Shown here: in pieces, positions 1 to 64,000 of the stretch
Position numbering within the stretch: the first letter of the stretch is position 1
Layout of the letters: each line of letters starts with the position of its first letter
NCBI RefSeq assembly: GCF_005870035.1
Contig: NZ_SWJG01000001.1
Span: 1,289,639-1,353,638, forward strand
DNA length: 64,000 bases
Reading direction: 5' to 3'
From: Spirosoma lacussanchae
Lineage (GTDB): Bacteria; Bacteroidota; Bacteroidia; Cytophagales; Spirosomataceae
Notes under the pieces: generated by a model
What the model was told of the DNA's origin: nothing
Seen by the model: only the letters and a program-made list of their open reading frames with translations
Database searches by the model: none
Translations under genes and position numbers: made by a program

Positions 1-591
1 GAAGTTCATATTCGACATCCGGCGCATAACGGCCAGTTCGTCGTCTTTGCTGAGATAATCGACAAAGACCTTCATCATGAACCGGTCGACTTGGGCTTCG
101 GGCAGCGGATAGGTACCTTCCTGCTCAACGGGATTCTGGGTGGCCAGCACCAGAAACGGGCGGTCGAGAACGAAGGTTTCTTCGCCGATGGTTACCTGTT
201 TCTCCTGCATGGCTTCGAGCAGGGCCGCCTGCACTTTGGCGGGCGAGCGGTTCACTTCATCGGCCAGAATCAGATTGGCAAATATAGGCCCCTGCTTCAC
301 CTCAAACTCGCTGGTCTTCTGGTTGAAAATCATCGTGCCGATCAGGTCGGCGGGCAGCAGGTCGGGCGTAAACTGAATGCGCTGAAAGTCCAGTTCCAGC
401 ACTTTAGCCAGGGTGTTGATGGTCAGTGTTTTGGCCAGGCCCGGTACGCCTTCGAGCAGAATATGACCACCTGTGAAGAGGCCGATCAGCAACCGGTTCA
501 GCAACCGTTCCTGCCCAACCACGACCTGGCTCATCTCGTTGAATACCTCGCGGATTTTAGTGTGGTAGGCAAAAGAGGTGGTGGGCTGCAT
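1..591 (-). CDS. MoxR-family AAA+ ATPase (3' end outside window)
   Basis: The N-terminal 197 residues of a MoxR-type AAA+ ATPase are present; the gene runs off the left edge. The ATG is at 589-591. Visible motifs are Walker A GVPGLAKT (residues 48-55), Walker [10 protein letters not shown] (107-115) and a sensor-1 region with ATQNP (150-154). MoxR ATPases act as chaperones that insert cofactors or mature proteins, and in Bacteroidota they usually head operons with DUF58 and von Willebrand factor A membrane proteins. That context would lie to the left and cannot be checked here. The family call is secure; the client protein is unknown. Confidence 0.93.
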
Positions 592-642
592 AGGAAAATG
601 GAAGACTGGTTACTGGGTGGTTTGTTCTGTAAACGGAGCATT

Positions 643-700
643 CGGACCGCCGTAGCGACGGACCGCCGTAGCGACGGACCGCCGTGTCGACGGACCGCCT
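643..700. repeat. 3.6 copies of a 16-bp tandem repeat
   Basis: The unit CGGACCGCCGTAGCGA occurs at 643-658 and 659-674, with a variant (GT for AG) at 675-690 and a partial copy at 691-700. It lies between the prmC stop and the MoxR start, both on the minus strand. It does not look like a terminator because it has no T tract. Confidence 0.9.
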
Positions 701-703
701 GGG

Positions 704-1552
704 CTAAAAGGCGGCCCGAATGCTTCGGTCTTTACCGTGAATATCTTTATAAACCTGAATGTTCGAGAAGCCCCGCTCGGTGAATACCTGCTGGGTGGCG
801 GTGCCGAACCGTTCGTTAATTTCAACGTAGCAGGCGCCGTTTCTGGTCAGGTGGCGGGTGCAGAAATCGGCTACCGCTTTGTAAAACACCAGCGGATCGT
901 TGTCATCGACAAATAGAGCCAGATCGGGCTCGTAGTCCAGCACGTTACGGTCCATGCCGGCCGCTTCGGAGCGGGTCACGTAGGGCGGATTGCTGACCAC
1001 CACGTCGTATTGCTGCCCAAAATCCGGGGTTACGTTCAGAATATCCTGAATGGCAAATGTAACGTCGGCGTTCAGGTGCCGGGCATTTTGCCGGGCCAGC
1101 GCAAGCGCATCTTCAGAAACGTCCCAGCCCGTTACGACTGACTGGGGCAGAAAGCGGGCCAGCGTTACGGCAATACAGCCACTGCCCGTACCAATATCTA
1201 CAATGGGTACATCGTCGGTACGGTCGGCAAAGTCGTGCATGATCAGGCGCACCAGGTCTTCGGTCTCGGGCCGCGGAATGAGCACATCGGGCGATACCTC
1301 AAACTCCAGTCCGCAGAAGATGGTGGTACCAATAACGTGCTGGATGGGTTCCTGCCGGTTCAGCCGTTCCAGTATCCGGAACCAATCCGGTTCGGTTCGA
1401 TTGGGCGGTAAGGGTTTGTCGGTCAGAACGTCGGTTTTTCGGAGTCCGAAGTAATGGTCGAGCAGCATAAAGGCCATTTCGCGCGCTTCTTCAGGCGCGT
1501 AGGCGGTAATGTTCTTGCTTAGGCGGTCGTATAGCGGTTTGGCTGTGGCCAT
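704..1552 (-). CDS. prmC: Peptide chain release factor N5-glutamine methyltransferase PrmC
   Basis: A 282-residue class I SAM-dependent methyltransferase of the HemK/PrmC family. It methylates the glutamine of the GGQ motif in release factors RF1 and RF2 and so supports translation termination. Diagnostic motifs are the PrmC signature IPRPETE (residues 92-98), SAM-binding motif I VDIGTGSGCIAV (118-129) and the catalytic NPPY (188-191). The length is normal for the family. The ATG is at 1550-1552. The gene is 112 bp upstream of the MoxR gene on the same strand, with a 16-bp tandem repeat between them. Confidence 0.96.
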   Translation of the reverse strand: MATAKPLYDRLSKNITAYAPEEAREMAFMLLDHYFGLRKTDVLTDKPLPPNRTEPDWFRILERLNRQEPIQHVIGTTIFCGLEFEVSPDVLIPRPETEDLVRLIMHDFADRTDDVPIVDIGTGSGCIAVTLARFLPQSVVTGWDVSEDALALARQNARHLNADVTFAIQDILNVTPDFGQQYDVVVSNPPYVTRSEAAGMDRNVLDYEPDLALFVDDNDPLVFYKAVADFCTRHLTRNGACYVEINERFGTATQQVFTERGFSNIQVYKDIHGKDRSIRAAF

Positions 1553-1651
1553 TCGGTATCAAAAGTAATTGAAGTGTAAAGCTGGCAAAAAGGCGGGAGA
1601 ATTCTAACCGTTTTCTAACCCCGAACTAACCCGGTTCTTAGGGGGTGACCC

Positions 1652-1659
1652 CACCTTTG
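1652..1659 (+). promoter_or_regulatory. Possible -7 element of the 1702 gene
   Basis: CACCTTTG differs by one base from the Bacteroidota -7 consensus TAnnTTTG. It lies 42 nt before the ATG at 1702. No TTTG is seen at the expected -33 spacing. TTCTAACC is repeated just upstream (around 1600-1620), which might be a binding site. Confidence 0.3.
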
Positions 1660-1701
1660 TACCATCGCAACGGCGATAAAGCGTATTAAATTAACAAAAC
1701 G

Positions 1702-2088
1702 ATGAAAACGACCCTATTGATAGTGACCGGTTTAGTGCTGACTACGGCGGCTGCCATGGCCCAGAGCAGCAACACCCGTCATGACCATACATACTCGACG
1801 CACAACTACAAACATGCCAATAAAAGTGCCGAAGCCCGTCGCTGGGAGCAGAAAGCCGGAACACCGGTGATAGTTCCTACGGCGCAGGGGGCGGTGGCCA
1901 ATTATAAACAATCTGTACCGGGTACGACACCGTCGGGTGGCCTGACAGTAACGGCCAATGAGCCGGCTTCGCTGGCCAGCCGCAACTATAAAACCGGCCA
2001 TGGCTCATCCACCACGGCTGATCAGGGCCAGTACGTAAAACGAGCTGGCGATAAGAAAACGGCCGACAAAACGGCCGTCGGGGAATAA
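1702..2088 (+). CDS. Small secreted protein of unknown function
   Basis: A 128-residue protein with a clear signal peptide: MKTT, a hydrophobic stretch, then cleavage near AMAQ (residues 18-21). The mature part is hydrophilic, rich in Ser, Thr, Lys, Ala and His, and has no recognisable domain; it looks disordered. The start has the MKTTLL-type context common in this genome (see 14198). It is monocistronic, bounded by prmC upstream in the opposite orientation and a terminator hairpin at 2113-2145. I do not recognise a family. Confidence 0.75.
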   Translation: MKTTLLIVTGLVLTTAAAMAQSSNTRHDHTYSTHNYKHANKSAEARRWEQKAGTPVIVPTAQGAVANYKQSVPGTTPSGGLTVTANEPASLASRNYKTGHGSSTTADQGQYVKRAGDKKTADKTAVGE

Positions 2089-2112
2089 GTAAGCACACCT
2101 GTTTAACGAGAG

Positions 2113-2145
2113 ACAAATGGCCCGGATCGTTTCCGGGTCATTTGT
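2113..2145 (+). terminator. Hairpin terminator between convergent genes
   Basis: ACAAATGGCCCGGA (2113-2126) pairs with TCCGGGTCATTTGT (2132-2145) across a 5-nt loop with one mismatch. It lies 25 bp after the stop of the 1702 gene and before the end of the convergent 2166 gene, so it could serve both. Confidence 0.7.
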
Positions 2146-2165
2146 GTGTTTGGGGAGTTCGGTGG

Positions 2166-2639
2166 TCAACTCCCGCGCTGGCATTGCCGGATGGACGTTT
2201 CGAACCGTTGCTGAATGGCCTGTATTCGTTTTTCGTCGCGGGTGTTCAGGTCGAGCGAGGTGTGTCCGCCGTCGCCTTTTTCGCGCAGCGTTTTCGAGAA
2301 AATACCAACCTTTACTTTTCCTTTTACCTGGTTGGCCGGAACATCCAGAACCAGGGTGTAGTTGCCGTTACTGGCTGCTTTATAACTTACTTTGCGAATT
2401 TCTTTCAATGGCCAGTTCATGTCTACTTTGACCCGAATGCCTTCTTCTTTTGTATTGACATTCATAGTCATCAGGCAGTCTTTAAAGTCGAAAACCGGTT
2501 TGGCATCGCTGCTATCGACAAGCTCATTGAGTTCTTTTTTGAGCCAGGTGGTGTTTTCGGTCAGGGTTTGAGCCTGTGCGGTTCCGGCCGTTATCAGGCC
2601 AATACCCAGCAGGACGGAGGTAATGCATGTGCGAAGCAT
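2166..2639 (-). CDS. Small secreted protein of unknown function
   Basis: A protein of 157 residues from the ATG at 2637-2639. An upstream in-frame start at 2675 would add 12 residues before the signal peptide and is less likely. The signal peptide is MLRTCITSVLLG, continuing to cleavage after TAQAQ. The mature part of about 130 residues has mixed charge, one conserved-looking Cys pair (FKDC and RQCQRG near the C terminus) and alternating beta-type segments (YTLVLDVP, KVKVGIF). I do not recognise a domain. It is divergent from ribD, with a perfect 12-bp inverted repeat between the two genes. Confidence 0.7.
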   Translation of the reverse strand: MLRTCITSVLLGIGLITAGTAQAQTLTENTTWLKKELNELVDSSDAKPVFDFKDCLMTMNVNTKEEGIRVKVDMNWPLKEIRKVSYKAASNGNYTLVLDVPANQVKGKVKVGIFSKTLREKGDGGHTSLDLNTRDEKRIQAIQQRFETSIRQCQRGS

Positions 2640-2690
2640 GACGTAATTTGGGTTTCTTTTTAAGAAATATAGCAAAGCAATCTAGAAATC

Positions 2691-2723
2691 GATTGCGTCT
2701 GATTATATAGGTCAGACGCAATC
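2691..2723. promoter_or_regulatory. Perfect 12-bp inverted repeat between divergent genes
   Basis: GATTGCGTCTGA (2691-2702) and TCAGACGCAATC (2712-2723) are perfect reverse complements around a 9-nt AT-rich spacer. The site ends 12 nt before the ribD ATG and lies 52 bp upstream of the divergent 2639 start. It has no T tract, so an operator is more likely than a terminator. An RNA hairpin acting on ribD translation is an alternative. Confidence 0.7.
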
Positions 2724-2735
2724 ATCTACAACCTG

Positions 2736-3770
2736 ATGATGAATGAACAATATATGCGTCGTGCGCTCGAACTGGCCGCGCTAGGTCGGGGCCACGTCAG
2801 CCCCAACCCGATGGTGGGTTGCGTAATTGTTCACGGCGATCGGATTATTGGCGAAGGCTGGCACGAACGCTACGGGCAGGCCCACGCTGAACGGAACGCC
2901 GTGCTGTCGCTTCGCCCTGAAGATGAACCGCTACTGGCCGACAGCACCGCCTACGTAACTCTCGAACCCTGCTCGCATTACGGCAAACAGCCCCCCTGCG
3001 CCGATCTGCTGATCGAAAAGAAAATTGGCCGGGTTGTCTGCTGTAACGATGATCCGAATCCGTTGGTAGCCGGGCGGGGGTTCGACAAACTGCGGGCAGC
3101 TGGCATTCCGGTCGAAACGGGCGTACTGGCCGAAGAGGGTCGATGGCTCAACGGCCGCTTTTTTACTTTCATGGAGAAACAGCGGCCGTATGTGATCCTG
3201 AAGTGGGCCGAAACGACCGATGGGTATCTGGCGGGGGCGGGTGGTACGCCGGTGCAGATCAGCGGACCCCTGTCGCAACGGCTGGTACACCGCTGGCGGA
3301 CTGAAGAAGACGCGATCATGGTTGGCACCAACACCGCCCACACCGACAACCCCCGGCTTAACGTACGGCTGGTACCCGGCCGAAACCCGATACGGATCGT
3401 TATCGACCGGGCGCTTCGGCTGGATGCGGGGCTCCACCTATTCGACGGGTCGCAGCCCACGCTACGGTACAACCTGATCAAAACAGAAACCGTTGGCCAG
3501 ACGACTCTCGTACAGCTGAAGGCTGACCAGCCACTTCTGCCCCAGCTGCTCGACGATCTGCGGCAGCGGTCTGTTCAGTCGGTCCTGGTAGAAGGGGGAA
3601 CTACCCTGCTCAATGCCTTTATCGACGCCGGTCTCTGGGACGAAATGCGGGTGTTCCGCAGCCCGATGCTATTGGGCGGAGGTATCGAAGCCCCTACCGT
3701 GCGGGGTATCCTTTTCGACCGCGGGCGCGTAGGCGACGACGAGCTGAGCCTGTATCGACGGGTGGATTGA
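2736..3770 (+). CDS. ribD: Bifunctional riboflavin biosynthesis deaminase/reductase RibD
   Basis: A 344-residue enzyme for two consecutive steps of riboflavin synthesis: deamination of the pyrimidine intermediate made from GTP, then NADPH-dependent reduction of its ribose side chain. The N-terminal zinc deaminase domain (about 1-145) shows the ligands in HAE (50-52) and in PCSHYGKQPPCADL (C79 and C88). The C-terminal reductase domain (about 150-340) shows MVGTNTAHTDNPRLNVR and VLVEGGTTLLNAF. The length is typical. ATG at 2736; a second Met five codons later (MRRAL) is possible. No FMN-riboswitch-like leader is seen; an inverted repeat lies just upstream. Confidence 0.96.
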   Translation: MMNEQYMRRALELAALGRGHVSPNPMVGCVIVHGDRIIGEGWHERYGQAHAERNAVLSLRPEDEPLLADSTAYVTLEPCSHYGKQPPCADLLIEKKIGRVVCCNDDPNPLVAGRGFDKLRAAGIPVETGVLAEEGRWLNGRFFTFMEKQRPYVILKWAETTDGYLAGAGGTPVQISGPLSQRLVHRWRTEEDAIMVGTNTAHTDNPRLNVRLVPGRNPIRIVIDRALRLDAGLHLFDGSQPTLRYNLIKTETVGQTTLVQLKADQPLLPQLLDDLRQRSVQSVLVEGGTTLLNAFIDAGLWDEMRVFRSPMLLGGGIEAPTVRGILFDRGRVGDDELSLYRRVD

Positions 3771-3827
3771 TGGTGTCGGGGTATATTATGATGCGGGTTC
3801 GGATTGATAACGTCGGGGATTGGTCCC

Positions 3828-3919
3828 GTCGGCATGAATGCCGACGCTAGTCATTGGTCTAATGAGTCCGGATCTGGCCCTAGGGCGATCCATGACTAGC
3901 CCCGGCATTTATGCCGGGG
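3828..3919. repeat. Palindromic ~92-bp repeat, copy 1 (REP/BIME-like)
   Basis: The element starts with the palindrome GTCGGCATGAATGCCGAC (3828-3845) and ends with CCCCGGCATTTATGCCGGGG (3900-3919). TAGTCAT (3848-3854) and ATGACTA (3892-3898) pair inside, so the whole unit can form one long imperfect hairpin or two short ones. It lies between the convergent ends of ribD and nagA. A second near-identical copy is at 3953-4042. Confidence 0.9.
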
Positions 3920-3952
3920 GTTGGTAGTTGGTAGCGAGTGGGGATTGGTTGC

Positions 3953-4042
3953 ATCGGCATAAATGCCGACGCTAGTCATTGGTCTAATGAGCCGGATCTG
4001 GCCCGGGGCGATCCATGAATAGCCCCGGCATAAATGCCGGGG
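3953..4042. repeat. Palindromic ~90-bp repeat, copy 2 (REP/BIME-like)
   Basis: This copy has the same order and orientation as copy 1: an opening palindrome ATCGGCATAAATGCCGAC (3953-3970), the shared core CTAGTCATTGGTCTAATGAG, and a closing palindrome CCCCGGCATAAATGCCGGGG (4023-4042). It differs from copy 1 by a few substitutions and small indels. Some changes fall inside the closing palindrome and keep it self-complementary (TTT to TAA at the centre). Confidence 0.9.
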
Positions 4043-4066
4043 ATTGCCGAGGTTTGCCTTGGTGCC

Positions 4067-4085
4067 GTCGGCATGAATGCCGGGG
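4067..4085. repeat. Third, partial copy of the palindromic repeat
   Basis: GTCGGCATGAATGCCGGGG carries the left arm of the opening palindrome joined to the right arm of the closing palindrome, as if the central part of the unit had been deleted. It abuts the nagA stop region at 4094. Confidence 0.75.
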
Positions 4086-4093
4086 TTAACCGA

Positions 4094-5272
4094 TCAAGGC
4101 GCCATCAACGCCCCCGAAACCCATACGCTTTTTGTAGTCAGCGACTGGTCGAGCCGAACCAGGTTGGCGACGTAGCCAGGCTGAATTTTTCCTAACTCGT
4201 TACCCATCCCGATGATCTCCGCCGGAATCGTACTGGCCATCCGCAACGCATCGGATAAGGCGACGGCTGCCTGATTGACCGCCACCCGAACGCAGTCGAT
4301 CAGCGTCAGGGCCGATCCGGCCAGCTTCCCTTCGTTATTGACGTAGCGGCCGGGTCCATTGGCATCCGGCTCGTAATGAACGACAAATTCACCCAGCGAG
4401 AACGTAGCCCGTGGTCCGGGGCGGCCCGGTGAGCTGGCAAACAGGGCGTCGGATATTAGAAACAGCCGGTCGCCCAGGAGCTTATGGGCAATTCGGATCG
4501 TGGCCGGATCGCAATGGTAGCCATCGGCAATGATGCTGACCCGAACCGCCGGGTGGTCAAAAACGGCCCCCACAACGCCCGGCTCACGGCTCTCGAATCC
4601 ACGCATGGCATTGTACAGGTGCGTAGACAGGGGCGTGAAACCACTGTCGAACGACTGCCGGGCCTGAAGATAGGTCGCGTTGGAGTGGCCCAGCGACAGT
4701 AGCGTGTTCGAATGCTTCAGCTGCTGGATTATATCCCGTTGCGAAGGCGTCAGTATTTCGGGGGCCAGCGTCAGGATTCGGATTATGTCGGCGTTGGTGC
4801 CGAACAGCGTTTCCAGCTCGCCCTCGGCCGGGGTTCGGACATAGGCCGCGCTGTGGGCTCCGCGTTTGATGGGGTTGAAATAAGGGCCTTCTGCGTGGAT
4901 ACCCGGAACCCCGAACGGATTTTCGTGCCGAACGGTCTGTACCGCGGCCATCGCCTGCTGCATCAGATCGAGTGAAGTCGAATGAATGGTGGGCAGCAGG
5001 CTCGTGGTGCCGTTGCGGGCGTGGGTGTCGTATATATGGCGGACCGTGTCGGGTGTAGGCTGATCGTTCAGGAAGAGGTGAGAACCCCCGTAGAGCTGCA
5101 GATCAATCAGGCCCGGGACCAGGTAATCGCCGTTGATATCCAGTACATCGTCGTCGGAGGCCGTTACCGGATCGGTGGTCAGTTCCTGGATACGACCATT
5201 GGTCAGGCGCACCGACGCACCGGGCAGCCATTCGTTGCCGGTGAAGACAGTGGCGTTGGTAATGTAGTTCAT
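4094..5272 (-). CDS. nagA: N-acetylglucosamine-6-phosphate deacetylase NagA
   Basis: A 392-residue amidohydrolase-fold enzyme that removes acetate from GlcNAc-6-phosphate, feeding amino sugars into glucosamine-6-phosphate and cell-wall recycling. Seen: IDLQLYGGSH at the position of the usual metal-binding HxH (56-65; a Q-x-Y form, so probably a single-metal enzyme like that of E. coli), the metal glutamate in HAEGPYFNP (E128), histidines in LGHSNATY (H196) and THLYNAM (H218), substrate-binding IADGYHCD (248-255) and the catalytic aspartate in ISDALF (D275). ATG at 5270-5272. It is divergent from aroA and not linked to a nagB gene here. Confidence 0.94.
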   Translation of the reverse strand: MNYITNATVFTGNEWLPGASVRLTNGRIQELTTDPVTASDDDVLDINGDYLVPGLIDLQLYGGSHLFLNDQPTPDTVRHIYDTHARNGTTSLLPTIHSTSLDLMQQAMAAVQTVRHENPFGVPGIHAEGPYFNPIKRGAHSAAYVRTPAEGELETLFGTNADIIRILTLAPEILTPSQRDIIQQLKHSNTLLSLGHSNATYLQARQSFDSGFTPLSTHLYNAMRGFESREPGVVGAVFDHPAVRVSIIADGYHCDPATIRIAHKLLGDRLFLISDALFASSPGRPGPRATFSLGEFVVHYEPDANGPGRYVNNEGKLAGSALTLIDCVRVAVNQAAVALSDALRMASTIPAEIIGMGNELGKIQPGYVANLVRLDQSLTTKSVWVSGALMAP

Positions 5273-5393
5273 CTACGTCGTGTAAGGGCTATTTTTCGTA
5301 CAGCCAACCGACTGTCGGCCGTAAACATGGCCGGAATCTAGCGGTTATTTCGTTTTTTTGCGAACTAATTCGAGCCATTACCCATCCTGTCTT

Positions 5394-6671
5394 TTGAACG
5401 CCGTTCGTTTATCTCCTGCCCCTGGTCCCGTTCGGGCTACTATCCCGCTGGCTTCGTCGAAGAGCGAAAGCAACCGCGCCCTCATCCTCGATGCCCTGAC
5501 CGGTTTCCGGTGTGATCTCCAGAATCTATCTACAGCCCGTGATACGCAAACCATGATCCGGCTGCTGAAAGCGGTCGCACCAACGGGGCAGCCCGACACG
5601 GCCGATGTACTCGATGCGGGTACGACTATGCGGTTCCTGACGGCTTATTTCGCCGTAACGGGGCAGCCGAAGATTATGACGGGTACCCCCCGCATGTGCG
5701 AACGGCCCATCGGTATCCTGGTCGATGCGCTGCGGGCACTCGGGGCCGACATTATGTACCTCAACAACGAAGGTTATCCTCCGCTGCAACTGAACGGGTT
5801 CAGCGCGTCGGGTCAGTATACACTTAGCATCCGGGGCGACGTGAGCAGCCAGTACATCTCGGCCCTGCTGATGATTGCCCCGATGCTGCCGCAGGGTCTG
5901 ACCCTGACGCTGACCGGCCCGATCGGGTCACGCCCGTATATCGAGATGACGATAGCGCAGATGGTCTATTTCGGGGCCGATGTGCAGGCTAACTGGGACG
6001 AGCGAACCATTACCGTAGCTCCCCAGCCCTATACACCGAAACCGTATCAGATCGAGTCCGATTGGTCGGGTGCCAGTTACTGGTACAGCGTAGTGGCCTT
6101 GTCGGGCGATCCGGATACCACCATCGACCTGCTTGGACTGAAGCCGCAGTCGTTGCAGGGCGACAGTGCTATTGTCGAAATCATGCGGGCGCTGGGCGTC
6201 GAGAGCACTTTTACCGATCGGGGCGTGACGCTGACCCGGCGCCCGGCCGAGTCGGCCCTGAGCTGGGATTTTACCGACTGTCCGGATCTGGCGCAGACCG
6301 TGGCCGTCTGTGCGGCCGTTAGCGGGGTGGCGCTCACCCTGACCGGCATCGAAAGCCTGAAGATCAAAGAAACCGACCGCGTACTGGCCCTGCAGACTGA
6401 ACTCCGAAAACTAGGGGCTGAACTGGTAGAGGTCGAAGCAAACCACCGCTACGAAGTCCGTTCGCTGACCGATGCGCCGGCCGGGCTATCTACCCCGGTT
6501 ATTGATACCTACGACGATCACCGGATGGCCATGGCCTTTGCGCCGGTGGCGATGCAGCGCGCTGTCATCATCGAAGAGCCGGGCGTTGTGGCCAAGTCGT
6601 ATCCCTCGTTCTGGGATGATATGGCCAACGTTGTCATGGTGGAGCCGCTGGCCGAAGGGACCAAAGCTTAG
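5394..6671 (+). CDS. aroA: 3-phosphoshikimate 1-carboxyvinyltransferase (EPSP synthase)
   Basis: The sixth enzyme of the shikimate pathway: it transfers enolpyruvyl from PEP to shikimate-3-phosphate. Motifs, with residue positions from the TTG at 5394 (426 residues): LASSKSESNRALIL (Lys and Ser binding shikimate-3-phosphate, about 19-32), the PEP loop AGTTMRF near 75, ERPIGILVDALRALGAD, GDVSSQYISALLM, DCPDLAQT, KETDRVLAL and YDDHRMAM near the C terminus. No in-frame ATG precedes the SKSESNR motif, so the start must be non-ATG. TTG 5394 gives an ordinary N terminus (NAVRLSPAPG), while TTG 5358 would add 12 residues. The gene is complete and divergent from nagA. Confidence 0.92.
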   Translation: MNAVRLSPAPGPVRATIPLASSKSESNRALILDALTGFRCDLQNLSTARDTQTMIRLLKAVAPTGQPDTADVLDAGTTMRFLTAYFAVTGQPKIMTGTPRMCERPIGILVDALRALGADIMYLNNEGYPPLQLNGFSASGQYTLSIRGDVSSQYISALLMIAPMLPQGLTLTLTGPIGSRPYIEMTIAQMVYFGADVQANWDERTITVAPQPYTPKPYQIESDWSGASYWYSVVALSGDPDTTIDLLGLKPQSLQGDSAIVEIMRALGVESTFTDRGVTLTRRPAESALSWDFTDCPDLAQTVAVCAAVSGVALTLTGIESLKIKETDRVLALQTELRKLGAELVEVEANHRYEVRSLTDAPAGLSTPVIDTYDDHRMAMAFAPVAMQRAVIIEEPGVVAKSYPSFWDDMANVVMVEPLAEGTKA

Positions 6672-6815
6672 CTGATTATGCCGGGCCTGGTGGGTCGATC
6701 AACGACGCTGCGATTTTCGTAATTGGTCAGTAAGATTGCTTTTTTCGTCATCGACCACCCGGTCGGTTCGTCGGACCTTTGTGATGTACTAAACGTTCTC
6801 ACGAACACTAATCCG

Positions 6816-7160
6816 ATGAAAAACCTGCTCAAAGCCGAAGAGTTTGCCTTATTCCTGGCGTGTGTGTATCTGTTTTCGCAATTGACGTTTGCCTGGTGGT
6901 GGTTTCCGGCCCTGCTACTGCTACCCGACCTGAGTATGGTAGGGTACCTGATTAACCCGGCCGTGGGCGCTGTAACCTATAATCTGGTTCACCACAAAGC
7001 GCTGGGTATCCTGATCGGTATCTGGGGGCTGGCCGTCGGTAATCAGTACCTGATGCTGACGGGGGTCATGCTGGTAGCGCATTCGAGTATGGACCGGGTG
7101 GCGGGCTACGGGCTGAAGTACGCCGATAGTTTCAAGCATACCAGTTTGGGAGCGCTGTAG
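6816..7160 (+). CDS. DUF4260 family membrane protein
   Basis: A 114-residue protein starting at ATG 6816 (MKNLLKAEE). It has about four hydrophobic segments and the family pattern LPDLSMVGYLINPAVGAVTYNLVHH; the C-terminal part carries HSSMDRVAGYGLKY. DUF4260 proteins are small integral membrane proteins of unknown function found across Bacteroidota and Firmicutes. GACCTTTG at 6774-6781, 35 nt upstream, resembles a -7 element. The longer reading from 6723 uses a TTG start and adds an unrelated N terminus, so it was not used. Confidence 0.85.
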   Translation: MKNLLKAEEFALFLACVYLFSQLTFAWWWFPALLLLPDLSMVGYLINPAVGAVTYNLVHHKALGILIGIWGLAVGNQYLMLTGVMLVAHSSMDRVAGYGLKYADSFKHTSLGAL

Positions 7161-7373
7161 AAGCACCGGGGCTGACTGGGATGAACTAACTACCGTTCCG
7201 GCCGGCGATAAAGTTAAGCAGATAGCCATTTCTGATAGGAGACGATCAATGGAACGCCGTATTGGGTTAGAGTCTCAGCATCAATTCGGTATATCCATCA
7301 TATGAAATAAGTCGACTGTTTTGTTTTGTCGAGAATTTGCCTGTTTTTTGCCTGTCTCTGCATCCGATCTGTT

Positions 7374-8261
7374 ATGAACTACACCGCCCGTTTAACCAGC
7401 CTTTTTTTAGGAAGCGTTCTGCTCGCTGCTACCTCCTGTCAGAAACTGACGACCATCGACGCTGAAGTCGCCCCGACCCGGCTGACCCTGCCTGCTTCGA
7501 TCGACTACCATGCTGAGGGTACGCTCGCTCACCTCGTCTACCGGTCTCTTTTTGTCTACAACGCGGCCAACCAGCTGGTGTCGGTTCGCGACTCGCTGCT
7601 GGCTGCCTCGCCCGGTAACAAACCTGTAAACCAGTGGGTGCAGTTTGCGTATGATCACGATCGCCTGTCTTCCGTATCGATAGACGCGCTTTCTGACGAT
7701 CGTGATTCGGATGCGTATGGTCAATCCAAACCGGGCCGCTTCGAACTGGCGTATACCGGCCAAACGATCAATGCCCGTTTGGTGATTGGGGGCCAGACCG
7801 TCAAAACGGCCTCTTTTGCCGTCGATCAGCAGGGGTATCCGCTGAAGACCAATGTCAGTCTGGGCCGACTCTTTCTGGACCGCCAGGGGAACCTGGATGC
7901 AGCGGCCGAATCGAGCTGGAGCAAGGCGCGCAATCCGAATAACTTTTCCGAGGTGGTAAATCAGCAGTACGATCCACATCAGAATGTGTTTGCGCAGAGT
8001 AAAGAGTATCAAATACTAACGGCGCTACTGGCTGTTTTTAACCGGGAGGTACTCTCTACCGGCCTGATTGGACTGGATAATGCGCTGACGACTAATAATC
8101 TCCTGTCCCGTACCATAAAGCACTGTACCGCCCTGTACGGCTGCAACACCTATACGCTAGTCAGCGAAACGCAGCAGGTCAACGAGCGCGGATTTCCGAC
8201 ACAGCGTATCGCCCCGCTGGGCGCTATGGGGAAATTTCAGTATACGATCACCTATAAGTGA
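7374..8261 (+). CDS. Lipoprotein of unknown function
   Basis: A 295-residue protein from the ATG at 7374. The lipobox LAATSCQK puts the lipidated Cys at residue 22. The mature protein has segments such as LVYRSLFVYNAANQLVSV and FAYDHDRLSSVSID, resembling the YD-like beta repeats of Bacteroidota lipoproteins of the DUF4595 kind, but the match is only suggestive. A Cys pair, HCTALYGCNTY, lies near the C terminus. No operon partner is obvious. The region before it (7161-7373) contains nothing I can identify. Confidence 0.75.
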   Translation: MNYTARLTSLFLGSVLLAATSCQKLTTIDAEVAPTRLTLPASIDYHAEGTLAHLVYRSLFVYNAANQLVSVRDSLLAASPGNKPVNQWVQFAYDHDRLSSVSIDALSDDRDSDAYGQSKPGRFELAYTGQTINARLVIGGQTVKTASFAVDQQGYPLKTNVSLGRLFLDRQGNLDAAAESSWSKARNPNNFSEVVNQQYDPHQNVFAQSKEYQILTALLAVFNREVLSTGLIGLDNALTTNNLLSRTIKHCTALYGCNTYTLVSETQQVNERGFPTQRIAPLGAMGKFQYTITYK

Positions 8262-8325
8262 GCCGGAAAATAAGTCTTCGAGCGTCTGTACGTAAGTAGT
8301 CTTGTGAGGCTGCCGAAGCTGGTAT

Positions 8326-9378
8326 CTAGCTGGCATACAGTTGCTGGCGATAGGCGCCCGGAGTCTGACCGGTCCATTTTCGGAACGACCGGAAAAAGAC
8401 GCTCGGCTCCGCAAATCCCAGCAGGTAGGCAATGTCGGTGGTGCTGAAGTGCGGTTCGCGCAGGTGCTTTATCGCCATATCCCGGCGCACCTGGTCCAGA
8501 ATCTGCTGATAGCTGGTCTGTTCGCTTTTCAGATGCAGCTGTAACGTCCGGATGCCCATGGCGAGCCGGTCGGCAACGGCTGCCAGCGTCGGCTCTTCCC
8601 CTTTCATCAATACCAGAATCTCGGTCCGGACCCGCTCGGTCAGGGCCGGGGTTTTCAGGCGTTTCATTGATTCGTTGGCCTGTTGTTCAAAGAGGGTAAA
8701 CAGCCCCGGGCTGGCGTTGAGGATGGGCGTGTCGAGCAGGGCGCGGTCGAGGACGAGGGCCGATTCGGGCGCGTCGAACCGGAGCCGGGCCGGGCCGAAA
8801 ACCCGTTCGTGCTGGCTGGTATCGATGGGGCGCGGGTAGGCAAACCAGACCTCCCTGGCTACGAGCGCCTGCCCCGTCAGCGCCCGCATGGCCGCCAAAT
8901 AGACCGACAGTTCCGACTCGACGGCGTAGGCCGGAAAAACAATGTCGGGGCTGGTCAGCCGCAGCGACAGCACATAGGCCGAACCCTCGTGCCGACCGCT
9001 GGTGCGGATGCCTTCACAGACGATATCCTGATACTGAATAAGCTTCTGAAAGGCCTGACCCAGGTTGGGGCAGTGCATCATCACATAGGCCAGTACCCCA
9101 AACGACAACGGGTTCACCAGCTCACCGATCGAGAGCGCAATAGACGGATCGCCGGAGCGGCTTACGATTTCCTGCCAGAGGTGCTGCATGGTCCGGATCG
9201 GCAGTCGCTCGTCGGGGTTGCGGAGCCGGGCCGGGTCGATGCCTACCGCCCGGGCCAACTCCCCGGGATCGAGTCCGCGTTGCCGAACCGCAAACAGAAC
9301 CAGGTTGACCGACGCCACCGACAGCATATGATCGGCAGCCGGCGCTGAGCGAATAGCAGACGAAGTATTAGTAGCCAT
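8326..9378 (-). CDS. AraC-family transcriptional regulator with N-terminal ligand domain
   Basis: A 350-residue regulator. Residues about 30-215 match the arabinose-binding-like domain found in OruR/ArgR-type AraC regulators (PLSFGVLAYVMMHCPNLGQAFQKLIQYQDIV, written here in short as PLSFGVLAYVMMHCP). The C-terminal part (about 250-345) is a double helix-turn-helix with FSTTDIAYLLGFAEPSVFFR and the closing GQTPGAYRQ. This architecture is common in Proteobacteria and less so in Bacteroidota. The ATG (9376-9378) overlaps by one base the stop of the upstream BtuF-like gene (TGATG), so the two are translationally coupled. The ligand is unknown. Confidence 0.9.
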   Translation of the reverse strand: MATNTSSAIRSAPAADHMLSVASVNLVLFAVRQRGLDPGELARAVGIDPARLRNPDERLPIRTMQHLWQEIVSRSGDPSIALSIGELVNPLSFGVLAYVMMHCPNLGQAFQKLIQYQDIVCEGIRTSGRHEGSAYVLSLRLTSPDIVFPAYAVESELSVYLAAMRALTGQALVAREVWFAYPRPIDTSQHERVFGPARLRFDAPESALVLDRALLDTPILNASPGLFTLFEQQANESMKRLKTPALTERVRTEILVLMKGEEPTLAAVADRLAMGIRTLQLHLKSEQTSYQQILDQVRRDMAIKHLREPHFSTTDIAYLLGFAEPSVFFRSFRKWTGQTPGAYRQQLYAS

Positions 9379-10127
9379 CAGGGGTGGTAGTCTAGTTGGT
9401 TGCGTAAGTTCTTAAGATAGTCACCCGCCTGCAACAGCCGGCTGCCGTACCAGGAAAAAATCTCGCCATCGACAATCGCGACCCGGGCGTCCGGACAGAG
9501 AGCCTGGAACTCGGCCCGGTGTTTGTCGCCGAAGGGGTACGGCTCCGACGACAGGAAAATCAGATCGGGGCGGGCCGCCCGCAGCGCGTCGGGTTCTAGC
9601 TCGGGATAACGGGTCTGGCTGGCAAAGGCATTTCGGAAGCCCGCTGCGGTGAGCATGGCGTCGATGAAGGTGCCGCCTGCCGCCACCATATACGGCTTGC
9701 GCCAGATCAAGTAAGCAACCGACGGCGAAGCCGAATCGGATGGAAAAGCGGGCAGGCTGTTCGTGATCCGGGTAATGATGGATTCGGCCTGCCGGCTTCT
9801 GCCGACGAGCGTTCCTACCTCGCGGATCATCGACAACGCTTCAGGAATCGTAGCCATGTCAGTCACGTGAACGCGGTACCGTTGCTGTAGCTCTTCGATC
9901 TCGTCTCGGGTGTTCTCTTCCTTATTTGCCAGGATCAGGTCGGGCCGAAGGTCGTGAATACGGTCCAGATTCAGCGTCTTGGTACCACCCACTATGGGCT
10001 TGTTGCGTACCCGGTCGGCCGGGTGGATGCAGAATTTAGTGACACCCACAATTGCATCGTCCAGCCCCAGGTCGAACAGCAGTTCGGTTTGCGACGGGAC
10101 AACGGAAATAAGGCGTTTGGGACTCAT
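9378..10127 (-). CDS. Cytosolic BtuF-like helical-backbone substrate-binding protein
   Basis: A 249-residue protein of the BtuF/FepB periplasmic-binding fold with two lobes linked by a rigid helix. Seen: RLISVVPSQTELLFDLGLDDAIVG at the N terminus, LRPDLILANKEENTRDEIEEL, then LIWRKPYMVAAGGTFIDAML and ARPDLIFLSSEPYPF. There is no signal peptide or lipobox; the protein starts directly with the first beta strand, so it is predicted to be cytosolic and not an ABC transporter receptor. No permease or ATPase gene is nearby. It is coupled by a 1-nt overlap to the AraC regulator, which suggests a ligand-sensing role. This is inference. Confidence 0.88.
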   Translation of the reverse strand: MSPKRLISVVPSQTELLFDLGLDDAIVGVTKFCIHPADRVRNKPIVGGTKTLNLDRIHDLRPDLILANKEENTRDEIEELQQRYRVHVTDMATIPEALSMIREVGTLVGRSRQAESIITRITNSLPAFPSDSASPSVAYLIWRKPYMVAAGGTFIDAMLTAAGFRNAFASQTRYPELEPDALRAARPDLIFLSSEPYPFGDKHRAEFQALCPDARVAIVDGEIFSWYGSRLLQAGDYLKNLRNQLDYHP

Positions 10128-10247
10128 AGGATGGTATTCAGCGGCACAATTTGGGCATTCGTCTCCTCATTAACGTCTTTTAACAAAATACAATCCGCCA
10201 AACGGGATATTTATGCAACATTCAACCGCCGAATCGCTCTTTACGCC

Positions 10248-11132
10248 ATGAAACAAAATCTATTCTCTGCGCTCTTACCTACGTTACTGGCAACCTCGGT
10301 TGCGTTGGCCCAGACGCCACCCACTGCAGGTAAAATCACCTACGAAGGCATGCGCCGGGTCGACCTCTCGCAGGTACGGATGGTAATCAACGGTCAGGAA
10401 GTACGGCCCGGAAGTCCCGGCGCTCCCGATGCGCCCGAAGGCATGCCGGAGGTGATCTCGTTTACCCAGAAGCTGGTTTTTTCGGGCACCATGGCCAAGG
10501 AGGAACGCGACCGGCCGCAGAACATGATGATCAGCCGAACCATAGGCGGTGGACCCGGCGGGGGCGGTGGTGTTCCCCGCGAAACCCGCATGACGCCCCC
10601 GTTTGAACAGACGACCTTCCTGGATCTGGCCAATCGCCAGCGTATCGACGTCATGACGATCACCAACGATTCGGTGAAGACCACCTACCGCACGGAGCGG
10701 CCCATGCCCAAACCCGAGAACTGGCAACCCTCCGACAAAACCCGAAAGATTGCCGGATACCTCTGCCACAAAGCCACTGCCACCGCCCGTGTGGCCCGCC
10801 CCACTATGGGTGGTCGGCCCGGCGATGCGTCGGCCACCGCACCGGCCCCCGGTGAAGCCGAAACCTATACCGTCTGGTACACGACCGAGCTGCCGTTTAC
10901 CTACTCGCCCGTAGCCGCGCTGACGCCGGAGCGGGGCGTGGTGCTCCAGATCGAATCGGACAACGAATCGTTCAAAGCCACGAGCGTATCGGCCGAAGCG
11001 GTTGCCGACAGCGCCGTACAGCCCCCCGCCAATGCCAAAGCCGTTTCGTCGGACGAGATGAACGAGCTACGCCGGAAATCGATGGCTACGTTCCGGCAAC
11101 GGATGATGAACGGTATGCCCCCCCGTAACTGA
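10248..11132 (+). CDS. GLPGLI family secreted protein
   Basis: A 294-residue protein starting at ATG 10248, with a signal peptide ending near ALAQT (residue 23). GLPGLI features visible are the opening GKITYEGMRRVDL, the central RKIAGYLCHKATA with its conserved Cys, and TVWYTTELPFTYSPV. A low-complexity Gly/Pro stretch (GGGPGGGGGVPRET) interrupts the middle. The GLPGLI family has no assigned biochemical role, but its genes characteristically sit directly before an outer membrane barrel gene of the type that follows 59 bp downstream. The two are very likely one operon. The longer frame from 9954 is antisense to the previous gene and rejected. Confidence 0.9.
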   Translation: MKQNLFSALLPTLLATSVALAQTPPTAGKITYEGMRRVDLSQVRMVINGQEVRPGSPGAPDAPEGMPEVISFTQKLVFSGTMAKEERDRPQNMMISRTIGGGPGGGGGVPRETRMTPPFEQTTFLDLANRQRIDVMTITNDSVKTTYRTERPMPKPENWQPSDKTRKIAGYLCHKATATARVARPTMGGRPGDASATAPAPGEAETYTVWYTTELPFTYSPVAALTPERGVVLQIESDNESFKATSVSAEAVADSAVQPPANAKAVSSDEMNELRRKSMATFRQRMMNGMPPRN

Positions 11133-11191
11133 AAAAGCGCTCAAACACGCTCGGTCAGTGGTGGCAGACCGGCCCGTTCCTCAAACAACTT

Positions 11192-14152
11192 ATGAAACGA
11201 CTTCTTCTGGTCATTTTTTTGGTATGTCCTGTCTTTATGAAAGCTGCGCTGGCTCAGTCGGGCAGCATCCGGGGGGCGGTTGTGGACTCGCTGACCCGCA
11301 AACCGTTGCTCGAAGCGTCGGTATCGCTGCTGTCGGCGCGGGATTCGTCGCTCGTTACGTTCGGGATTACCGATGGCGAGGGGCAGTTTGCATTCCCGAA
11401 AGTGGCTGCGGGGGCGTATCGGGTGCTGGTTACCTACGTAGGCTACCGGGGTAAGGCCCGGCCCGTAACGGTCTCGTCGGCCACGCTTAATCCAGATGCG
11501 GGTACTATCGATCTGGTGGCTACCTCGCAGACCCTGGGCGAAATTCAGGTGCAGGGCGAAAAAGCGCCCATTGCCGTCAAAGGAGACACGCTCGAGTTCA
11601 ACGCCGATTCGTTCAAGACCCGTCCCAATGCTCAGGTAGAGGATTTGCTTAAGAAGCTGCCGGGCGTTGAGGTCAGTCGCGACGGTACCGTAAAGGCGCA
11701 GGGGCAGGAGGTCCGGAAAGTGCTGGTCGATGGGAAGCCCTTCTTCGGTAACGATCCGAAAATGGCCACCCGTAACCTGCCCGCCGACATCATCGACAAG
11801 GTGCAACTCTACGACCAGCAGTCAGAGCAGTCGCAGTTTTCGGGGGTCGACGATGGCGACCGGGAAAAGACGATCAACATCACCACCAAGAAAGATAAAC
11901 GGAAAGGATCGTTCGGGCAGCAGTCGGTAGCGGCCGGGCCGCAGCCGGGCGAGGACGTTCGGTATTCAGCGCGGGCCAGCCTGAACCGGTTCAACAATGG
12001 CCGACAAATCTCGGTGCTGGGCATGGCCAATAACCTCAACCAGCAGGGGTTCACGGCGCAGGACCTGGGCCTGGGCAGTAATTTTGGCGGGGCCGGTCAG
12101 GGTATGGGCGGTGGCGGAGGCAGCAACCTGGTTCGGGTTGGCGGGGGAGGAACCTTCGCCGGCGTGGGTAATGGGGGACAGGTCGGTAACAATGCCATTA
12201 CCCAGTCGTGGGCCGGTGGGCTGAACTACCGCGACACCTGGGGCAAAAAAATCGATGTGGCAGGCAGTTATAACGCCAGCCAGACCAACACCCTGACCGA
12301 TCAGCGCAGCCGACGCGAGAACGTACTGCCCAACGGCCTGTCGGGTACCGGCCGGGCCGACTCGGCTTTTGTGACCAATCGCGACAATGGCTCCGACAAT
12401 ACCAACACCAACCACCGGGTCAACCTCCGGCTCGACTACCGTCTTGATTCGCTGACTACGATCCGGGTTATTCCGAACCTGTCGTGGCTGAGTTCAGGCT
12501 TCCAGACCCGGAGCAGCTCGCAGACCCTCGACGGGCAGGGCCGCCCGGTCAACACCAGCAATACCAACTACAGCTCGACCGGAACCGGTTTTACCGCTAA
12601 CAACTCGGTACTGCTGCTGCGTAAGTTTCGCAAACGCGGGCGAACCATTTCCCTGAACTGGAACATGGCGATGAACAACGTCGACAACGAAGGGTTTAAC
12701 AGATCGCTCAACACCTTTGCCCGGCCCAACACCCCCATTTCGACAACCGCCAGTGGACCAGTTAGCCAGACGGCTCCTTTCGAACAGGTCATCAACCAGC
12801 GCAACGATCAGGAAACCCAGTCGGTAACCAACAGCATCAACCTCAGCTATACCGAGCCGCTGTCGTTGCGACAGACCATCGAGTTCCACTACGCCCTGTC
12901 GAACAACAACAACACCTCGAACCGGTTCGTCAATAATTTCAACGAAGCTACCGGCCAGTACGACCTGCCCAACGCCCAGCTCAGCAACCGATTTCTGAAC
13001 ACGTTCATGACCAACCGGGCCGGTATGACCTGGCAAACCAACCGGCTCAAATATACCTACGCCCTTGGTTTCGATGCCCAGCAGGCCATGCTGAACTCGG
13101 ACAACCTTACCCCCGATACTACTGACATTACCCCCGGCGCCACCTTCAGCCGGACGTTTACGAATCTGCTGCCTAATGCCCTGTTTACCTATAACTTCGG
13201 GAAAAACCGCCGGCTGCGAGTCAACTACCGCACCCGCATCAACGCGCCCAGCGTGAGCCAGTTACAACCCGTACCGGACAATATCAATCCGCTCAATATC
13301 CGGCTCGGCAACGCGGCCCTGCAACCCGAATATACCCATACGCTGTCGCTTAATTTCAACCGGTTTCAGCCAACTACCTTTCGCAATCTGTTCGCGTTCG
13401 TGAACCTGAGCCGGACCGATAACAAGATCGTAAACGCCACCCGTTTCAACGAAACCGGCGCGCAGGTGACGCAGCCCGTTAATACCGATGGCTACTATAC
13501 AGCCAACGGGTCGCTGGTGCTGGGGCAGCCCGTTAAGCTGGGTCAGCAAAAGGCCAATCTGAACCTGACCACCAACCTGACCTACAACCGGGGTACCAGT
13601 TTCGTAAACGACCGGGCCAACCTGGCCAACAACTGGCTCGTGGGGCAGGGGCTGAACATCAGCTCGAACTTCACCGAAAAGCTGGACTTGAACCTCGGCG
13701 GCACCATCAATTTTCAGTCGGCGCGGTACTCGCTCCAGCCGCAGCAGAACACGACTTTCCTGAACCAGACCGTCACCATCGATGCGTTCTACCAGCTGCC
13801 GGGCGGCTTCACGGTATCGACCGATGTGTACTACAACCACTACGGCGGCTCGTCGGGTGCTTTCAACCAGTCGTTTACCCTCTGGAACGCCACGCTGGCC
13901 AAACAGCTGTTCAAGCAAAAGCAGGGCGAGATTCGTTTTCAGGCCTTTGATCTGCTGAACCAGAACCGCAGCATCGTCAGGAACGTGACTGATACGTATA
14001 CCGAAGAGGTGCAGAGCCGGGTCCTGAACCGCTATTTTCTGGTCAGTTTTGTTTACAACCTGCGTAATTTTTCGGGCAATGCGCCCGGCATGAGTCCGTT
14101 CAATCGGCAGGGGCCCGGAACCGGTCCGCGGGGCTTTCGCCGGAACGGGTGA
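11192..14152 (+). CDS. Outer membrane beta-barrel (OMP_b-brl_3 type) with carboxypeptidase-like domain
   Basis: A 986-residue TonB-receptor-like protein. Order: signal peptide (about 1-21, ending ALAQ), carboxypeptidase regulatory-like beta-sandwich (SIRGAVVDSLTRKPLLEASV, about 24-110), plug region with KKLPGVEVSRDGTVKAQGQ and VLVDGKPFFGNDPKMATRNL (about 155-200), then a barrel rich in NN, RT and aromatic residues. A Gly-rich insertion sits at about residues 296-335 (AGQGMGGGGGSN). The protein ends GPRGFRRNG, without the usual terminal aromatic residue. With the GLPGLI protein before it and a small secreted protein after it, it probably forms an envelope transport or assembly cluster with an unknown substrate. 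Confidence 0.9.
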   Translation: MKRLLLVIFLVCPVFMKAALAQSGSIRGAVVDSLTRKPLLEASVSLLSARDSSLVTFGITDGEGQFAFPKVAAGAYRVLVTYVGYRGKARPVTVSSATLNPDAGTIDLVATSQTLGEIQVQGEKAPIAVKGDTLEFNADSFKTRPNAQVEDLLKKLPGVEVSRDGTVKAQGQEVRKVLVDGKPFFGNDPKMATRNLPADIIDKVQLYDQQSEQSQFSGVDDGDREKTINITTKKDKRKGSFGQQSVAAGPQPGEDVRYSARASLNRFNNGRQISVLGMANNLNQQGFTAQDLGLGSNFGGAGQGMGGGGGSNLVRVGGGGTFAGVGNGGQVGNNAITQSWAGGLNYRDTWGKKIDVAGSYNASQTNTLTDQRSRRENVLPNGLSGTGRADSAFVTNRDNGSDNTNTNHRVNLRLDYRLDSLTTIRVIPNLSWLSSGFQTRSSSQTLDGQGRPVNTSNTNYSSTGTGFTANNSVLLLRKFRKRGRTISLNWNMAMNNVDNEGFNRSLNTFARPNTPISTTASGPVSQTAPFEQVINQRNDQETQSVTNSINLSYTEPLSLRQTIEFHYALSNNNNTSNRFVNNFNEATGQYDLPNAQLSNRFLNTFMTNRAGMTWQTNRLKYTYALGFDAQQAMLNSDNLTPDTTDITPGATFSRTFTNLLPNALFTYNFGKNRRLRVNYRTRINAPSVSQLQPVPDNINPLNIRLGNAALQPEYTHTLSLNFNRFQPTTFRNLFAFVNLSRTDNKIVNATRFNETGAQVTQPVNTDGYYTANGSLVLGQPVKLGQQKANLNLTTNLTYNRGTSFVNDRANLANNWLVGQGLNISSNFTEKLDLNLGGTINFQSARYSLQPQQNTTFLNQTVTIDAFYQLPGGFTVSTDVYYNHYGGSSGAFNQSFTLWNATLAKQLFKQKQGEIRFQAFDLLNQNRSIVRNVTDTYTEEVQSRVLNRYFLVSFVYNLRNFSGNAPGMSPFNRQGPGTGPRGFRRNG

Positions 14153-14197
14153 GTAAGTCAACGGCCCGATCGGCTTGTAAGAGAAACACACGCTACT

Positions 14198-14806
14198 ATG
14201 AAAACGACTCTGCTGACAGTAGGGCTGGTATCGGCTGGCTTCGGGGCGCTGGCCCAGTCAACCGATGTGCCACCGGCCGACATCCAGATCAGGACCGCTG
14301 TGCTGGCCGCTCCGGCCGATAAACAGGCCGGGGCTACCGTATACGGCTACTCGGCTAAAAACGAGTTCATGGTATTACGAAAAGGTACCAACGAACTGAT
14401 CTGCCTGGCCGACGACCCGGCTCAGAAAGGGCTCAGCGTGTCGTGCTACCACCGCGATCTGGAACCGTTTATGAAGCGGGGCCGGGAGCTGAAGCAACAG
14501 GGTAAGAAACCGAACGAGATACTGGAGATTCGGGAGCAGGAGGTGAAAGCCAAAAAATGGGCCATGCCAAAAAATCCCTCCTCGCTGTTTGTGTATACAG
14601 CCAAGCCCGACAACTACGACCCGACCACCGGCACTGTAAAGGATGGCTACCTGCGCTCTGTGGTGTACATTCCGTACGCAACGGTCGAGAGTACGGGGCT
14701 GCCGCTCAAACCCGAAGCCCCCGGTATGCCCTGGATCATGGACCCCGGCACCCACCGCGCCCATATTATGATCAACCCGCCGGTATCGACCACCAGCGGC
14801 AAATGA
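14198..14806 (+). CDS. Secreted protein of unknown function
   Basis: A 202-residue protein with a signal peptide (MKTTLLTVGL to ALAQS). The mature region contains KNEFMVLRKGTNELICLADDP, SCYHRDLEPFMKRGREL and, near the C terminus, YIPYATVESTGLPLK, WIMDPGTHRAHIMINP. Histidines and Cys are scattered, but I recognise no catalytic signature. It starts 45 bp after the barrel gene and is followed by a strong hairpin (14824-14857), so it is probably the last gene of the GLPGLI operon. Confidence 0.75.
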   Translation: MKTTLLTVGLVSAGFGALAQSTDVPPADIQIRTAVLAAPADKQAGATVYGYSAKNEFMVLRKGTNELICLADDPAQKGLSVSCYHRDLEPFMKRGRELKQQGKKPNEILEIREQEVKAKKWAMPKNPSSLFVYTAKPDNYDPTTGTVKDGYLRSVVYIPYATVESTGLPLKPEAPGMPWIMDPGTHRAHIMINPPVSTTSGK

Positions 14807-14823
14807 ACCAGCCTCCACCAACA

Positions 14824-14857
14824 GCAAGCCCGACCAGATTAGTCTGGTCGGGCTTGC
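14824..14857 (+). terminator. Strong 15-bp hairpin at operon end
   Basis: GCAAGCCCGACCAGA (14824-14838) pairs perfectly with TCTGGTCGGGCTTGC (14843-14857) around TTAG. There is no T tract, so it may be a Rho-type or bidirectional end. It separates the 14198 gene from the convergent 14934 gene. Confidence 0.65.
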
Positions 14858-14933
14858 GTGTGTAAAGGGTAAGATGACGTAGAGAGCGATGAACGGAGGC
14901 CGGATAAAGCCCGGCGTCGCGGCACCGTAGTAG

Positions 14934-16553
14934 CTAGTTCTTGCAGGCCTGGGTGTATGACTTCAGCACGTACTCGAGCAGGTGTTCGGAGTCCTGGGTG
15001 CCGGAGTTGAAATCGACGCTGTAGCCGCCTTCGTAGTAAACGGTAGCGGTATAGCTCGTATTCGGTTTGAGACCCGTCAGAATCCCTTTGCCGTTCTCGA
15101 AGGTAGCAACCGCAACGGGGGTTTTGCCGGTTTCGCCGTAGTAAACGCTGACGGTGGGGTATACCTCGAAATTTTTCCCGTTTTCACAGACCGCCCGCAC
15201 GGTAAAGGCCGCTTTCAGCTGGCCGGTTGGAATCGTAACGTCTACGCCGATATCACCACACGGATTGGTGCTGCGGGTCGAGCCGAGTAGCGTATTGTCG
15301 AGCGGATCGTACAGAGCCAGTTCGTAATTACCAGCGGGCACGGTAAAGGAAATACGGCCATCGGTGCTGCTCTGCGAAGCGACCACCTGCCGGGTGCCGC
15401 CGAAGCCCTGATCGTACCTGAAAAGCGAATATACGTAGGCGGTGCCCGTGGGCAGGTTACGAACCGTGTAGGTGATCGAGCAGGTTTCGGCCGCGCGCTG
15501 GGTGGTTATGCTGTAGTACGACAGGTGAGTGATTGGAACGTCGACAGCCAGTCCGTTGGTTGCCTGCCGAACGGCTACCTCCCGCTCAAACGTCCAGGCG
15601 CCGGTCAGTTCGTTATAGCTGTAGACCTCAAGCCGGTCATTGACGCTGATGGGCCGACCCGTTGCCGGATTGAACGTAGTCGTCGGCACACTCATCTGAA
15701 TCGTAACCGGCTGGCTGAAGGTCGATACGATCTGCCCGGCCGGATTCTTCATTTCGATGGCCACAAACCCGATTGGATTGAAAAGGCCTTTGGCGTCGGT
15801 TTTACCCTGAGCGCTTTTGGCCACCGGTGCCGTTAGGCCACCCGGAAAAGCCTGCAGCGCTTCCGGACTTTGCCCGTTGAAAGCCACAACTGAAGTAGTT
15901 ACATTGCCCGTGACCGGAGCACCTTTGCTGTCTTTCAGGGCCGTGCTGGCCGGGATGGACAGGCTCAGCTGGGTAGCCGCGATCGAGCCGCTCGCTGGCG
16001 TCGTGATCTCCACCACCCGGGGCGACGTCACCACGCCCGATGCCGACGTCGGGGTCGATAGCGCTTTCGAGGCTGCACCCGTCGGGGGCGCGTCGAACTT
16101 GACCAGCCGGATCGTAAACGGATCATTGAGGGCTCTGGTCAGGGTCAGGTTCATGCTGGAAGCGGTATACCCATCGGCGTCCACGACAATGCGCAGTTCG
16201 GCTGGGGTGGCGCGGGTTGGCTCAGCTCCGGTCAGGCCGATGAAGATATCACCTTTGGGGGCTCGGTAAGTACTAATGGCTTTACCGTCGAAGGTAATGG
16301 CCCGACCGGCGTCTTTCCCTACGATGTACACCTGGATGGGAATCTGCAGCGGTAAGCCGGTTCTGGCGTCAACAACCAGCCCCTGTATCTGGGTTTTTGC
16401 CGGTTGGTAGTTCAGTTTGAATACCACATCCCTGAGCGGATCGATATTCTGAATGTCTTTGAGGTTCTGACAACCCACGGCCAGGCCGATGGTGGTAGAC
16501 AGCGCCACTGCCTTGAGCAGAGAGTACGACGATAACGAACGAAGGTTTTTCAT
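14934..16553 (-). CDS. Large lipoprotein of unknown function
   Basis: A 539-residue protein with a lipobox LAVGCQN (Cys28). After it come Ig-like/carboxypeptidase-regulatory beta-sandwich segments: IQGLVVDARTGLPLQIPIQV (about 55-75) and, towards the C terminus, PAGNYELALYDPLDN and GILTGLKPNTSYTATVYYEGG, which read as fibronectin-type or transthyretin-like folds. A Ser/Thr/Ala-rich stretch (about 155-200) looks like a linker. I infer a multi-domain adhesive or structural outer membrane lipoprotein. It lies 33 bp downstream of the beta-barrel gene at 16587 on the same strand, probably in one operon. Confidence 0.75.
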   Translation of the reverse strand: MKNLRSLSSYSLLKAVALSTTIGLAVGCQNLKDIQNIDPLRDVVFKLNYQPAKTQIQGLVVDARTGLPLQIPIQVYIVGKDAGRAITFDGKAISTYRAPKGDIFIGLTGAEPTRATPAELRIVVDADGYTASSMNLTLTRALNDPFTIRLVKFDAPPTGAASKALSTPTSASGVVTSPRVVEITTPASGSIAATQLSLSIPASTALKDSKGAPVTGNVTTSVVAFNGQSPEALQAFPGGLTAPVAKSAQGKTDAKGLFNPIGFVAIEMKNPAGQIVSTFSQPVTIQMSVPTTTFNPATGRPISVNDRLEVYSYNELTGAWTFEREVAVRQATNGLAVDVPITHLSYYSITTQRAAETCSITYTVRNLPTGTAYVYSLFRYDQGFGGTRQVVASQSSTDGRISFTVPAGNYELALYDPLDNTLLGSTRSTNPCGDIGVDVTIPTGQLKAAFTVRAVCENGKNFEVYPTVSVYYGETGKTPVAVATFENGKGILTGLKPNTSYTATVYYEGGYSVDFNSGTQDSEHLLEYVLKSYTQACKN

Positions 16554-16586
16554 AAAAGGACTATACAGTTTGAAGGCTGGTATGGA

Positions 16587-17297
16587 TTACAGTTTGTAGG
16601 CCAAGCCAATCGTGACAATCGGGTAATACTTAAGCGGCTTCAGGTTATTTTCAATGACGGCACCCTGGTCCGACGATGGCTCCAGCAGGCCGGTCGTTCT
16701 AAACGTAATTTGTGGAGACTGCTGGTAGAAGAAACCAACGTCAGCCATGAACTTAAGCCGGCTACGGGTGTACGGATTTCCAAAGCCGAGCCCGATATAA
16801 GGCGCAATCTTGTTGAAGTCGGCTCTGCCGTCGAGGGTTCCCACTTCGTCTATAGTGAAGGTGATGTCGTTGAACTTCACGTCTTTGACCGGTTTGCCGA
16901 AGAAGCTGATCTGGTTGAGATTGTAAAAAGCTCCACCCGTCAGCCGAAACCCGGACCGTTTGAACGGATAATAGTCGAGCAGCAGATTGGTGTTGAGAAG
17001 CTTCAGCTTGTAATCGAACCCGATCTGAATGTCGTCGGTATCTTTGCCGCTTGTCAGCGTACCTGAGTAGCTGAATAGGTTGAGCCCAAGCCGGGCCGCC
17101 AGTTGCCGGTTGAGGGAGTACCCAACAGCTACGCCACCGCCCGCCGAACCGGCAGAGAGCATGACGGCGAACCCGGGCCGGTAGGAGGGTAACGGCCGGA
17201 TCGGGGTGTTAACTTGCCGCTGATCGGTAGAAAGGCCAGTCTGGCAGTAGGCCGACAGGGAGGTGGCCAGCAGCAGGATGAGGTAGCTATATCGCAT
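16587..17297 (-). CDS. Outer membrane beta-barrel protein (OmpW/porin-like size)
   Basis: A 236-residue protein with a signal peptide (MRYSYLILLL to AYCQ). The rest alternates hydrophobic and polar residues as in a small 8-10 stranded barrel: GGVAVGYSLNRQLAARLGLNLF, IQIGFDYKLKLLNTNLLLDYYP, GFRLTGGAFYN and the closing strand VTIGLAYKL with a C-terminal hydrophobic residue (individual strands shortened here: VTIGLAYKL, GFRLTGGAFYN). No specific function is assignable. It is the first gene of a probable two-gene operon with the lipoprotein at 14934. A candidate promoter lies at 17320-17327. Confidence 0.8.
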   Translation of the reverse strand: MRYSYLILLLATSLSAYCQTGLSTDQRQVNTPIRPLPSYRPGFAVMLSAGSAGGGVAVGYSLNRQLAARLGLNLFSYSGTLTSGKDTDDIQIGFDYKLKLLNTNLLLDYYPFKRSGFRLTGGAFYNLNQISFFGKPVKDVKFNDITFTIDEVGTLDGRADFNKIAPYIGLGFGNPYTRSRLKFMADVGFFYQQSPQITFRTTGLLEPSSDQGAVIENNLKPLKYYPIVTIGLAYKL

Positions 17298-17319
17298 ATG
17301 CGTTTATTTATTATTTGCG

Positions 17320-17327
17320 CAAATTTG
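17320..17327 (-). promoter_or_regulatory. Possible -7 element for the 17297 gene
   Basis: CAAATTTG, one mismatch to TAnnTTTG on the minus strand, lies 22 nt upstream of the ATG, with a TTTT run about 18 nt further upstream. The surrounding 17298-17535 is AT-rich and contains no gene that I can see. Confidence 0.3.
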
Positions 17328-17535
17328 GTAACAAAATGTTGTTATAAAACAGATTAATGGTATCTATATTTACTAAGTGGTGGTGAATCTAGCAAAGGGT
17401 GTATTTCTTATATAGATCGGATTCTGATTTGAAAATCAATAATTTATGTATTACCTATAGAAATAGTAGTTTAAATGGGTGGCAACCAGGCCATTGCTTA
17501 CGGGCTGGATACCGGCTGGCGTGGGTCTATAAACA

Positions 17536-17569
17536 AACAGGGAGCTGAACGTTGGTCCAGCTCCCTGTT
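17536..17569 (-). terminator. Intrinsic terminator after the M42 peptidase gene
   Basis: AACAGGGAGCTG (17536-17547) pairs with CAGCTCCCTGTT (17558-17569), loop 10 nt. Reading the minus strand, the stem is followed by a T-rich TTGTTTATAG. It lies 30 bp after the stop at 17599. Confidence 0.75.
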
Positions 17570-17598
17570 GCAGGTGCCTTTCGGCCTGCGGGCGTTTT

Positions 17599-18669
17599 TT
17601 ATCTGATGTACCGGAAATCTTCGTTGCCTTTCAGGGCTAGCAGGGTTTCGTACATGAGCTTAATAACGTTCTGTACGTCCTCTTTATGAACGGTTTCGAC
17701 GGTGGTGTGCATGTACTTCAGCGGGAGAGAGATCAGCGCGGAGGCAATGCCTTCCGTAGCATAGGCGAACGCATCGGTATCGGTACCGGTCGAGCGGCTT
17801 ACCGCCTGCCGCTGAAAGGCGATGTCCTGGGTCTGCGCCACGTCGATCAGGAAATCGAGGACGTTGTTCTGCACCGCCGGGCCGTAGCAAAGCACCGGGC
17901 CCCCTCCGCACTTGAGATCGCCCTGTTCTTTCTTGTCGTACTTCGGCGATTGGGTGTCGTGGGTTACGTCGGTACAGATGGCCAGATCGGGCTTTAGTCG
18001 GCGGGCAATCATTTCGGCCCCGCGCAGACCGATTTCTTCCTGAACCGCATTCACGATATACAGCGTGTAGGGCAGGGTAATGTTGTTTTCTTTGAGCAGC
18101 CGCGCCACTTCGGCAATCATGAATCCGCCCATGCGGTTGTCCAATGCCCGACCTACGTAAAAGCGATCGTTCAGCTCCATCAGCCCGTCGGAGAAGGTGG
18201 CTACCGTGCCGACATGAATCCCCATCTCCTCTACTTCCTGCTTCGTAGCAGCCCCCACGTCGATGGTAAGGTCGGTCACTTTGGGTGCGGCATCTTTGGC
18301 CAGGTCGCGGACATGAATGGCCGGCCAGCCGAAAATACCCGTTACGGGGCCTTTTTTAGTATGGAGCAGCACCCGCATCGACGGGGCAATCAGCGCGTCG
18401 GAACCCCCGTTGCGCCGAACGTAGATATAGCCGTCGTCGGAGATGTAGTTGACGAACCATGAAATCTCGTCGGAGTGGGCTTCGATCACCACTTTATAGT
18501 CTTTGCCCGGCCCGATTACGCCCACCGCCGTACCGTAGGTATCGACAATATACTCGTCGGTATAAGGCTTGAGGTAATCCAGCCAGATCTGCTGCCCCGA
18601 CGATTCGAATCCGGTCGGTGAGGCATTGTTGAGGTACTGATACAGAAAATTTTTACTCGATTCGTTCAT
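17599..18669 (-). CDS. M42 family metallopeptidase (glutamyl/deblocking aminopeptidase type)
   Basis: A 356-residue dizinc aminopeptidase from the ATG at 18667-18669; the frame extends upstream to 18786 but without homologous residues. Metal and catalytic residues visible: H65 (EAHSDE), D177 (ALDNRMGG), the Glu pair E211-E212 (NAVQEEIG), D234 (CTDVTHD) and H321 (YMHTTVE). The N terminus NASPTGFE is the usual M42 start of the first domain. These cytosolic enzymes trim peptides to amino acids. It is a monocistronic gene divergent from 18861, with a terminator at 17536-17569. Confidence 0.93.
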   Translation of the reverse strand: MNESSKNFLYQYLNNASPTGFESSGQQIWLDYLKPYTDEYIVDTYGTAVGVIGPGKDYKVVIEAHSDEISWFVNYISDDGYIYVRRNGGSDALIAPSMRVLLHTKKGPVTGIFGWPAIHVRDLAKDAAPKVTDLTIDVGAATKQEVEEMGIHVGTVATFSDGLMELNDRFYVGRALDNRMGGFMIAEVARLLKENNITLPYTLYIVNAVQEEIGLRGAEMIARRLKPDLAICTDVTHDTQSPKYDKKEQGDLKCGGGPVLCYGPAVQNNVLDFLIDVAQTQDIAFQRQAVSRSTGTDTDAFAYATEGIASALISLPLKYMHTTVETVHKEDVQNVIKLMYETLLALKGNEDFRYIR

Positions 18670-18795
18670 GGATGTAGAAGGAAAATGGCCTGTGTCTGCG
18701 GGCCGTTTCAAGGTAAACCGATCAAATATAAGCGGGTGCCCGACACGGTAAGCAGAATTTTTGCAAACAGCAGAACAAACATGCAAGGCATCGTT

Positions 18796-18803
18796 TACCT
18801 TTG
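18796..18803 (+). promoter_or_regulatory. -7 promoter element of the 18861 gene
   Basis: TACCTTTG is a perfect match to the Bacteroidota -7 consensus TAnnTTTG, 57 nt before the ATG at 18861. No TTTG is present at the usual 19-21 nt spacing upstream. Confidence 0.5.
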
Positions 18804-18860
18804 CTGTAACTTAGACTTAATATAAATAACTCTTGCCCGCACTGGTCAAACCCCTATCGT

Positions 18861-20147
18861 ATGCGTACCTTTCTCAAGCAAATAACTTTCTTCTGTCTGC
18901 TGACCCTCTGTGGGTTGGCGAGCTACGCCCACACGGGCCTCTTCAGCGATACCACCCGCGCTTATGCGGTGCCTACGCTATCCCGCACCCCCGCCGGTGA
19001 GGTGGCTCTCTCCTGGACCGAAAAAGACAACAATGGCGTAGTATACTTCTACTGGGCCAAGTCCGGCGACAAAGGCAGGACGTTTGGGGGTAAGAAACTG
19101 ATTTATTCGGCAGCGGGTATCGGTAACTCGCGGCTGATGCGGCCCAAACTGCTGTTTCGTAAGAATGGATCGCCAGTAGCTGTATTTGCCCTGCGCGGTC
19201 CCGAACCCACCAACGCACAGGCTTCGGTTGTTCCGACTGCTGATCATACCCACGGCGGACACGAAGGGCACAACGCCCCGAAGGCCGACGCGTCCAAACC
19301 GGCCCGTGGTGGTGGCCGGCCACGCGATCTGAGGATTGTTTATGTTACTTCCGCCGATCAGGGTAACACTTGGACCTTGCCCGAGCCGGTTCACGCTGAT
19401 AAAACACCGAATATTGTACGTGGTTTTTTCGACGCCACCGTGCTGGCCAACGACGAGATAGCCGTAACCTGGCTGAACGATATTCCGGGCAACGAACACG
19501 AGCAGCGCGATTTGCGGCTGGTAACAACCGCAGGCGGAAAATTTGGCGCCGAGCGCGTTCTGGACCCCTACGTTTGTGCGTGCTGCAACATCAGTCTGCT
19601 GGTCGACCCCGTCGGCACGCTGCACGTATACTATCGCGAAAACCAGGACAACATCCGCGACATTGCCCGGATGAGCTCGACGGATAACGGAAAAACCTTT
19701 ACGAAGCCTGCGATCCTGTCGAAAGACAACTGGCAGATCAACGGTTGCCCGCACTCGGGCCCAACCTCCAGCGCGGGTGGCGGCAATCCGCTGGTAGCCT
19801 GGTTCTCGGGCACGACCGATTCGCCGGGTATCCGGGTGGTGAACGGGCAGGGCAAGCGGCTGTTTGTGCTCGACGATCCTACCGCCAAAAATGCGTATCT
19901 GGTACCTGCCTCGAAGTCGTCGGTACTGCTCTGGGAGCAGAGCCAGCCGTCGGAGAGTGGCATGAGCTCGGTCATTGCGTTCCGTACCATCGACGCTGCC
20001 GGTACCGCGGCCACCCAGTACGTCAAAAATGCGCAGAACGGCACCAACGCCAGTGGGGTCGTGGTCGACGGTCAGTTGCTGGTGGCTTACGAAGTGCGGA
20101 AGCCCAACAATAAAAACGGTATCGACTGGGCGTCTGTGAGCCTGTAG
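18861..20147 (+). CDS. Secreted BNR/sialidase-fold protein with His-rich insert
   Basis: A 428-residue protein with a signal peptide (MRTFLKQITF to ASYAH). Several Asp-box motifs of six-bladed sialidase propellers are visible: KSGDKGRTFG, SADQGNTWT and SSTDNGKTFT. A His-rich loop (DHTHGGHEGHN, about residues 130-140) and a Cys cluster (YVCACCN, about 238-244) are unusual and could bind metal. I cannot see the full arginine triad of true sialidases, so glycosidase activity is unproven. It is monocistronic between divergent pepM42 and a terminator at 20187. The Cys cluster recurs, as I recall, in sialidase-annotated Bacteroidota proteins; that is memory, not checked. Confidence 0.8.
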   Translation: MRTFLKQITFFCLLTLCGLASYAHTGLFSDTTRAYAVPTLSRTPAGEVALSWTEKDNNGVVYFYWAKSGDKGRTFGGKKLIYSAAGIGNSRLMRPKLLFRKNGSPVAVFALRGPEPTNAQASVVPTADHTHGGHEGHNAPKADASKPARGGGRPRDLRIVYVTSADQGNTWTLPEPVHADKTPNIVRGFFDATVLANDEIAVTWLNDIPGNEHEQRDLRLVTTAGGKFGAERVLDPYVCACCNISLLVDPVGTLHVYYRENQDNIRDIARMSSTDNGKTFTKPAILSKDNWQINGCPHSGPTSSAGGGNPLVAWFSGTTDSPGIRVVNGQGKRLFVLDDPTAKNAYLVPASKSSVLLWEQSQPSESGMSSVIAFRTIDAAGTAATQYVKNAQNGTNASGVVVDGQLLVAYEVRKPNNKNGIDWASVSL

Positions 20148-20186
20148 TCCCAACGGCCTGCCGTAGTAGCAAATCGTATCCAGCCC

Positions 20187-20231
20187 AGCATGGCCACGTC
20201 CGATTCCTGTCAGACGTGGCCATGCTGTTTT
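20187..20231 (+). terminator. Intrinsic terminator between convergent genes
   Basis: AGCATGGCCACGTC (20187-20200) pairs perfectly with GACGTGGCCATGCT (20213-20226), followed by GTTTTT on the plus strand. It serves the 18861 gene and touches the stop of the convergent TonB receptor. Confidence 0.85.
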
Positions 20232-22591
20232 TAAAACGCGACGCGGTAGCTCAGCACCGGTAAGAGGCCTGTTTGGTAGCTGGTGCGGGTAGTGCCGGTT
20301 TGCGGATCGAAGTAGCGGCCGAAGACATTCTGGCGATTGGTTACGTTCTGTACGTCGAGCGAGAGGGTTCTGGTGGAGCGGGGGCGGTTCTTTTTCCAGC
20401 TGAACCGCACATCGGTGCGAAAATAGTTGGGCAGCTGAACAGTATAGGCCAGGTCGTCGTACCGGACCGTTGCGCCCCGTTCCTGCGACGCGGCCAGGTC
20501 GACGGGTGTTTCGCGGTAACCGCCGTAGTAAGTCAGCTTGATATTGAGCCCGATAGTACCGTTTCGGAACAGGCCCCGGTCGCCGGTGGCTAGCTCTTTC
20601 CCCGCCAGAAAACTCGTGGCATGACGACCGTCGAAGCGGCTGCTCCGCCAGATCTGATCCGACCCCCGGTATTCGGACCGGTACAGCGACGATGACAACA
20701 GGAAATACACGCCTTTATTCAGAAACTGCTCCAGGGTCAGCTCCAGCCCGTAGTTACGTCCCGTACCGCTGTTGACCAGCTTGTCGGTGCTCAGCCCGTC
20801 GAGGAAATTGATGATGGAGAATGAGTCGGCCGTGTCGGCACTGACCGGAATATTGAACAGCGACTGGTAGTAGGTTTCGGCTTTCAGCCGCAGCTGATCG
20901 GTCAGGCGACGGTCATAAGCCAGTACGACATGATGCGAACGGGTGAAGCCAAGCGCCTGGTTCGACCGCTGACCGACCCCGGGCGAGGTAGCAAACAGAA
21001 CGGCCGGGTTCTGGGTCTGGCTGTGGAGGCCGTAGCCCAGGCTGAGCGACTGCCCCGGCCGGAACGACCAGCGTACCGACCCACGCGGCTCCAGGGCGTC
21101 GGACCCGTTCAGGAAGAGCCGCAGGTAATGCAGCCCGGCGTTTACGGTCAACTGCTCCGACAGCCGGTAATTCCACTGCCCGAATGCTTGTAGCGTAACC
21201 GTAGACTGACCAGGTACCCGTACGGTGGTAACAACCCGTTCCTGATCGGCCGCCCATTCATCGCGGGCGAGGGTATAGCCGATCTGCGACCCAATCAGAC
21301 CAGCCCGAATGGTGTGCTGGCTCGTCAGCTTGTAGGTCAGGGTGCTGGAAGCAATGGCTTTTCGGATGGTATACTGTTCCCGGTACCGAAGTTCGGGGCG
21401 GTACTGCTCGGTCAGGTAATCGCTCTGGTAGCGGTTCTGGTAACCCGAACCGGAAAAGACCGTTTTAAGAAACGCCCGCGGGCCGATATTGATCGCGTGC
21501 GTGGCACCAACGGCGCCTGTATTGGCCGTAAACCGATCGTCGTAGCGTTCGTAGCTGGCCCGCCAGACCGTTGAGTCGCGGACGGCATCGGTGTTCTGGC
21601 TGCTGAGGCCGCCAAAGCCGAAGAGGGTAAACGTGCCGGCTTTGGCGGTGGGCAGGTAAACGTTGAACGACACATCCTGAAAGGTGGTCACGCCCGTGCC
21701 TACGTCCAGCCCCAGTCTGCTCAGCAAGCCAAGGGTGGAGTAGCGGTAGTTGAACAGGTACGACCCTTTGTACCGCTTGCTGAATGGCCCCTCGCTCGAT
21801 ACGTCGATCCCCAGCACCCCCGCCTGAATGGTATGTTCCGGCTTCTGGTTGTTGCCCCGACGCAGCCGCAGATCGAAAACGCCCGAGAGCGCGTTGCCGT
21901 ATTCGGCCGGAAACGCCCCCGTCATGAAGTCGGAATTAGCCAGTAGCTGGGCGCTCAGAATCGAGATGCCCCCCGACGCGGTGCCTACGTTGGCGAAGTG
22001 ATTGGGGTTCGGAATCTCGACGCCTTCCATCCGCCAGAGCAGTCCGTTAGGGGTGTTGCCCCGGATAACGATGGTGTTGTTGCCGTCGCTGGCCCCGACT
22101 ACCCCGGCGTAGGCCGTGGCCATGCGGGCCGGGTCGTTGACGGCTGCGGCAAAGCGCTGCGTCTCTTCGACCGAGAACGTACGGGCCGATACCGTTGCCA
22201 TTTCGTTCAGCGGTTTGTCTTTCTCGACAGTAGGCTTCACCGTTACTTCGGCCAGCTGGCCAATGGCTTCTTCAAGAGCTACGGTGAGTACCAGTTCTTT
22301 TCCGGCATCGACAACTACGTTGGCCAACAGGGCGTCTTTGTAGCCGACAAATGAAATCCGGAGGGTTTGCCGCCCAACCGGAACGCCAGCCAGTCGAAAC
22401 GATCCGTCGGTGTCGGTGAGGGTTCCCCTGGCTGGTGTAGCCGTCTGAAGAACGACCGTGGCGCCGGGAATGGGAGTTTGCAGGCTTTGGTCGACCACGA
22501 CCCCGCGCACGGTTTGAGTCAGCGGTTGGGCCATTGTGATGAGGGGTAGAAAGAGGCCGATTAGTAGCGTCGGCAGGAGCGGGAAGCGCAT
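20231..22591 (-). CDS. TonB-dependent receptor lacking an STN domain
   Basis: A 786-residue outer membrane receptor. Order: signal peptide (to about residue 21, ITMAQ), carboxypeptidase regulatory-like domain (VRGVVVDQSLQTPIPGATVV, about 28-110), plug domain (about 135-250: TIVIRGNTPNGLLWRMEGVE, GAFPAEYGNALSGVFDLRL) and a barrel ending in a terminal Phe (LPVLSYRVAF). It is the last gene of the leftward sigma-FecR-STN operon. The STN signalling domain expected on a transducer is on the preceding gene instead. The substrate is unknown. Confidence 0.92.
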   Translation of the reverse strand: MRFPLLPTLLIGLFLPLITMAQPLTQTVRGVVVDQSLQTPIPGATVVLQTATPARGTLTDTDGSFRLAGVPVGRQTLRISFVGYKDALLANVVVDAGKELVLTVALEEAIGQLAEVTVKPTVEKDKPLNEMATVSARTFSVEETQRFAAAVNDPARMATAYAGVVGASDGNNTIVIRGNTPNGLLWRMEGVEIPNPNHFANVGTASGGISILSAQLLANSDFMTGAFPAEYGNALSGVFDLRLRRGNNQKPEHTIQAGVLGIDVSSEGPFSKRYKGSYLFNYRYSTLGLLSRLGLDVGTGVTTFQDVSFNVYLPTAKAGTFTLFGFGGLSSQNTDAVRDSTVWRASYERYDDRFTANTGAVGATHAINIGPRAFLKTVFSGSGYQNRYQSDYLTEQYRPELRYREQYTIRKAIASSTLTYKLTSQHTIRAGLIGSQIGYTLARDEWAADQERVVTTVRVPGQSTVTLQAFGQWNYRLSEQLTVNAGLHYLRLFLNGSDALEPRGSVRWSFRPGQSLSLGYGLHSQTQNPAVLFATSPGVGQRSNQALGFTRSHHVVLAYDRRLTDQLRLKAETYYQSLFNIPVSADTADSFSIINFLDGLSTDKLVNSGTGRNYGLELTLEQFLNKGVYFLLSSSLYRSEYRGSDQIWRSSRFDGRHATSFLAGKELATGDRGLFRNGTIGLNIKLTYYGGYRETPVDLAASQERGATVRYDDLAYTVQLPNYFRTDVRFSWKKNRPRSTRTLSLDVQNVTNRQNVFGRYFDPQTGTTRTSYQTGLLPVLSYRVAF

Positions 22592-22625
22592 AGCGTGTGT
22601 AGCATGTTTGCGCCTATGACCGCTT

Positions 22626-22662
22626 CCCGCTCAGTAACCCCCACGAGCGGGGGGCTTTTTTT
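22626..22662 (+). terminator. Terminator-like hairpin pointing against the surrounding genes
   Basis: CCCGCTC (22626-22632) pairs with GAGCGGG (22645-22651), followed by GGGC and seven T (22656-22662) on the plus strand. The flanking genes are both on the minus strand, where the T tract would precede the hairpin, so it should not stop their mRNA. It could end an antisense transcript. Confidence 0.5.
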
Positions 22663-24547
22663 ACAGGCTGTACCGCAGCCCTACCTGCCAGCCCAGCCAG
22701 CCCGACCATTCGTCGCGGGTGTTGTCCGGCGCGTCGGGGGTCAGAATAGCCGCCGGGAGCGACTGGTTGCGCAGGGGGTTGAGAAATACATCGTTCGAGT
22801 AGTAGCCGTTGAGCGTCGGCCCTGCCGTAATACCCAGTCCGGCGGCTATCTGTTTGCTGAGCTGGGGAGAGAGCCGCAGCAGCATGTTCAGGTTATCGAT
22901 CCACTCATCGGTGCGGTTGAGCTGGTGTACGCTGCCTTCCAGCGATACCGACCAGCCGCGTCGTTCGGCCGTAGCGGTGCCCAGCCCGTAGCCGTAACTC
23001 CAGAAGCGTCCGCCCGGATTATACCCGGCCGTGAAGAGGTTATAAAACGAGCGAACCCCCGTCCGGAACGTGGCGTTGAGGGGCGTGACCTCGTTGGCCG
23101 AAGCCTCTATGGCCCGGTACCCATTCGTCTGTACGTAGCTGAAAAAACCGACGGGTGCGCGCTCCGACGAGCGGGCCAGGTTGATGAAGCCTACCTGTCG
23201 GCCACTGACCACGTCGCGGGCTACGTTCAGAAAACCGCTCACCTGCCAGCCCCGTAGTTGGCCCCGAACCACATTGGTGAATCCGGCCACCTGGAAACCA
23301 CCCGCATCGCCCCCGACCACATTGGCAAAACCGGCTGCCTGAGCGCCCTGCACCCTGGACCGGTCGGCGTTGAGGAAGCCAGCCAGCTGAACGCCCTGCA
23401 CGTCTTTTCGGACCACATTCAGAAACCCGGCCGCCTGCAGGCCCCGAACGGTGCCGCCAACGGTATTGACGAAGCCCGCCAGTTGCACCGGCCCAACGTT
23501 GCCCTGGGTTGTATTCATGAATCCTGCGAGCTGAACCCCCTGCGTATTGCCCCCAACGAGGTTTCCGAAACCGGCTGCCTGCACCCCCTGCACGTCTTCG
23601 CGGACGAGGTTGAACAAGCCACCAAACTCGGCCTTCCGTACGCCCAGCGAATGCCCGATCAAAATGTTGACCGAATAGTCGTTGATAATACGGCCACCCA
23701 GCCCCCGGTTTGTGCCGATACCCGGCAGAAATGATACCTGCCAGGTGCGGTACAGCGTGTCGCGGTCGAGGTTGATATCGGTCAGGAGTTGCCGGGTCGA
23801 CAGCGCCCAGCGGCCAATGGTTTGCCGGCTCCGGTCCAGAAACGATGCGGGCATCGGTACCGTACCCGAATCGGCCGAGGCAAAGACGACGGGCCGTTCA
23901 GCCAGAATCGGGCCGGGCCGACTGGCTGAATCGGTCGGTAACGGCCGGGTGTCGAGCGGACTGACGGCAGCAGGCCGGGGCAGGGGAGTCAGGTAAATAT
24001 TCTGGGGCTGCGACCGGCGCGACGGAATGGCCAGCGACTGGCTCAGGTAAGCCTGACGCCGAACTTCGAGCCGCACCGCAGCCAGGTCGGCCGGGAGTTT
24101 CAGCCGGTAGTAGCCGTACTCGTTAGACAGGGCCGACCGCAGCGAGTTACGTTCGAAAACGGTTACGGACCCGATCCGTTCGGTGGTTTGCCCGTCAATG
24201 ACGTAGCCGTCGAGGATAAAGTCTTTGGGCTGTTCGGGCTCGTCGGCACGGAGTAGAATGACGTGGTTACCCCGCGACCGGAGCCGGACGGTTCCGCCGA
24301 AAAGCTGCCCCAGTACCTCGCGGACGGGCCGGTTGACCACCCGCAGGCTAACGGGGCGGCTCTGGTTCAGGATGGCGGGGTTATACGAAAAGCTAAACTG
24401 GCCGGTACGGCTGATAACAGTAAGGGCTTGATTGAGCGGTTCGTTGCGCAGGGTAACCGTGATCAGCCGTTCGAGCGGGGGTGTCGACTGGGCACGCAGC
24501 CAAACCGGGGTGAGAAGCAGAAAAACGAAAATGCGAAGTAAGGTCAT
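22661..24547 (-). CDS. STN + carboxypeptidase-like protein with nine 16-residue repeats
   Basis: A 628-residue protein from the ATG at 24545-24547; a TTG at 24566-24568 would add seven residues. Order: signal peptide (to about 22), STN (secretin/TonB short N-terminal) domain (about 25-100, TVTLRNEPLNQALTVISR), carboxypeptidase regulatory-like domain (about 108-175), a Pro/Ser-rich linker, then nine repeats of 16 residues (about 321-460) with consensus GVQxAGFxNxVxxxVx, then a C-terminal region like a small barrel ending GWQVGLRYSL. STN domains normally pass TonB-receptor signals to FecR. It lies between fecR and the TonB receptor, so it is probably the signalling adaptor. The solenoid fold is inference. 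Confidence 0.85.
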   Translation of the reverse strand: MTLLRIFVFLLLTPVWLRAQSTPPLERLITVTLRNEPLNQALTVISRTGQFSFSYNPAILNQSRPVSLRVVNRPVREVLGQLFGGTVRLRSRGNHVILLRADEPEQPKDFILDGYVIDGQTTERIGSVTVFERNSLRSALSNEYGYYRLKLPADLAAVRLEVRRQAYLSQSLAIPSRRSQPQNIYLTPLPRPAAVSPLDTRPLPTDSASRPGPILAERPVVFASADSGTVPMPASFLDRSRQTIGRWALSTRQLLTDINLDRDTLYRTWQVSFLPGIGTNRGLGGRIINDYSVNILIGHSLGVRKAEFGGLFNLVREDVQGVQAAGFGNLVGGNTQGVQLAGFMNTTQGNVGPVQLAGFVNTVGGTVRGLQAAGFLNVVRKDVQGVQLAGFLNADRSRVQGAQAAGFANVVGGDAGGFQVAGFTNVVRGQLRGWQVSGFLNVARDVVSGRQVGFINLARSSERAPVGFFSYVQTNGYRAIEASANEVTPLNATFRTGVRSFYNLFTAGYNPGGRFWSYGYGLGTATAERRGWSVSLEGSVHQLNRTDEWIDNLNMLLRLSPQLSKQIAAGLGITAGPTLNGYYSNDVFLNPLRNQSLPAAILTPDAPDNTRDEWSGWLGWQVGLRYSL

Positions 24548-24607
24548 AACAAATGCTGGTTTGACCAAAGACCAGTCAGCGGGCTAATACCCCCATGCCA
24601 GGTTATG

Positions 24608-25639
24608 TTATTGTCCACAGCCAGCGCCGGTAAGTACGCGCGTATTGCCGTCGCGTCGGACGGTTAGCGACAGGGTTTCGGCCACCACCGCCAGCACGGC
24701 ATCGGCCGATTCGCGGTTGAAGTCGGCCGTCAGCCGGCAGTTGCTGAGGGCGGGTGTATCGAGCCGGATGTCAGTACCGTAAACATCGTGCAGCGTTCGC
24801 ACCACCTCGGCCAGCGAGGTATTGACAAACGACAGGCGCCCGGTCTGATAGGCCAGCTGGTTGGCATCCAGGGCTACCGGTCGGCGGATGGTATCGGCAG
24901 TCCGCTGGTAGGTAGCCTGCTGATTGGGTGTCAGCACAATGGCCTGCCGCGGAGCTGACAGCTGTACCCGCCCGGTTCGTACCGCCACTTGCACACTATC
25001 GCCCCGCGAGCGCACATTGAACGAGGTGCCCAGTACGCGGACCACGGCCTTTCCGGCCCGTACCCGAAACGGATGCGCCGGATCATGGGTGACATCGAAA
25101 AAAGCTTCGCCGGTAAGGGAAATAGTCCGGCTGCTGTCGGTAAACGTGGCCGGATAGGTCAGCCGACTGTTGCGGTTGAGCCAGACCGTCGATCCATCGG
25201 GCAGGGTAAACTGCCGCGCGGTCGAGGTGGTGGCTACGGAGAGGAGCGCGGCTGGCTGGTCGGCGGTGCTGGAGCGGGTATAGCGCCAGACCGACACGCC
25301 GGCCAGCACCGCCAGCGCGAGCATGGCCGCTATCCGGCCGTAGCTGCGCCAGGGCGCTGGCCGAACGGGCAAGGGGCGCACAACGGTTTTGGTAACGGCT
25401 GGAGACGGCTGGTGCATTCGGCTGCGAACCTGTTGCCAGGCGGCCTCGGTATTGACCGTTTCGGTCTGGGTAAGCTGACCGGCTGTGTGCCAGATCCGGG
25501 CAAACCTATCGTATTCGCGCTGGTTGGCAGGGTCGGTCAGCCAGCGACGTATCCGTTCGGCCTCGGCTGCGGAGGCTTCGCCCGCCAGAAACTTGCCCAG
25601 CAGCGCGTCATCGATCGGTGATTGCGGTTCAGTTGCCAT
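24608..25639 (-). CDS. FecR family anti-sigma factor
   Basis: A 343-residue inner membrane regulator of the adjacent ECF sigma factor. Order: cytoplasmic N-terminal sigma-binding region (about 1-95, LLGKFLAGEASAAEAERIRRW), one membrane helix (about 103-120), FecR domain (about 138-230, FTLPDGSTVWLNRNSRLTYP, GEAFFDVTHDPAHPF, VLGTSFNVR) and C-terminal DUF4974 (about 260-340, RLSFVNTSLAEVVRTL). DUF4974 resembles STN and is expected to contact it in the periplasm. Its ATG overlaps the sigma stop by one base (TAATG), indicating coupled translation. Confidence 0.95.
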   Translation of the reverse strand: MATEPQSPIDDALLGKFLAGEASAAEAERIRRWLTDPANQREYDRFARIWHTAGQLTQTETVNTEAAWQQVRSRMHQPSPAVTKTVVRPLPVRPAPWRSYGRIAAMLALAVLAGVSVWRYTRSSTADQPAALLSVATTSTARQFTLPDGSTVWLNRNSRLTYPATFTDSSRTISLTGEAFFDVTHDPAHPFRVRAGKAVVRVLGTSFNVRSRGDSVQVAVRTGRVQLSAPRQAIVLTPNQQATYQRTADTIRRPVALDANQLAYQTGRLSFVNTSLAEVVRTLHDVYGTDIRLDTPALSNCRLTADFNRESADAVLAVVAETLSLTVRRDGNTRVLTGAGCGQ

Positions 25640-26220
25640 TATGCGCCAGTTCCCCAGGCCAGGAGAAGTAAAAGTGGTAAATAGTCGCTCAATTCAGTAC
25701 GGAGAATACGCAGTGCTTTGCCAATCTGGTTCTCGACCGTTTTGGTGGCAATACCCAGCCGATCGGCAATTTCTTTATACGATAACTCGTCGAACCGGCT
25801 CAGCTCAAACGCCCGTCGGCACTGTTCGGGTAGTCGGCCCATGGCTTGCTGAAGCCGGGTGCTCAACTCGTCGGCCATCAAATCCTGGGTTGGGCTGGGT
25901 GGGTTGCTGTACAGTTCATCGGCGGCCTGCTGGCGGTGACCGGCCTGAACGGATTGCTGGTTGAGCCGGTTGAGACAGCGGTTATGAACAGCCCGATACA
26001 GATACGCTTTCAGGGAAGTGGTAATCAACAACGATTCGCGCCGTTCCCAAACCGTCAGAAAAATCGCCTGTACCACCTCTTCGGCTTCGTCGATGTCGCC
26101 CAGCATCGGGCGGGCGTACCGGCAGAGGGGCGCGTAATACTGACGAAATACGGTCTCGAACACCGCTTCGTTGCCGATGCGGATTTCGCCGATCAGGGTT
26201 TCGTCCGGAGTTGTCTGCAC
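25639..26220 (-). CDS. ECF RNA polymerase sigma-70 factor (Bacteroidetes expansion family)
   Basis: A 193-residue extracytoplasmic-function sigma factor. Region 2 spans about 25-92 (VFRQYYAPLCRYARPML, AEEVVQAIFLTVWERR) and region 4 about 122-175 (LPEQCRRAFELSRFDELSYK, KTVENQIGKALRILR). The hydrophobic tail LPLLLLLAWG is common in this family. The start is a GTG (26218-26220). It heads the operon with fecR, the STN-solenoid gene and the TonB receptor. An inverted repeat lies 38-62 nt upstream of the start and might carry its control site. Confidence 0.95.
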   Translation of the reverse strand: MQTTPDETLIGEIRIGNEAVFETVFRQYYAPLCRYARPMLGDIDEAEEVVQAIFLTVWERRESLLITTSLKAYLYRAVHNRCLNRLNQQSVQAGHRQQAADELYSNPPSPTQDLMADELSTRLQQAMGRLPEQCRRAFELSRFDELSYKEIADRLGIATKTVENQIGKALRILRTELSDYLPLLLLLAWGTGA

Positions 26221-26257
26221 AAAAGGAGCCGTTGTTGTCAGAGGATGCGGTGTTTTT

Positions 26258-26282
26258 CGGTGGTTTTACACTATGACCACCG
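26258..26282. promoter_or_regulatory. Inverted repeat upstream of the ECF sigma gene
   Basis: CGGTGGT (26258-26264) and ACCACCG (26276-26282) are perfect reverse complements separated by 11 nt, 38-62 nt upstream of the GTG start. The position fits a promoter-proximal operator, but no matching site elsewhere in the window was found by eye. Confidence 0.4.
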
Positions 26283-26310
26283 AACGCAGGGATACCCCTA
26301 CGCACCTATG

Positions 26311-26334
26311 AAAAAAAATGCGGGGCTTGTCCCG
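26311..26334 (-). terminator. Terminator after the XRE regulator gene
   Basis: On the minus strand CGGG, a short loop, CCCCG, then CATTTTTTTT follows the XRE stop at 26337. The stem is short, but the eight-T tract is strong. Confidence 0.6.
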
Positions 26335-26336
26335 AC

Positions 26337-26747
26337 CTAAAACCCGATTCGTTCGCGGGGTTGTTGAGCCCCTATACTGCGAACCAGCTCGAGGGCGATT
26401 CGGTCGTCGTATTTGCGTTTCCAGTACTCGGCTTCGAGCCGGAGTTTATCGATTTCGATCTGCTGCTTCTCAACCGTCAGCCGCAGGGTTTCACGCTCGT
26501 GCTCCGCATCCTCGTCGGGCGTGTCGACGACCTGAGCCGTCAGCGCATCGTCTGACAGCAGGGCCACCGGCGACAGCTCCAGTACCGACGCGATCTGGGT
26601 CAGGCGCGTCAGCGTCAGCTCCGTCTTGCCGCGTTCTATATCGCCGTAAGCCGTAGTTGACAGGTTGAGGAGGTCGGCCATGTTTTCCTGCGAAAGTCCG
26701 CGCTGGAGCCTGTGTAGCCGTATTTTTTCTTCGACAGAGGTCTTCAT
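26337..26747 (-). CDS. XRE-family helix-turn-helix regulator with coiled-coil tail
   Basis: A 136-residue protein. The N-terminal HTH_XRE/lambda-repressor-like domain (about 8-62) reads IRLHRLQRGLSQENMADLLN, STTAYGDIERGKTELT. The C-terminal part (about 78-118) is a charged heptad-type helix (ERETLRLTVEKQQIEIDKLR, EAEYWKRKYDD), probably a dimerisation coiled coil. There is no ligand or peptidase domain. It is divergent from clpP. TTGCAT-type repeats at 26797-26829 between the two genes are a candidate operator. Confidence 0.9.
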   Translation of the reverse strand: MKTSVEEKIRLHRLQRGLSQENMADLLNLSTTAYGDIERGKTELTLTRLTQIASVLELSPVALLSDDALTAQVVDTPDEDAEHERETLRLTVEKQQIEIDKLRLEAEYWKRKYDDRIALELVRSIGAQQPRERIGF

Positions 26748-26796
26748 CTCAAGTGATACCGATAAAATCTAAACAGAGACCGACAGGGTATTTCGG

Positions 26797-26829
26797 TTGC
26801 ATAACGCAATTTTGCATCGTTCGGTGCAA
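26797..26829. promoter_or_regulatory. TTGCAT repeats and near-palindrome between xre and clpP
   Basis: TTGCAT occurs at 26797-26802 and 26812-26817. TTGCATCG (26812-26819), a TT spacer and CGGTGCAA (26822-26829) form a near-perfect 18-bp palindrome with one mismatch per arm. A minus-strand TAAACTTG (26828-26835, one mismatch to TAnnTTTG) overlaps it. The layout fits an autoregulatory site of the divergent XRE repressor. Confidence 0.45.
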
Positions 26830-26981
26830 GTTTATGAAGCACAGCGACACAATGGACACGGACGGGCATTAAGTTTATTGAAGAACGCCATAATCTTTGT
26901 GTAGTCGGTCTATGTGTGGTTAATTAGCCCGAAACTAACACCCGCTTATCATCGTTTTATACTAAAGCGTAAATCCAGGAT

Positions 26982-27659
26982 ATGAATTTTCAGAACGAAT
27001 TCCGCAAGTACGCCGTACACCATATGGGGCTGAATGGCCTGACCGTTGACGGCTACATGAACCACACTGTCGAGAACATGACCCGGTCTGTCATCGAAGA
27101 GCGTCCGATGAACTTCCGCGAAGTCGACGTGTTTTCGCGCCTGATGGCCGACCGGATCATTTTTATGGGCCTTCCCGTCGATGACAATATTGCCAACATC
27201 ATTGTGGCCCAGTTGCTTTTTCTGGAGTCGGCCGATCCCAAGAAAGACATTCTGATGTACCTCAACAGCCCCGGCGGCTCGGTCTATGCCGGTTTGGGTA
27301 TCTATGACACCATGCAGTACGTACGGCCCGACGTGGCTACCGTCTGCACGAGCCTGGCTGCGTCGATGGGCGCGGTATTGCTGGCCGGTGGCGCAGCGGG
27401 TAAGCGGACCGCCCTGCCCCACGCCCGCATCATGATTCACCAGCCGTCGGGTGGCGCGCAGGGACAATCGGTCGATATTGAGATTACGGCCCGCGAGATC
27501 GTCAAACTTCGCGAAGAGCTGTATCAGATTCTGGCCCATCACTCGGGTAAGACCGTTGAGCAGATCGAAAAGGATTCGGACCGCGACAAATGGATGCGCG
27601 CCGAAGAAGCTAAAGAATACGGCCTGATCGACGAGGTACTGCGTCGGGAGAAAGCATAG
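26982..27659 (+). CDS. clpP: ATP-dependent Clp protease proteolytic subunit ClpP
   Basis: A 225-residue serine peptidase that forms the double-heptamer core of ClpXP. Catalytic triad visible: Ser128 ([11 protein letters not shown]), His153 ([11 protein letters not shown]) and Asp202 (SDRDKWM). The oxyanion-region glycines are in LNSPGGSV (95-101). The N terminus is about 20 residues longer than in E. coli after processing; ATG 26982 is the first of several Met codons, and MGLNGL or MNHTV starts cannot be excluded. It is followed 382 bp later by clpX, as usual in this phylum, with a terminator-like hairpin between them. Confidence 0.96.
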
Positions 27660-27681
27660 TTACGCCACTTCGAATCAGATT

Positions 27682-27716
27682 GGGGCAGCTGAACAGTCAA
27701 CCTGTTCGGTTGCCCC
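27682..27716 (+). terminator. Hairpin after clpP
   Basis: GGGGCA (27682-27687) pairs with TGCCCC (27711-27716) and GAACAG (27691-27696) with CTGTTC (27702-27707). The following TGTCTGTTTATAA is only moderately T-rich. It lies 22 nt after the clpP stop. Confidence 0.65.
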
Positions 27717-27792
27717 TGTCTGTTTATAACGGGCTATGTATTGACTGGTTTGTCCGGTGATCAAATGGGCATTGTAGGTCATTTGATGCGTT

Positions 27793-27826
27793 TTTTAGGC
27801 AATTCGGGCACCGGTCAATAAATTTG
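27793..27826 (+). promoter_or_regulatory. Candidate promoter upstream of clpX
   Basis: TAAATTTG (27819-27826) is a perfect TAnnTTTG -7 element, and a TTTT tract (27793-27796) sits 22 nt upstream in place of TTTG. The predicted start would be near 27833, immediately before the strong hairpin at 27839. The 5' leader of clpX would be about 210 nt. Confidence 0.5.
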
Positions 27827-27838
27827 CAGACTACTGAG

Positions 27839-27867
27839 GACCCGGGTGTGCCCGGGTCGCTTTTTTT
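27839..27867 (+). terminator. Perfect intrinsic terminator between clpP and clpX
   Basis: GACCCGGG (27839-27846), TGTG loop, CCCGGGTC (27851-27858), GC, then seven T (27861-27867). It begins only 12 nt after the candidate -7 element, so it either ends clpP read-through or attenuates clpX transcription. The remaining 27868-28041 contains no gene that I can see. Confidence 0.85.
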
Positions 27868-28041
27868 AGCGAACTTGAGGTAACAAAGACACGCTACATA
27901 CCGTTACACAAACCCGGACAAGACCGAACTGAATCCCGATTGGGTAGCCAGACAGGCTGCTGAAAATAGTCAGGTAATTAGCCAGAACACGGCGGCTCGG
28001 CCTTCGTCCGTACAAACCAGCTTAATACACTGCAAACGTTC

Positions 28042-29274
28042 ATGCCACAAATCAGTTGCTCGTTCTGCGGACGACGCAAAAACGAGGTGATGTTGCTGCT
28101 CTCGGGAATCGACGCGCACATCTGTAATTACTGCATCGAGCAGGGGCACCAGGTGGTGCTGGAAGAAATGCGCCCGCAACGGAGTGAACCGGCCGAAATC
28201 AAGATCAACCTGATCAAGCCCGTCGATATGAAGCGGCATCTGGACCAGTATATTATTGGTCAGGATGAAGCCAAGAAATCCATTACCGTAGCGGTCTATA
28301 ACCACTACAAGCGGTTGATGCAGCTCAAAACCAACGATGATGTTACGATCGAGAAGTCGAACATTATCATGGTGGGCGAAACCGGTACGGGCAAGACCTA
28401 CCTGGCCCGGTCCATTGCCAAGATTCTGGAAGTCCCGTTCTGTATTGCCGATGCTACGGTCATTACTGAAGCCGGCTACGTAGGCGAAGATGTCGAAACG
28501 ATTCTGACGCGCCTGCTGCAGGCCGCAGACTATAACGTGGAGGCCGCTGAACGGGGTATTGTCTACATCGACGAGATCGATAAGATTGCCCGCAAGTCCG
28601 ACAATCCCAGCATTACCCGCGATGTCAGTGGCGAAGGGGTACAGCAGGCGCTGCTGAAACTGCTCGAAGGATCGGTCGTCAACGTGCCGCCCCAGGGTGG
28701 TCGTAAACATCCGGACCAGCGCCTGATTGCGCTTAACACCGAGAATATTCTGTTTATCTGCGGAGGGGCTTTTGATGGTATCGAGCGGCACATTACCAAG
28801 CGGATCAACACCCGACCCATCGGTTTCTCGGGTGATCGGCGCCTGAACGAAACCTTCGAGCGCGGGCATCTGATGCGGTATATCTCGGCCCTCGATCTGA
28901 AATCATTCGGGCTGATTCCGGAGCTGATTGGCCGGTTGCCGGTGCTGACTCACCTGGAGCCACTCGATCGAGCCGCGCTGAAGCAGATTCTAACCGAGCC
29001 CAAAAACGCCATCACGAAACAGTATGACAAACTGTTCCAGATGGAAGGGGTGACCCTGCACTGGGATCATAGCGCGCTCGATTACATCGTAGACCAGGCG
29101 TTGCAGTACGGCCTCGGCGCCCGGGGCCTGCGGTCTATCTGTGAGTCGATCATTACCGACGCCATGTTCGAAATTCCGTCGCAGACAGGCATAAAAGAGC
29201 TGACCGTCAGTCTGGAGTACGCCCGCGAAAAATTCGGCAAGACCGCCCATCAGGAACTACGCTCCGTAGCCTGA
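28042..29274 (+). CDS. clpX: ATP-dependent Clp protease ATP-binding subunit ClpX
   Basis: A 410-residue AAA+ unfoldase that recognises substrates and feeds them into ClpP. Order: N-terminal C4 zinc-binding domain (C6, C9, C28, C31), Walker A GETGTGKT (112-119), Walker B IVYIDEID (173-180), the RPIGFSGD segment containing the IGF loop that docks on ClpP (260-262), and sensor-2 [10 protein letters not shown] near the C terminus. Length and motif order are normal. It is adjacent to clpP but separated by terminators, so it is probably transcribed separately. A strong terminator follows. Confidence 0.97.
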
Positions 29275-29292
29275 TCGACGCGGCTTCAGACC

Positions 29293-29333
29293 AACAAAAA
29301 ACCCCGACATCACACCGATGTCGGGGTTTTTTG
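29293..29333 (+). terminator. Intrinsic terminator of clpX
   Basis: CCCCGACATC (29302-29311) and GATGTCGGGG (29317-29326) form a perfect stem extended by A/T pairs, followed by TTTTTTGTT. The flanking AACAAAAAA also makes it a terminator on the minus strand. Confidence 0.92.
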
Positions 29334-29438
29334 TTGACCAGTTGATCGAATAGTTTTCTAAACTCTCAACAATTGACGGTAGCGCCGGTTTACCCCCTGA
29401 TAAACAAATCCATTTGACCATTAAACCAACGTTACACC

Positions 29439-30044
29439 ATGAACACGCTTACACAACGTCTGCTGGTCGGCCTCGTGCTGACCATTTTCTTTGCCTCCTG
29501 CAGCCGCCCGGTAGCTTATTTCCAGAAAAGCCCCCGCGAGTCGTTTGCGAAAGCACCCGCTGCACCGACTCCCGTAGCGGATGTAGCAGCTCCGGTTGGT
29601 GATGTAAACGAATCCGTTGTGGCCACCACACCCGCCCAGCCGATTGCCCAGGCCAATGCCGCACTGGATCAGATGGACGCGATGGTGCGCAACGACGCCA
29701 AACTGGCCACCGATAAAACCGTACAGAAACGCCTGAACAAGGTGCGGACCATGCTGACCTCGGCCGCGCAGAAAAACACGCTGACGCCCGCTGCGACTAC
29801 GGCTCCTCAGAAAAAAGCCGGGCTTGTTGAACGGCTGATGATCAAGAAGCTAAACAAGAAAATTAACCGCCAGCTGGCCCCCAACAACCCCGAAAAAGCA
29901 ATGGCCAACACGGGTATTCTGGCGGCTGGTGCCGTAGCGGTGATTATCGGTCTGCTCGTTCTGCTGCTGGGCGGTTCGGGTACGCTGGGGGTTATTCTGC
30001 TCCTGGCCGGGGCCATTGTACTCTTGGTCGGACTATTGGCCTAG
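29439..30044 (+). CDS. Lipoprotein with C-terminal membrane hairpin, paralog 1
   Basis: A 201-residue protein. The lipobox FFASCSRP gives Cys21, followed by VAYFQKS, shared almost exactly with the next gene. The middle is Ala/Pro/Val-rich and then basic-helical (QKRLNKVRTMLTS, ERLMIKKLNKKINRQLAP). Two adjacent hydrophobic helices close the protein (about 152-172 and 180-200, rich in Gly, Leu and Val). An N-terminal lipid anchor combined with a C-terminal membrane hairpin is unusual. I do not recognise a named family. Tandem paralog at 30233. Confidence 0.85.
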   Translation: MNTLTQRLLVGLVLTIFFASCSRPVAYFQKSPRESFAKAPAAPTPVADVAAPVGDVNESVVATTPAQPIAQANAALDQMDAMVRNDAKLATDKTVQKRLNKVRTMLTSAAQKNTLTPAATTAPQKKAGLVERLMIKKLNKKINRQLAPNNPEKAMANTGILAAGAVAVIIGLLVLLLGGSGTLGVILLLAGAIVLLVGLLA

Positions 30045-30065
30045 CGCGTATCTGCGTTCATTTCC

Positions 30066-30113
30066 ATGAAATTTCCGGGAAGAGCTAGTGGGCTCATTAC
30101 CCGGGAATTTCAT
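30066..30113. repeat. Inverted repeat between the paralogous lipoprotein genes
   Basis: ATGAAATTTCCGGG (30066-30079) and CCCGGGAATTTCAT (30100-30113) pair with one mismatch across 20 nt. It lies 22 bp after the first paralog's stop, probably a terminator without a T tract. The following 30114-30232 is AT-rich and likely holds the promoter of the second paralog. Confidence 0.6.
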
Positions 30114-30232
30114 ATGATGTGATCCTTCATTCGCTCAATTTTATACAATTTTTTTGCCTGACATCCAACAAACCTTATAAGTTGCGGTTGTTTTGGTTGA
30201 TAAGTCAGTATGTATTTTAATCTGTTTTTTCA

Positions 30233-30856
30233 ATGAACACACTTTCCCGGAATCTTTTTGCCGCCCTGATGGGTGCCGCCATTCTCTCCTCCTGCAGCCG
30301 TCCGGTTGCTTATTTTCAGCCAAGCCAGCGCGAGCAGTATAAGTCGCCCCAGCCTCAGACAGTAGCCGTTGTTACCCCGGCCGAGGTGGCTCAGCCGGCG
30401 GTTGTTGCTGAAACGCCCGCTGTTGAAGTAGCGCCCGTTGCGGCTCCTGCACCGGCCGAGCAGACAGCTCAGGTTCGGCAGGTGATGAACCAGGTAGAAG
30501 CTTATGTTCGCAACGACAGCAAACTGGCTTCGAACAAAAAACTGGCCAAACACATTGAGCGTGCTAACCAGCTGCTGGCTACATCCAACGCCAAAACGGC
30601 CGTAGCTACCACCGCCGGAGCGACGAAGAAAATGTCGCTGATGGAGCGGACGATGCTGAAGAAAATGGATAAGAAGATCAAAAATCACGTAGCTCCTGAC
30701 GATTCGAAGGCGCTGAACCGCAACACCCGCAATGGTATCATCATCGGGGCCATCGGTTTGCTGCTGTCGCTGATCTTCGGCGGAGTAATCGGCGTAATTG
30801 GTTTGATCCTGCTTATCGTAGGTATTGTACTGATCCTGCTGGGCGTGCTTGAATAG
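30233..30856 (+). CDS. Lipoprotein with C-terminal membrane hairpin, paralog 2
   Basis: A 207-residue protein with the same plan as the 29439 gene: MNTL start, lipobox ILSSCSRP (Cys21) followed by VAYFQPSQRE, a low-complexity Ala/Val/Pro/Glu stretch (about 45-80), a helical charged segment (VMNQVEAYVRNDSKLASNKK, about 85-120), basic helix MERTMLKKMDKKIKNH, then two hydrophobic helices (about 165-205). The middle diverges strongly from paralog 1 while both ends are kept, so the ends carry the shared role. It is followed by a terminator. Confidence 0.85.
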   Translation: MNTLSRNLFAALMGAAILSSCSRPVAYFQPSQREQYKSPQPQTVAVVTPAEVAQPAVVAETPAVEVAPVAAPAPAEQTAQVRQVMNQVEAYVRNDSKLASNKKLAKHIERANQLLATSNAKTAVATTAGATKKMSLMERTMLKKMDKKIKNHVAPDDSKALNRNTRNGIIIGAIGLLLSLIFGGVIGVIGLILLIVGIVLILLGVLE

Positions 30857-30881
30857 TAAATCGTACAACTACAATTACTGA

Positions 30882-30921
30882 AACCTAAAAGACCTGTTCA
30901 TACGGTCTTTTAGGTTTTTTT
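30882..30921 (+). terminator. Intrinsic terminator after paralog 2
   Basis: AACCTAAAAGACC (30882-30894) pairs with GGTCTTTTAGGTT (30904-30916), followed by a run of T to 30921. The next gene starts 7 nt later. Confidence 0.9.
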
Positions 30922-30927
30922 GCTACT

Positions 30928-31659
30928 ATGAACCAACAACCGCTTGTCTGTCTTATCCACGGCCATGGCGTCGACGCTACCATCTGGCAGCGGGTCGATG
31001 CCGATCTGTCGGCCAAGTTTCCGGTCGTCGTACCGGACGTGGCGCACGTGGCCACCCACCGCAGCATCGACGAATACGCCGAGCTGATCAGCAAGCATCT
31101 GGCGGCCGAAGCCGGTGCTGATGGGCAAGTCGTACTGGTCGGCCATTCAATGGGGGGCTATATCGCGCTGGCGTTTGCCGAGCGGTATCCGAACCGGGTA
31201 AAAGGCCTGGTGCTGTTCCACTCAACCGCCTATGCCGACGATGACGCGAAGAAAGCACAGCGCCAACAAACCATTGGGAAACTCAATACGGTCGGCGCGG
31301 AACCGTTTATCGAGTCGACCCTGCCCAAAATGGTGGCTCCCGATTATCCCGCCGATCAGCTGAAACCGTATATCGACCGCTACCGCACGATACCCGCCGA
31401 TGCGCTGGCGGCTGGTATGGAGGCTATTATGGGTCGCCCTGACCGGACCGATGTGCTGCGAACCGCTTCGTTTCCGGTGCTGCTGATACTCGGCAAACAG
31501 GACCAGCTGATTGCCTACGACAAAACCGCTACCCTGGCCGAGCTGTCGGATCAGGTTCAGCTGGTTACGCTCGACCAGTCTGGTCATCTGGGTATGATCG
31601 AAGAACCCGAAGCTGCCGTACAGGCACTCCAGACATTCATTGACGGGCTGCCTGCCTGA
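30928..31659 (+). CDS. Alpha/beta hydrolase
   Basis: A 243-residue cytosolic hydrolase of the alpha/beta fold. The nucleophile Ser74 lies in the elbow VGHSMGG. The acid is probably Asp192 (LGKQDQLIAY) and the base His220 (DQSGHLGM). The oxyanion segment is LIHGHGVD (9-16). Lid helices span about 105-165. The nearest relatives by pattern are general esterase/lactonase or MhpC-type enzymes; the substrate cannot be told. It is monocistronic between two terminators. Confidence 0.9.
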   Translation: MNQQPLVCLIHGHGVDATIWQRVDADLSAKFPVVVPDVAHVATHRSIDEYAELISKHLAAEAGADGQVVLVGHSMGGYIALAFAERYPNRVKGLVLFHSTAYADDDAKKAQRQQTIGKLNTVGAEPFIESTLPKMVAPDYPADQLKPYIDRYRTIPADALAAGMEAIMGRPDRTDVLRTASFPVLLILGKQDQLIAYDKTATLAELSDQVQLVTLDQSGHLGMIEEPEAAVQALQTFIDGLPA

Positions 31660-31667
31660 AGTCCAGC

Positions 31668-31721
31668 GGTCCGGAAACATAAAAAGGAGGCTCCATGGCT
31701 TCCTTTTTGTGTTTCCGGACC
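31668..31721 (+). terminator. Long hairpin terminator
   Basis: A 22-bp arm starting GGTCCGGAAACA (31668) pairs, with two mismatches, with the arm ending TGTTTCCGGACC (31721); the loop is about 10 nt. It ends the hydrolase transcript ahead of the arginine genes. Confidence 0.75.
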
Positions 31722-31741
31722 CCATTTCGCCCGATTATCCG

Positions 31742-31749
31742 TAAACTTG
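31742..31749 (+). promoter_or_regulatory. Candidate -7 element of the arginine gene group
   Basis: TAAACTTG matches TAnnTTTG with one mismatch and ends 25 nt before the ATG at 31775. No clear -33 TTTG is present at the expected distance. Confidence 0.4.
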
Positions 31750-31774
31750 CACCCACGGATTATTGATCGGACCA

Positions 31775-32914
31775 ATGGCTGACTTGTTTAACGTTTACCC
31801 CCTCTACGACATCGAACCCGTTCGGGCGGAGGGCAGCTACCTCTGGGATGCCCAAGGCACCCGTTATCTGGACCTGTACGGCGGCCACGCCGTCATCTCG
31901 GTAGGGCATACGCACCCCCGGTACGTACAGGCGCTGACCGACCAGCTGCACCGGATCTCGTTTTATTCGAACTCGGTAAAGATTCCGCTGCAGCAGGAGC
32001 TGGCCGATAAACTGGGCGATTTGTCGGACCATCCGGACTATGCCCTGTTTCTGTGTAATTCCGGGGCCGAAGCCAACGAGAATGCGCTGAAGCTGGCGTC
32101 GTTTCATACGGGCCGCACCCAGGTGGTGGCGTTTACGAAAGCGTTTCATGGCCGCACGGCCGGCGCCGTTGCCGCCACCGACAACCCGGCCATCGTGGCG
32201 CCCGTCAACTACAACCAGCACGTTCGGTTCTTGCCCTACAATGATATAGAGGCTGCAATTGCCGGCATTACCAGCGAGACCTGTGCGGTTATTATTGAAG
32301 GCATTCAGGGCGTTGGCGGTATTCATGTAGCCACTGATGAGTTTCTGCAAACACTGCGCCGTCGGTGCGACGAAACAGGGGCTGTACTCATCCTGGATGG
32401 GGTTCAGTGCGGATACGGCCGGTCGGGGCGGTTCTTCTCGCACCAGTTCAGCGGTATCGAGGCTGATATTATCTCGATGGCCAAAGGAATGGGTAATGGT
32501 TTTCCGATCGGGGGGATCCTGATCTCGCCAAAGTTCCACGCCAGCTACGGGCTGCTCGGTACGACGTTTGGCGGGAACCACCTGGCCTGTACGGCCGCCA
32601 TTGCCGTGCTCGACATCATGCGCGACGAAGGGCTGATCGACAACGCCGTTCGTATGGGCGATTACCTCATGAACGGTATCCGGCAGATTGGCGGCTATAA
32701 AGAACTGCGTGGCCGCGGGCTGATGATCGGTATCGAATACGATTACCCGGTTGATGCTCTTCGGAAAGCGCTGCTCTTCGGACACAAGCAGTTCACGGGC
32801 GTGGCCGGTAAGAACACCATCCGGCTGCTGCCTTCGCTGGCCATCGGTACCGACGAAGCCGATCTGTTCCTCGACGCCCTGCAGCAGGAGGTGAAGCAGG
32901 CTGTTTCCTTATAA
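31775..32914 (+). CDS. argD: Acetyl-/succinylornithine aminotransferase family protein
   Basis: A 379-residue class III PLP-dependent aminotransferase that makes N-acyl-ornithine from N-acyl-glutamate semialdehyde. Seen: YLDLYGGHAVISVGHTHP near the N terminus, the PLP phosphate site NSGAEANENALK (about 95-106), AFHGRTAGAVA, the PLP-ring Asp in ILDGVQCGYGRSG, the Schiff-base Lys237 (SMAKGMGNGFPIGG) and TTFGGNHLAC. Start: ATG 31775; an in-frame TTG at 31763 gives four extra residues. It stands directly before argF' and argB, which sets the pathway. In Bacteroidota the acyl group may be succinyl or acetyl. Confidence 0.92.
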   Translation: MADLFNVYPLYDIEPVRAEGSYLWDAQGTRYLDLYGGHAVISVGHTHPRYVQALTDQLHRISFYSNSVKIPLQQELADKLGDLSDHPDYALFLCNSGAEANENALKLASFHTGRTQVVAFTKAFHGRTAGAVAATDNPAIVAPVNYNQHVRFLPYNDIEAAIAGITSETCAVIIEGIQGVGGIHVATDEFLQTLRRRCDETGAVLILDGVQCGYGRSGRFFSHQFSGIEADIISMAKGMGNGFPIGGILISPKFHASYGLLGTTFGGNHLACTAAIAVLDIMRDEGLIDNAVRMGDYLMNGIRQIGGYKELRGRGLMIGIEYDYPVDALRKALLFGHKQFTGVAGKNTIRLLPSLAIGTDEADLFLDALQQEVKQAVSL

Positions 32915-32984
32915 ACTTATTTTTGGTCCGGCCGGGCTTGCTGCCAGCCGATGCCGATTTGCGCGCTCCGCGTTTCCCTACACT

Positions 32985-33944
32985 ATGACCAACTTTCTTT
33001 CTCTCGCTGACGTAACCGACCTCGACGCGCTCATTCAGTCTGGCCGGGATGCCAAAGCCAACCCGTTTGCCGACCAGCTGCTGGGTAAGAACAAAACCAT
33101 TGGGCTCATCTTTTTCAACTCCAGCCTGCGCACGCGGCTCAGTACCCAGAAAGCCGCCCAGAACCTGGGTCTGAACGTGATGATCATGAACGTCGGTCAG
33201 GACTCCTGGGGACTGGAGATGGAAGAAGGGGTGCTGATGAACGGCGATAAAGCGGAGCACGTTCGCGAAGCGGCTGCCGTGATTGGCCGATACTGCGATA
33301 TCATCGGCATCAGAGCCTTTGCCGAACTGAAAGACCGCGACAGCGACTACCGCGAACAGGTCATGCAGCAGTTTGCCCGCTACGCCCGGGTGCCGATCGT
33401 GAACCTGGAGTCTGCCACGCGGCATCCGCTGCAGTCGCTGGCCGATTGTATCACGATCGAAGAAGCGAAGACCGTGGCCCGCCCCAGGGTGGTGCTGACC
33501 TGGCTTCCTCATTTCAAGCCGCTGCCCCAGGCCGTAGCCAACTCGTTCAGTGAGTGGATGAACGCCCGGGCTGCGTCGGGTCATGTCGAGTTCGTTATAA
33601 CCCATCCCAAAGGGTATGAGCTGGCTCCTGAGTTTGCGGGTAACGCCCGGGTCATCTACAACCGTGAAGAAGCCTTTGCCGGGGCCGATTTCATCTACGG
33701 AAAAAACTGGTCATCCTACACTAACTACGGACAGGTGCTGACCCAGGACCCGTCCTGGGCCGTTACGATGGACGATATGGTCCGGACCAACGCGGGTAAG
33801 TTTATGCACTGCCTGCCCGTTCGGCGTAACCTGAAAGTGGCCGACGCCGTGCTGGATGGGCCGCAGTCGCTGGTGATCGAGCAGGCGGCTAACCGGGAGT
33901 GGTCGGCCCAGGCGGTACTGAAAGAAATTCTTAAAACCTATTGA
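32985..33944 (+). CDS. argF': N-acyl-L-ornithine carbamoyltransferase (ArgF' type, Ala90 variant)
   Basis: A 319-residue transcarbamylase making N-acyl-citrulline from carbamoyl phosphate and N-acyl-ornithine. The sequence aligns without gaps at its N terminus to the Bacteroides fragilis N-succinylornithine enzyme as I remember it: FFNSSLRTRLSTQKAA carries the carbamoyl-phosphate STRT-equivalent (44-58), followed by ATRHPLQSLAD, ITHPKGYEL and the signature FMHCLPVRRN. The residue known to decide acyl specificity (Pro90 in the succinyl enzyme, Glu92 in the Xanthomonas acetyl enzyme) is Ala90 here (NGDKAEH), so substrate choice is open. 70 bp after argD. Confidence 0.92.
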   Translation: MTNFLSLADVTDLDALIQSGRDAKANPFADQLLGKNKTIGLIFFNSSLRTRLSTQKAAQNLGLNVMIMNVGQDSWGLEMEEGVLMNGDKAEHVREAAAVIGRYCDIIGIRAFAELKDRDSDYREQVMQQFARYARVPIVNLESATRHPLQSLADCITIEEAKTVARPRVVLTWLPHFKPLPQAVANSFSEWMNARAASGHVEFVITHPKGYELAPEFAGNARVIYNREEAFAGADFIYGKNWSSYTNYGQVLTQDPSWAVTMDDMVRTNAGKFMHCLPVRRNLKVADAVLDGPQSLVIEQAANREWSAQAVLKEILKTY

Positions 33945-33945
33945 T

Positions 33946-34015
33946 CACAGCCGGCAGGACTGGGTACTTTACGCAGCGAAGCTTAGCTGAGTGGAGCCTG
34001 CCCGAGTCGGCTGTG
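33946..34015 (+). repeat. Intercistronic inverted repeat between argF' and argB
   Basis: CACAGCCG (33946-33953) pairs with CGGCTGTG (34008-34015) and GCAGG (33954-33958) with CCTGC (33997-34001), with a 6-nt bulge. The structure fills the gap and ends 12 nt before the argB ATG. It may be an RNA stability or translation element. Confidence 0.5.
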
Positions 34016-34027
34016 TGCTAGTCTGGC

Positions 34028-34813
34028 ATGAATAACCTGACCGTAGTAAAAATTGGCGGTAACGTCATCGATAACCCCGACGCCCTGCTGCGTTTTCTGA
34101 CCGCCTTCGCCGGTTTGCCCGGTGCTAAACTTCTGGTACACGGTGGCGGTAAAATAGCGACCCAGGTTGCTGAGAAGCTGGGCGTTCAGACCACCATGGT
34201 AGAAGGACGGCGTATTACCGACCAGCCCATGCTGGACGTCGTTACGATGGTATACGGCGGTTTGGTCAACAAACAGATCGTGGCAAAGCTTCAGACGCTG
34301 GATTGCAACGCCATTGGTCTTACCGGCGCCGATGCCCGAATTGTACTGGCTCACAAGCGGCCGGTCGGGGCCATCGATTACGGCTTTGTAGGCGATCTGG
34401 ACGAAGTCAATGCCGGACAGATTCAGTTCTTTCTGCGCCAGAGCCTGACGCCGGTTATTGCGCCCATCAGCTACGACAACCAGGGTGGTTTGCTGAACAC
34501 CAATGCCGACACCATGGCTTCCGCTATTGCGGTTGATCTGGCCCGGCACGATACTGTAACGCTGGTCTATTGTTTCGAGAAGCGGGGCGTACTGGCGGAT
34601 CCTGCTAACGATGACAGCGTTATTCCGGCGCTAAACCCGACCACTTACGCGGACTACAAAGCCGCCGGGTTCATCAATAAAGGCATGATTCCTAAGCTGG
34701 ATAATGCGTTTAGGGCGCTGGATAACGGCGTGGCCCGGGTAGTGATCTGCCACGCCGACGAGCTGGGAGCTGCCGTAACGAGCGGTGGGGCTGGCACGAC
34801 CCTACATAAATAA
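34028..34813 (+). CDS. argB: Acetylglutamate kinase family enzyme
   Basis: A 261-residue amino acid kinase that phosphorylates N-acyl-glutamate, the second step of arginine synthesis. Visible: VVKIGGNVID (phosphate-binding Lys8, Gly-rich), LVHGGGKIATQVAEKLG, EGRRITD, VNKQIVAKLQ, ISYDNQGGLLNTNADTMASA and INKGMIPKLDNA. The N-terminal helix linked to arginine feedback in hexameric enzymes is missing; it begins directly at the first beta strand, so feedback inhibition is less likely. It is the third gene of the arginine group, ended by a terminator that overlaps its stop. Confidence 0.93.
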   Translation: MNNLTVVKIGGNVIDNPDALLRFLTAFAGLPGAKLLVHGGGKIATQVAEKLGVQTTMVEGRRITDQPMLDVVTMVYGGLVNKQIVAKLQTLDCNAIGLTGADARIVLAHKRPVGAIDYGFVGDLDEVNAGQIQFFLRQSLTPVIAPISYDNQGGLLNTNADTMASAIAVDLARHDTVTLVYCFEKRGVLADPANDDSVIPALNPTTYADYKAAGFINKGMIPKLDNAFRALDNGVARVVICHADELGAAVTSGGAGTTLHK

Positions 34814-34839
34814 AGCGGCCCTTGAGCCGCTTTATTTTT
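34808..34839 (+). terminator. Intrinsic terminator overlapping the argB stop
   Basis: AAATAAAGCGGC (34808-34819) pairs with GCCGCTTTATTT (34826-34837), loop CCTTGA, then TTATA. The argB stop TAA (34811-34813) lies inside the left arm. Confidence 0.88.
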
Positions 34840-34864
34840 ATAATCAGATAAAGCAGTTACCGTG

Positions 34865-35467
34865 CTATTTTTCGGCCAGTAGGGTAACAACCCGCCGAAC
34901 GCCCATGAACCGGCGCTGGTAATAATCGGCGTGCAGGTAGTCATACCGGACGCCCCCGTTCCAGGCCGAGTGGATGAATTTGATCCGGTCTCCGATCACC
35001 TCCGTAATCAGACCAACGTGACCAATGCGGTTACCTCCTGAACTGTGTCCTTTAAAGAGAATGAGGTCGCCGGGTTGCGCGTCGGATTTGTCGACGGCAT
35101 GACCGACATTACCCTGGGCGGCACTGGAATGAGGCAGACTGAGCCCGAAGTGGCTAAAACAAAAGCGGGTAAAACCTGAACAGTCAAACCCGCGTGTGCT
35201 GGTGCCGCCAGACCGGTACCGAATGGAAAGGTGCTTTTTAGCGAAGCCGATAACCTCGTTGACGAGCGGAATCTGTTCGTAAAACGATGGATCGGTTAAG
35301 TGAACGGTGGGCTTACTAGACGTTACGGTGGGTACAGGGTAAGCTACGGTGGAAATGTCGGGTACGGTGGGTGAATGTGGAGTGACGGTGGGTACGTTTT
35401 GTGCCTGAACGATGCCAAACGAGACAGAACATGCTACTGCCAGGAGCATTTTTATCATCATGATCAA
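34865..35467 (-). CDS. NlpC/P60 (C40) family cysteine peptidase
   Basis: A 200-residue secreted cell-wall peptidase. Signal peptide about 1-23 (to VQAQN); several Met codons at the start (residues 1, 3, 4, 7) make the exact start uncertain. A Pro/Thr/Val-rich linker with PTV repeats (about 26-57) follows, then the NlpC/P60 domain: catalytic Cys96 (RGFDCSGFTRF), His150 (NRIGHVGLIT) and third residue His166 (KFIHSAW). Such enzymes cut the gamma-D-Glu to diamino-acid bond in peptidoglycan stem peptides. No SH3 domain is seen. 35468-35676 upstream is AT-rich with no gene. Confidence 0.92.
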   Translation of the reverse strand: MIMMIKMLLAVACSVSFGIVQAQNVPTVTPHSPTVPDISTVAYPVPTVTSSKPTVHLTDPSFYEQIPLVNEVIGFAKKHLSIRYRSGGTSTRGFDCSGFTRFCFSHFGLSLPHSSAAQGNVGHAVDKSDAQPGDLILFKGHSSGGNRIGHVGLITEVIGDRIKFIHSAWNGGVRYDYLHADYYQRRFMGVRRVVTLLAEK

Positions 35468-35676
35468 AGGTTAGGTACAAATTACTTGATATAAAAGTAG
35501 GGAGTTGTGGAATAAATGCCAAATAGTTGAGGAGAGATTTCTACACTCCTGAAACCACATGTTAAGTGCCACAATTTGTAACCAGCTGGTAATTAGGCAC
35601 GAGGGTATAAATAAGGTAGAATAGGGAAGGAATATTTAATATAATTTTAATAAAATCTCTATAGAAATAATAGAAT

Positions 35677-35722
35677 AAACCCGTCTCCAGCAATAACTTC
35701 AGCCGAAGACGGGTTTGATTTT
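35677..35722. terminator. Bidirectional terminator-like hairpin
   Basis: AAACCCGTCT (35677-35686) pairs with AGACGGGTTT (35707-35716), loop 20 nt. T-rich tracts follow on both strands (GATTTTTTAG on plus, TTTATTC on minus). It directly follows the stop of the minus-strand gene at 35723. Confidence 0.7.
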
Positions 35723-36157
35723 TTAGAACCAGCCAGCGCCCGGAATACGGAAGGGCCAGGGAATAGAGGCCAGAATCAGGAGCAGACCGAGGCCGTAGAA
35801 GATACCAACCAGCCGCTGCTTCGTGGTGGGATCGGTAGCCCGTTTTGAGCGGGAGTAGCCGATCGTGATCAGCACAATGGCGATCAGCATGCCTGTCGTG
35901 TGCTCAACGGTATAAAATCGATACAGTTTGTCACTCAGCTGGTCGAAATTCACTTTGGGGCTGATGAAGTAAAGCAGCAGTCCGATAAGCAGCTGGGTAT
36001 GAACCGCAATCAGCGTGAATAAATACAGTTTGCGGTTACCATCGGTATAGCCGCTGCGACCCTGCCACTTGCCAATGGCAACAGCCACGGCAGCCAGCAG
36101 CAGGATGAGCGCAATCCAGCGGAGGCCTGAGTGGGCGTGTACTAATCCGGGATACAT
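35723..36157 (-). CDS. Four-helix membrane protein with conserved histidines (cytochrome b-like)
   Basis: A 144-residue protein from the ATG at 36155-36157 (MYPGLVHAHSG); the longer frame from 36205 lacks a membrane-type N terminus. Four hydrophobic helices can be drawn. Histidines lie at helix ends or inside helices: HAHSGLRW, AVHTQLLIGLLLYF and VEHTTGMLIAI. This spacing would suit bis-His heme b coordination, and Bacteroidota relatives are, to my memory, often named cytochrome B. No redox partner gene is adjacent. Moderate certainty. Confidence 0.7.
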   Translation of the reverse strand: MYPGLVHAHSGLRWIALILLLAAVAVAIGKWQGRSGYTDGNRKLYLFTLIAVHTQLLIGLLLYFISPKVNFDQLSDKLYRFYTVEHTTGMLIAIVLITIGYSRSKRATDPTTKQRLVGIFYGLGLLLILASIPWPFRIPGAGWF

Positions 36158-36243
36158 AAAAAGTAGGTTTGATGAATCAATTTGTTTCGGCAAAGAAACA
36201 ACCAAATGGTCAACTTACACCGACCCGACGGTGTTGAATGGGT

Positions 36244-36546
36244 ATGATTCTTTATAACACAACCTATAGCGTGGCCCAGGAAGTAGCTACCGACTGGCTG
36301 CGCTGGATCAAAGCGTTCTATCTGCCAGCCGTTAAAGCAACGGGCCTTACCGTCGATCATCGCCTGCTTCGGCTGCTGACGGAGCTTGACAACGGGGGCG
36401 TTACCTATTCTCTCCAGCTTAACTTCGAGAGCCGGACCGAATACGAAACCTACCTGGCCCAACATGCCGAAACCATGCAGCAGCGCATTCAACATCGGTT
36501 CGGAGGGCAGTTTGTATCATTTGACACGTTACTAGAAGATAGTTAG
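36244..36546 (+). CDS. DUF4286 family protein
   Basis: A 100-residue cytosolic protein starting MILYNTTYSV; an ATG two codons earlier (36238) is also possible. The pattern MILYNTTYSVAQEVATDWL at the N terminus and the middle FESRTEYETYL match DUF4286, a small ferredoxin-like alpha/beta family common in Bacteroidota, function unknown. It is divergent from the membrane protein at 35723 with about 85 bp between starts. Confidence 0.85.
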   Translation: MILYNTTYSVAQEVATDWLRWIKAFYLPAVKATGLTVDHRLLRLLTELDNGGVTYSLQLNFESRTEYETYLAQHAETMQQRIQHRFGGQFVSFDTLLEDS

Positions 36547-36655
36547 TTTAAATAAATAGTTATCAAATAGACCATATAGTAAATAGTGTCTTATAGAGTT
36601 GTCTTCCGTCAGATAGAAGCAAATTTTTGTATTTGTGTCTATCACCTGATGAATT

Positions 36656-38719
36656 ATGCCGCTCTATAAATCCTGTGTGCTGCTCGGCAAGCGGGTTGGT
36701 CTGCCTGGGGTACTTCTTTTGATAACGCTTGTCTGCAACGCGCAGCTGACGATTACTTTCCCGACGGCCCGGTTGGTGTTTCAGCGCGGTAACAATAACC
36801 AAACGACCCTGTCGATCATGGGGCTTTGTCCGGCGCTGACGGATCAGGTAGAGGCTCGTCTGACGGAAATGAATCCGGGACAGGGGCAGGCTACCGGTTG
36901 GGTTCTGCTCGACGCAGCACCCGCCCAGGGCCATTTCGGGGGGCGGCTGACGGTTAGCGGGGGCTGGTACCGGATCGAGGTGCGGGCCTGGCGCAGCGGG
37001 CTGATTACGGCCGTGGCGGAGGTAAAGCCGGTGGGCGTGGGCGAGGTGTTTGTCGTTGCGGGCCAGTCGAACGGGCAGGGCCTTCGAAACCGGGATGCCA
37101 TTAACCCGGCCGATGAGCGGGTGGTCTGCAGTCCGCACTTTAACCTGAACGATACCATCCGGTTGCCGATTCCGTTTACCGGGGCGCCCCTGTCGGCTAC
37201 GGGTACCGTTGGCCCCCGCGGCCAGACGGCCTGGAACTGGGGTCGGCTGGGCGATCTGCTGACGGCCCGGCTAAACGTACCGATCCTGTTCTACAATACC
37301 GCCTGGTCTGGTACGGCCGTACGAAACTGGCGCGAAAGTATTACTGTCGATAGTACCGCAACGTCGGGGGGCGATTATTTTCGGCCGGGTATGCCGTACG
37401 GCAATCTGAAGCGCGTCGTGCAGGACTATGTACCCCTGACGGGCTTGCGGGCGGTGCTCTGGCACCAGGGCGAATCGGAGTTTTACGATACCGACCCGTC
37501 GGCTTCCCGGTACGCGGCTGATCTGCAAACGGTCATAGCGCAGTGCCGGGCCGATGCCGGGTTCGCCCTGCCCTGGGTGGTGGCGCGGGCATCGATGGAT
37601 AACAACCTGTACCTGAACTACCACCTGACGCAGTACGCGCCGGTGATCAACGCCCAGAATCAGGTTGTCCAGCAGGTCAGCGGGGTGTATCCCGGCCCCA
37701 ATACCGACGCCATTCAGATGCCCCGTACGGATGGGGTTCATTTATCCGGCGATGGGCTGCGGCAGGTGGGAGATGCCTGGAACGGCTCGCTAACCGATGC
37801 TTTCTTTCAGAACACCCAGCCTCGTCTGCCTTCGGCCATAACGAGTACCGACCTGAGCCTACGCATGTATACGGACCAAACCAGTCCGGCACTGAACACA
37901 CCGGTTCGGGTTAGCCTGACGGTCGACAATACGGGGCCGCGAACGGCTACCAGCGTCTGGCTGCGGTGTAATCTGCCCCCGGCGCTACCCTTTATGCAGG
38001 GGACGCAGGTGACCCATAAACGGGGGCTGGTTCTGGTCAAACTGCCGGAGGTACAACCGTCGATACCGCGTTCGGTGACCTTCCTGGTTCAGCCTACGCA
38101 GGAGGGCGTTTATCAGCTGGCGGCCGAAATTGTCAGGGCCGATCAGCTGGATGTCGACTCGCAACCCAATACGAGCATCGGCGATGGGCAGGACGATCTG
38201 GCCCAGGTCACCTTTCGAACCCGGGCGTCGGCCGGGCAGGTATTCAGTGTTCCCGTTTCGGTCAACGCCGACCCGCTGCCTGCTGTTGCCTCGAACCAGC
38301 CCATCCCGGATCCCAACACAGCCGACCTGAGTCTGCAACTGGTGTCGAGTCGGCTGGCGGTACGGACCGGGGAGCTGCTGTCCATTAGTCTGGTCGTCGC
38401 CAACCGGGGCGGCCGTTCGTCGGGGAGCGTTCGGGTGGGATGTACATTGCCAGCCGCCCTCTCGTTTCTGGACGGCCCCGGCATGACGGTGGTGAGCGGG
38501 CTGGTCAGCGGCACGATCAGCGATCTGGCGGCTGGCCGAACGGCCACACTCTCATTCAGAGCCACGGTTACAACCCCGCTGGGCCGGGCCCGGCTCAACG
38601 CAGAAATTCAGGCGGCAGCCGTCACTGATCCAGATTCCAGGCCGGGAAACGGTTATACCAATGGTGAAGACGATACCGCCCTGCTGGATCTGTCTATCCA
38701 TCCACCAACGCTTCCCTAG
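36656..38719 (+). CDS. SASA/SGNH-type carbohydrate esterase with two DUF11-like modules
   Basis: A 687-residue secreted protein. Signal peptide about 1-29 (ITLVCNAQ). An N-terminal beta domain (about 30-128) precedes the sialate-O-acetylesterase-type SGNH domain with nucleophile Ser138 (VAGQSNGQG), the HQGESEF motif and the catalytic Asp359-x-x-His362 (TDGVHLSGDG). The C-terminal third has two DUF11-type Ig-like modules (about 400-520 and 555-680), each ending in the family's DxDSxPxxxxGxxEDD-like pattern (DVDSQPNTSIGDGQDD and DPDSRPGNGYTNGEDD). Probable role: removing acetyl groups from glycans outside the cell. Ends flush with the convergent MMPL gene. Confidence 0.88.
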   Translation: MPLYKSCVLLGKRVGLPGVLLLITLVCNAQLTITFPTARLVFQRGNNNQTTLSIMGLCPALTDQVEARLTEMNPGQGQATGWVLLDAAPAQGHFGGRLTVSGGWYRIEVRAWRSGLITAVAEVKPVGVGEVFVVAGQSNGQGLRNRDAINPADERVVCSPHFNLNDTIRLPIPFTGAPLSATGTVGPRGQTAWNWGRLGDLLTARLNVPILFYNTAWSGTAVRNWRESITVDSTATSGGDYFRPGMPYGNLKRVVQDYVPLTGLRAVLWHQGESEFYDTDPSASRYAADLQTVIAQCRADAGFALPWVVARASMDNNLYLNYHLTQYAPVINAQNQVVQQVSGVYPGPNTDAIQMPRTDGVHLSGDGLRQVGDAWNGSLTDAFFQNTQPRLPSAITSTDLSLRMYTDQTSPALNTPVRVSLTVDNTGPRTATSVWLRCNLPPALPFMQGTQVTHKRGLVLVKLPEVQPSIPRSVTFLVQPTQEGVYQLAAEIVRADQLDVDSQPNTSIGDGQDDLAQVTFRTRASAGQVFSVPVSVNADPLPAVASNQPIPDPNTADLSLQLVSSRLAVRTGELLSISLVVANRGGRSSGSVRVGCTLPAALSFLDGPGMTVVSGLVSGTISDLAAGRTATLSFRATVTTPLGRARLNAEIQAAAVTDPDSRPGNGYTNGEDDTALLDLSIHPPTLP

Positions 38720-41074
38720 CTAAGACTGGCTCGGCACAGCGGCTTTTCGGCGCTTATCGACCGTTAGCAGGAAGGCCGGCAGGAGAATCAGATTGGAAGC
38801 CATGCCCATCAGCAGGGTGATGGACACCAGAATGCCGAGGGCTATGGTTCCCTGGAAGGTCGATGCCGTAAAGATGGCGAAGCCCGCAAACAGAATAATG
38901 GCCGTATAGAACATGCTCAGGCCGGTATACCGAATGGTTTCTGATACGGCCTGCGTCAGCGATCGTTTCCCGTTCCGAAGCTCGTCGCGGTATTTGGTGA
39001 TAAAATAGATAGTGCCGTCGGAAGATATGCCGAAGGCGATGCTGAAGATGAGGATGGTAGAGGGTTTGAGGTGAATGTCGAAGAAGCCCATGATTCCGGC
39101 CGTAACGATGAGGGGGACCACACTGGGCAGAATGGCAATCAGGCTCAGCCGGATATCGCGCAGGAGAATAATCAGAATCACCGAAACCAGCAGAATGGCC
39201 AGTATGGTGCTTTCGGCGAGGTTTTTCAGCAGGTAATCATTGCCGCGGGTAAAAACTACACTGTTGCCAGTGATGCTGACGTCGTACTGCTCATCGGCCG
39301 CTACGCGCTGGCCCGTTTCGCGGTCTATGTTGAAAATCGAATCTACCTTGGGCTGGAGCCGGCTCAGCAGCTCGGTAGTACGGACGGTACCGACGTCGGG
39401 CATCTGGAAACTGATACGCGTATACCGGCGGGTACTGTCCAGGTAGCCTTTGAAGCGACTTTCTGACCCCTTCAGCTGGGGGGCATAACTGGCTAGCTGG
39501 CCCAGTTCGAGCGCGCCGGGCAGCGCATAATACTTGGGGTCGCCCCCGCGGTAGGCCTGGTAAAAGAACTTGACGGCTTCGGCCAGTGACAGGGGGCGGG
39601 TGAACTCGGGGTATTTGCTGAACTCGCGCTCCAGCAGGCGGATTTTGCTCAGTGTCTGTGGGGTCAGTACCCGGCCGGGCCGTTTGGTGTCGATACTCAC
39701 TTCGAACGGCATAACCCCTTTAAACCGACTCTCGATCCATTTAAGATCCGCGTAGATGGGATCGTTGGCCGGCAGGTCATCAACCACGTACCCGATGGCA
39801 TTGATCCGCAGGGCAAAAAATATCGATACCGCCGTTACGACCGCAATGAAGCTATAGATAGCCGTGCGACGCGTGCGGACCAGCTGATCGACCCAGCTGA
39901 GAAAACGCGTGACCTGACGCCGGTCGAGGTGGCCCCGTTGTTTGGGCGAAGGGGCCGGTAGGTAGCTGAAAATAATCGGAATCAGAATCAGCGATACGGC
40001 GTAGGTCGTCATGATACCAAAAGCCGCTACCAGCCCGAACTGCAGCAGCAGCGGGCTGGCCGTGAAGTAGAAAACGAAGAAGCCGATACTCGTGGTTACG
40101 TTGGCAAAAAAAGTCGTTTCGCCTACCTTTTCGATGGCGATCCGCAGCGCGTCGTCTTTCTGATGCCGTCGGTTCAGCTCTTCGTGGTAGCGGTTGAGCA
40201 GAAAAATAACGTTCGGAATCCCGATCACGATGATGAGCGGGGGCAGCAGACCCGTCAGGATGGTAATGTCGTAGCCGAAGAGAACAATGTAGCCGGTCAC
40301 CCAGATCACCCCGATACCTACCACCAGCGCAGCCGCGATCATCACCGTCAGCGACCGGAAAAAGTAAACCAGAATCAGCGCCGTAACCACAAAAGCCAGC
40401 ACCATGAAGAGGGTAAGCTCCTGGCTGACCTTAGCCGAAAACTCAGTCCGGATGTAGGGCATGCCCGACTTGTGAACCGTGAGCCTGTGCTGCGTTCCGA
40501 AGGAGTCGGCCATGGCTGCTACCCGCCGAACGGTGGCAATGCGGCTTTTGGTGTTGATCAGCTTCTGATCGAAGGTAACGGCCATCAGGTGAGCCCGGCC
40601 ACTGCTGTCCTGCACCAGCCCGCGGTAAAACGGCAGCCGGGCAATCCGGTCGCGGAGGCTATCGACCGACGACTGGGTAGAGAGAGGGCGGGGTACCAGC
40701 GGTACAATCCGGAATTTTTGGGCCGTATCGTCGCGGACAATGTCGTAGAGGTTAGCGTTGGCGACCACGTCCCGAATGCCTTCGATGGCGTTGATGCGCT
40801 GGCTGAGGGCGTACCAGTCATTGAAGAAATCGAGCTGGTACATACTGTCCGACTCGATGCCCAGCACCATGACGCTGCCATCCTGGCCAAAACGGCTTTT
40901 AAAGGTCTCGTACCGCTTGTATTCGGTATCTGAAACGGGCAGGATTTTGGCGAGTTCGTAGGATAACTTAACGTGACTGGCCTGGTAGCCCATGAAGGCC
41001 GTGCCAATCAGAACAGCGGCTACCAGGGCCAGCCGATGGCGAAGAATTAAGGAGGAGATACGGTGCCAGACCAT
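38720..41074 (-). CDS. MMPL/RND superfamily exporter
   Basis: A 784-residue inner membrane protein with the two-fold RND layout: helix 1 (about 10-30), large periplasmic loop (about 35-220), helices 2-6 (about 220-380), helix 7 (about 400-425), second loop (about 425-610) and helices 8-12 (about 615-770). The MMPL-type GYQASHVKLSYELAKILP start and the sterol-sensing-like second block are seen. Unlike tripartite pumps it has no adaptor or outer membrane factor beside it; relatives move lipids or hopanoids. The substrate is unknown. The gene is monocistronic or co-transcribed with the DUF2306 gene 85 bp upstream. Confidence 0.9.
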   Translation of the reverse strand: MVWHRISSLILRHRLALVAAVLIGTAFMGYQASHVKLSYELAKILPVSDTEYKRYETFKSRFGQDGSVMVLGIESDSMYQLDFFNDWYALSQRINAIEGIRDVVANANLYDIVRDDTAQKFRIVPLVPRPLSTQSSVDSLRDRIARLPFYRGLVQDSSGRAHLMAVTFDQKLINTKSRIATVRRVAAMADSFGTQHRLTVHKSGMPYIRTEFSAKVSQELTLFMVLAFVVTALILVYFFRSLTVMIAAALVVGIGVIWVTGYIVLFGYDITILTGLLPPLIIVIGIPNVIFLLNRYHEELNRRHQKDDALRIAIEKVGETTFFANVTTSIGFFVFYFTASPLLLQFGLVAAFGIMTTYAVSLILIPIIFSYLPAPSPKQRGHLDRRQVTRFLSWVDQLVRTRRTAIYSFIAVVTAVSIFFALRINAIGYVVDDLPANDPIYADLKWIESRFKGVMPFEVSIDTKRPGRVLTPQTLSKIRLLEREFSKYPEFTRPLSLAEAVKFFYQAYRGGDPKYYALPGALELGQLASYAPQLKGSESRFKGYLDSTRRYTRISFQMPDVGTVRTTELLSRLQPKVDSIFNIDRETGQRVAADEQYDVSITGNSVVFTRGNDYLLKNLAESTILAILLVSVILIILLRDIRLSLIAILPSVVPLIVTAGIMGFFDIHLKPSTILIFSIAFGISSDGTIYFITKYRDELRNGKRSLTQAVSETIRYTGLSMFYTAIILFAGFAIFTASTFQGTIALGILVSITLLMGMASNLILLPAFLLTVDKRRKAAVPSQS

Positions 41075-41159
41075 TCAACTGTATGGCGTTTGGGTTGAGG
41101 TTTGACGCAGCAGGCACGTCGAACTTCTCAGGCCGAACGCCAAACAATGAAGGCGCAAG

Positions 41160-41672
41160 TTAAGGAAAAAGGGTGGGCTTGCCGATGGGGGTTGCGGGCC
41201 GACCGGTCAGAAACCGATCTTTATGCCGCCGGATCAGGATACTGCCGGTAAGGGTCGTGGCCAGGGTTGCCAGCACCACCACCGGCCAGAACTGCGCCAT
41301 CCGAAATAGCCGCACCAGCGTTTCGGCCCAGAACGCGGCATAGAGCCCTACTACCGACCAGTTCATGAAGAAATAATGATACGACAGCCAGTCTGGAAAC
41401 CGGCGTCGGAACAGGATTGGAATCATTCCGCCCAGTATCGTGACGAAACTGAACAGAGCGGCCACGTGAAAGGGCCCAAACTTGCCGAACAGCTGGTAAA
41501 TCAGGAAGGCTGTCAGGTTAACGAGCAGCATACTGACCACGTAGACATACCCGATTCGTTTATGTCTTACCGTCGCTTTGGGCGTAAGGATAACGATGGC
41601 GCCGGTGATCATGGCCACAACGGCGGCTGTCAGGTGGAGGAGGCCAATAGTAGAGTGGACAAAGTTGTTCAT
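41160..41672 (-). CDS. DUF2306 family membrane protein
   Basis: A 170-residue protein with five hydrophobic helices. The family signature is visible as HSTIGLLHLTAAVVAMITGA, TPKATVRHKRIGYVYV and FHVAALFSFVTILGG, with conserved His residues in helices 1 and 3 and the HKRIGY motif. DUF2306 proteins are uncharacterised and resemble cytochrome b561-type bundles. It lies between the M4 peptidase gene and the MMPL gene, all on the minus strand. Confidence 0.88.
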   Translation of the reverse strand: MNNFVHSTIGLLHLTAAVVAMITGAIVILTPKATVRHKRIGYVYVVSMLLVNLTAFLIYQLFGKFGPFHVAALFSFVTILGGMIPILFRRRFPDWLSYHYFFMNWSVVGLYAAFWAETLVRLFRMAQFWPVVVLATLATTLTGSILIRRHKDRFLTGRPATPIGKPTLFP

Positions 41673-41790
41673 GGTGGTTACTGGTTTATAATCACAAACC
41701 TAGCCGCCACCTCCGGCCTGAACCACTTATTTCAGACAAACATGGCCCTGAGCCCGACAAAGGCCGGGGAGTCGCTGACAAAGTGATCTG

Positions 41791-44511
41791 TCAAAAAACA
41801 GGTGCTGTTGAAAAGAGGGTATCAAAATTGGCGGGGGCACTCTCACGAATGTTCTGGATCTGAAAGATATCGTGAAATTGTAATGGAAAGCCCCGAATCC
41901 AGTGGTCAAGACCCGAGCGCATCTGGAGGGTTGGTGCGGCAGGAAGCATCAGCGTCAGGTCCGAAAAGCTGAGCGGAATCTGAGCGGTTGTCCACCAGTA
42001 CATGCCGGCTGCGCTGCCATCCAGTACGTATTTACGGGCCAGATAGGTGCCCTGATAAGTAGTTGTTGCCTTGATGTATTTCTTGTCAAACTCGCGTCGC
42101 GCCTGTCGGCTGCCCCAGAAAGCCATCTCTGACTTTGCCTGGCTGCCTTCACGTATTTCCGCCAGCTGTTTCTTCATGTCGGCGCGGCCCTGTTGTCCTT
42201 GTCGGATGAAGTCTTCGGTCATGTGTATCGTTTTCCTTAACTCAGCCTGTCGTTCGGGCGAGGTGTTCGGGTTGGCCAGTTCGGCCCTGGCTTCCTGTAG
42301 CGCTTCGGCCATCAGCGCATCCTGCTCGGGCAGGGTTTGGTCCATCGTTCGTTCCAGAAAATTGGTCCAGTCTTTCGGGAATGTACGGGTGTGGATACCA
42401 TCTTCGTTCTTCACAACAGCAGTAATTGTGGGGCTGCTTCGGCGGGAAAACGTTTTCACGAACCCATCGTGGCTTCGGTATACAGAGACAGCGCTATCGC
42501 CTTTAAAGTAGAGGTTTATAACCATTTTCTGCCCTTCGTTTTTCATAACCATATCCATAGTCCAGCCAGGTTTACACGGCACGGGGGCATCTTCCAGAAC
42601 CCCAACGGCATACCAGGCCCGTTTTACAGCTTCGGTAACACCGTTACATTCGCCGAAGAGCTGCCCGGCTGTGGCAATAGTTTCGCGGCACAGGTCTTCG
42701 TAACCAGATCGGGGACTTAGCCGGGGTAAGGTCGTCAGTACTATCCGGGCCAGGGTGTTATACGGCATTGTCGGGAAAACGTCGTATGGGTGTTTGAGGC
42801 CGTTTTGTCCTTTACCTCCTTTGATGAGCAGGTAGAACCACTTATTGCCAACCCCCGAATTTTTATGCACGTTTCCTTCGTCGTAGGTCGTACTGGTAGA
42901 GCCCCAGGGTGATTCGAGGTAGGTATCGGGGTCACCTTTGGCGGTGGGATTGGCCATATCCCGAGTACCGCCCGGAACAACTGCTTCGGCCAGCAGCCAG
43001 TTTCCGCCAACAGCCTGATGCTCGATACAGGTGCCGAATATGTCGGCAATGGATTCGTTGAGAGCGCCTGATTCGCCCTGATAAATCAGACCACAGGTGT
43101 ACTCGTTAACGGCATGGGTGAACTCGTGCCCAATTGTGTTAAGATCAGCAAATGGGGTTTTATTCACCAGGCCGAAGTAAAATTTCCGGCTGTCGGGCGA
43201 CCAGCAGGCGTTTTCTTCCAGGTATGACTCAGCGTGAACGGAAGAGCCCTGATTGTCGAAGCTATGATGACCCAGGTTTTTGAAAAAGCGGGCCGACTGC
43301 CGGAAGCCGTACAACGCGTCGAAATCGCCCCGGTTCCTGAGCGCAGCATCGTTGAGGAGCGTGTCGGTGGTAAACTCGGGAACAACATGGTAGTGCGGCT
43401 TGATGATGACAATCGCAGGCGTTTCGGTGCTGTCGGCCAGTCGGATTACCGATTTTCCGGCATACAACCCCGCCACGACGCCGACATTTCGTTTCTGGTG
43501 ATGAAATGTCTGAACAACGGTTTTGTAGGGGCCGGGCTGAGGGGCGCAGGCAGGCCGCCGATTTTCGGTAGCTACCAGGGCTCCCGTTTGTGCGTCGAGA
43601 TACCATCGCCGATGCTGGGTGGGGGTGACAACTGTAAAGGGCTGAGCCAGTACAGGGGCTCGGTTTGCTGGGTCCAGATTGGGGTGTACCCATGCCATCG
43701 GCAGCGGTTGGGCATAGGGGAGGGGTGTTTCTGAGGAGATCTGATTGTGAAGAGTCAGCGTTGGTAGCTGGGTAGCCTGACGCAGCGCCAACAGGAGCTC
43801 GCTGGCCTGCCGGGGCGGGTTAGCAACCCGGGTTATCGTGAAAAGATCGCCGTTGGCCCGTATTACGTACCCGTTAGTGTCGAGCGTAATGCTATAGTGC
43901 GATAGCCGGATGGGATGTCCTTCGTGCAGTTGTTCATAGCGTCGACTCTGCCCTCTCCCGGCACCAAATTGGCCGGTTTCGCGAAGAATGACCTGAAAGC
44001 GTTTTTGCATGAATGCTACGAACTGCCCGGGTGTCAGCTTGCGATCGGCGTAGACCCGGAAAGCCATTGGTATGAGGGAGTAACGGCCTGGTAAAGGGTC
44101 GTACATGACCGGCGCGATGCCTGAATCGGGTTGAGAGGGCCGGTTTTTCAGTGTTGTCAGCAAAGCCTTGTTGGGGTCAGCTGCTTTCTTGCTGGGGTTC
44201 GGGCTGGCAATTGTTTCAGTCTGTTGAGCTCCTTCTTTCTGGTTGGTGCGGAACTGTTGAAGGGCGTCGACTTTTGCTTGCTCAAGTTCCCGAATCTGGG
44301 CAGGTGTGGCCCCACTCTTTCTGGCTTCCTGAATCTGTTCGTCGAACAAACGGGTTATGTTGTCGGGATCGAGCGCCTTCCTGAAGGCTGCCTGCGCTTC
44401 CTCGGATAGTCGTTTCAGTTCAGCCTGCTGGCCCGGCGTTAGTTGTTGCGACCAGCTGGCGCCAGCCGTTGATAGAAAGACGAGTAGTATGAACAACGAT
44501 TTGATGGTCAT
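41791..44511 (-). CDS. M4 (thermolysin) family metallopeptidase with long N- and C-terminal extensions
   Basis: A 906-residue secreted protease. Signal peptide about 1-21 (GASWSQQ). Residues 22-110 are Gln/Glu/Ala-rich and helical. An FTP/PepSY-type propeptide region follows (about 150-310). The catalytic domain shows H462-E463-F-T-H466 with the third zinc ligand E486 (SGALNESIADIFG) and the C-terminal M4 helices around 600-640. A further 250 residues include another helical, Arg/Glu-rich segment (about 700-780) and a closing part with no domain I recognise. This is much longer than thermolysin. 56 bp after the OmpA gene, probably an operon. Confidence 0.9.
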   Translation of the reverse strand: MTIKSLFILLVFLSTAGASWSQQLTPGQQAELKRLSEEAQAAFRKALDPDNITRLFDEQIQEARKSGATPAQIRELEQAKVDALQQFRTNQKEGAQQTETIASPNPSKKAADPNKALLTTLKNRPSQPDSGIAPVMYDPLPGRYSLIPMAFRVYADRKLTPGQFVAFMQKRFQVILRETGQFGAGRGQSRRYEQLHEGHPIRLSHYSITLDTNGYVIRANGDLFTITRVANPPRQASELLLALRQATQLPTLTLHNQISSETPLPYAQPLPMAWVHPNLDPANRAPVLAQPFTVVTPTQHRRWYLDAQTGALVATENRRPACAPQPGPYKTVVQTFHHQKRNVGVVAGLYAGKSVIRLADSTETPAIVIIKPHYHVVPEFTTDTLLNDAALRNRGDFDALYGFRQSARFFKNLGHHSFDNQGSSVHAESYLEENACWSPDSRKFYFGLVNKTPFADLNTIGHEFTHAVNEYTCGLIYQGESGALNESIADIFGTCIEHQAVGGNWLLAEAVVPGGTRDMANPTAKGDPDTYLESPWGSTSTTYDEGNVHKNSGVGNKWFYLLIKGGKGQNGLKHPYDVFPTMPYNTLARIVLTTLPRLSPRSGYEDLCRETIATAGQLFGECNGVTEAVKRAWYAVGVLEDAPVPCKPGWTMDMVMKNEGQKMVINLYFKGDSAVSVYRSHDGFVKTFSRRSSPTITAVVKNEDGIHTRTFPKDWTNFLERTMDQTLPEQDALMAEALQEARAELANPNTSPERQAELRKTIHMTEDFIRQGQQGRADMKKQLAEIREGSQAKSEMAFWGSRQARREFDKKYIKATTTYQGTYLARKYVLDGSAAGMYWWTTAQIPLSFSDLTLMLPAAPTLQMRSGLDHWIRGFPLQFHDIFQIQNIRESAPANFDTLFSTAPVF

Positions 44512-44567
44512 AGCTTCAGTTCCGGGCGTGCGGCTTGTCTGTTCGATACAGCTTGGTAGGCTCGGCT

Positions 44568-45911
44568 TTACAGTTTCAGGAATTCGACGCGCCGGTTGTT
44601 GGCTTTGCCTTCGGGCGTGGTGTTGGGGCCAACGGGCTGGCTTTCGCCTTTCCCATCGGTATCCAGGCGATTAACATCAACGCCGAACTCAGTGGCCAGC
44701 GCCGTTTTGACCGAAGCCGCCCGTCGTTTTGATAGGGCGAGATTGCTGGCGTCGTTGCCATCTGAATCAGTGTGGCCAACTATTTTGACGCGTATACCGG
44801 CATTCTCTTTCAGCACCTGCCCGATTTCTTTCAGTACACCATACGACTCCGGGCGGATTTTGTCGGAGTTAACATCGAACAGAATACCCGTTGTGCTGAA
44901 TTTACCTTCCGTAATTAGTTTTGAGCGTGTATCGGGAGCACCCACGGCAACGCGCAGATTGCCGATATACCAGGCCTGGTTTTCGGTCGTAAAGAAACTG
45001 CGTTCCAGTACAAGCCGGTATGTTACGCTCGGGTCGAAGGCGCGTGGAATATCCCAGATTTTAACTTCGTTCAGGTAGACCCGAAGTCGGTTTTTCTGCC
45101 GCCAGACCGATAACCGGGCGGCTGGCTTCTCGCCACTGAGCCACTCTTTCTCGTAGTTTTCGTTGGTTACCCGAATCGTTTCGTCAGCATCCCAGGCCGT
45201 AACGCTGGTATACCCGCCACCCGGATGAATGTTGAGCTGTACGGTATTTTTTCGGTCTGCCGTAAGCAGATTTTTGGCTGCTTTCCCATCAACGAAGTTC
45301 AGCGCCGTGCCCAGGAGGTTGTTATCTAACCCGGGGGTGATGACCATGTCCATTTCCAGCGTAAAGTTTTCGGGTAGAGCCGCGAGAAATTCGGGGTAGA
45401 AGAGGCCGTTCTGCGTAACCGCCAGCCATTTTTCTGACCGCCCATCCAGGGTCACTACTTCACCGCTGGCGTTGGTATTCCATTTAGCCGGGTAGTCGCC
45501 AACCGCATCCTGACCGAAATCCTCTAGGGCCACTACTTTCTCGCCGGGAACAAAGTCGAATCGGCTGTAAGCTTTTAACGGGCGGGGGGTGCCCGTGTCT
45601 GCCGCTTCGCCTACCGGCGTGCCGGTGGGTTGCTGATTGGCGGGGCTGGCCGGTCCATCGGCCGTTTGTTGAGCGGTGTCATCGGCGGGTTGCTGTCCGC
45701 TGGCTTTCTTTTCCTTTTTTTTGAAGATGTTGCCAATGCCCTGCTCTACTTTATCGAGTCCCCGGTTTATACTCTGATCTACCTTATTATTGACCCGATA
45801 CTCTACATTGCGTTCTACGGTTTGTTTCGGATCTGAGACGCGCACCTGAGCCTTGGCTGCCGCAGTAGCCATCAGTAAACAAGCCAGGGTTGGTAAAGCG
45901 ATGTAATTCAT
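44568..45911 (-). CDS. OmpA family protein
   Basis: A 447-residue outer-envelope protein. Signal peptide about 1-22 (AAAKAQ). Residues about 30-110 are Gln/Lys/Pro-rich and low-complexity. Residues about 120-320 look like a concanavalin/laminin-G-like beta sandwich (FVPGEKVVALEDFGQDAVGD, LEMDMVITPGLDNN). The C-terminal OmpA domain binds peptidoglycan (FDVNSDKIRPESYGVLKEIG, GHTDSDGNDASNLALSKRRA and NNRRVEFLKL). It is first in a probable operon with the M4 peptidase and divergent from the sensor kinase at 46165. Confidence 0.92.
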   Translation of the reverse strand: MNYIALPTLACLLMATAAAKAQVRVSDPKQTVERNVEYRVNNKVDQSINRGLDKVEQGIGNIFKKKEKKASGQQPADDTAQQTADGPASPANQQPTGTPVGEAADTGTPRPLKAYSRFDFVPGEKVVALEDFGQDAVGDYPAKWNTNASGEVVTLDGRSEKWLAVTQNGLFYPEFLAALPENFTLEMDMVITPGLDNNLLGTALNFVDGKAAKNLLTADRKNTVQLNIHPGGGYTSVTAWDADETIRVTNENYEKEWLSGEKPAARLSVWRQKNRLRVYLNEVKIWDIPRAFDPSVTYRLVLERSFFTTENQAWYIGNLRVAVGAPDTRSKLITEGKFSTTGILFDVNSDKIRPESYGVLKEIGQVLKENAGIRVKIVGHTDSDGNDASNLALSKRRAASVKTALATEFGVDVNRLDTDGKGESQPVGPNTTPEGKANNRRVEFLKL

Positions 45912-46105
45912 ACGCGGAGTGGTTGGTTGCTGCTTTGTGAACGTTAACGAAAGGTCCGCAGGAGGTTCCAGAATCGGACCGGGAAATTGACCAGTCTGGA
46001 CTTTGGGTTTGTCAGCATCTTATATGAGTGAATACACGGACCAGGCGTGCATATGGGTCGAAACGCTTGGCTGGTAAACTGAAACGCACTGTCTGTTAGC
46101 CTGAC

Positions 46106-46136
46106 TTTACTCAGTCGGGTGCTTTTCGTACTATTG
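46106..46136 (+). promoter_or_regulatory. Candidate promoter of the LytS/LytTR operon
   Basis: TTTA (46106-46109) and TACTATTG (46129-46136) are separated by exactly 19 nt. Each is one mismatch from the Bacteroidota TTTG and TAnnTTTG elements. The ATG is 28 nt downstream. Confidence 0.5.
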
Positions 46137-46164
46137 TTTCACGGGACTTTGTCGTTGAAAACCT

Positions 46165-48177
46165 ATGGTTCGCTGGCTACTCTTTTTGGGTATGATGCTG
46201 TCTGGCCGGTTAGGGGTGGCCAGCCATCTTGATACCATCCGGTTAAGCCAGCTGGACCGCGGGCCAATCTATCTGCGCGACCGGTCTGTACTGAGGAGTA
46301 CAGACCGACAGGCAGGCTGGCTCTCGGTGTTTCGGCAGGCGGCAGGGGAGCGAGTCTCCTCGAACCTGCCCACCAACGGCCAGCAGGTCTACTGGCTTCG
46401 CCTGCTGGTACTGAACGATGCCGATACAAGCCGGACGCTCTATACCTACGCGGCTACCAGTCAGACCGTCGTTTGTTATCGGCTTATGCCCGACTCGGGG
46501 CGTCTGATCGATTCGCTGCGGTGCGGCACCATGGTTCCGCGCCAGGACTGGGCTACTCCCGACGATGACCAGTACATACCCCTCCGGTTCGGGGCCCGAC
46601 AGACCACGGTTGTTCTGATCCGGGTCGCTAACCGCCCGGGCCTGCTACCGGCGCTGACCCATTCGGAACTGCCCCGCCCCTCGCTGGGATTGCGATTTGA
46701 ATCAGAAGCATTTCATTTTCGGCAGGCCCTGTTTCAGTACAGGCGTAACCTGCCCGAACTGCAGTACCGGTCGTGGGTGCAGGGAGGGTTGTTGTTTTTC
46801 CTGTTGTTTGTAGTGCTGATCTACCTCTATTACCGTCGGCCGCTGTATGGCTATTACGCGCTGTACGTGCTGGCCGGTTGTTTGTACGCTTTACTGAAGA
46901 CCCGAACGTATACACCCATTGGGCAGGTTTTTGCCACCATGCCCCTGCTTCGCTACCATGCAATGGAAAGTATCGTCTGGGTTGGCTGGGGCGCGTATAT
47001 GTATTTCCTGGTCGAGCTGCTTGACCTGGCGCGGACGCATCCGGCAGCGGCCCGCCAGCTGCAGCAGTGGGGGCGGTTTGCTATTGCCTATAGCCTGTTG
47101 GCGGGGGGGCTGCTGCTGCTGACCAACGACGGTGGCCTTTATCAGCTGAGCTACTGGTTTTGCCGGTTGGTATTTGGGTCGGTACATGTGGCGGTGCTGG
47201 TCTGGATGCTCTGGCGGGTGCCCTCCGTACTGACGCGCTATGTGGTGGTAGGTAATGTACTGCTTACGGTCATTGGCGTACTGGCTTCTCTGCGGGCAGG
47301 CGAGATCATTCTGGTGGGTGAGTCGTTGCCGGGCTATGTAGATAATCTGTTGATGCTGCCCCTGGGAGTGTTGCTCGAAATCATCGTTTTTGCCCTGGCG
47401 CTGGCCCATCGTATCCGGATCATCGACCGCGAACGGCAGGCCAGTCAGGCGGCTTATATCGATGAAATCGAGCAGCGAACGGCCTATGAAAAACGACTGG
47501 CCGAAGTAGAAATGCTGGCCCTGCGCAGCCAGATGAACCCCCACTTCCTCTTCAACAGCCTGAACACCATCGAGTATTTTGTACTGAAGGGAGACGAAGC
47601 CAACGCCACCCGTTATCTGTCTAACTTCTCGCGGTTGCTGCGCCTGATTCTCAATCATTCCAACGAAGATACCGTCCGGCTGACTGAAGAGATAAGCGGA
47701 CTACAGCTGTATCTTGAACTGGAAAGCAGTCGATTCGACGAAAACTTCCAGTATGTAATCGACATTGATCCGGCTATTGATCAGGATGCGGTGGTTGTTC
47801 CCCCGCTATTACTACAGCCTTTTGTAGAAAACGCAGTCTGGCATGGCCTGCAGCACAGTCATCGACCCGACAAATGTGTATGGCTGCGGGTGCTGATGCT
47901 CAACGAAGAAACCATTCAGTTTGAGATAGAAGATAATGGAATCGGGCGCGAGCAGTCGGCCCGGCTGAAAAGCCGCTCGGCCACCCGACAGAAATCGCTC
48001 GGGATGGCTATTACTCAGCAGCGGATCGACCTGTTCAACCGGAATTACCCTTCGCAACTCAACGTACAGCTGATCGACCTGGCCGATGGCGGTCGCTGCG
48101 GTACGCTGGTCCGAATTACTTACCAACTTCGGCTGACAAGCCCATCTCGGCCACAAACCAGTCACAATCAGTTATGA
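46165..48177 (+). CDS. 7TM sensor histidine kinase (LytS/YesM-like, 7TMR-DISM type)
   Basis: A 670-residue kinase. Signal peptide (to VASHL), periplasmic 7TMR-DISM extracellular beta domain (about 22-195), seven membrane helices (about 200-425), a short coiled coil (IDRERQASQAAYIDEIEQRT), then His_kinase with phospho-acceptor His460 in NPHFLFNSLNTIEY, and the ATPase domain with PLLLQPFVENAVWHGL (N box) and IEDNGIGREQ (G box). It senses an extracellular or membrane signal; the ligand is unknown. Its TGA overlaps the regulator ATG (ATGA), so the pair is coupled. Confidence 0.94.
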   Translation: MVRWLLFLGMMLSGRLGVASHLDTIRLSQLDRGPIYLRDRSVLRSTDRQAGWLSVFRQAAGERVSSNLPTNGQQVYWLRLLVLNDADTSRTLYTYAATSQTVVCYRLMPDSGRLIDSLRCGTMVPRQDWATPDDDQYIPLRFGARQTTVVLIRVANRPGLLPALTHSELPRPSLGLRFESEAFHFRQALFQYRRNLPELQYRSWVQGGLLFFLLFVVLIYLYYRRPLYGYYALYVLAGCLYALLKTRTYTPIGQVFATMPLLRYHAMESIVWVGWGAYMYFLVELLDLARTHPAAARQLQQWGRFAIAYSLLAGGLLLLTNDGGLYQLSYWFCRLVFGSVHVAVLVWMLWRVPSVLTRYVVVGNVLLTVIGVLASLRAGEIILVGESLPGYVDNLLMLPLGVLLEIIVFALALAHRIRIIDRERQASQAAYIDEIEQRTAYEKRLAEVEMLALRSQMNPHFLFNSLNTIEYFVLKGDEANATRYLSNFSRLLRLILNHSNEDTVRLTEEISGLQLYLELESSRFDENFQYVIDIDPAIDQDAVVVPPLLLQPFVENAVWHGLQHSHRPDKCVWLRVLMLNEETIQFEIEDNGIGREQSARLKSRSATRQKSLGMAITQQRIDLFNRNYPSQLNVQLIDLADGGRCGTLVRITYQLRLTSPSRPQTSHNQL

Positions 48178-48935
48178 AAGCGATCCTGATCGACGACGAA
48201 AAGCACGCTACCGAGTTGCTCGACATGAAGCTACGCAAGCTCGACATGAATGTACAGGTAATGGCTAAGTTCAATCAGCCCGAAGCGGCTCTTGAGTTTA
48301 TTCGGCATACGGCCTTCGATGTGCTGTTTCTGGATATTGAAATGCCGCGTATGAACGGCTTCAGCCTGCTTGAGCAAGTCGGTGATTTTCATTTCGATGT
48401 AATTTTCACAACAGCCTACGACCAGTATGCTATTCGGGCCTTTCGGTTCAGCGCCCTGAATTACCTGCTCAAACCCATCCAGGAAAACGAACTGCGCGAA
48501 GCCATCGGACTTTGGCAGCAGCGAAAAGTAAGGCAGTTGCAGCAAAGGCAGTATCAGCTGTTTCAGGAACACTACCAGCAGACACCAGCCAGCCCCGGCC
48601 GGACCCGGGTGGCGCTGCCAACGCAGGAAGGCCATGAGATCATCGACGTGAGCGATATTGTTCGTTGTACGGCCGATGCCAGCTATACGCATTTCTTTCT
48701 GCAGGATAACTCCAGCCTGCTCATTTGCCGAACGCTGAAAGAGGTAGGGCAGGCGCTGGAGCCCTGTGGCTTTGTTCGGGTACATCACTCGCACCTGATC
48801 AACCCGGCTTACCTGCGCAAGATCGTTCGGCAGGAGGGGGGGTATTTGCTCATGGCCGACGGAGCCCAGGTGCCGGTCAATAAGCCAAAACGGGATTATC
48901 TACTTGAGCTACTCGGCAGCATTGAGCGCCGATGA
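48174..48935 (+). CDS. LytTR-family response regulator
   Basis: A 253-residue regulator. The receiver domain (1-120) has the acidic pair D7-D8, phospho-acceptor Asp54 (VLFLDIEMPRMNG), the Thr in FTTAYD and Lys in LLKPI. A Gln-rich helical linker (about 115-145: QQRKVRQLQQRQYQLFQ) leads to the LytTR DNA-binding domain (about 150-250: VRCTADASYTHFFL, SHLINPAYLRKIVR). It partners the kinase, overlapping it by four bases. Targets are not identifiable here; the 240-bp AT-rich gap after it (48936-49175) shows no LytTR-type repeat that I can pick out. Confidence 0.95.
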   Translation: MKAILIDDEKHATELLDMKLRKLDMNVQVMAKFNQPEAALEFIRHTAFDVLFLDIEMPRMNGFSLLEQVGDFHFDVIFTTAYDQYAIRAFRFSALNYLLKPIQENELREAIGLWQQRKVRQLQQRQYQLFQEHYQQTPASPGRTRVALPTQEGHEIIDVSDIVRCTADASYTHFFLQDNSSLLICRTLKEVGQALEPCGFVRVHHSHLINPAYLRKIVRQEGGYLLMADGAQVPVNKPKRDYLLELLGSIERR

Positions 48936-49060
48936 TGAATAATTCATTTGTTACCGTTTTGGGAAATATTGTAAAACCAATAATAAATGCGGTAAATTGT
49001 ATAGTATATAAAATAATATTTGTTTAAAGTGCGCTTTAGCCAAGGTATGATGCAAATATG

Positions 49061-49080
49061 TTTTGTTTCTCAAAACAAAA
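49061..49080. repeat. Small inverted repeat before the GT4 gene
   Basis: TTTTGTTT and AAACAAAA pair around CTCA in an otherwise featureless AT-rich 240-bp gap. It is 96 nt before the ATG at 49176. An operator or weak terminator are both possible. Confidence 0.3.
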
Positions 49081-49175
49081 GACTGGCTCAATCGATTATT
49101 ATTATAGTTATATAGATTCAATAGCGTTACCAGGCATGTCGCGGTTCTTTAGCGCGGCAAAACCTTTCAATAATT

Positions 49176-51575
49176 ATGACGACTCCTACCAATCGCGTTT
49201 CGCCTGAGCAGGGCGGAACAGCAACGGCGGCATGGCCACATAATCCGAAAAACGTGGCTTTTGTTGGTGACTACCTGCCCCGTCAGTGTGGCATTGCCAC
49301 ATTCACGTCGGATCTGTATACGTCATATGCCCGATTTATTCCTGATGCCCGCCCTATCGTTGTATCCGTAAACGATACACCCGATGGCTATGACTACCCT
49401 ACGGAGGTTCGTTACGATTTTTACCAGCATGATAAAGAAGCGTACCGGCGGGCAGCCGAGTTTCTCAATGCCAAAGATGTGGATGTGGTCTGTCTGCAGC
49501 ATGAATACGGCATTTTTGGCGGACCAGCCGGCAGTTATATCCTGACGATGCTCCGGAATCTGTCGATGCCTGTTGTTACGACCTTCCATACCATCCTGAA
49601 AAACCCGAACGAAGATCAGCTGCTGGTGCTGAAAAGCATTGCCGATCTGTCGGCCCGGGTGGTTTGTATGTCGGAGAAAGGTCGTGATTTCCTGATCAAT
49701 ATTTACGAAATACCCGAAGAGAAAATCGACCTGATTCCGCACGGGATTCCGGATATGCCGTTTGTCGATCCGCACTTTTACAAGGATAAATTCGGCATGG
49801 AAGGCAAGCAAACCCTGCTTACGTTTGGTCTGCTGTCGCCCAACAAAGGCATCGAAAACGTGATTCGGGCGTTGCCGCGTATAGTGGAGAAGGTTCCGAA
49901 CGCTGTTTATATGGTATTGGGCGCTACTCACCCGCACCTGATCAAACATGAAGGCGAAGCGTACCGCGACAGCCTGAAAAAACTGGCCGAAGATCTGGGT
50001 GTGCGTGACAACGTACGGTTCTACAACCAATTCGTTGAACTCGACGACCTGCTCGAGTACATCGGCTCGGCAGATATTTACATTACGCCCTACCTGAACC
50101 CGGCTCAGATTACGTCGGGTACGCTATCCTACGCATTTGGCTGCGGTAAAGCAGTCGTGTCGACGCCGTACTGGCATGCCGAAGAACTGCTGGCCGACGG
50201 CCGGGGCGTGCTGGTGCCGTTTGGCGATCACGATGCTATTGCCGATCAGATCATCAACCTGCTCACCGACGAGCCCATGCGGCACGCCATGCGGAAGCGG
50301 GGCTACCTGATGGGGCGCGAAATGATCTGGGAGCGGTCCATCCAGGCTTATGCCAACTCGTTTGCGCAGGCGCGTCAGGAACGCATGAGTACCATTGGCC
50401 GACTGGCACCGTATATGGGGAGCGCCAGTGGATTCGTGCTGCCCGCCATCCGGCTCGACCATCTGTACCGCCTGACCGACTCGACCGGTATCGTGCAGCA
50501 CGCGCGGTATCACCTGCCGTTTTACGAAGAAGGCTACTGCACCGACGATAACGCCCGGGCGCTGATTCTGGCCATGACCCTGCGCGATGCGGGGCTGAGC
50601 GAACAGAAACTCGACAAGGCCGCCGACGACTACTGCGCGTTTCTCAACTACGCCTACACCGACGAACACCGCCGGTTCCGTAATTTCATGAGTTACGACC
50701 GACGCTGGCTCGAAGACGTCGGCTCGGACGACAGCACGGGCCGGGCCGTCTGGGCCCTGGGCACCTGCCTGGGTCGCGACGCCAACAAAAACACGGTAAC
50801 CTGGGCCATTAACCTGATCGAGAAAGTTTTGCCCAGTATTGTTCATATGCCCTCGCCCCGGGCGTGGGCGTTCTCGCTGCTGGGTATCTACGAGTACCAG
50901 AAAAAATTCGGCGACGACCGGCTGGCCAAAACTATCCAGCAGCAACTGCTCGGCAAGCTGATGGACTTATACAACGCTACGGCAACGGAAGACTGGCCCT
51001 GGTTCGAGAACGTGCTCTCGTACGACAATGCGGTGCTGGCACACGTGCTGCTCCGCTCGGGCGATGAGAAGCTGGTTCAGATCGGGTTAAACTCGCTGCG
51101 GTGGCTGATCGAGCTGCAAACGGCCGGACCCCGTACGGCCGACTTCGGCAACCAGGCACCGGGTGTATCGACTCGCACCAATCCGGCATGGGGTAATTTC
51201 CAGCCCATCGGCTCGAACGGGTTCTACATCAAAGGACAGCCCCGCGCTTACTTCGACCAGCAGCCACTCGAAGCGCAGAGTACGGTATCGGCCTGCCTGG
51301 CGGCTTATGCCGTTACCGGCGACGAAGACTGGCACCGTACCGCCCTCCGGGTGTTCAAATGGTTTACCGGCCACAACGACCTGGGGTTGCCTTTATACGA
51401 CGCGCAGACGGGCGGTTGCCGCGATGGCCTGCATATTGACCGGGTCAACCAGAACCAGGGTGCCGAAAGCACACTGTCGTATCTGCTGGCGCTGGCCGAG
51501 CTGCATAGCGTTCAGAAGCAACGGTCCGAAGCAAAATCGGTAAATCTGGCCGTTTCTGCGCTGGTGAATGGGTAA
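49176..51575 (+). CDS. GT4 glycosyltransferase fused to an alpha/alpha-toroid domain
   Basis: A 799-residue cytosolic protein. The N-terminal half (about 25-400) is a GT-B glycosyltransferase of family 4: FVGDYLPRQCGIATFTSDLY, GLLSPNKGIENVIRALPRI (donor-binding start) and the nucleotide-sugar E-x7-E region near ITSGTLSYAFGCGKAVVST. The C-terminal half (about 405-785) reads as an (alpha/alpha)6 barrel like those of glycosidases and epimerases: CTDDNARALILAM, GRAVWALGTCLG, PRAWAFSLLGIY, YDNAVLAHVLLR, EAQSTVSACLAAY, GAESTLSYLLALAE. It is paired with a GH130 gene 106 bp downstream, suggesting mannoside synthesis and phosphorolysis. The exact sugars are unknown. Confidence 0.88.
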   Translation: MTTPTNRVSPEQGGTATAAWPHNPKNVAFVGDYLPRQCGIATFTSDLYTSYARFIPDARPIVVSVNDTPDGYDYPTEVRYDFYQHDKEAYRRAAEFLNAKDVDVVCLQHEYGIFGGPAGSYILTMLRNLSMPVVTTFHTILKNPNEDQLLVLKSIADLSARVVCMSEKGRDFLINIYEIPEEKIDLIPHGIPDMPFVDPHFYKDKFGMEGKQTLLTFGLLSPNKGIENVIRALPRIVEKVPNAVYMVLGATHPHLIKHEGEAYRDSLKKLAEDLGVRDNVRFYNQFVELDDLLEYIGSADIYITPYLNPAQITSGTLSYAFGCGKAVVSTPYWHAEELLADGRGVLVPFGDHDAIADQIINLLTDEPMRHAMRKRGYLMGREMIWERSIQAYANSFAQARQERMSTIGRLAPYMGSASGFVLPAIRLDHLYRLTDSTGIVQHARYHLPFYEEGYCTDDNARALILAMTLRDAGLSEQKLDKAADDYCAFLNYAYTDEHRRFRNFMSYDRRWLEDVGSDDSTGRAVWALGTCLGRDANKNTVTWAINLIEKVLPSIVHMPSPRAWAFSLLGIYEYQKKFGDDRLAKTIQQQLLGKLMDLYNATATEDWPWFENVLSYDNAVLAHVLLRSGDEKLVQIGLNSLRWLIELQTAGPRTADFGNQAPGVSTRTNPAWGNFQPIGSNGFYIKGQPRAYFDQQPLEAQSTVSACLAAYAVTGDEDWHRTALRVFKWFTGHNDLGLPLYDAQTGGCRDGLHIDRVNQNQGAESTLSYLLALAELHSVQKQRSEAKSVNLAVSALVNG

Positions 51576-51585
51576 TAACTTTAGT

Positions 51586-51673
51586 AGTTTTCAGTTTTCT
51601 GTATACGGTTTTGGGTGATGGCTGGCCAAATCGGACGAAATTTGCCGGAAACCGTATACAGACACTGAAAACT
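51586..51673 (+). repeat. Long inverted repeat between GT4 and GH130 genes
   Basis: A 26-nt left arm starting AGTTTTCAGT (51586-51611) pairs with a 25-nt right arm ending ACTGAAAACT (51649-51673) with one mismatch and one indel. The 37-nt loop contains GAAATTTG (51637-51644), one mismatch from TAnnTTTG. TTTTT follows the stem and the GH130 ATG begins 9 nt after it. It could be an attenuator or a translation-blocking hairpin. Confidence 0.85.
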
Positions 51674-51681
51674 TTTTATAA

Positions 51682-53190
51682 ATGAGCATAAAAGCAACCC
51701 GAACGGGTATTGTTCTCCGGCCGGACCCGACGCGTGTTTTGTTTCGTCCCTTTGAGCTGGGAAGTGCTACCCGCACGTTAAAGATCATTGCCCGCGTTGG
51801 GTCTATGACCGACGATGAAGTTGATCAGAAGCTCGACGAAGTCATTCGGGAGTTTGGCGGCCGACATTACAAGCTGGAACGGTTTTTACTACAGCGGTTT
51901 GAGCAGATCAGACCCCAGCTCCTGACCGACGAACCCCTGACGCAGGAGCGCAAACTGCTGCTGGGAGCCTATTTCACCATGGAGTATTCGCTGGAGTCGG
52001 CTGCCCTGTTCAACCCCTCCATGATCTGGCACCCCGACCAGACCAACGTGCCGCCTGGCTACAAACGGTTTATCCTGAGCCTGCGGGCTACCGGCGAGGG
52101 CCACGTATCTTCGATCTCGTTCCGGATGGGGTACATCGACGAGGAAAGCAATATCGTACTGCGGAAGCCATCCCGCTACGTCACCGCCCCCGATATCCTG
52201 TCTACCCAGCGGTTTAACCGGACGCAGTTTGAGCGCAAACTCTACGAACTGCGGCTCGAAAACAGCATTCAGGAAAAAATGATGATCGGCCTGGGCGAGG
52301 AGTTCAGCCTGACCGAACTCGACGCCCAGATCAAACGGATCCTGGCCCAGTACCGCTATAACGCCGAATACGAAACCATTGCGAGTGGTTTGCTGGCCCT
52401 GGCCAAGTCGAACTACGAAATCGATTTCGACGATGATCAGAGCCTCGATGAGCGCTGCATTTTTCCATCGTCGCCCAACGAGACCAACGGTATCGAAGAC
52501 GCCCGCTTCGTGCAGTTTACCGACGATAACGGGGAGGTGACCTACTATGCTACCTATACGGCTTACAACGGCCGGGTTACGTTCCCGCAGCTGCTGGAAA
52601 CCAAAGATTTTTCGCACTTCAGCGTCAGTACCCTCAACGGCGCCGAGGTATCGAACAAGGGTATGGCCTTGTTTCCCCGTAAAATTGACGGGCGCTACGT
52701 AATGATTTCGCGGCAGGATGGGGAGAATATCTACCTGATGTACTCGGACGACCTGTATTTCTGGCAAACCAAAGAACTCATTCTGAAGCCAACCTACCAT
52801 TGGGAGTACGTGCAGCTGGGTAACTGCGGTTCGCCCATCGAAACCGAAGCGGGCTGGCTCGTACTGAGCCACGGCGTCGGGCCGATGCGTAAATACGCCA
52901 TAGGCGCTTTCCTGCTCGATCTGAATGACCCCAGCAAAGTAATCGGGCGAACAACCGAGCCCATCCTGAGTCCCGACGAAAACGAACGCGAAGGCTATGT
53001 GCCCAACGTCGTATACAGCTGCGGGGGCGTTATCAACGGCGACAAACTAATTATTCCGTATGCTATGGCCGACTACGCCAGCAGTTTTGCCATGGTCAGC
53101 GTCAGTGAGCTACTGGCTGAACTGACCGGCCAGGCCAGCCCCACCCGAAACACGACGGCCCCCTCAGCCAGCCAGGAGGAAGTGGCCTGA
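51682..53190 (+). CDS. GH130 family mannoside phosphorylase/hydrolase
   Basis: A 502-residue enzyme of glycoside hydrolase family 130 with a five-bladed beta propeller (about 105-470) and a longer N-terminal region (1-105). The family motif NGIEDARFV gives the likely proton donor Asp273 and the phosphate-region Arg275; NKGMALFPRKIDGRYVMI, GNCGSPIETEAGWLVL and VGPMRKYAIGAFLLD are further propeller strands. Many GH130 enzymes cut beta-mannosides by phosphorolysis; some lack the phosphate-binding residues and hydrolyse. There is no signal peptide, so it is cytosolic. It is paired with the GT4-toroid protein. The C-terminal 25 residues are Ser/Thr-rich and probably disordered. Confidence 0.92.
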   Translation: MSIKATRTGIVLRPDPTRVLFRPFELGSATRTLKIIARVGSMTDDEVDQKLDEVIREFGGRHYKLERFLLQRFEQIRPQLLTDEPLTQERKLLLGAYFTMEYSLESAALFNPSMIWHPDQTNVPPGYKRFILSLRATGEGHVSSISFRMGYIDEESNIVLRKPSRYVTAPDILSTQRFNRTQFERKLYELRLENSIQEKMMIGLGEEFSLTELDAQIKRILAQYRYNAEYETIASGLLALAKSNYEIDFDDDQSLDERCIFPSSPNETNGIEDARFVQFTDDNGEVTYYATYTAYNGRVTFPQLLETKDFSHFSVSTLNGAEVSNKGMALFPRKIDGRYVMISRQDGENIYLMYSDDLYFWQTKELILKPTYHWEYVQLGNCGSPIETEAGWLVLSHGVGPMRKYAIGAFLLDLNDPSKVIGRTTEPILSPDENEREGYVPNVVYSCGGVINGDKLIIPYAMADYASSFAMVSVSELLAELTGQASPTRNTTAPSASQEEVA

Positions 53191-53244
53191 ACACCCGGGT
53201 CATCGGCTCCAACCGGTAGAATCAATACCATCCAGTACGCTGGT

Positions 53245-53272
53245 AAAAACCTGCCTCATGGCAGGTTTTTTT
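53245..53272 (+). terminator. Intrinsic terminator after the GH130 gene
   Basis: AAAAACCTGCC (53245-53255), TCAT loop, GGCAGGTTTTT (53260-53270) and further T. It ends the GT4-GH130 unit. The following 53273-53647 is AT-rich and holds no gene that I can see. Confidence 0.93.
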
Positions 53273-53647
53273 GTTGGGGCCCAGACAGCAGTCGCGCCAG
53301 GTTCGGCTGAATATTGAAGAAAAAACGCTACAGGTAGTGTACTGACTATCTGCACGGTTGCTTTTGGTTTACTCAGTGTATAGGGCCTAAAGTACTTAAG
53401 TAAATATGACTAATCTAATATTTTGTCAGTTTCCCGTATGATAGAAAAAGTTGATTTTTCGGCGAGATTAGGGCGGAAGTATAAACAGTTTGTCCGTCAG
53501 TGGATCAGCTTGTGAAGGGGGATAGAATTATGATTTCTTAACAAAAAATCGTTGGTTTTGAGATAGTTATAATTTGATAATATGAATATTCGCCCGGATG
53601 GTACTTTAGTATTCTAATAATTCTGTAAAAATTATAGACTACGAAAT

Positions 53648-53678
53648 TTTGTTGTGACAACTATTTTGCACAATTTTG
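53648..53678 (+). promoter_or_regulatory. Candidate promoter of susC
   Basis: TTTG (53648-53651), 19 nt, then CAATTTTG (53671-53678): a perfect -33 and a one-mismatch -7 at the consensus spacing. The predicted start is near 53685 and the ATG is at 53730. TTGTGACAA (53652-53660 region) in the spacer is palindromic and may bind a regulator. Confidence 0.6.
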
Positions 53679-53729
53679 ATATTAGAAAAAATGCTGATTC
53701 AGCGTTAACCTACACTTAAGATCACTTTT

Positions 53730-56700
53730 ATGAGAAAATTTCTAGTGGTACAGTTCCTGCTGTGCTTGTTCTATCTACCGTCGATGGCGCAGGATATTGC
53801 CATCAGTGGAAAGGTAACGTCGTCAGAAGATGGGTCTGATCTTCCCGGCGTTAACGTAGCGGTGAAAGGCACATCGCGCGGCACCAGTACCGATGCGAGT
53901 GGTACATACCGACTCAACGTTCCAGCGGGTTCGACGCTGGTTTTTAGTTTTATTGGGTTTACGAGTAAAGAAGTAGCGGTAGGTAATCAAACTTCCATCA
54001 ACGTAACACTAGTTTCAGACGCAGCCCAATTGCAGGAGGTTGTCGTTACAGCTCTGGGTATCAAGCGCGACGCTAAATCGGTTTCGTTCGCTACCCAGCA
54101 AATCACCCAGGATCAGCTTCAGGTGGTTCGGCAGGCGGATGCCGGTAACGCTCTGGCGGGTAAAGTAGCCGGTCTTCAGGTACTGAGCCAGGCCGGTTCC
54201 AAGCTGGGTTCGGGTGCCGTAGTTCGTATCCGTGGGGCGGCTTCGCTGGTCGATAAAAACCCGCTATACGTCGTAGACGGTACGCCCCTAACGGGCGATT
54301 CGGATACACCCCCCACGCTGGACATCAACCCCGACGATATTGAGAACATCTCGGTACTGAAAGGCCCCAACGCGACGGCCCTCTACGGCCAGCGGGGCGA
54401 TGCCGGTGTGATCGTGATCACGACCAAAAAAGGACTGAATCGCAAAGGCATTGGTATCGACATCAACAGCACCACCACGTTTGACCGCGTGAACGTCATC
54501 CCGAAATACCAGAACCAGTACGGTGGCGGTGGATCGGCCGACTGGCGTACGTTTACCTGGGCTCCCGGCAACCCGGTTGAGTGGCAGGCACTGAACGGCA
54601 AGAAGTACCACGACTATTCGGATGACGCTTCGTGGGGTCCGCGCATCGATGGCAGCGAATACATCCCCTGGTACGCCTGGTATCCGGGTCATGCTTATTC
54701 GTTCCAAACGGCCGCTTTCACGCCCCAGCCCAACAACGTGCGCGACTATTATAACACGGGCCGGACGCTCAACAACGGCGTAAGCCTCCGCACGAGCGGC
54801 ACGGGTTATAACCTGCGCCTGTCGTACAACAACCTCGACCAGACGGGTATCCTGCCTAACACGTCGCTGAAGCGGAATTACATCACCGCGGCTACGACCT
54901 TCGACCTGGGTACCAAACTGACGGCCGGTCTGAACATTAACTACACGACCGAACGGCTGGGTGGCGAGTTTGACGATGCCTACTCCAACCTGTCGGGTTC
55001 GGGTTCGTTCAACCAGTGGTTCCACCGCGATCTGGACATGAGCAAACTCCGCGAGCTGCGCGCCCTGCGTACGCCTACCGGTGCGCTGGCCAGCTGGAAC
55101 CACACCAACCCAACCACAACGACCAACTTCCAGACGCCCGCCTTCAACCGCGGTAACTACTGGTACAACTGGTACTCGTACCTCGACAACATCGACTACC
55201 AGACCAACCGCGACCGGATTTTCGGGGATGTGAACCTGACCTACAAGATCAACGATAAGTTCCGGGTACAGGGTTGGTTGCGCCGGAACCAGCGGAACAC
55301 GAACTACGAGAACAAAACGCCGAATATTCTGGAGACCAGCGCGTCGCAGACGGGTCTGAAAGCCGAATACGCCACCGGTCAGATCACCGACCGCGAAGAC
55401 AACTACGAGTTCCTGGCTACCTACGACGATAGCTTCGGCGAAGACTTCACGCTGAACGCCAACGTTGGGGGTAACATCCGGGATAACCGCTATACGCGCG
55501 TTGACCTGGCTACCACGGGTGGTCTGTTCGTACCGGATCTCTTTACGATCGGTAACTCGATCGGCTCGTTCAGCCAGACCAACAACCGTTTCAGCAAAAC
55601 CGTGCGCAGCCTTTACGCCCGTGCATCGCTGGGCTGGCGTGACCTGGTGTTCCTGGAAGTAACGGGTCGTAACGACTGGAGTTCGGCCCTGCCTGCCAAC
55701 AACAACTCGTACTTCTACCCATCGGTAGGCGGTAGCTTCGTGTTCTCGGAGCTGACCCGCAACGCGCTGCCGTTCCTGTCGTTCGGTAAACTGCGCGGTA
55801 GCTGGGCGCAGGTCGGTTCTGACCTGAACCCGTACCAGCTGGCTCTGACCTATCAGGTAAACCAGTTCAAGTACAATAACACGAACAGCCTGATTACCAC
55901 CCCGAACCTGCTGACCAACGCCAACATCGTTCCGTCGCTGTCGTCGGCGTTCGAAGCCGGGGTCGATCTGCGCTTTCTGAAGAACCGGGCCGGTCTGGCG
56001 TTTACGTACTACCGGGAGAACAAGATCAACGAGATCCTGAACGTAGACGTAACAACCGTCAGCGGCTTTACCCAGCAGGTTATCAACGCCGGCCGGATCG
56101 AGCGTGACGGGATCGAAATTCAGCTGGATGGTAAGCCCATCGTGGGTAAGGACTTCAACTGGGATATTACCCTGAACTTCGCCCGCAACAACTCGCGGAT
56201 CATCAGCCTGGCACCGGGTATCAACTCGATTCAGGCTACCTCGTCGACGGCGTTCGGCGCTACGGGTCAGTCGTTCTCGACCAATGACCAGTTCGGTTAC
56301 TCGTACGTGATTCACTCGACCGGTGTCGACAACGGTGGCAACAACCGCTGGGGTCAGCTGCGCGGCAATGGTATCGTCTACCAGAACGGCCAGCCAGTAC
56401 TGAACGAAGACGGTACTTATGTATTCGCACCGAACCAGTATTTTGGCTCGGTACTGCCCGATTTCACGGGTGGTCTGGTGAACACGCTGCGGTACCGGGA
56501 TTTCTCACTGGGTCTGAGCCTTGACTTCCAGCGCGGTGGTAAATACTTCTCGCTGTCGAACTTCTGGGGTACCTACTCGGGTCTGTACGCCGAAACGGCC
56601 GCTACCAATGACAAAGGCATGAACGTTCGGGACGACGTAGCCAATGGCGGTGGCGTTCGGGTACAGGGCGTGAGCGAAACCGGCGAGGCTATCGATACCT

Positions 56701-56993
56701 ACGTACCGGCTTACGATTACTACCATCAGTTTGGTAACAACAGCATCATCGATAACTCGGTATTCGATGCGTCGTACATCAAACTGCGGGAGGTGAGCTT
56801 TGGCTATACCCTGCCGATCAAACCGAACAAATACATTCAGGGCGTGAACCTGAGCGTAGTAGCTCGTAACCCCTGGCTGATCTACGCTTCTAACCCGAAC
56901 ATCGATCCGTCGGAGCTGGCACAGCGCTTCGGCGAAAACGGCCAGCAGCCGGGCACCCGCTCGCTGGGCTTCAACGTTCGTTTAAGTTTCTAA
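53730..56993 (+). CDS. SusC/RagA family TonB-linked outer membrane protein
   Basis: A 1087-residue SusC-type importer. Order: signal peptide (about 1-20, PSMAQD), carboxypeptidase regulatory-like domain (about 22-110, ISGKVTSSEDGSDLPGVNVA), TonB-box-like segment (LQEVVVTALGIKR), plug (about 118-240, with VRIRGAASLVDKNPLYVVDG and VLKGPNATALYGQRGDAGVI) and a 22-strand barrel to the terminal Phe (GFNVRLSF). It has no STN domain, so no FecR-type signalling. It forms a transport pair with the SusD lipoprotein 60 bp downstream. No glycosidase is next to the pair, so the substrate is unknown. Confidence 0.96.
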   Translation: MRKFLVVQFLLCLFYLPSMAQDIAISGKVTSSEDGSDLPGVNVAVKGTSRGTSTDASGTYRLNVPAGSTLVFSFIGFTSKEVAVGNQTSINVTLVSDAAQLQEVVVTALGIKRDAKSVSFATQQITQDQLQVVRQADAGNALAGKVAGLQVLSQAGSKLGSGAVVRIRGAASLVDKNPLYVVDGTPLTGDSDTPPTLDINPDDIENISVLKGPNATALYGQRGDAGVIVITTKKGLNRKGIGIDINSTTTFDRVNVIPKYQNQYGGGGSADWRTFTWAPGNPVEWQALNGKKYHDYSDDASWGPRIDGSEYIPWYAWYPGHAYSFQTAAFTPQPNNVRDYYNTGRTLNNGVSLRTSGTGYNLRLSYNNLDQTGILPNTSLKRNYITAATTFDLGTKLTAGLNINYTTERLGGEFDDAYSNLSGSGSFNQWFHRDLDMSKLRELRALRTPTGALASWNHTNPTTTTNFQTPAFNRGNYWYNWYSYLDNIDYQTNRDRIFGDVNLTYKINDKFRVQGWLRRNQRNTNYENKTPNILETSASQTGLKAEYATGQITDREDNYEFLATYDDSFGEDFTLNANVGGNIRDNRYTRVDLATTGGLFVPDLFTIGNSIGSFSQTNNRFSKTVRSLYARASLGWRDLVFLEVTGRNDWSSALPANNNSYFYPSVGGSFVFSELTRNALPFLSFGKLRGSWAQVGSDLNPYQLALTYQVNQFKYNNTNSLITTPNLLTNANIVPSLSSAFEAGVDLRFLKNRAGLAFTYYRENKINEILNVDVTTVSGFTQQVINAGRIERDGIEIQLDGKPIVGKDFNWDITLNFARNNSRIISLAPGINSIQATSSTAFGATGQSFSTNDQFGYSYVIHSTGVDNGGNNRWGQLRGNGIVYQNGQPVLNEDGTYVFAPNQYFGSVLPDFTGGLVNTLRYRDFSLGLSLDFQRGGKYFSLSNFWGTYSGLYAETAATNDKGMNVRDDVANGGGVRVQGVSETGEAIDTYVPAYDYYHQFGNNSIIDNSVFDASYIKLREVSFGYTLPIKPNKYIQGVNLSVVARNPWLIYASNPNIDPSELAQRFGENGQQPGTRSLGFNVRLSF

Positions 56994-56999
56994 GAGCCA

Positions 57000-57040
57000 T
57001 GTACCCACGCGACCCGCGCTGCGGGGTGGGTCGCGTACTC
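57000..57040 (+). repeat. Intercistronic hairpin between susC and susD
   Basis: GCGACCC and GGGTCGC flank a CCGCGCTGCGG-type inner stem in the 60-bp gap, with GTAC on both outer sides. It has no T tract. Such a stem between susC and susD could protect the upstream mRNA or tune expression of the two partners. Confidence 0.6.
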
Positions 57041-57053
57041 AATTCAAACACAA

Positions 57054-58544
57054 ATGACTACCGTTAAAAATAGATTCCTGACGCTCGGTCTGCTAACCGG
57101 ACTGGGCCTGATGGCGAGCTGCAGCGACTTTGGTGATCAGAACATAAACCCGAACGCTGCCGTAACGCCGGTAACCTCGGCGCTGCTGACCGAAGCCATG
57201 CTCGGTGTACCGCCAACCACGGCAACCGGCGCTTTGCTGGAAGGTATTGCTGGCCGACTGACCACGCTGGCGCCTGAGCCGCGTTTGTTCGTGCAGTACT
57301 GGTCGGAGAGCCAGTATCCCGAAAATTCGCTATATGCGACCACGTTTGCCGACTGGAACCGCTACTATGCCGTAACCCTGCAGGATCTGCAGACCATCAT
57401 CGACTACAATACCGATGAGTCGACCAGAGCCTATGTTGCGCAGTTTGGTTCGAACAACAACCAGCTGGCTACGGCCCGGATTCTGAAAGCGTATGTGTTC
57501 TCGGTGGTAACCGACCGCTGGGGCGATGTGCCTTACTTCAACGCGCTCAAGAAGCAGACGCAGGTCGAATATGACCCACAGCAGGCGATCTATGCCGATC
57601 TGTTCAAAGAGCTGAAAGAAGCCAGTGCACAGTTCGACAACGGCCGGGCGTTCGACGGCGATATCCTGTTTGCGGGTAACGCTACCAAGTGGAAGAAGTT
57701 TGCCAACTCGCTGCGGATGATCCTGGCGCTGCGCCTGACCAAAGTAGACCCTGCCACGGGCCGTACGGAGTTCACGGCTGCCTACAATGATGCGGCTGGC
57801 TACATCAGCACCAACGCCGACAACGCAACCATTCGGTATACGGACGTGAATCAGTTCCGGAATCCGGACAATGCTCTGTTTGATGGTCGTAGCGACTACG
57901 GTGTGAGCGATGTGCTGGTCAACAAGCTGGAAAGCCTGAACGATCCGCGTCTGCCGGCTTACGCTACCCCAACCAGCACCGGCGACTTTGTGGGCCTTCC
58001 CTATGGACTGACCCGCGACCTGCTCATCGATTATACGAACGATAATCCTGAGTATGCCCTGCCCAGCGCAAAAGTGCTGGCCAAGACGCAGCCCAGCTAC
58101 ATCATTACGGCGTCTCAGATGCTACTGGCCAAAGCTGAGGCATCGGTCCTCGGCTGGATTTCTGCCGATGCGAGAACTGCTTACAATGACGCGATTCGTG
58201 CGTCGTGGGAGCAGTGGGGAGTTTACGATGCCGCTAAATTCACGGCCTACATTGCCAGCCCGAACGTAGCGCCTACCGCTGGCGACATCCTGGCAAAAAT
58301 TGGTGATCAGCGCTGGATCGCGTTGTATCCGAACGGATCGGAAGCCTGGACCGAATGGCGTCGGACGGGGTACCCGAATCTGCAGCCTACCCCCTATGCG
58401 GTAAACGAAAGCAAGCAGATTCCGCGCCGGTACGGGTATCCGAACACGGAGCCAACGCTGAACACCGCTGCGTACGAAGCGGCCGTAGGCCGTTTGTCGA
58501 ACGGCGACAGAACCAGTTCGCGCGTGTGGTGGGATAAACCCTGA
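57054..58544 (+). CDS. SusD/RagB family (SusD-like_2 type) nutrient-binding lipoprotein
   Basis: A 496-residue outer membrane lipoprotein with lipobox LMASCSDF (Cys23). The body is helical with tetratricopeptide-like regions, as expected for the lid on SusC. The pattern fits the PF12771 subgroup: RILKAYVFSVVTDRWGDVPY near residue 140, GNATKWKKFANSLRMILALR and, near the end, QRWIALYPNGSEAWTEWRRT. It partners SusC at 53730. After the stop a weak hairpin (58574-58602) is followed by about 300 bp of AT-rich sequence without a visible gene. Confidence 0.94.
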   Translation: MTTVKNRFLTLGLLTGLGLMASCSDFGDQNINPNAAVTPVTSALLTEAMLGVPPTTATGALLEGIAGRLTTLAPEPRLFVQYWSESQYPENSLYATTFADWNRYYAVTLQDLQTIIDYNTDESTRAYVAQFGSNNNQLATARILKAYVFSVVTDRWGDVPYFNALKKQTQVEYDPQQAIYADLFKELKEASAQFDNGRAFDGDILFAGNATKWKKFANSLRMILALRLTKVDPATGRTEFTAAYNDAAGYISTNADNATIRYTDVNQFRNPDNALFDGRSDYGVSDVLVNKLESLNDPRLPAYATPTSTGDFVGLPYGLTRDLLIDYTNDNPEYALPSAKVLAKTQPSYIITASQMLLAKAEASVLGWISADARTAYNDAIRASWEQWGVYDAAKFTAYIASPNVAPTAGDILAKIGDQRWIALYPNGSEAWTEWRRTGYPNLQPTPYAVNESKQIPRRYGYPNTEPTLNTAAYEAAVGRLSNGDRTSSRVWWDKP

Positions 58545-58573
58545 TCCAGACGGACAAATACCGGAAAATCAAA

Positions 58574-58602
58574 AAAGCGGGTCGACAATGTCGGCCCGCT
58601 TT
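58574..58602 (+). terminator. Hairpin after susD
   Basis: AAAGCGGGTCGAC (58574-58586) pairs with GTCGGCCCGCTTT (58590-58602), loop of 3 nt and one mismatch. No long T tract follows. Confidence 0.6.
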
Positions 58603-58908
58603 CGGTATTACGCTTTATCCAACTATTAAACTCTTTTATATCGAAGACTGCCCAAAACGTATGTAAAAGGCAGCCATATAGTCTGTATAATATAGACCCT
58701 GAAAAGGGGTATTTAGTTGCAGCCATGTAAAGATTTTTGCTGGCTTACACATACAAATGTATACACTCAAATGAACCTTCGGACATAATGTATATTTATC
58801 GGTACAAATATTGATTTTTCGGTAGGTTGGGCTGATGGGCTGTAACAGGGGCGGGATAACCTTTTGCCAAAAATCCAGTTATTCTATGTATTGAATAAGC
58901 CCAACGCT

Positions 58909-59460
58909 ATGAAAGACGAAAAGGACGTAAAGCGCGACGACGCGCAGATAATTGGCCGCACAGAAGGCCCTTTTGGCTCGGATGGCGCTGATGCTGATGT
59001 CTATAAACAGGATAATAAGCACCGGCCGGAAACCGAAAATTCACCCAATGGTCTCGACAGCGAACAGGTTCGGGGCGGTCAGGATGGCCGTAACAACCGC
59101 GCTATGGGCAGCACCGACATGGACAGCGAAAATGGCGTTCTACGTATGGGCGACATGGACAATAGTACCATGGAAGTGACCGAAGAGGGCGCCCAGAACG
59201 CAGCTGCTGGTGCCGACAAAACCAATACGGCCATGGTCGACGTAACGACCCACGGTCCCGATGATTACGCATCGGCCGACCGTGTTGGCGCTCCCAACGC
59301 CCAGAAAGCCGCCAAAGCCCAGCAGGAGTCTGGCGGGGGCGAGGACGACGATACGGAAGCCGATGATAGCGACACAAACGATACGGACGAAACCGATCAG
59401 TCGCGCGAGGAAGAAGTAGCCGAAACAGGTACCGATCTCAACAATCAGCCTACTTATTAA
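58909..59460 (+). CDS. Acidic, probably disordered protein of unknown function
   Basis: A 183-residue protein from the ATG at 58909 (MKDEKDVKRDD); an upstream TTG at 58864 is an unlikely start. The composition is dominated by Asp, Glu, Gly, Asn, Thr and Ala, with no hydrophobic core, no Cys and no signal peptide. The C-terminal 50 residues are strongly acidic (EDDDTEADDSDTNDTDETDQ). It resembles stress-associated hydrophilic proteins only in composition; I recognise no family. A similar acidic protein follows at 59571, probably with a related role. Confidence 0.75.
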   Translation: MKDEKDVKRDDAQIIGRTEGPFGSDGADADVYKQDNKHRPETENSPNGLDSEQVRGGQDGRNNRAMGSTDMDSENGVLRMGDMDNSTMEVTEEGAQNAAAGADKTNTAMVDVTTHGPDDYASADRVGAPNAQKAAKAQQESGGGEDDDTEADDSDTNDTDETDQSREEEVAETGTDLNNQPTY

Positions 59461-59570
59461 CCGGGTTATGGCCGGTACTGCCTGCCCTTGTCGGAGAAGT
59501 CTCTGGTGAGTTCGAATGCACCGGCTATAAACCACTTTATATTCCGTTAACCGATAAACCAACCAACGTT

Positions 59571-60023
59571 ATGAGCGTAAGTAGCAATTCCCGCAAAGAA
59601 AGCACCGAGTCCAACGCGGCCAAGCAAATGCGCAGCACCATGGGTATTCATCCCGAACTGGCGCAACTCAACGATAAGAATCTGGACAGCGAACTGCCCT
59701 CGCGCGTCGCTGAAATCAGGGATACCGACGTGCCGGGGGATGTGACCCAGGCGGCTGCCCTGGCCAGCGACGACGAAAACGACGATATGTCGGCCGAGCG
59801 CATCGATGAGTCGAAGCGGGCCTCGTGGGGGCAGGAGCCGCTACCCATGGACGCCGAAGACGCATCGACGGACGAAGACGAACCCATGACGGCTTACCAG
59901 AACCCGGACGCCCTCTCTACCGATGAGAAAGTGGCCGATGCTGACTGGAACCGCAGCACGCAGGAAGGCGCTATCCCGGCCACCCGGGCCAACGAGCCAG
60001 ACCGTACGCTGGGTAACTCCTAA
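59571..60023 (+). CDS. Acidic, probably disordered protein of unknown function
   Basis: A 150-residue protein, hydrophilic and acidic, with no Cys, no signal peptide and no membrane segment. Segments include MGIHPELAQLNDKNLDSELP, VAEIRDTDVPGDVTQAAALA and a run of Asp/Glu (DAEDASTDEDEP, about 97-108). It shares composition, not clear sequence, with the preceding gene. It is ended by a terminator at 60031-60075. Perhaps part of a stress response, by composition only. Confidence 0.72.
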   Translation: MSVSSNSRKESTESNAAKQMRSTMGIHPELAQLNDKNLDSELPSRVAEIRDTDVPGDVTQAAALASDDENDDMSAERIDESKRASWGQEPLPMDAEDASTDEDEPMTAYQNPDALSTDEKVADADWNRSTQEGAIPATRANEPDRTLGNS

Positions 60024-60030
60024 GCTGTAG

Positions 60031-60075
60031 ACAAGCCCCTGACCGGTTCATCAATCTGAACTGGTCAGGGGTTTT
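60031..60075 (+). terminator. Intrinsic terminator
   Basis: CCCCTGACCGGTTC (60036-60049) pairs with GAACTGGTCAGGGG (60058-60071) with one mismatch, followed by TTTT; the outer ACAAG/CTTGT extends the stem. It separates the acidic-protein gene from wrbA. Confidence 0.85.
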
Positions 60076-60124
60076 CTTGTAGTTCTTTTCGTGTATATAC
60101 ACTTATCTTATCCAGCAACGGATC

Positions 60125-60736
60125 ATGACGAAAATTGCAATTATTTACTACAGTGCCACGGGTACTACCTACAAAATAGCCCGTGCCATCGAAGAAGGAG
60201 CCAAGCAGGCTGGCGCCGAGGTGCGGGTGCTGAAAGTAAAAGAACTGGCTCCCGAAGAAGCCATTGCATCGAACGAAGGCTGGTCGAGTCACCGGCTCGA
60301 AACCCAGGATGTGCCCGAAGCTACGCTGGATGATCTGGAATGGGCCGATGCCATCATCCTGGGAGCTCCCACGCGCTACGGCATGCCGGCCGCTCAGCTC
60401 AAGCAGTTCATTGATACAACCGGTCCGCTCTGGGGACAGGGCAAGCTCGTGAACAAAATTGGGTCGTCCTTCACCAGCGCGGCTACAGCCCACGGTGGCC
60501 ATGAGTCGACGCTACTGAGTCTGAATAACACCTTTTACCACTGGGGCAGTATCATTGTTGGCCCGGGCTACGCTGATCCGATCCAGTTCCAGTCGGGCAA
60601 CCCCTATGGTACCTCGCATACGAGCCAGAACGGTACGGTGCCACCCAACGAGGTTGCCCTGGATGCGGCCCGGTTTCAGGGTAAGCGCGTAGCCGAGGTG
60701 ACGGCTACTTTTGTTGGGCAGCCGCAACACGCGTAA
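60125..60736 (+). CDS. wrbA: NAD(P)H:quinone oxidoreductase, WrbA type
   Basis: A 203-residue flavodoxin-fold quinone reductase that reduces quinones by two electrons and limits redox cycling. FMN phosphate loop: YYSATGTTYKIA (9-20). The WrbA-type loop GAPTRYGMPAAQLKQFID (81-98) and the region SFTSAATAHGGHESTLL (about 119-135) bind the flavin ring. The length is normal. It is monocistronic, with terminators on both sides, and convergent with meaB. Confidence 0.94.
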   Translation: MTKIAIIYYSATGTTYKIARAIEEGAKQAGAEVRVLKVKELAPEEAIASNEGWSSHRLETQDVPEATLDDLEWADAIILGAPTRYGMPAAQLKQFIDTTGPLWGQGKLVNKIGSSFTSAATAHGGHESTLLSLNNTFYHWGSIIVGPGYADPIQFQSGNPYGTSHTSQNGTVPPNEVALDAARFQGKRVAEVTATFVGQPQHA

Positions 60737-60762
60737 GCTTTTTCTTCTATCCCCCATCCGAA

Positions 60763-60789
60763 GCCACTGCGTTGAGCAGTGGCTTTTTT
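60763..60789 (+). terminator. Intrinsic terminator of wrbA
   Basis: GCCACTGC (60763-60770), GTTGA loop, GCAGTGGC (60776-60783) and six T. It lies against the stop of the convergent meaB gene. Confidence 0.92.
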
Positions 60790-61759
60790 AGTGCAGAAGC
60801 TGGTCGATGGCGGGGCCGGGGAGGAGGGTGCCAGTCCGAACCTGCTCTTCGATATGGGCTAACCGCTCGCGAATACCGGGCTGCTCGTAGAACATACCCT
60901 CGAGTCGTTGCCGCAGCAGGGCTCTGAACCAGGTAAGCTGCTGCTCCTGCCGACGCTGGTTGCGGTAGCCGTTGGCCGTTGTCAGTTGCTGCTGATCCCG
61001 GATTGTTTGCCAGACCGTATCTACGCCTTCGCCGGTGAGGGCTGAGCCGGTCAGAACGGGCGGAAACCAGCCGGTGCCGGTAGGCGGAAACAGGTGCAGC
61101 GCGTTCTGGTACTCGACCCGCGCCCGGTCGGCCGCGGCCCGGTTGTCGCCATCGGCTTTGGTAATACAGAGCGCGTCGGCCAGCTCCATGATGCCACGTT
61201 TCATGCCCTGCAACTCATCTCCGGCACCCGCCAGCATGAGCAGCATGAAAAAATCGACCATGCCGTGCACCACCGTTTCGGACTGGCCTACACCCACCGT
61301 TTCGACCAGAACGACATCGTAGCCAGCGGCTTCGCAGAGCAGCATGGTTTCGCGCGTACGGTGCGACACGCCCCCCAGCGAATCACCGGCCGGGGAGGGG
61401 CGGATGTAGGCGTTTGGGTCCATCGACAGTGTCTCCATCCGGGTTTTATCGCCGAGCAGGCTACCGCCCGACCGCTGGCTGGTGGGGTCTACGGCCAGCA
61501 CGGCCAGCCGATGACCCTGCCCGGTCAGGTAGCGGCCGAAGGCTTCGATAAACGTACTTTTTCCAACCCCCGGAACCCCCGTAATACCGACTCGGATGCT
61601 GTTTCCGGTGTTGGGCAACACCCCTTCCAGTACCTGTTGCGCCAATAGCTGATCGTCTGACCGCTGGCTCTCGACGAGGGTAATGGCGCGGCTAAGCGTA
61701 AGCCGGTCGCCGTTCAGGATACCGTTGATGTAGTAATCGGGCGGAAAGCGGTGACGCAT
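60788..61759 (-). CDS. meaB: Methylmalonyl-CoA mutase-associated GTPase MeaB
   Basis: A 323-residue G3E-family GTPase that protects and reloads the B12-dependent methylmalonyl-CoA mutase. P-loop GVPGVGKST (61-69), DPTSQRSGGSLLGDKTRM (base-switch segment), ETVGVGQSE (switch region) and the guanine-specificity ITKADGDN. The C-terminal helices ending in LLPGPAIDQLL are the dimerisation region. The mutase genes are not in this window. Length as expected. Confidence 0.94.
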   Translation of the reverse strand: MRHRFPPDYYINGILNGDRLTLSRAITLVESQRSDDQLLAQQVLEGVLPNTGNSIRVGITGVPGVGKSTFIEAFGRYLTGQGHRLAVLAVDPTSQRSGGSLLGDKTRMETLSMDPNAYIRPSPAGDSLGGVSHRTRETMLLCEAAGYDVVLVETVGVGQSETVVHGMVDFFMLLMLAGAGDELQGMKRGIMELADALCITKADGDNRAAADRARVEYQNALHLFPPTGTGWFPPVLTGSALTGEGVDTVWQTIRDQQQLTTANGYRNQRRQEQQLTWFRALLRQRLEGMFYEQPGIRERLAHIEEQVRTGTLLPGPAIDQLLH

Positions 61760-61872
61760 GGAAGCGGGTTAATCAACTGATCGGATCAGCAAGTTACGGA
61801 ATCTAGTACTGGAAACTGGCGCTGCCGCCCACTCGGCCCCGGCGGGGCGATATGAATAAAATACCTGGCTAA

Positions 61873-62574
61873 CTAACCCCGGTACCCCAGATCGTCGGGG
61901 GTCGTGATCTTGATGTTTTCGTAGGCGCCGTCGATCAGCGCGATGGGGAAACCGGCATGTTCGAGCACACTGGCGCAGTCGGTGAAGTGAGGCTGCTCAT
62001 CGGTCGCGAACGCCTGCCGGAACCAGTCGAGCCGAAACGTCTGTGGCGTCTGCACGAGCCGGACACTGGCCCGGTCAATTGCCCGGCTCATGCCGTCGGT
62101 CCCGACAATCCGAACGGAATCCTTGGCCGGTACGCAGGTCACCGCCGAGCCCAGGCGGGCAGCCGTCTCGAAGCTGCTGCGAATGATGTCGGGTGCAATG
62201 AATGGCCGAACCCCATCGTGTACCGCCACAACGCCACCGTCGACCGACAGAGGAATGGCCTGCAGGCCGTTGCGCACCGACTGAAAGCGCGAGGCTCCGC
62301 CGTCGATCAACCGCACCGGTGCCTGAAAGCCGTACTGCCCGCACAGCGACAACCAGGTCTGGCGTTCGCGGGCGGGCAGTACGAGTATGATCTGTTCGGC
62401 GGGCAGTACCGCCAGAAACTGGTCCAGTGTATGTTGCAGGATCGGCTTGCCGTTCAGCAGCAGAAACTGCTTGGGTATGTCCGATTTCATCCGGCTACCG
62501 CTGCCACCGGCAACGATAATGGCAAAATAGGCCGGGCTGGCCGGGGAGGAGGTCGGTTGGTCGTGGGTTGTCAT
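61873..62574 (-). CDS. ispD: 2-C-methyl-D-erythritol 4-phosphate cytidylyltransferase
   Basis: A 233-residue enzyme of the non-mevalonate isoprenoid pathway that couples CTP to methylerythritol phosphate. The nucleotide-binding loop is VAGGSGSRMKSDIPKQFLLL (21-40) with Arg28 and Lys35; VAVHDGVRPFI and the TVCVPAKD-like VTCVPAKDSVR follow, with QTPQTFRL near the C terminus. The N-terminal 16 residues (Thr, Ser and Pro-rich) exceed the usual start; a later start has no in-frame ATG before the loop, so ATG 62574 is kept. It lies between meaB and queA, 113-55 bp from each. Confidence 0.93.
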   Translation of the reverse strand: MTTHDQPTSSPASPAYFAIIVAGGSGSRMKSDIPKQFLLLNGKPILQHTLDQFLAVLPAEQIILVLPARERQTWLSLCGQYGFQAPVRLIDGGASRFQSVRNGLQAIPLSVDGGVVAVHDGVRPFIAPDIIRSSFETAARLGSAVTCVPAKDSVRIVGTDGMSRAIDRASVRLVQTPQTFRLDWFRQAFATDEQPHFTDCASVLEHAGFPIALIDGAYENIKITTPDDLGYRG

Positions 62575-62629
62575 GCGAAGGATAAACTAACGCAAAACTA
62601 CAAACGACAACCCACTATTGGGCGCGGGC

Positions 62630-63673
62630 TTACAGAATCAGCATTGCATCGCCATAGCTGAAGAAGCGGTACTTCTCCTTGATGGCTACCTGATACGCTT
62701 CCTTGATCAGCTCATGACCGCCAAACGCGCTCGTCATCATGATCAGGATCGACTCGGGCAGGTGCAGGCTGGTCAGCAGCGAATTGGCAATTTTAAAATC
62801 GTAAGGGGGGAAGATAAACTTATCCGTCCAGCCCTCTACCGGCTTCAGCCGACTATTGGCCGACACCGACGATTCGATGGCTTTGAGCGAGGTCGTACCC
62901 ACCGCACAGACGCGTTTACCGCCATCGAGCGCGGTATTGACGATCTGGGCCGCATCGGCCGGAATCCGGTAATTCTCCGAATCGGTTTTGTGCTTGGTGA
63001 GGTCTTCTACGTCTACCTGACGGAACGTACCCAGACCAACGTGCAGGGTAATGGGCGCAAAGTGAATCCCTTTGATCTCCATCCGCTTCATCATGGCGCG
63101 GGTAAAGTGCAGACCGGCCGTGGGGGCCGCTACGGCGCCAACGTGCTGGGCAAAAACGGTCTGGTAATGATCCCGGTCGGCCAGTTCGGCTTCGCGCTGC
63201 ATCTCGCGCGGGATGGGGGTTTCGCCCAGTTCATCCACCGCTTTCATAAACTCCTCGTGGTTACCGTCGAACAGGAAACGGATCGTACGGCCGCGCGAGG
63301 TAGTATTGTCGATAACTTCTGCTACCAGGTCACTATCGCCGAAATACAGTTTGTTCCCAACGCGGATCTTACGGGCCGGATCGACCAGTACGTCCCAGAG
63401 TTTCATTTCGCGGTTCAGTTCCCGCAGCAGAAAGACCTCAATTTTAGCGCCGGTTTTCTCTTTGTTGCCATACAAACGCGCCGGAAACACTTTCGTGTTG
63501 TTGATGACCATTACATCGCCATCGGTGAAATAGCTGAGTATATCCGAAAACTGTTTATGCTCAATGGTTTTGGCTTTACGGTCAACAACCATCAACCGCG
63601 ATTCACCCCGCTCAACCGGGTATTTAGCAATGAGACTCTCGGGTAAATCAAACTTGAATTCGGATAATTTCAT
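62630..63673 (-). CDS. queA: S-adenosylmethionine:tRNA ribosyltransferase-isomerase QueA
   Basis: A 347-residue enzyme that transfers ribose from SAM to preQ1 in tRNA, giving epoxyqueuosine. Signature segments: N-terminal [20 protein letters not shown] (3-22), [15 protein letters not shown] (about 55-69), [14 protein letters not shown] (the AAPTAGLHF motif, about 186-199), [10 protein letters not shown] (about 217-226) and the C-terminal [14 protein letters not shown]. The length is normal. No other queuosine gene is seen nearby. A hairpin at 63730-63766 lies upstream, between this gene and the next one. Confidence 0.96.
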
Positions 63674-63729
63674 GATCTATCGGCACGAATAACAACAATC
63701 TTTTTTCTGTAAAGGGCGCAAAGATAGCG

Positions 63730-63766
63730 AAAAGCCCGGAAAATTGAGTATGTTCCGGGCTTTTTT
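63730..63766. terminator. Bidirectional terminator upstream of queA
   Basis: AAAAGCCCGGAA (63730-63741) pairs with TTCCGGGCTTTT (63753-63764), followed by T on both strands. On the minus strand it terminates the gene ending at 63786. Confidence 0.88.
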
Positions 63767-63785
63767 CTTGCAAATATGACAAAAA

Positions 63786-64000
63786 TCAATTATCGCCGAC
63801 GGGCAAACCATCCATTGGCTGCACCGCGCCGTCGGTGTTGACGCCCGCGCGGTCCGATACGTTGAACTTGGCCATCAGTTCCGACGAGGCTTCGTTGGAG
63901 TAGGTGCCCTGAGCCGATACAAAGACGCCTTTCATACCATTGGCAGCCGTGATGGCGTATAGCGTCATCTCATCGCCGGGGTCCGACGTGCCCTCGAACC
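63786..64000 (-). CDS. C-terminal part of a small conserved Bacteroidota protein (5' end outside window)
   Basis: The reading frame is open from the right edge (64000) to the stop at 63786, giving at least 71 residues: FEGTSDPGDEMTLYAITAAN, then GMKGVFVSAQGTYSNEASSE and a hydrophilic tail. The FEGxSxPxDE-x-YAI-x-x-x-G-x-KGV pattern matches, from memory, short Bacteroidota proteins often misnamed phosphoribosylpyrophosphate synthetase, which have no PRPP site. Because the start lies outside, length and function cannot be judged. Confidence 0.6.
   Translation of the reverse strand, partial: FEGTSDPGDEMTLYAITAANGMKGVFVSAQGTYSNEASSELMAKFNVSDRAGVNTDGAVQPMDGLPVGDN

Follow-up and report, generated by a model that had tools for sequence, protein, structure and literature searches.

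The third gene of a tight minus-strand row in Spirosoma lacussanchae encodes a 628-residue protein in which an STN signalling domain is followed by an NTE-like domain, a run of 16-residue repeats and a barrel-like end, and this protein is probably itself an outer-membrane transducer of the FecA type, with a solenoid and a small barrel replacing the TonB plug and large barrel. The row is read from a FecI-type ECF sigma factor (25639..26220, minus strand, 193 aa, GTG start; TIGR02985 Sig70_bacteroi1, 172.7 bits against a cut-off of 126.4) through a FecR anti-sigma regulator (24608..25639, minus strand, 343 aa; PF04773, E 8.2e-23, with a C-terminal FecR_C domain, DUF4974, PF16344, E 3.4e-12 at residues 268-333, both above cut-off) to the STN protein and then to a TonB-dependent receptor assigned by Pfam (20231..22591, minus strand, 786 aa). 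The sigma and FecR genes overlap by one base, the STN protein starts 60 bases after FecR, and the receptor lies 69 bases beyond it. The gene for the STN protein occupies 22661..24547 on the minus strand, with its ATG at 24547 and its stop codon at 22661-22663, just as the initial annotation had placed it. That annotation was also right that the receptor of the row lacks an STN domain and that this domain sits on a separate, non-receptor protein. With Pfam, no STN match was found in the receptor, which has CarboxypepD_reg and CarbopepD_reg_2 above cut-off and Plug slightly below cut-off. The 628-residue protein has an STN match above cut-off (PF07660, residues 51-86, E 5.4e-7) and matches neither Plug nor TonB-receptor models up to E 1.

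Two further genes frame the row in the window (the whole 64,000-nucleotide stretch of DNA that was analysed). A small XRE-like helix-turn-helix regulator, recognized by eye, lies directly upstream of the sigma gene (26337-26747, minus strand), with a similar gene at the same spot in two related loci (L034 and L035). On the other side, convergent to the TonB receptor, 18861-20147 on the plus strand encodes an exported BNR-repeat (sialidase-like) protein with a CACC motif, of which a 94% copy stands at the same place in Spirosoma sordidisoli (L034). Over the best segment, the STN protein and its S. sordidisoli homologue share 93% identity.

The N-terminal part of the protein forms the signalling front end. 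A hydrophobic N-terminus ending in LRAQS looks by eye like a signal peptide of about residues 1-20 (24488..24547, minus strand). The STN domain spans residues 28-100 (24248..24466, minus strand), as judged from PF07660 together with the match of its model to the signalling domains of PupB (9cuv; TM 0.69 on target, Foldseek E 0.04) and PupA (2a02; TM 0.73 on target, Foldseek E 0.09), and its residues are conserved in an alignment of relatives. For residues 110-190 (23978..24220, minus strand) the carboxypeptidase-like domain proposed initially is borne out by structure: CarbopepD_reg_2 (PF13715) at residues 113-184 stays below cut-off with E 4.4e-4, but the model of this part aligns with the transthyretin-like 5aq0 (Z 12.9, rmsd 1.6 over 79) and with the NTE domain of SusCdex (9hfj; Z 12.7, rmsd 2.1 over 80). 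Foldseek with the whole-protein model returned no match at E 0.001 or better, the top ones being transthyretin-like domains, and sequence searches of solved structures, with the 628-residue protein and with its C-terminal profile, matched nothing. Within residues 19-188, the protein shares 29-30% identity with three receptor-sized ORFs of the same genome. A linker of low model confidence follows (residues 192-262; 23762..23974, minus strand; pLDDT < 50 in the full model).

Residues 297-462 (23162..23659, minus strand) are built of repeats with a period of 16 and two predicted strands per coil. The strict motif G/P-x-Q-x-x-G-F/L-x-N occurs in eight copies at 321, 337, ..., 433, spaced by exactly 16 residues; a degenerate copy at 305 is in register, and another at 449 is shifted within its unit. 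Of the nine exact repeats first reported, the exact spacing therefore stands while the count becomes eight strict copies and one degenerate copy in register. Residues 301-460 contain 68 identities at lag 16, compared with a best value of 34 in 10,000 shuffles over lags 5-48, which rules out a chance origin. Tandem Repeats Finder (TRF) finds no tandem DNA array, so the period is kept at the protein level, and an assembly artefact is unlikely because relatives retain the repeats. Copy number varies, with nine strict copies in the 644-residue S. sordidisoli protein and eight in the 628 residues here. AlphaFold2, which was run on nine sequences, gave the whole protein a mean pLDDT of 67 with a pTM of 0.41, and the C-terminal half a mean pLDDT of 69 with a pTM of 0.53. 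The repeats come out as predicted order, as the earlier reading required of a solenoid: block means of pLDDT are 69-88 for residues 301-460 of the whole-protein model, and in the model of the C-terminal half the repeats score best, with block means of 76-89 at residues 61-200 of that model. Over its range 15-307, this half-model aligns with 3p4g, an antifreeze protein of beta-helical fold, at Z 20.4 (rmsd 3.2 over 223 residues), and the repeat region is predicted to be an ordered beta-solenoid. A viral structure library searched with the C-terminal half gave three matches at E <= 0.001 with TM-scores of at most 0.17, which we read as generic beta-helix.

The last 165 residues (464-628; 22664..23158, minus strand), which end in WLGWQVGLRYSL, form six long strands in the models and look like an outer-membrane barrel, in line with the small barrel-like end noticed initially. 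Ahead of the repeats, two conserved strands with an IINDYS motif (residues 265-294; 23666..23755, minus strand) stand out as invariant alignment columns and as low-confidence strands in the model, and they are a possible first hairpin of the barrel. Together with the six C-terminal strands they could make an eight-strand barrel, in which case, by a parity argument, the solenoid would be inserted into a turn on the periplasmic side. Among 110 matching ORFs, a set that includes the second genome copies L093 and L095 and a fragment from L114, 85 end in F, L, I or W. Alternation of strand faces reaches p < 0.05 (uncorrected) in three of the six C-terminal strands. Model confidence for the barrel part is modest (block pLDDT 40-79 over residues 251-379 of the C-terminal-half model), and no solved barrel was a clear match in sequence or fold searches with the protein, the C-terminal profile or the models. 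Structural alignment of two models likewise placed no outer-membrane barrel among the best 50 rows of each; the solenoid takes up these rows, joined in the full model by the NTE-like domain, so that they do not address the barrel. An outer-membrane location is more likely than the freely secreted protein that had been proposed.

Within its own genome the protein is an exception. S. lacussanchae has nine STN-bearing ORFs with 10 matches (two in one ORF), and the other eight are receptor-sized at 1144-1264 aa, each at most about 1.2 kb from a FecR match. Beyond this genome, 35 of 59 genomes around the window, its own included, have a match, as do 64 of 296 genomes in a phylum sample, some of them through only N-terminal matches in longer ORFs. 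Within the window's order, the C-terminal half as query matches 142 of 341 sampled genomes and 67 of 121 genera, with STN not in all of them.

Profiles applied to fetched loci picked out, across 83 genomes of related bacteria, 86 proteins that combine STN and repeats in a single ORF; the loci were hand-chosen among search matches, so the 86 are not a random sample, and 40 of the stretches were picked partly for a long ORF without a listed STN match, which favours odd architectures. Two loci (L093 and L095) were removed because L035 and L036 already represent their genomes, and three more were left out of the count (L114, for its broken frames, and L091 and L177, 1 kb). In L114 (G015), the FecR and STN-repeat genes are broken into several frames by decay or sequencing error. 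Neighbours were sought within the fetched stretches of 3.6-20 kb, 'absent' meaning not seen there, and the profiles were partly built from the counted loci. On this basis FecR is directly upstream (same strand, <= 500 bases) in 82 of the 86, and a sigma factor is present in 69, leaving 17 with none by profile. Inside Spirosoma both are found in every case (FecR 27/27, sigma 27/27), and outside it FecR accompanies 55 of 59 and sigma 42 of 59. All 15 phylum-sample genomes with both parts in one ORF also have FecR directly upstream. The expectation that the sigma-FecR-STN-repeat order is conserved among relatives is thus supported. FecR is not directly upstream in four of the 86, namely L170, L173, L176 and one of two L162 copies; the first three of these proteins have no FecR or sigma match nearby.

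Co-variation of distance matrices over 67 loci, with crude domain cuts, correlates all parts of the cassette with one another (raw r 0.52-0.80). The partial correlation between STN and FecR_C is 0.13 (Mantel p 0.006), lower than that of STN with the barrel (0.30) or of FecR_C with sigma (0.37), so nothing sets the STN-FecR_C pair apart.

The repeat-barrel module is also found without STN, in stand-alone proteins and in longer chains. No FecR or sigma match turned up in the fetched stretch at seven such loci (L085-087, L116, L123-125), and nine other STN-less module genes are extra copies beside a cassette. At six loci (L121, L147, L148, L156, L175 and L178), from families f9, f14 and f69 of the window's order, the gene directly after a sigma gene encodes a single chain carrying the repeat-barrel module. 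These chains begin with a short N-terminus and a hydrophobic segment (best 19-residue hydropathy 1.49-2.11 in five, by eye in L121) and continue through a long low-complexity stretch into the repeats and the barrel end. No Pfam domain matched their N-termini, and in the L148 chain a clear N-terminal domain is not evident by eye. A profile made from STN-type barrel ends alone, with the repeats excluded, matches all six (E 1.7e-48 to 3.8e-21), and the shared part is thus homologous outside the repeats. Sigma stands beside the chain in all six by profile; NCBIfam confirms an ECF sigma factor in five, and that of L148 has no NCBIfam match at E 1e-20. Against the FecI-type model (cut-off 126.4, window's sigma 172.7), five of these sigma factors reach 83-88 bits, and judged by these scores they are not FecI-type. 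In a quick barrel tree of 99 rows, with 41 of 96 inner branches open, the six chains are scattered; an AU test does not reject a single clade for them (p 0.98), and since the tree constrained to that clade lies 68 log units above the free tree, the free search was poor.

None of the six loci has a receptor, FecR or STN match in the fetched stretch, which suggests that the module itself is the outer-membrane end. These six relatives, in which an ECF sigma gene directly precedes a putatively membrane-anchored chain with the module, are the strongest support for reading the window protein as a transducer in its own right. By published description the chains resemble Dma anti-sigma factors, a likeness and not an assignment to that group. 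We tentatively propose, at somewhat less than even probability, that one sensor module serves two switches: STN and FecR acting onto a FecI-type sigma factor, and a tethered anti-sigma-like chain acting onto another ECF sigma factor.

What such a module would sense is suggested by a second recurrent neighbour. The DUF2807 profile matches 41 of the 86 loci, compared with about 0.01 matches per 15 kb expected by chance from a background of 73 matches in roughly 116 Mb (16 genomes). Pfam confirms DUF2807 in the eight proteins that made the profile, and in 16 genomes chosen for having DUF2807 there is a Pfam match above cut-off at every cassette. The loci with a DUF2807 (head GIN / Toastrack) gene beside the cassette include L072, L073, L075, L077, L081, L089, L090 and L038. 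Matches also lie inside frames of 807-873 aa (G001, G005, G013, G014, G017, G018, G040, G202 and others), so that DUF2807 may be fused to larger proteins too. Toastrack unifies DUF2807 and is described as tied to the PSP envelope response (PMC11237479), for which reason so frequent a neighbour points to envelope homeostasis. Accordingly, the solenoid-barrel might monitor the state of the outer membrane or surface without any specific ligand, its regulon being a DUF2807/Toastrack-type stress response; Dma factors, of similar layout, are reported to control vesicle formation (PMC13088901), which fits this picture. Against it, there is no DUF2807 gene around the window's own cassette, in 14-34 kb of the window, and co-location does not show the stimulus. 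We regard such an envelope-state sensor as possible rather than probable, and it is compatible with, not opposed to, an outer-membrane transducer.

TonB receptors are common in these bacteria, so part of their co-occurrence with the cassette is expected. In the split transducer suggested by the initial annotation, the neighbouring receptor would sense the ligand while the STN-solenoid protein would dock on it and relay the signal to FecR. The receptor does directly follow the STN gene, both in the window and in near relatives, and the receptor profile, which may catch other TonB receptors, matches 38 of the 86 loci, in other families too and either downstream of the cassette or divergent from it. 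The remaining 48, however, have no such receptor in the fetched stretch, and the same is true of the six Dma-like loci, where the module is part of a putatively membrane-anchored chain. This division of labour is therefore unlikely. A receptor or a DUF2807 gene is found in 61 of the 86 loci and both in 18; because the receptor is not constant and DUF2807 is as frequent, a role as the transducer is more likely for the protein than one as a relay, and a receptor that does accompany the cassette would more likely be a partner or a target of regulation.

Least probable, and in our view improbable, is a structural periplasmic or surface protein whose STN domain is a leftover, with the FecR system run by another STN receptor: the genome does hold other STN proteins and three of the 86 proteins lack FecR and sigma neighbours, but STN and FecR are linked in 82 of 86, the STN residues are conserved, and seven stand-alone repeat loci show no FecR link.

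Returning to the window protein as an outer-membrane transducer, its C-terminal strands would insert in the outer membrane, where a ligand or the state of the envelope would alter the solenoid-barrel. The change would travel along the NTE-like domain and the linker and reach STN, which may hold FecR by its C-terminal domain in the periplasm. Once this contact is changed or lost, FecR would be processed and the FecI-type sigma factor freed, which might then transcribe its own row and perhaps the TonB receptor and/or a DUF2807 gene. As no plug or TonB-receptor barrel was detected, TonB energy input would not be expected. Accounts of FecA-type signalling usually treat it as a by-product of TonB-driven import; a conserved cassette with the same front end on another module would separate sensing from import and make the system modular. 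The cassette would also offer a plug-free case for the question of whether STN shields FecR until the signal arrives (PMC11637429), FoxA and FoxR being described there as a pair in which STN can hold the FecR-type protein before the signal.

Among known systems, the closest are FecA/FecR/FecI, FpvA, PupB and FoxA, the classical signalling chain being summarised in PMC9249621. The window row has in common with them a FecI-type sigma factor, a FecR protein with FecR_C, and an N-terminal STN domain on an exported partner, all in one row. It differs in that, by Pfam, STN is not on a TonB-dependent receptor; the domain is joined to a module made of a solenoid and a small barrel-like end, in which neither a plug nor a TonB-receptor barrel was detected. 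SusC-type receptors with STN and NTE share the order of STN and then an NTE-like domain, and they continue into a 22-strand barrel, whereas Pfam detects neither plug nor receptor barrel in the window protein. The LA_2272 surface repeat family (NF047436) is recognized above cut-off in the repeats of six of ten related proteins scanned, while the window protein, at 10 bits against a cut-off of 25, falls below it and has STN and NTE-like domains in addition.

The initial annotation knew of no described system with this layout. We likewise found no paper on an STN protein of this architecture among the matches listed (title and start of abstract), a search that covered few subscription journals and is weak evidence of absence. 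A signalling domain away from a receptor barrel is, however, on record: in Pseudomonas aeruginosa, VreA combines a FecA-type signalling domain with a TolA/TonB-like second domain in place of the barrel, and is described as mostly soluble and thought to be periplasmic (PMC2729926). The VreA/VreR/VreI (PUMA3) system resembles the window row in pairing such a protein with an anti-sigma and an ECF sigma factor. The window protein differs in its second part, predicted as a solenoid with a barrel-like end; Pfam gives no TolA/TonB-like C-terminal domain, and the C-terminal model consists of the solenoid and long strands. Dma factors, as described in PMC13088901, couple an outer-membrane barrel to an ECF sigma factor, and the six relatives are similar to them in layout. 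Hallmarks of Dma factors are an N-terminal domain that binds a sigma factor of the ECF21 type, a membrane helix, a long disordered tether and a C-terminal barrel. Compared by that description, the link between the two ends is one chain in Dma factors and two proteins, STN and FecR, in the window. If the proposed reading is true, the STN-FecR contact would be the functional equivalent of a covalent periplasmic tether, and FecA-type signalling and Dma factors would be two TonB-independent solutions to one task.
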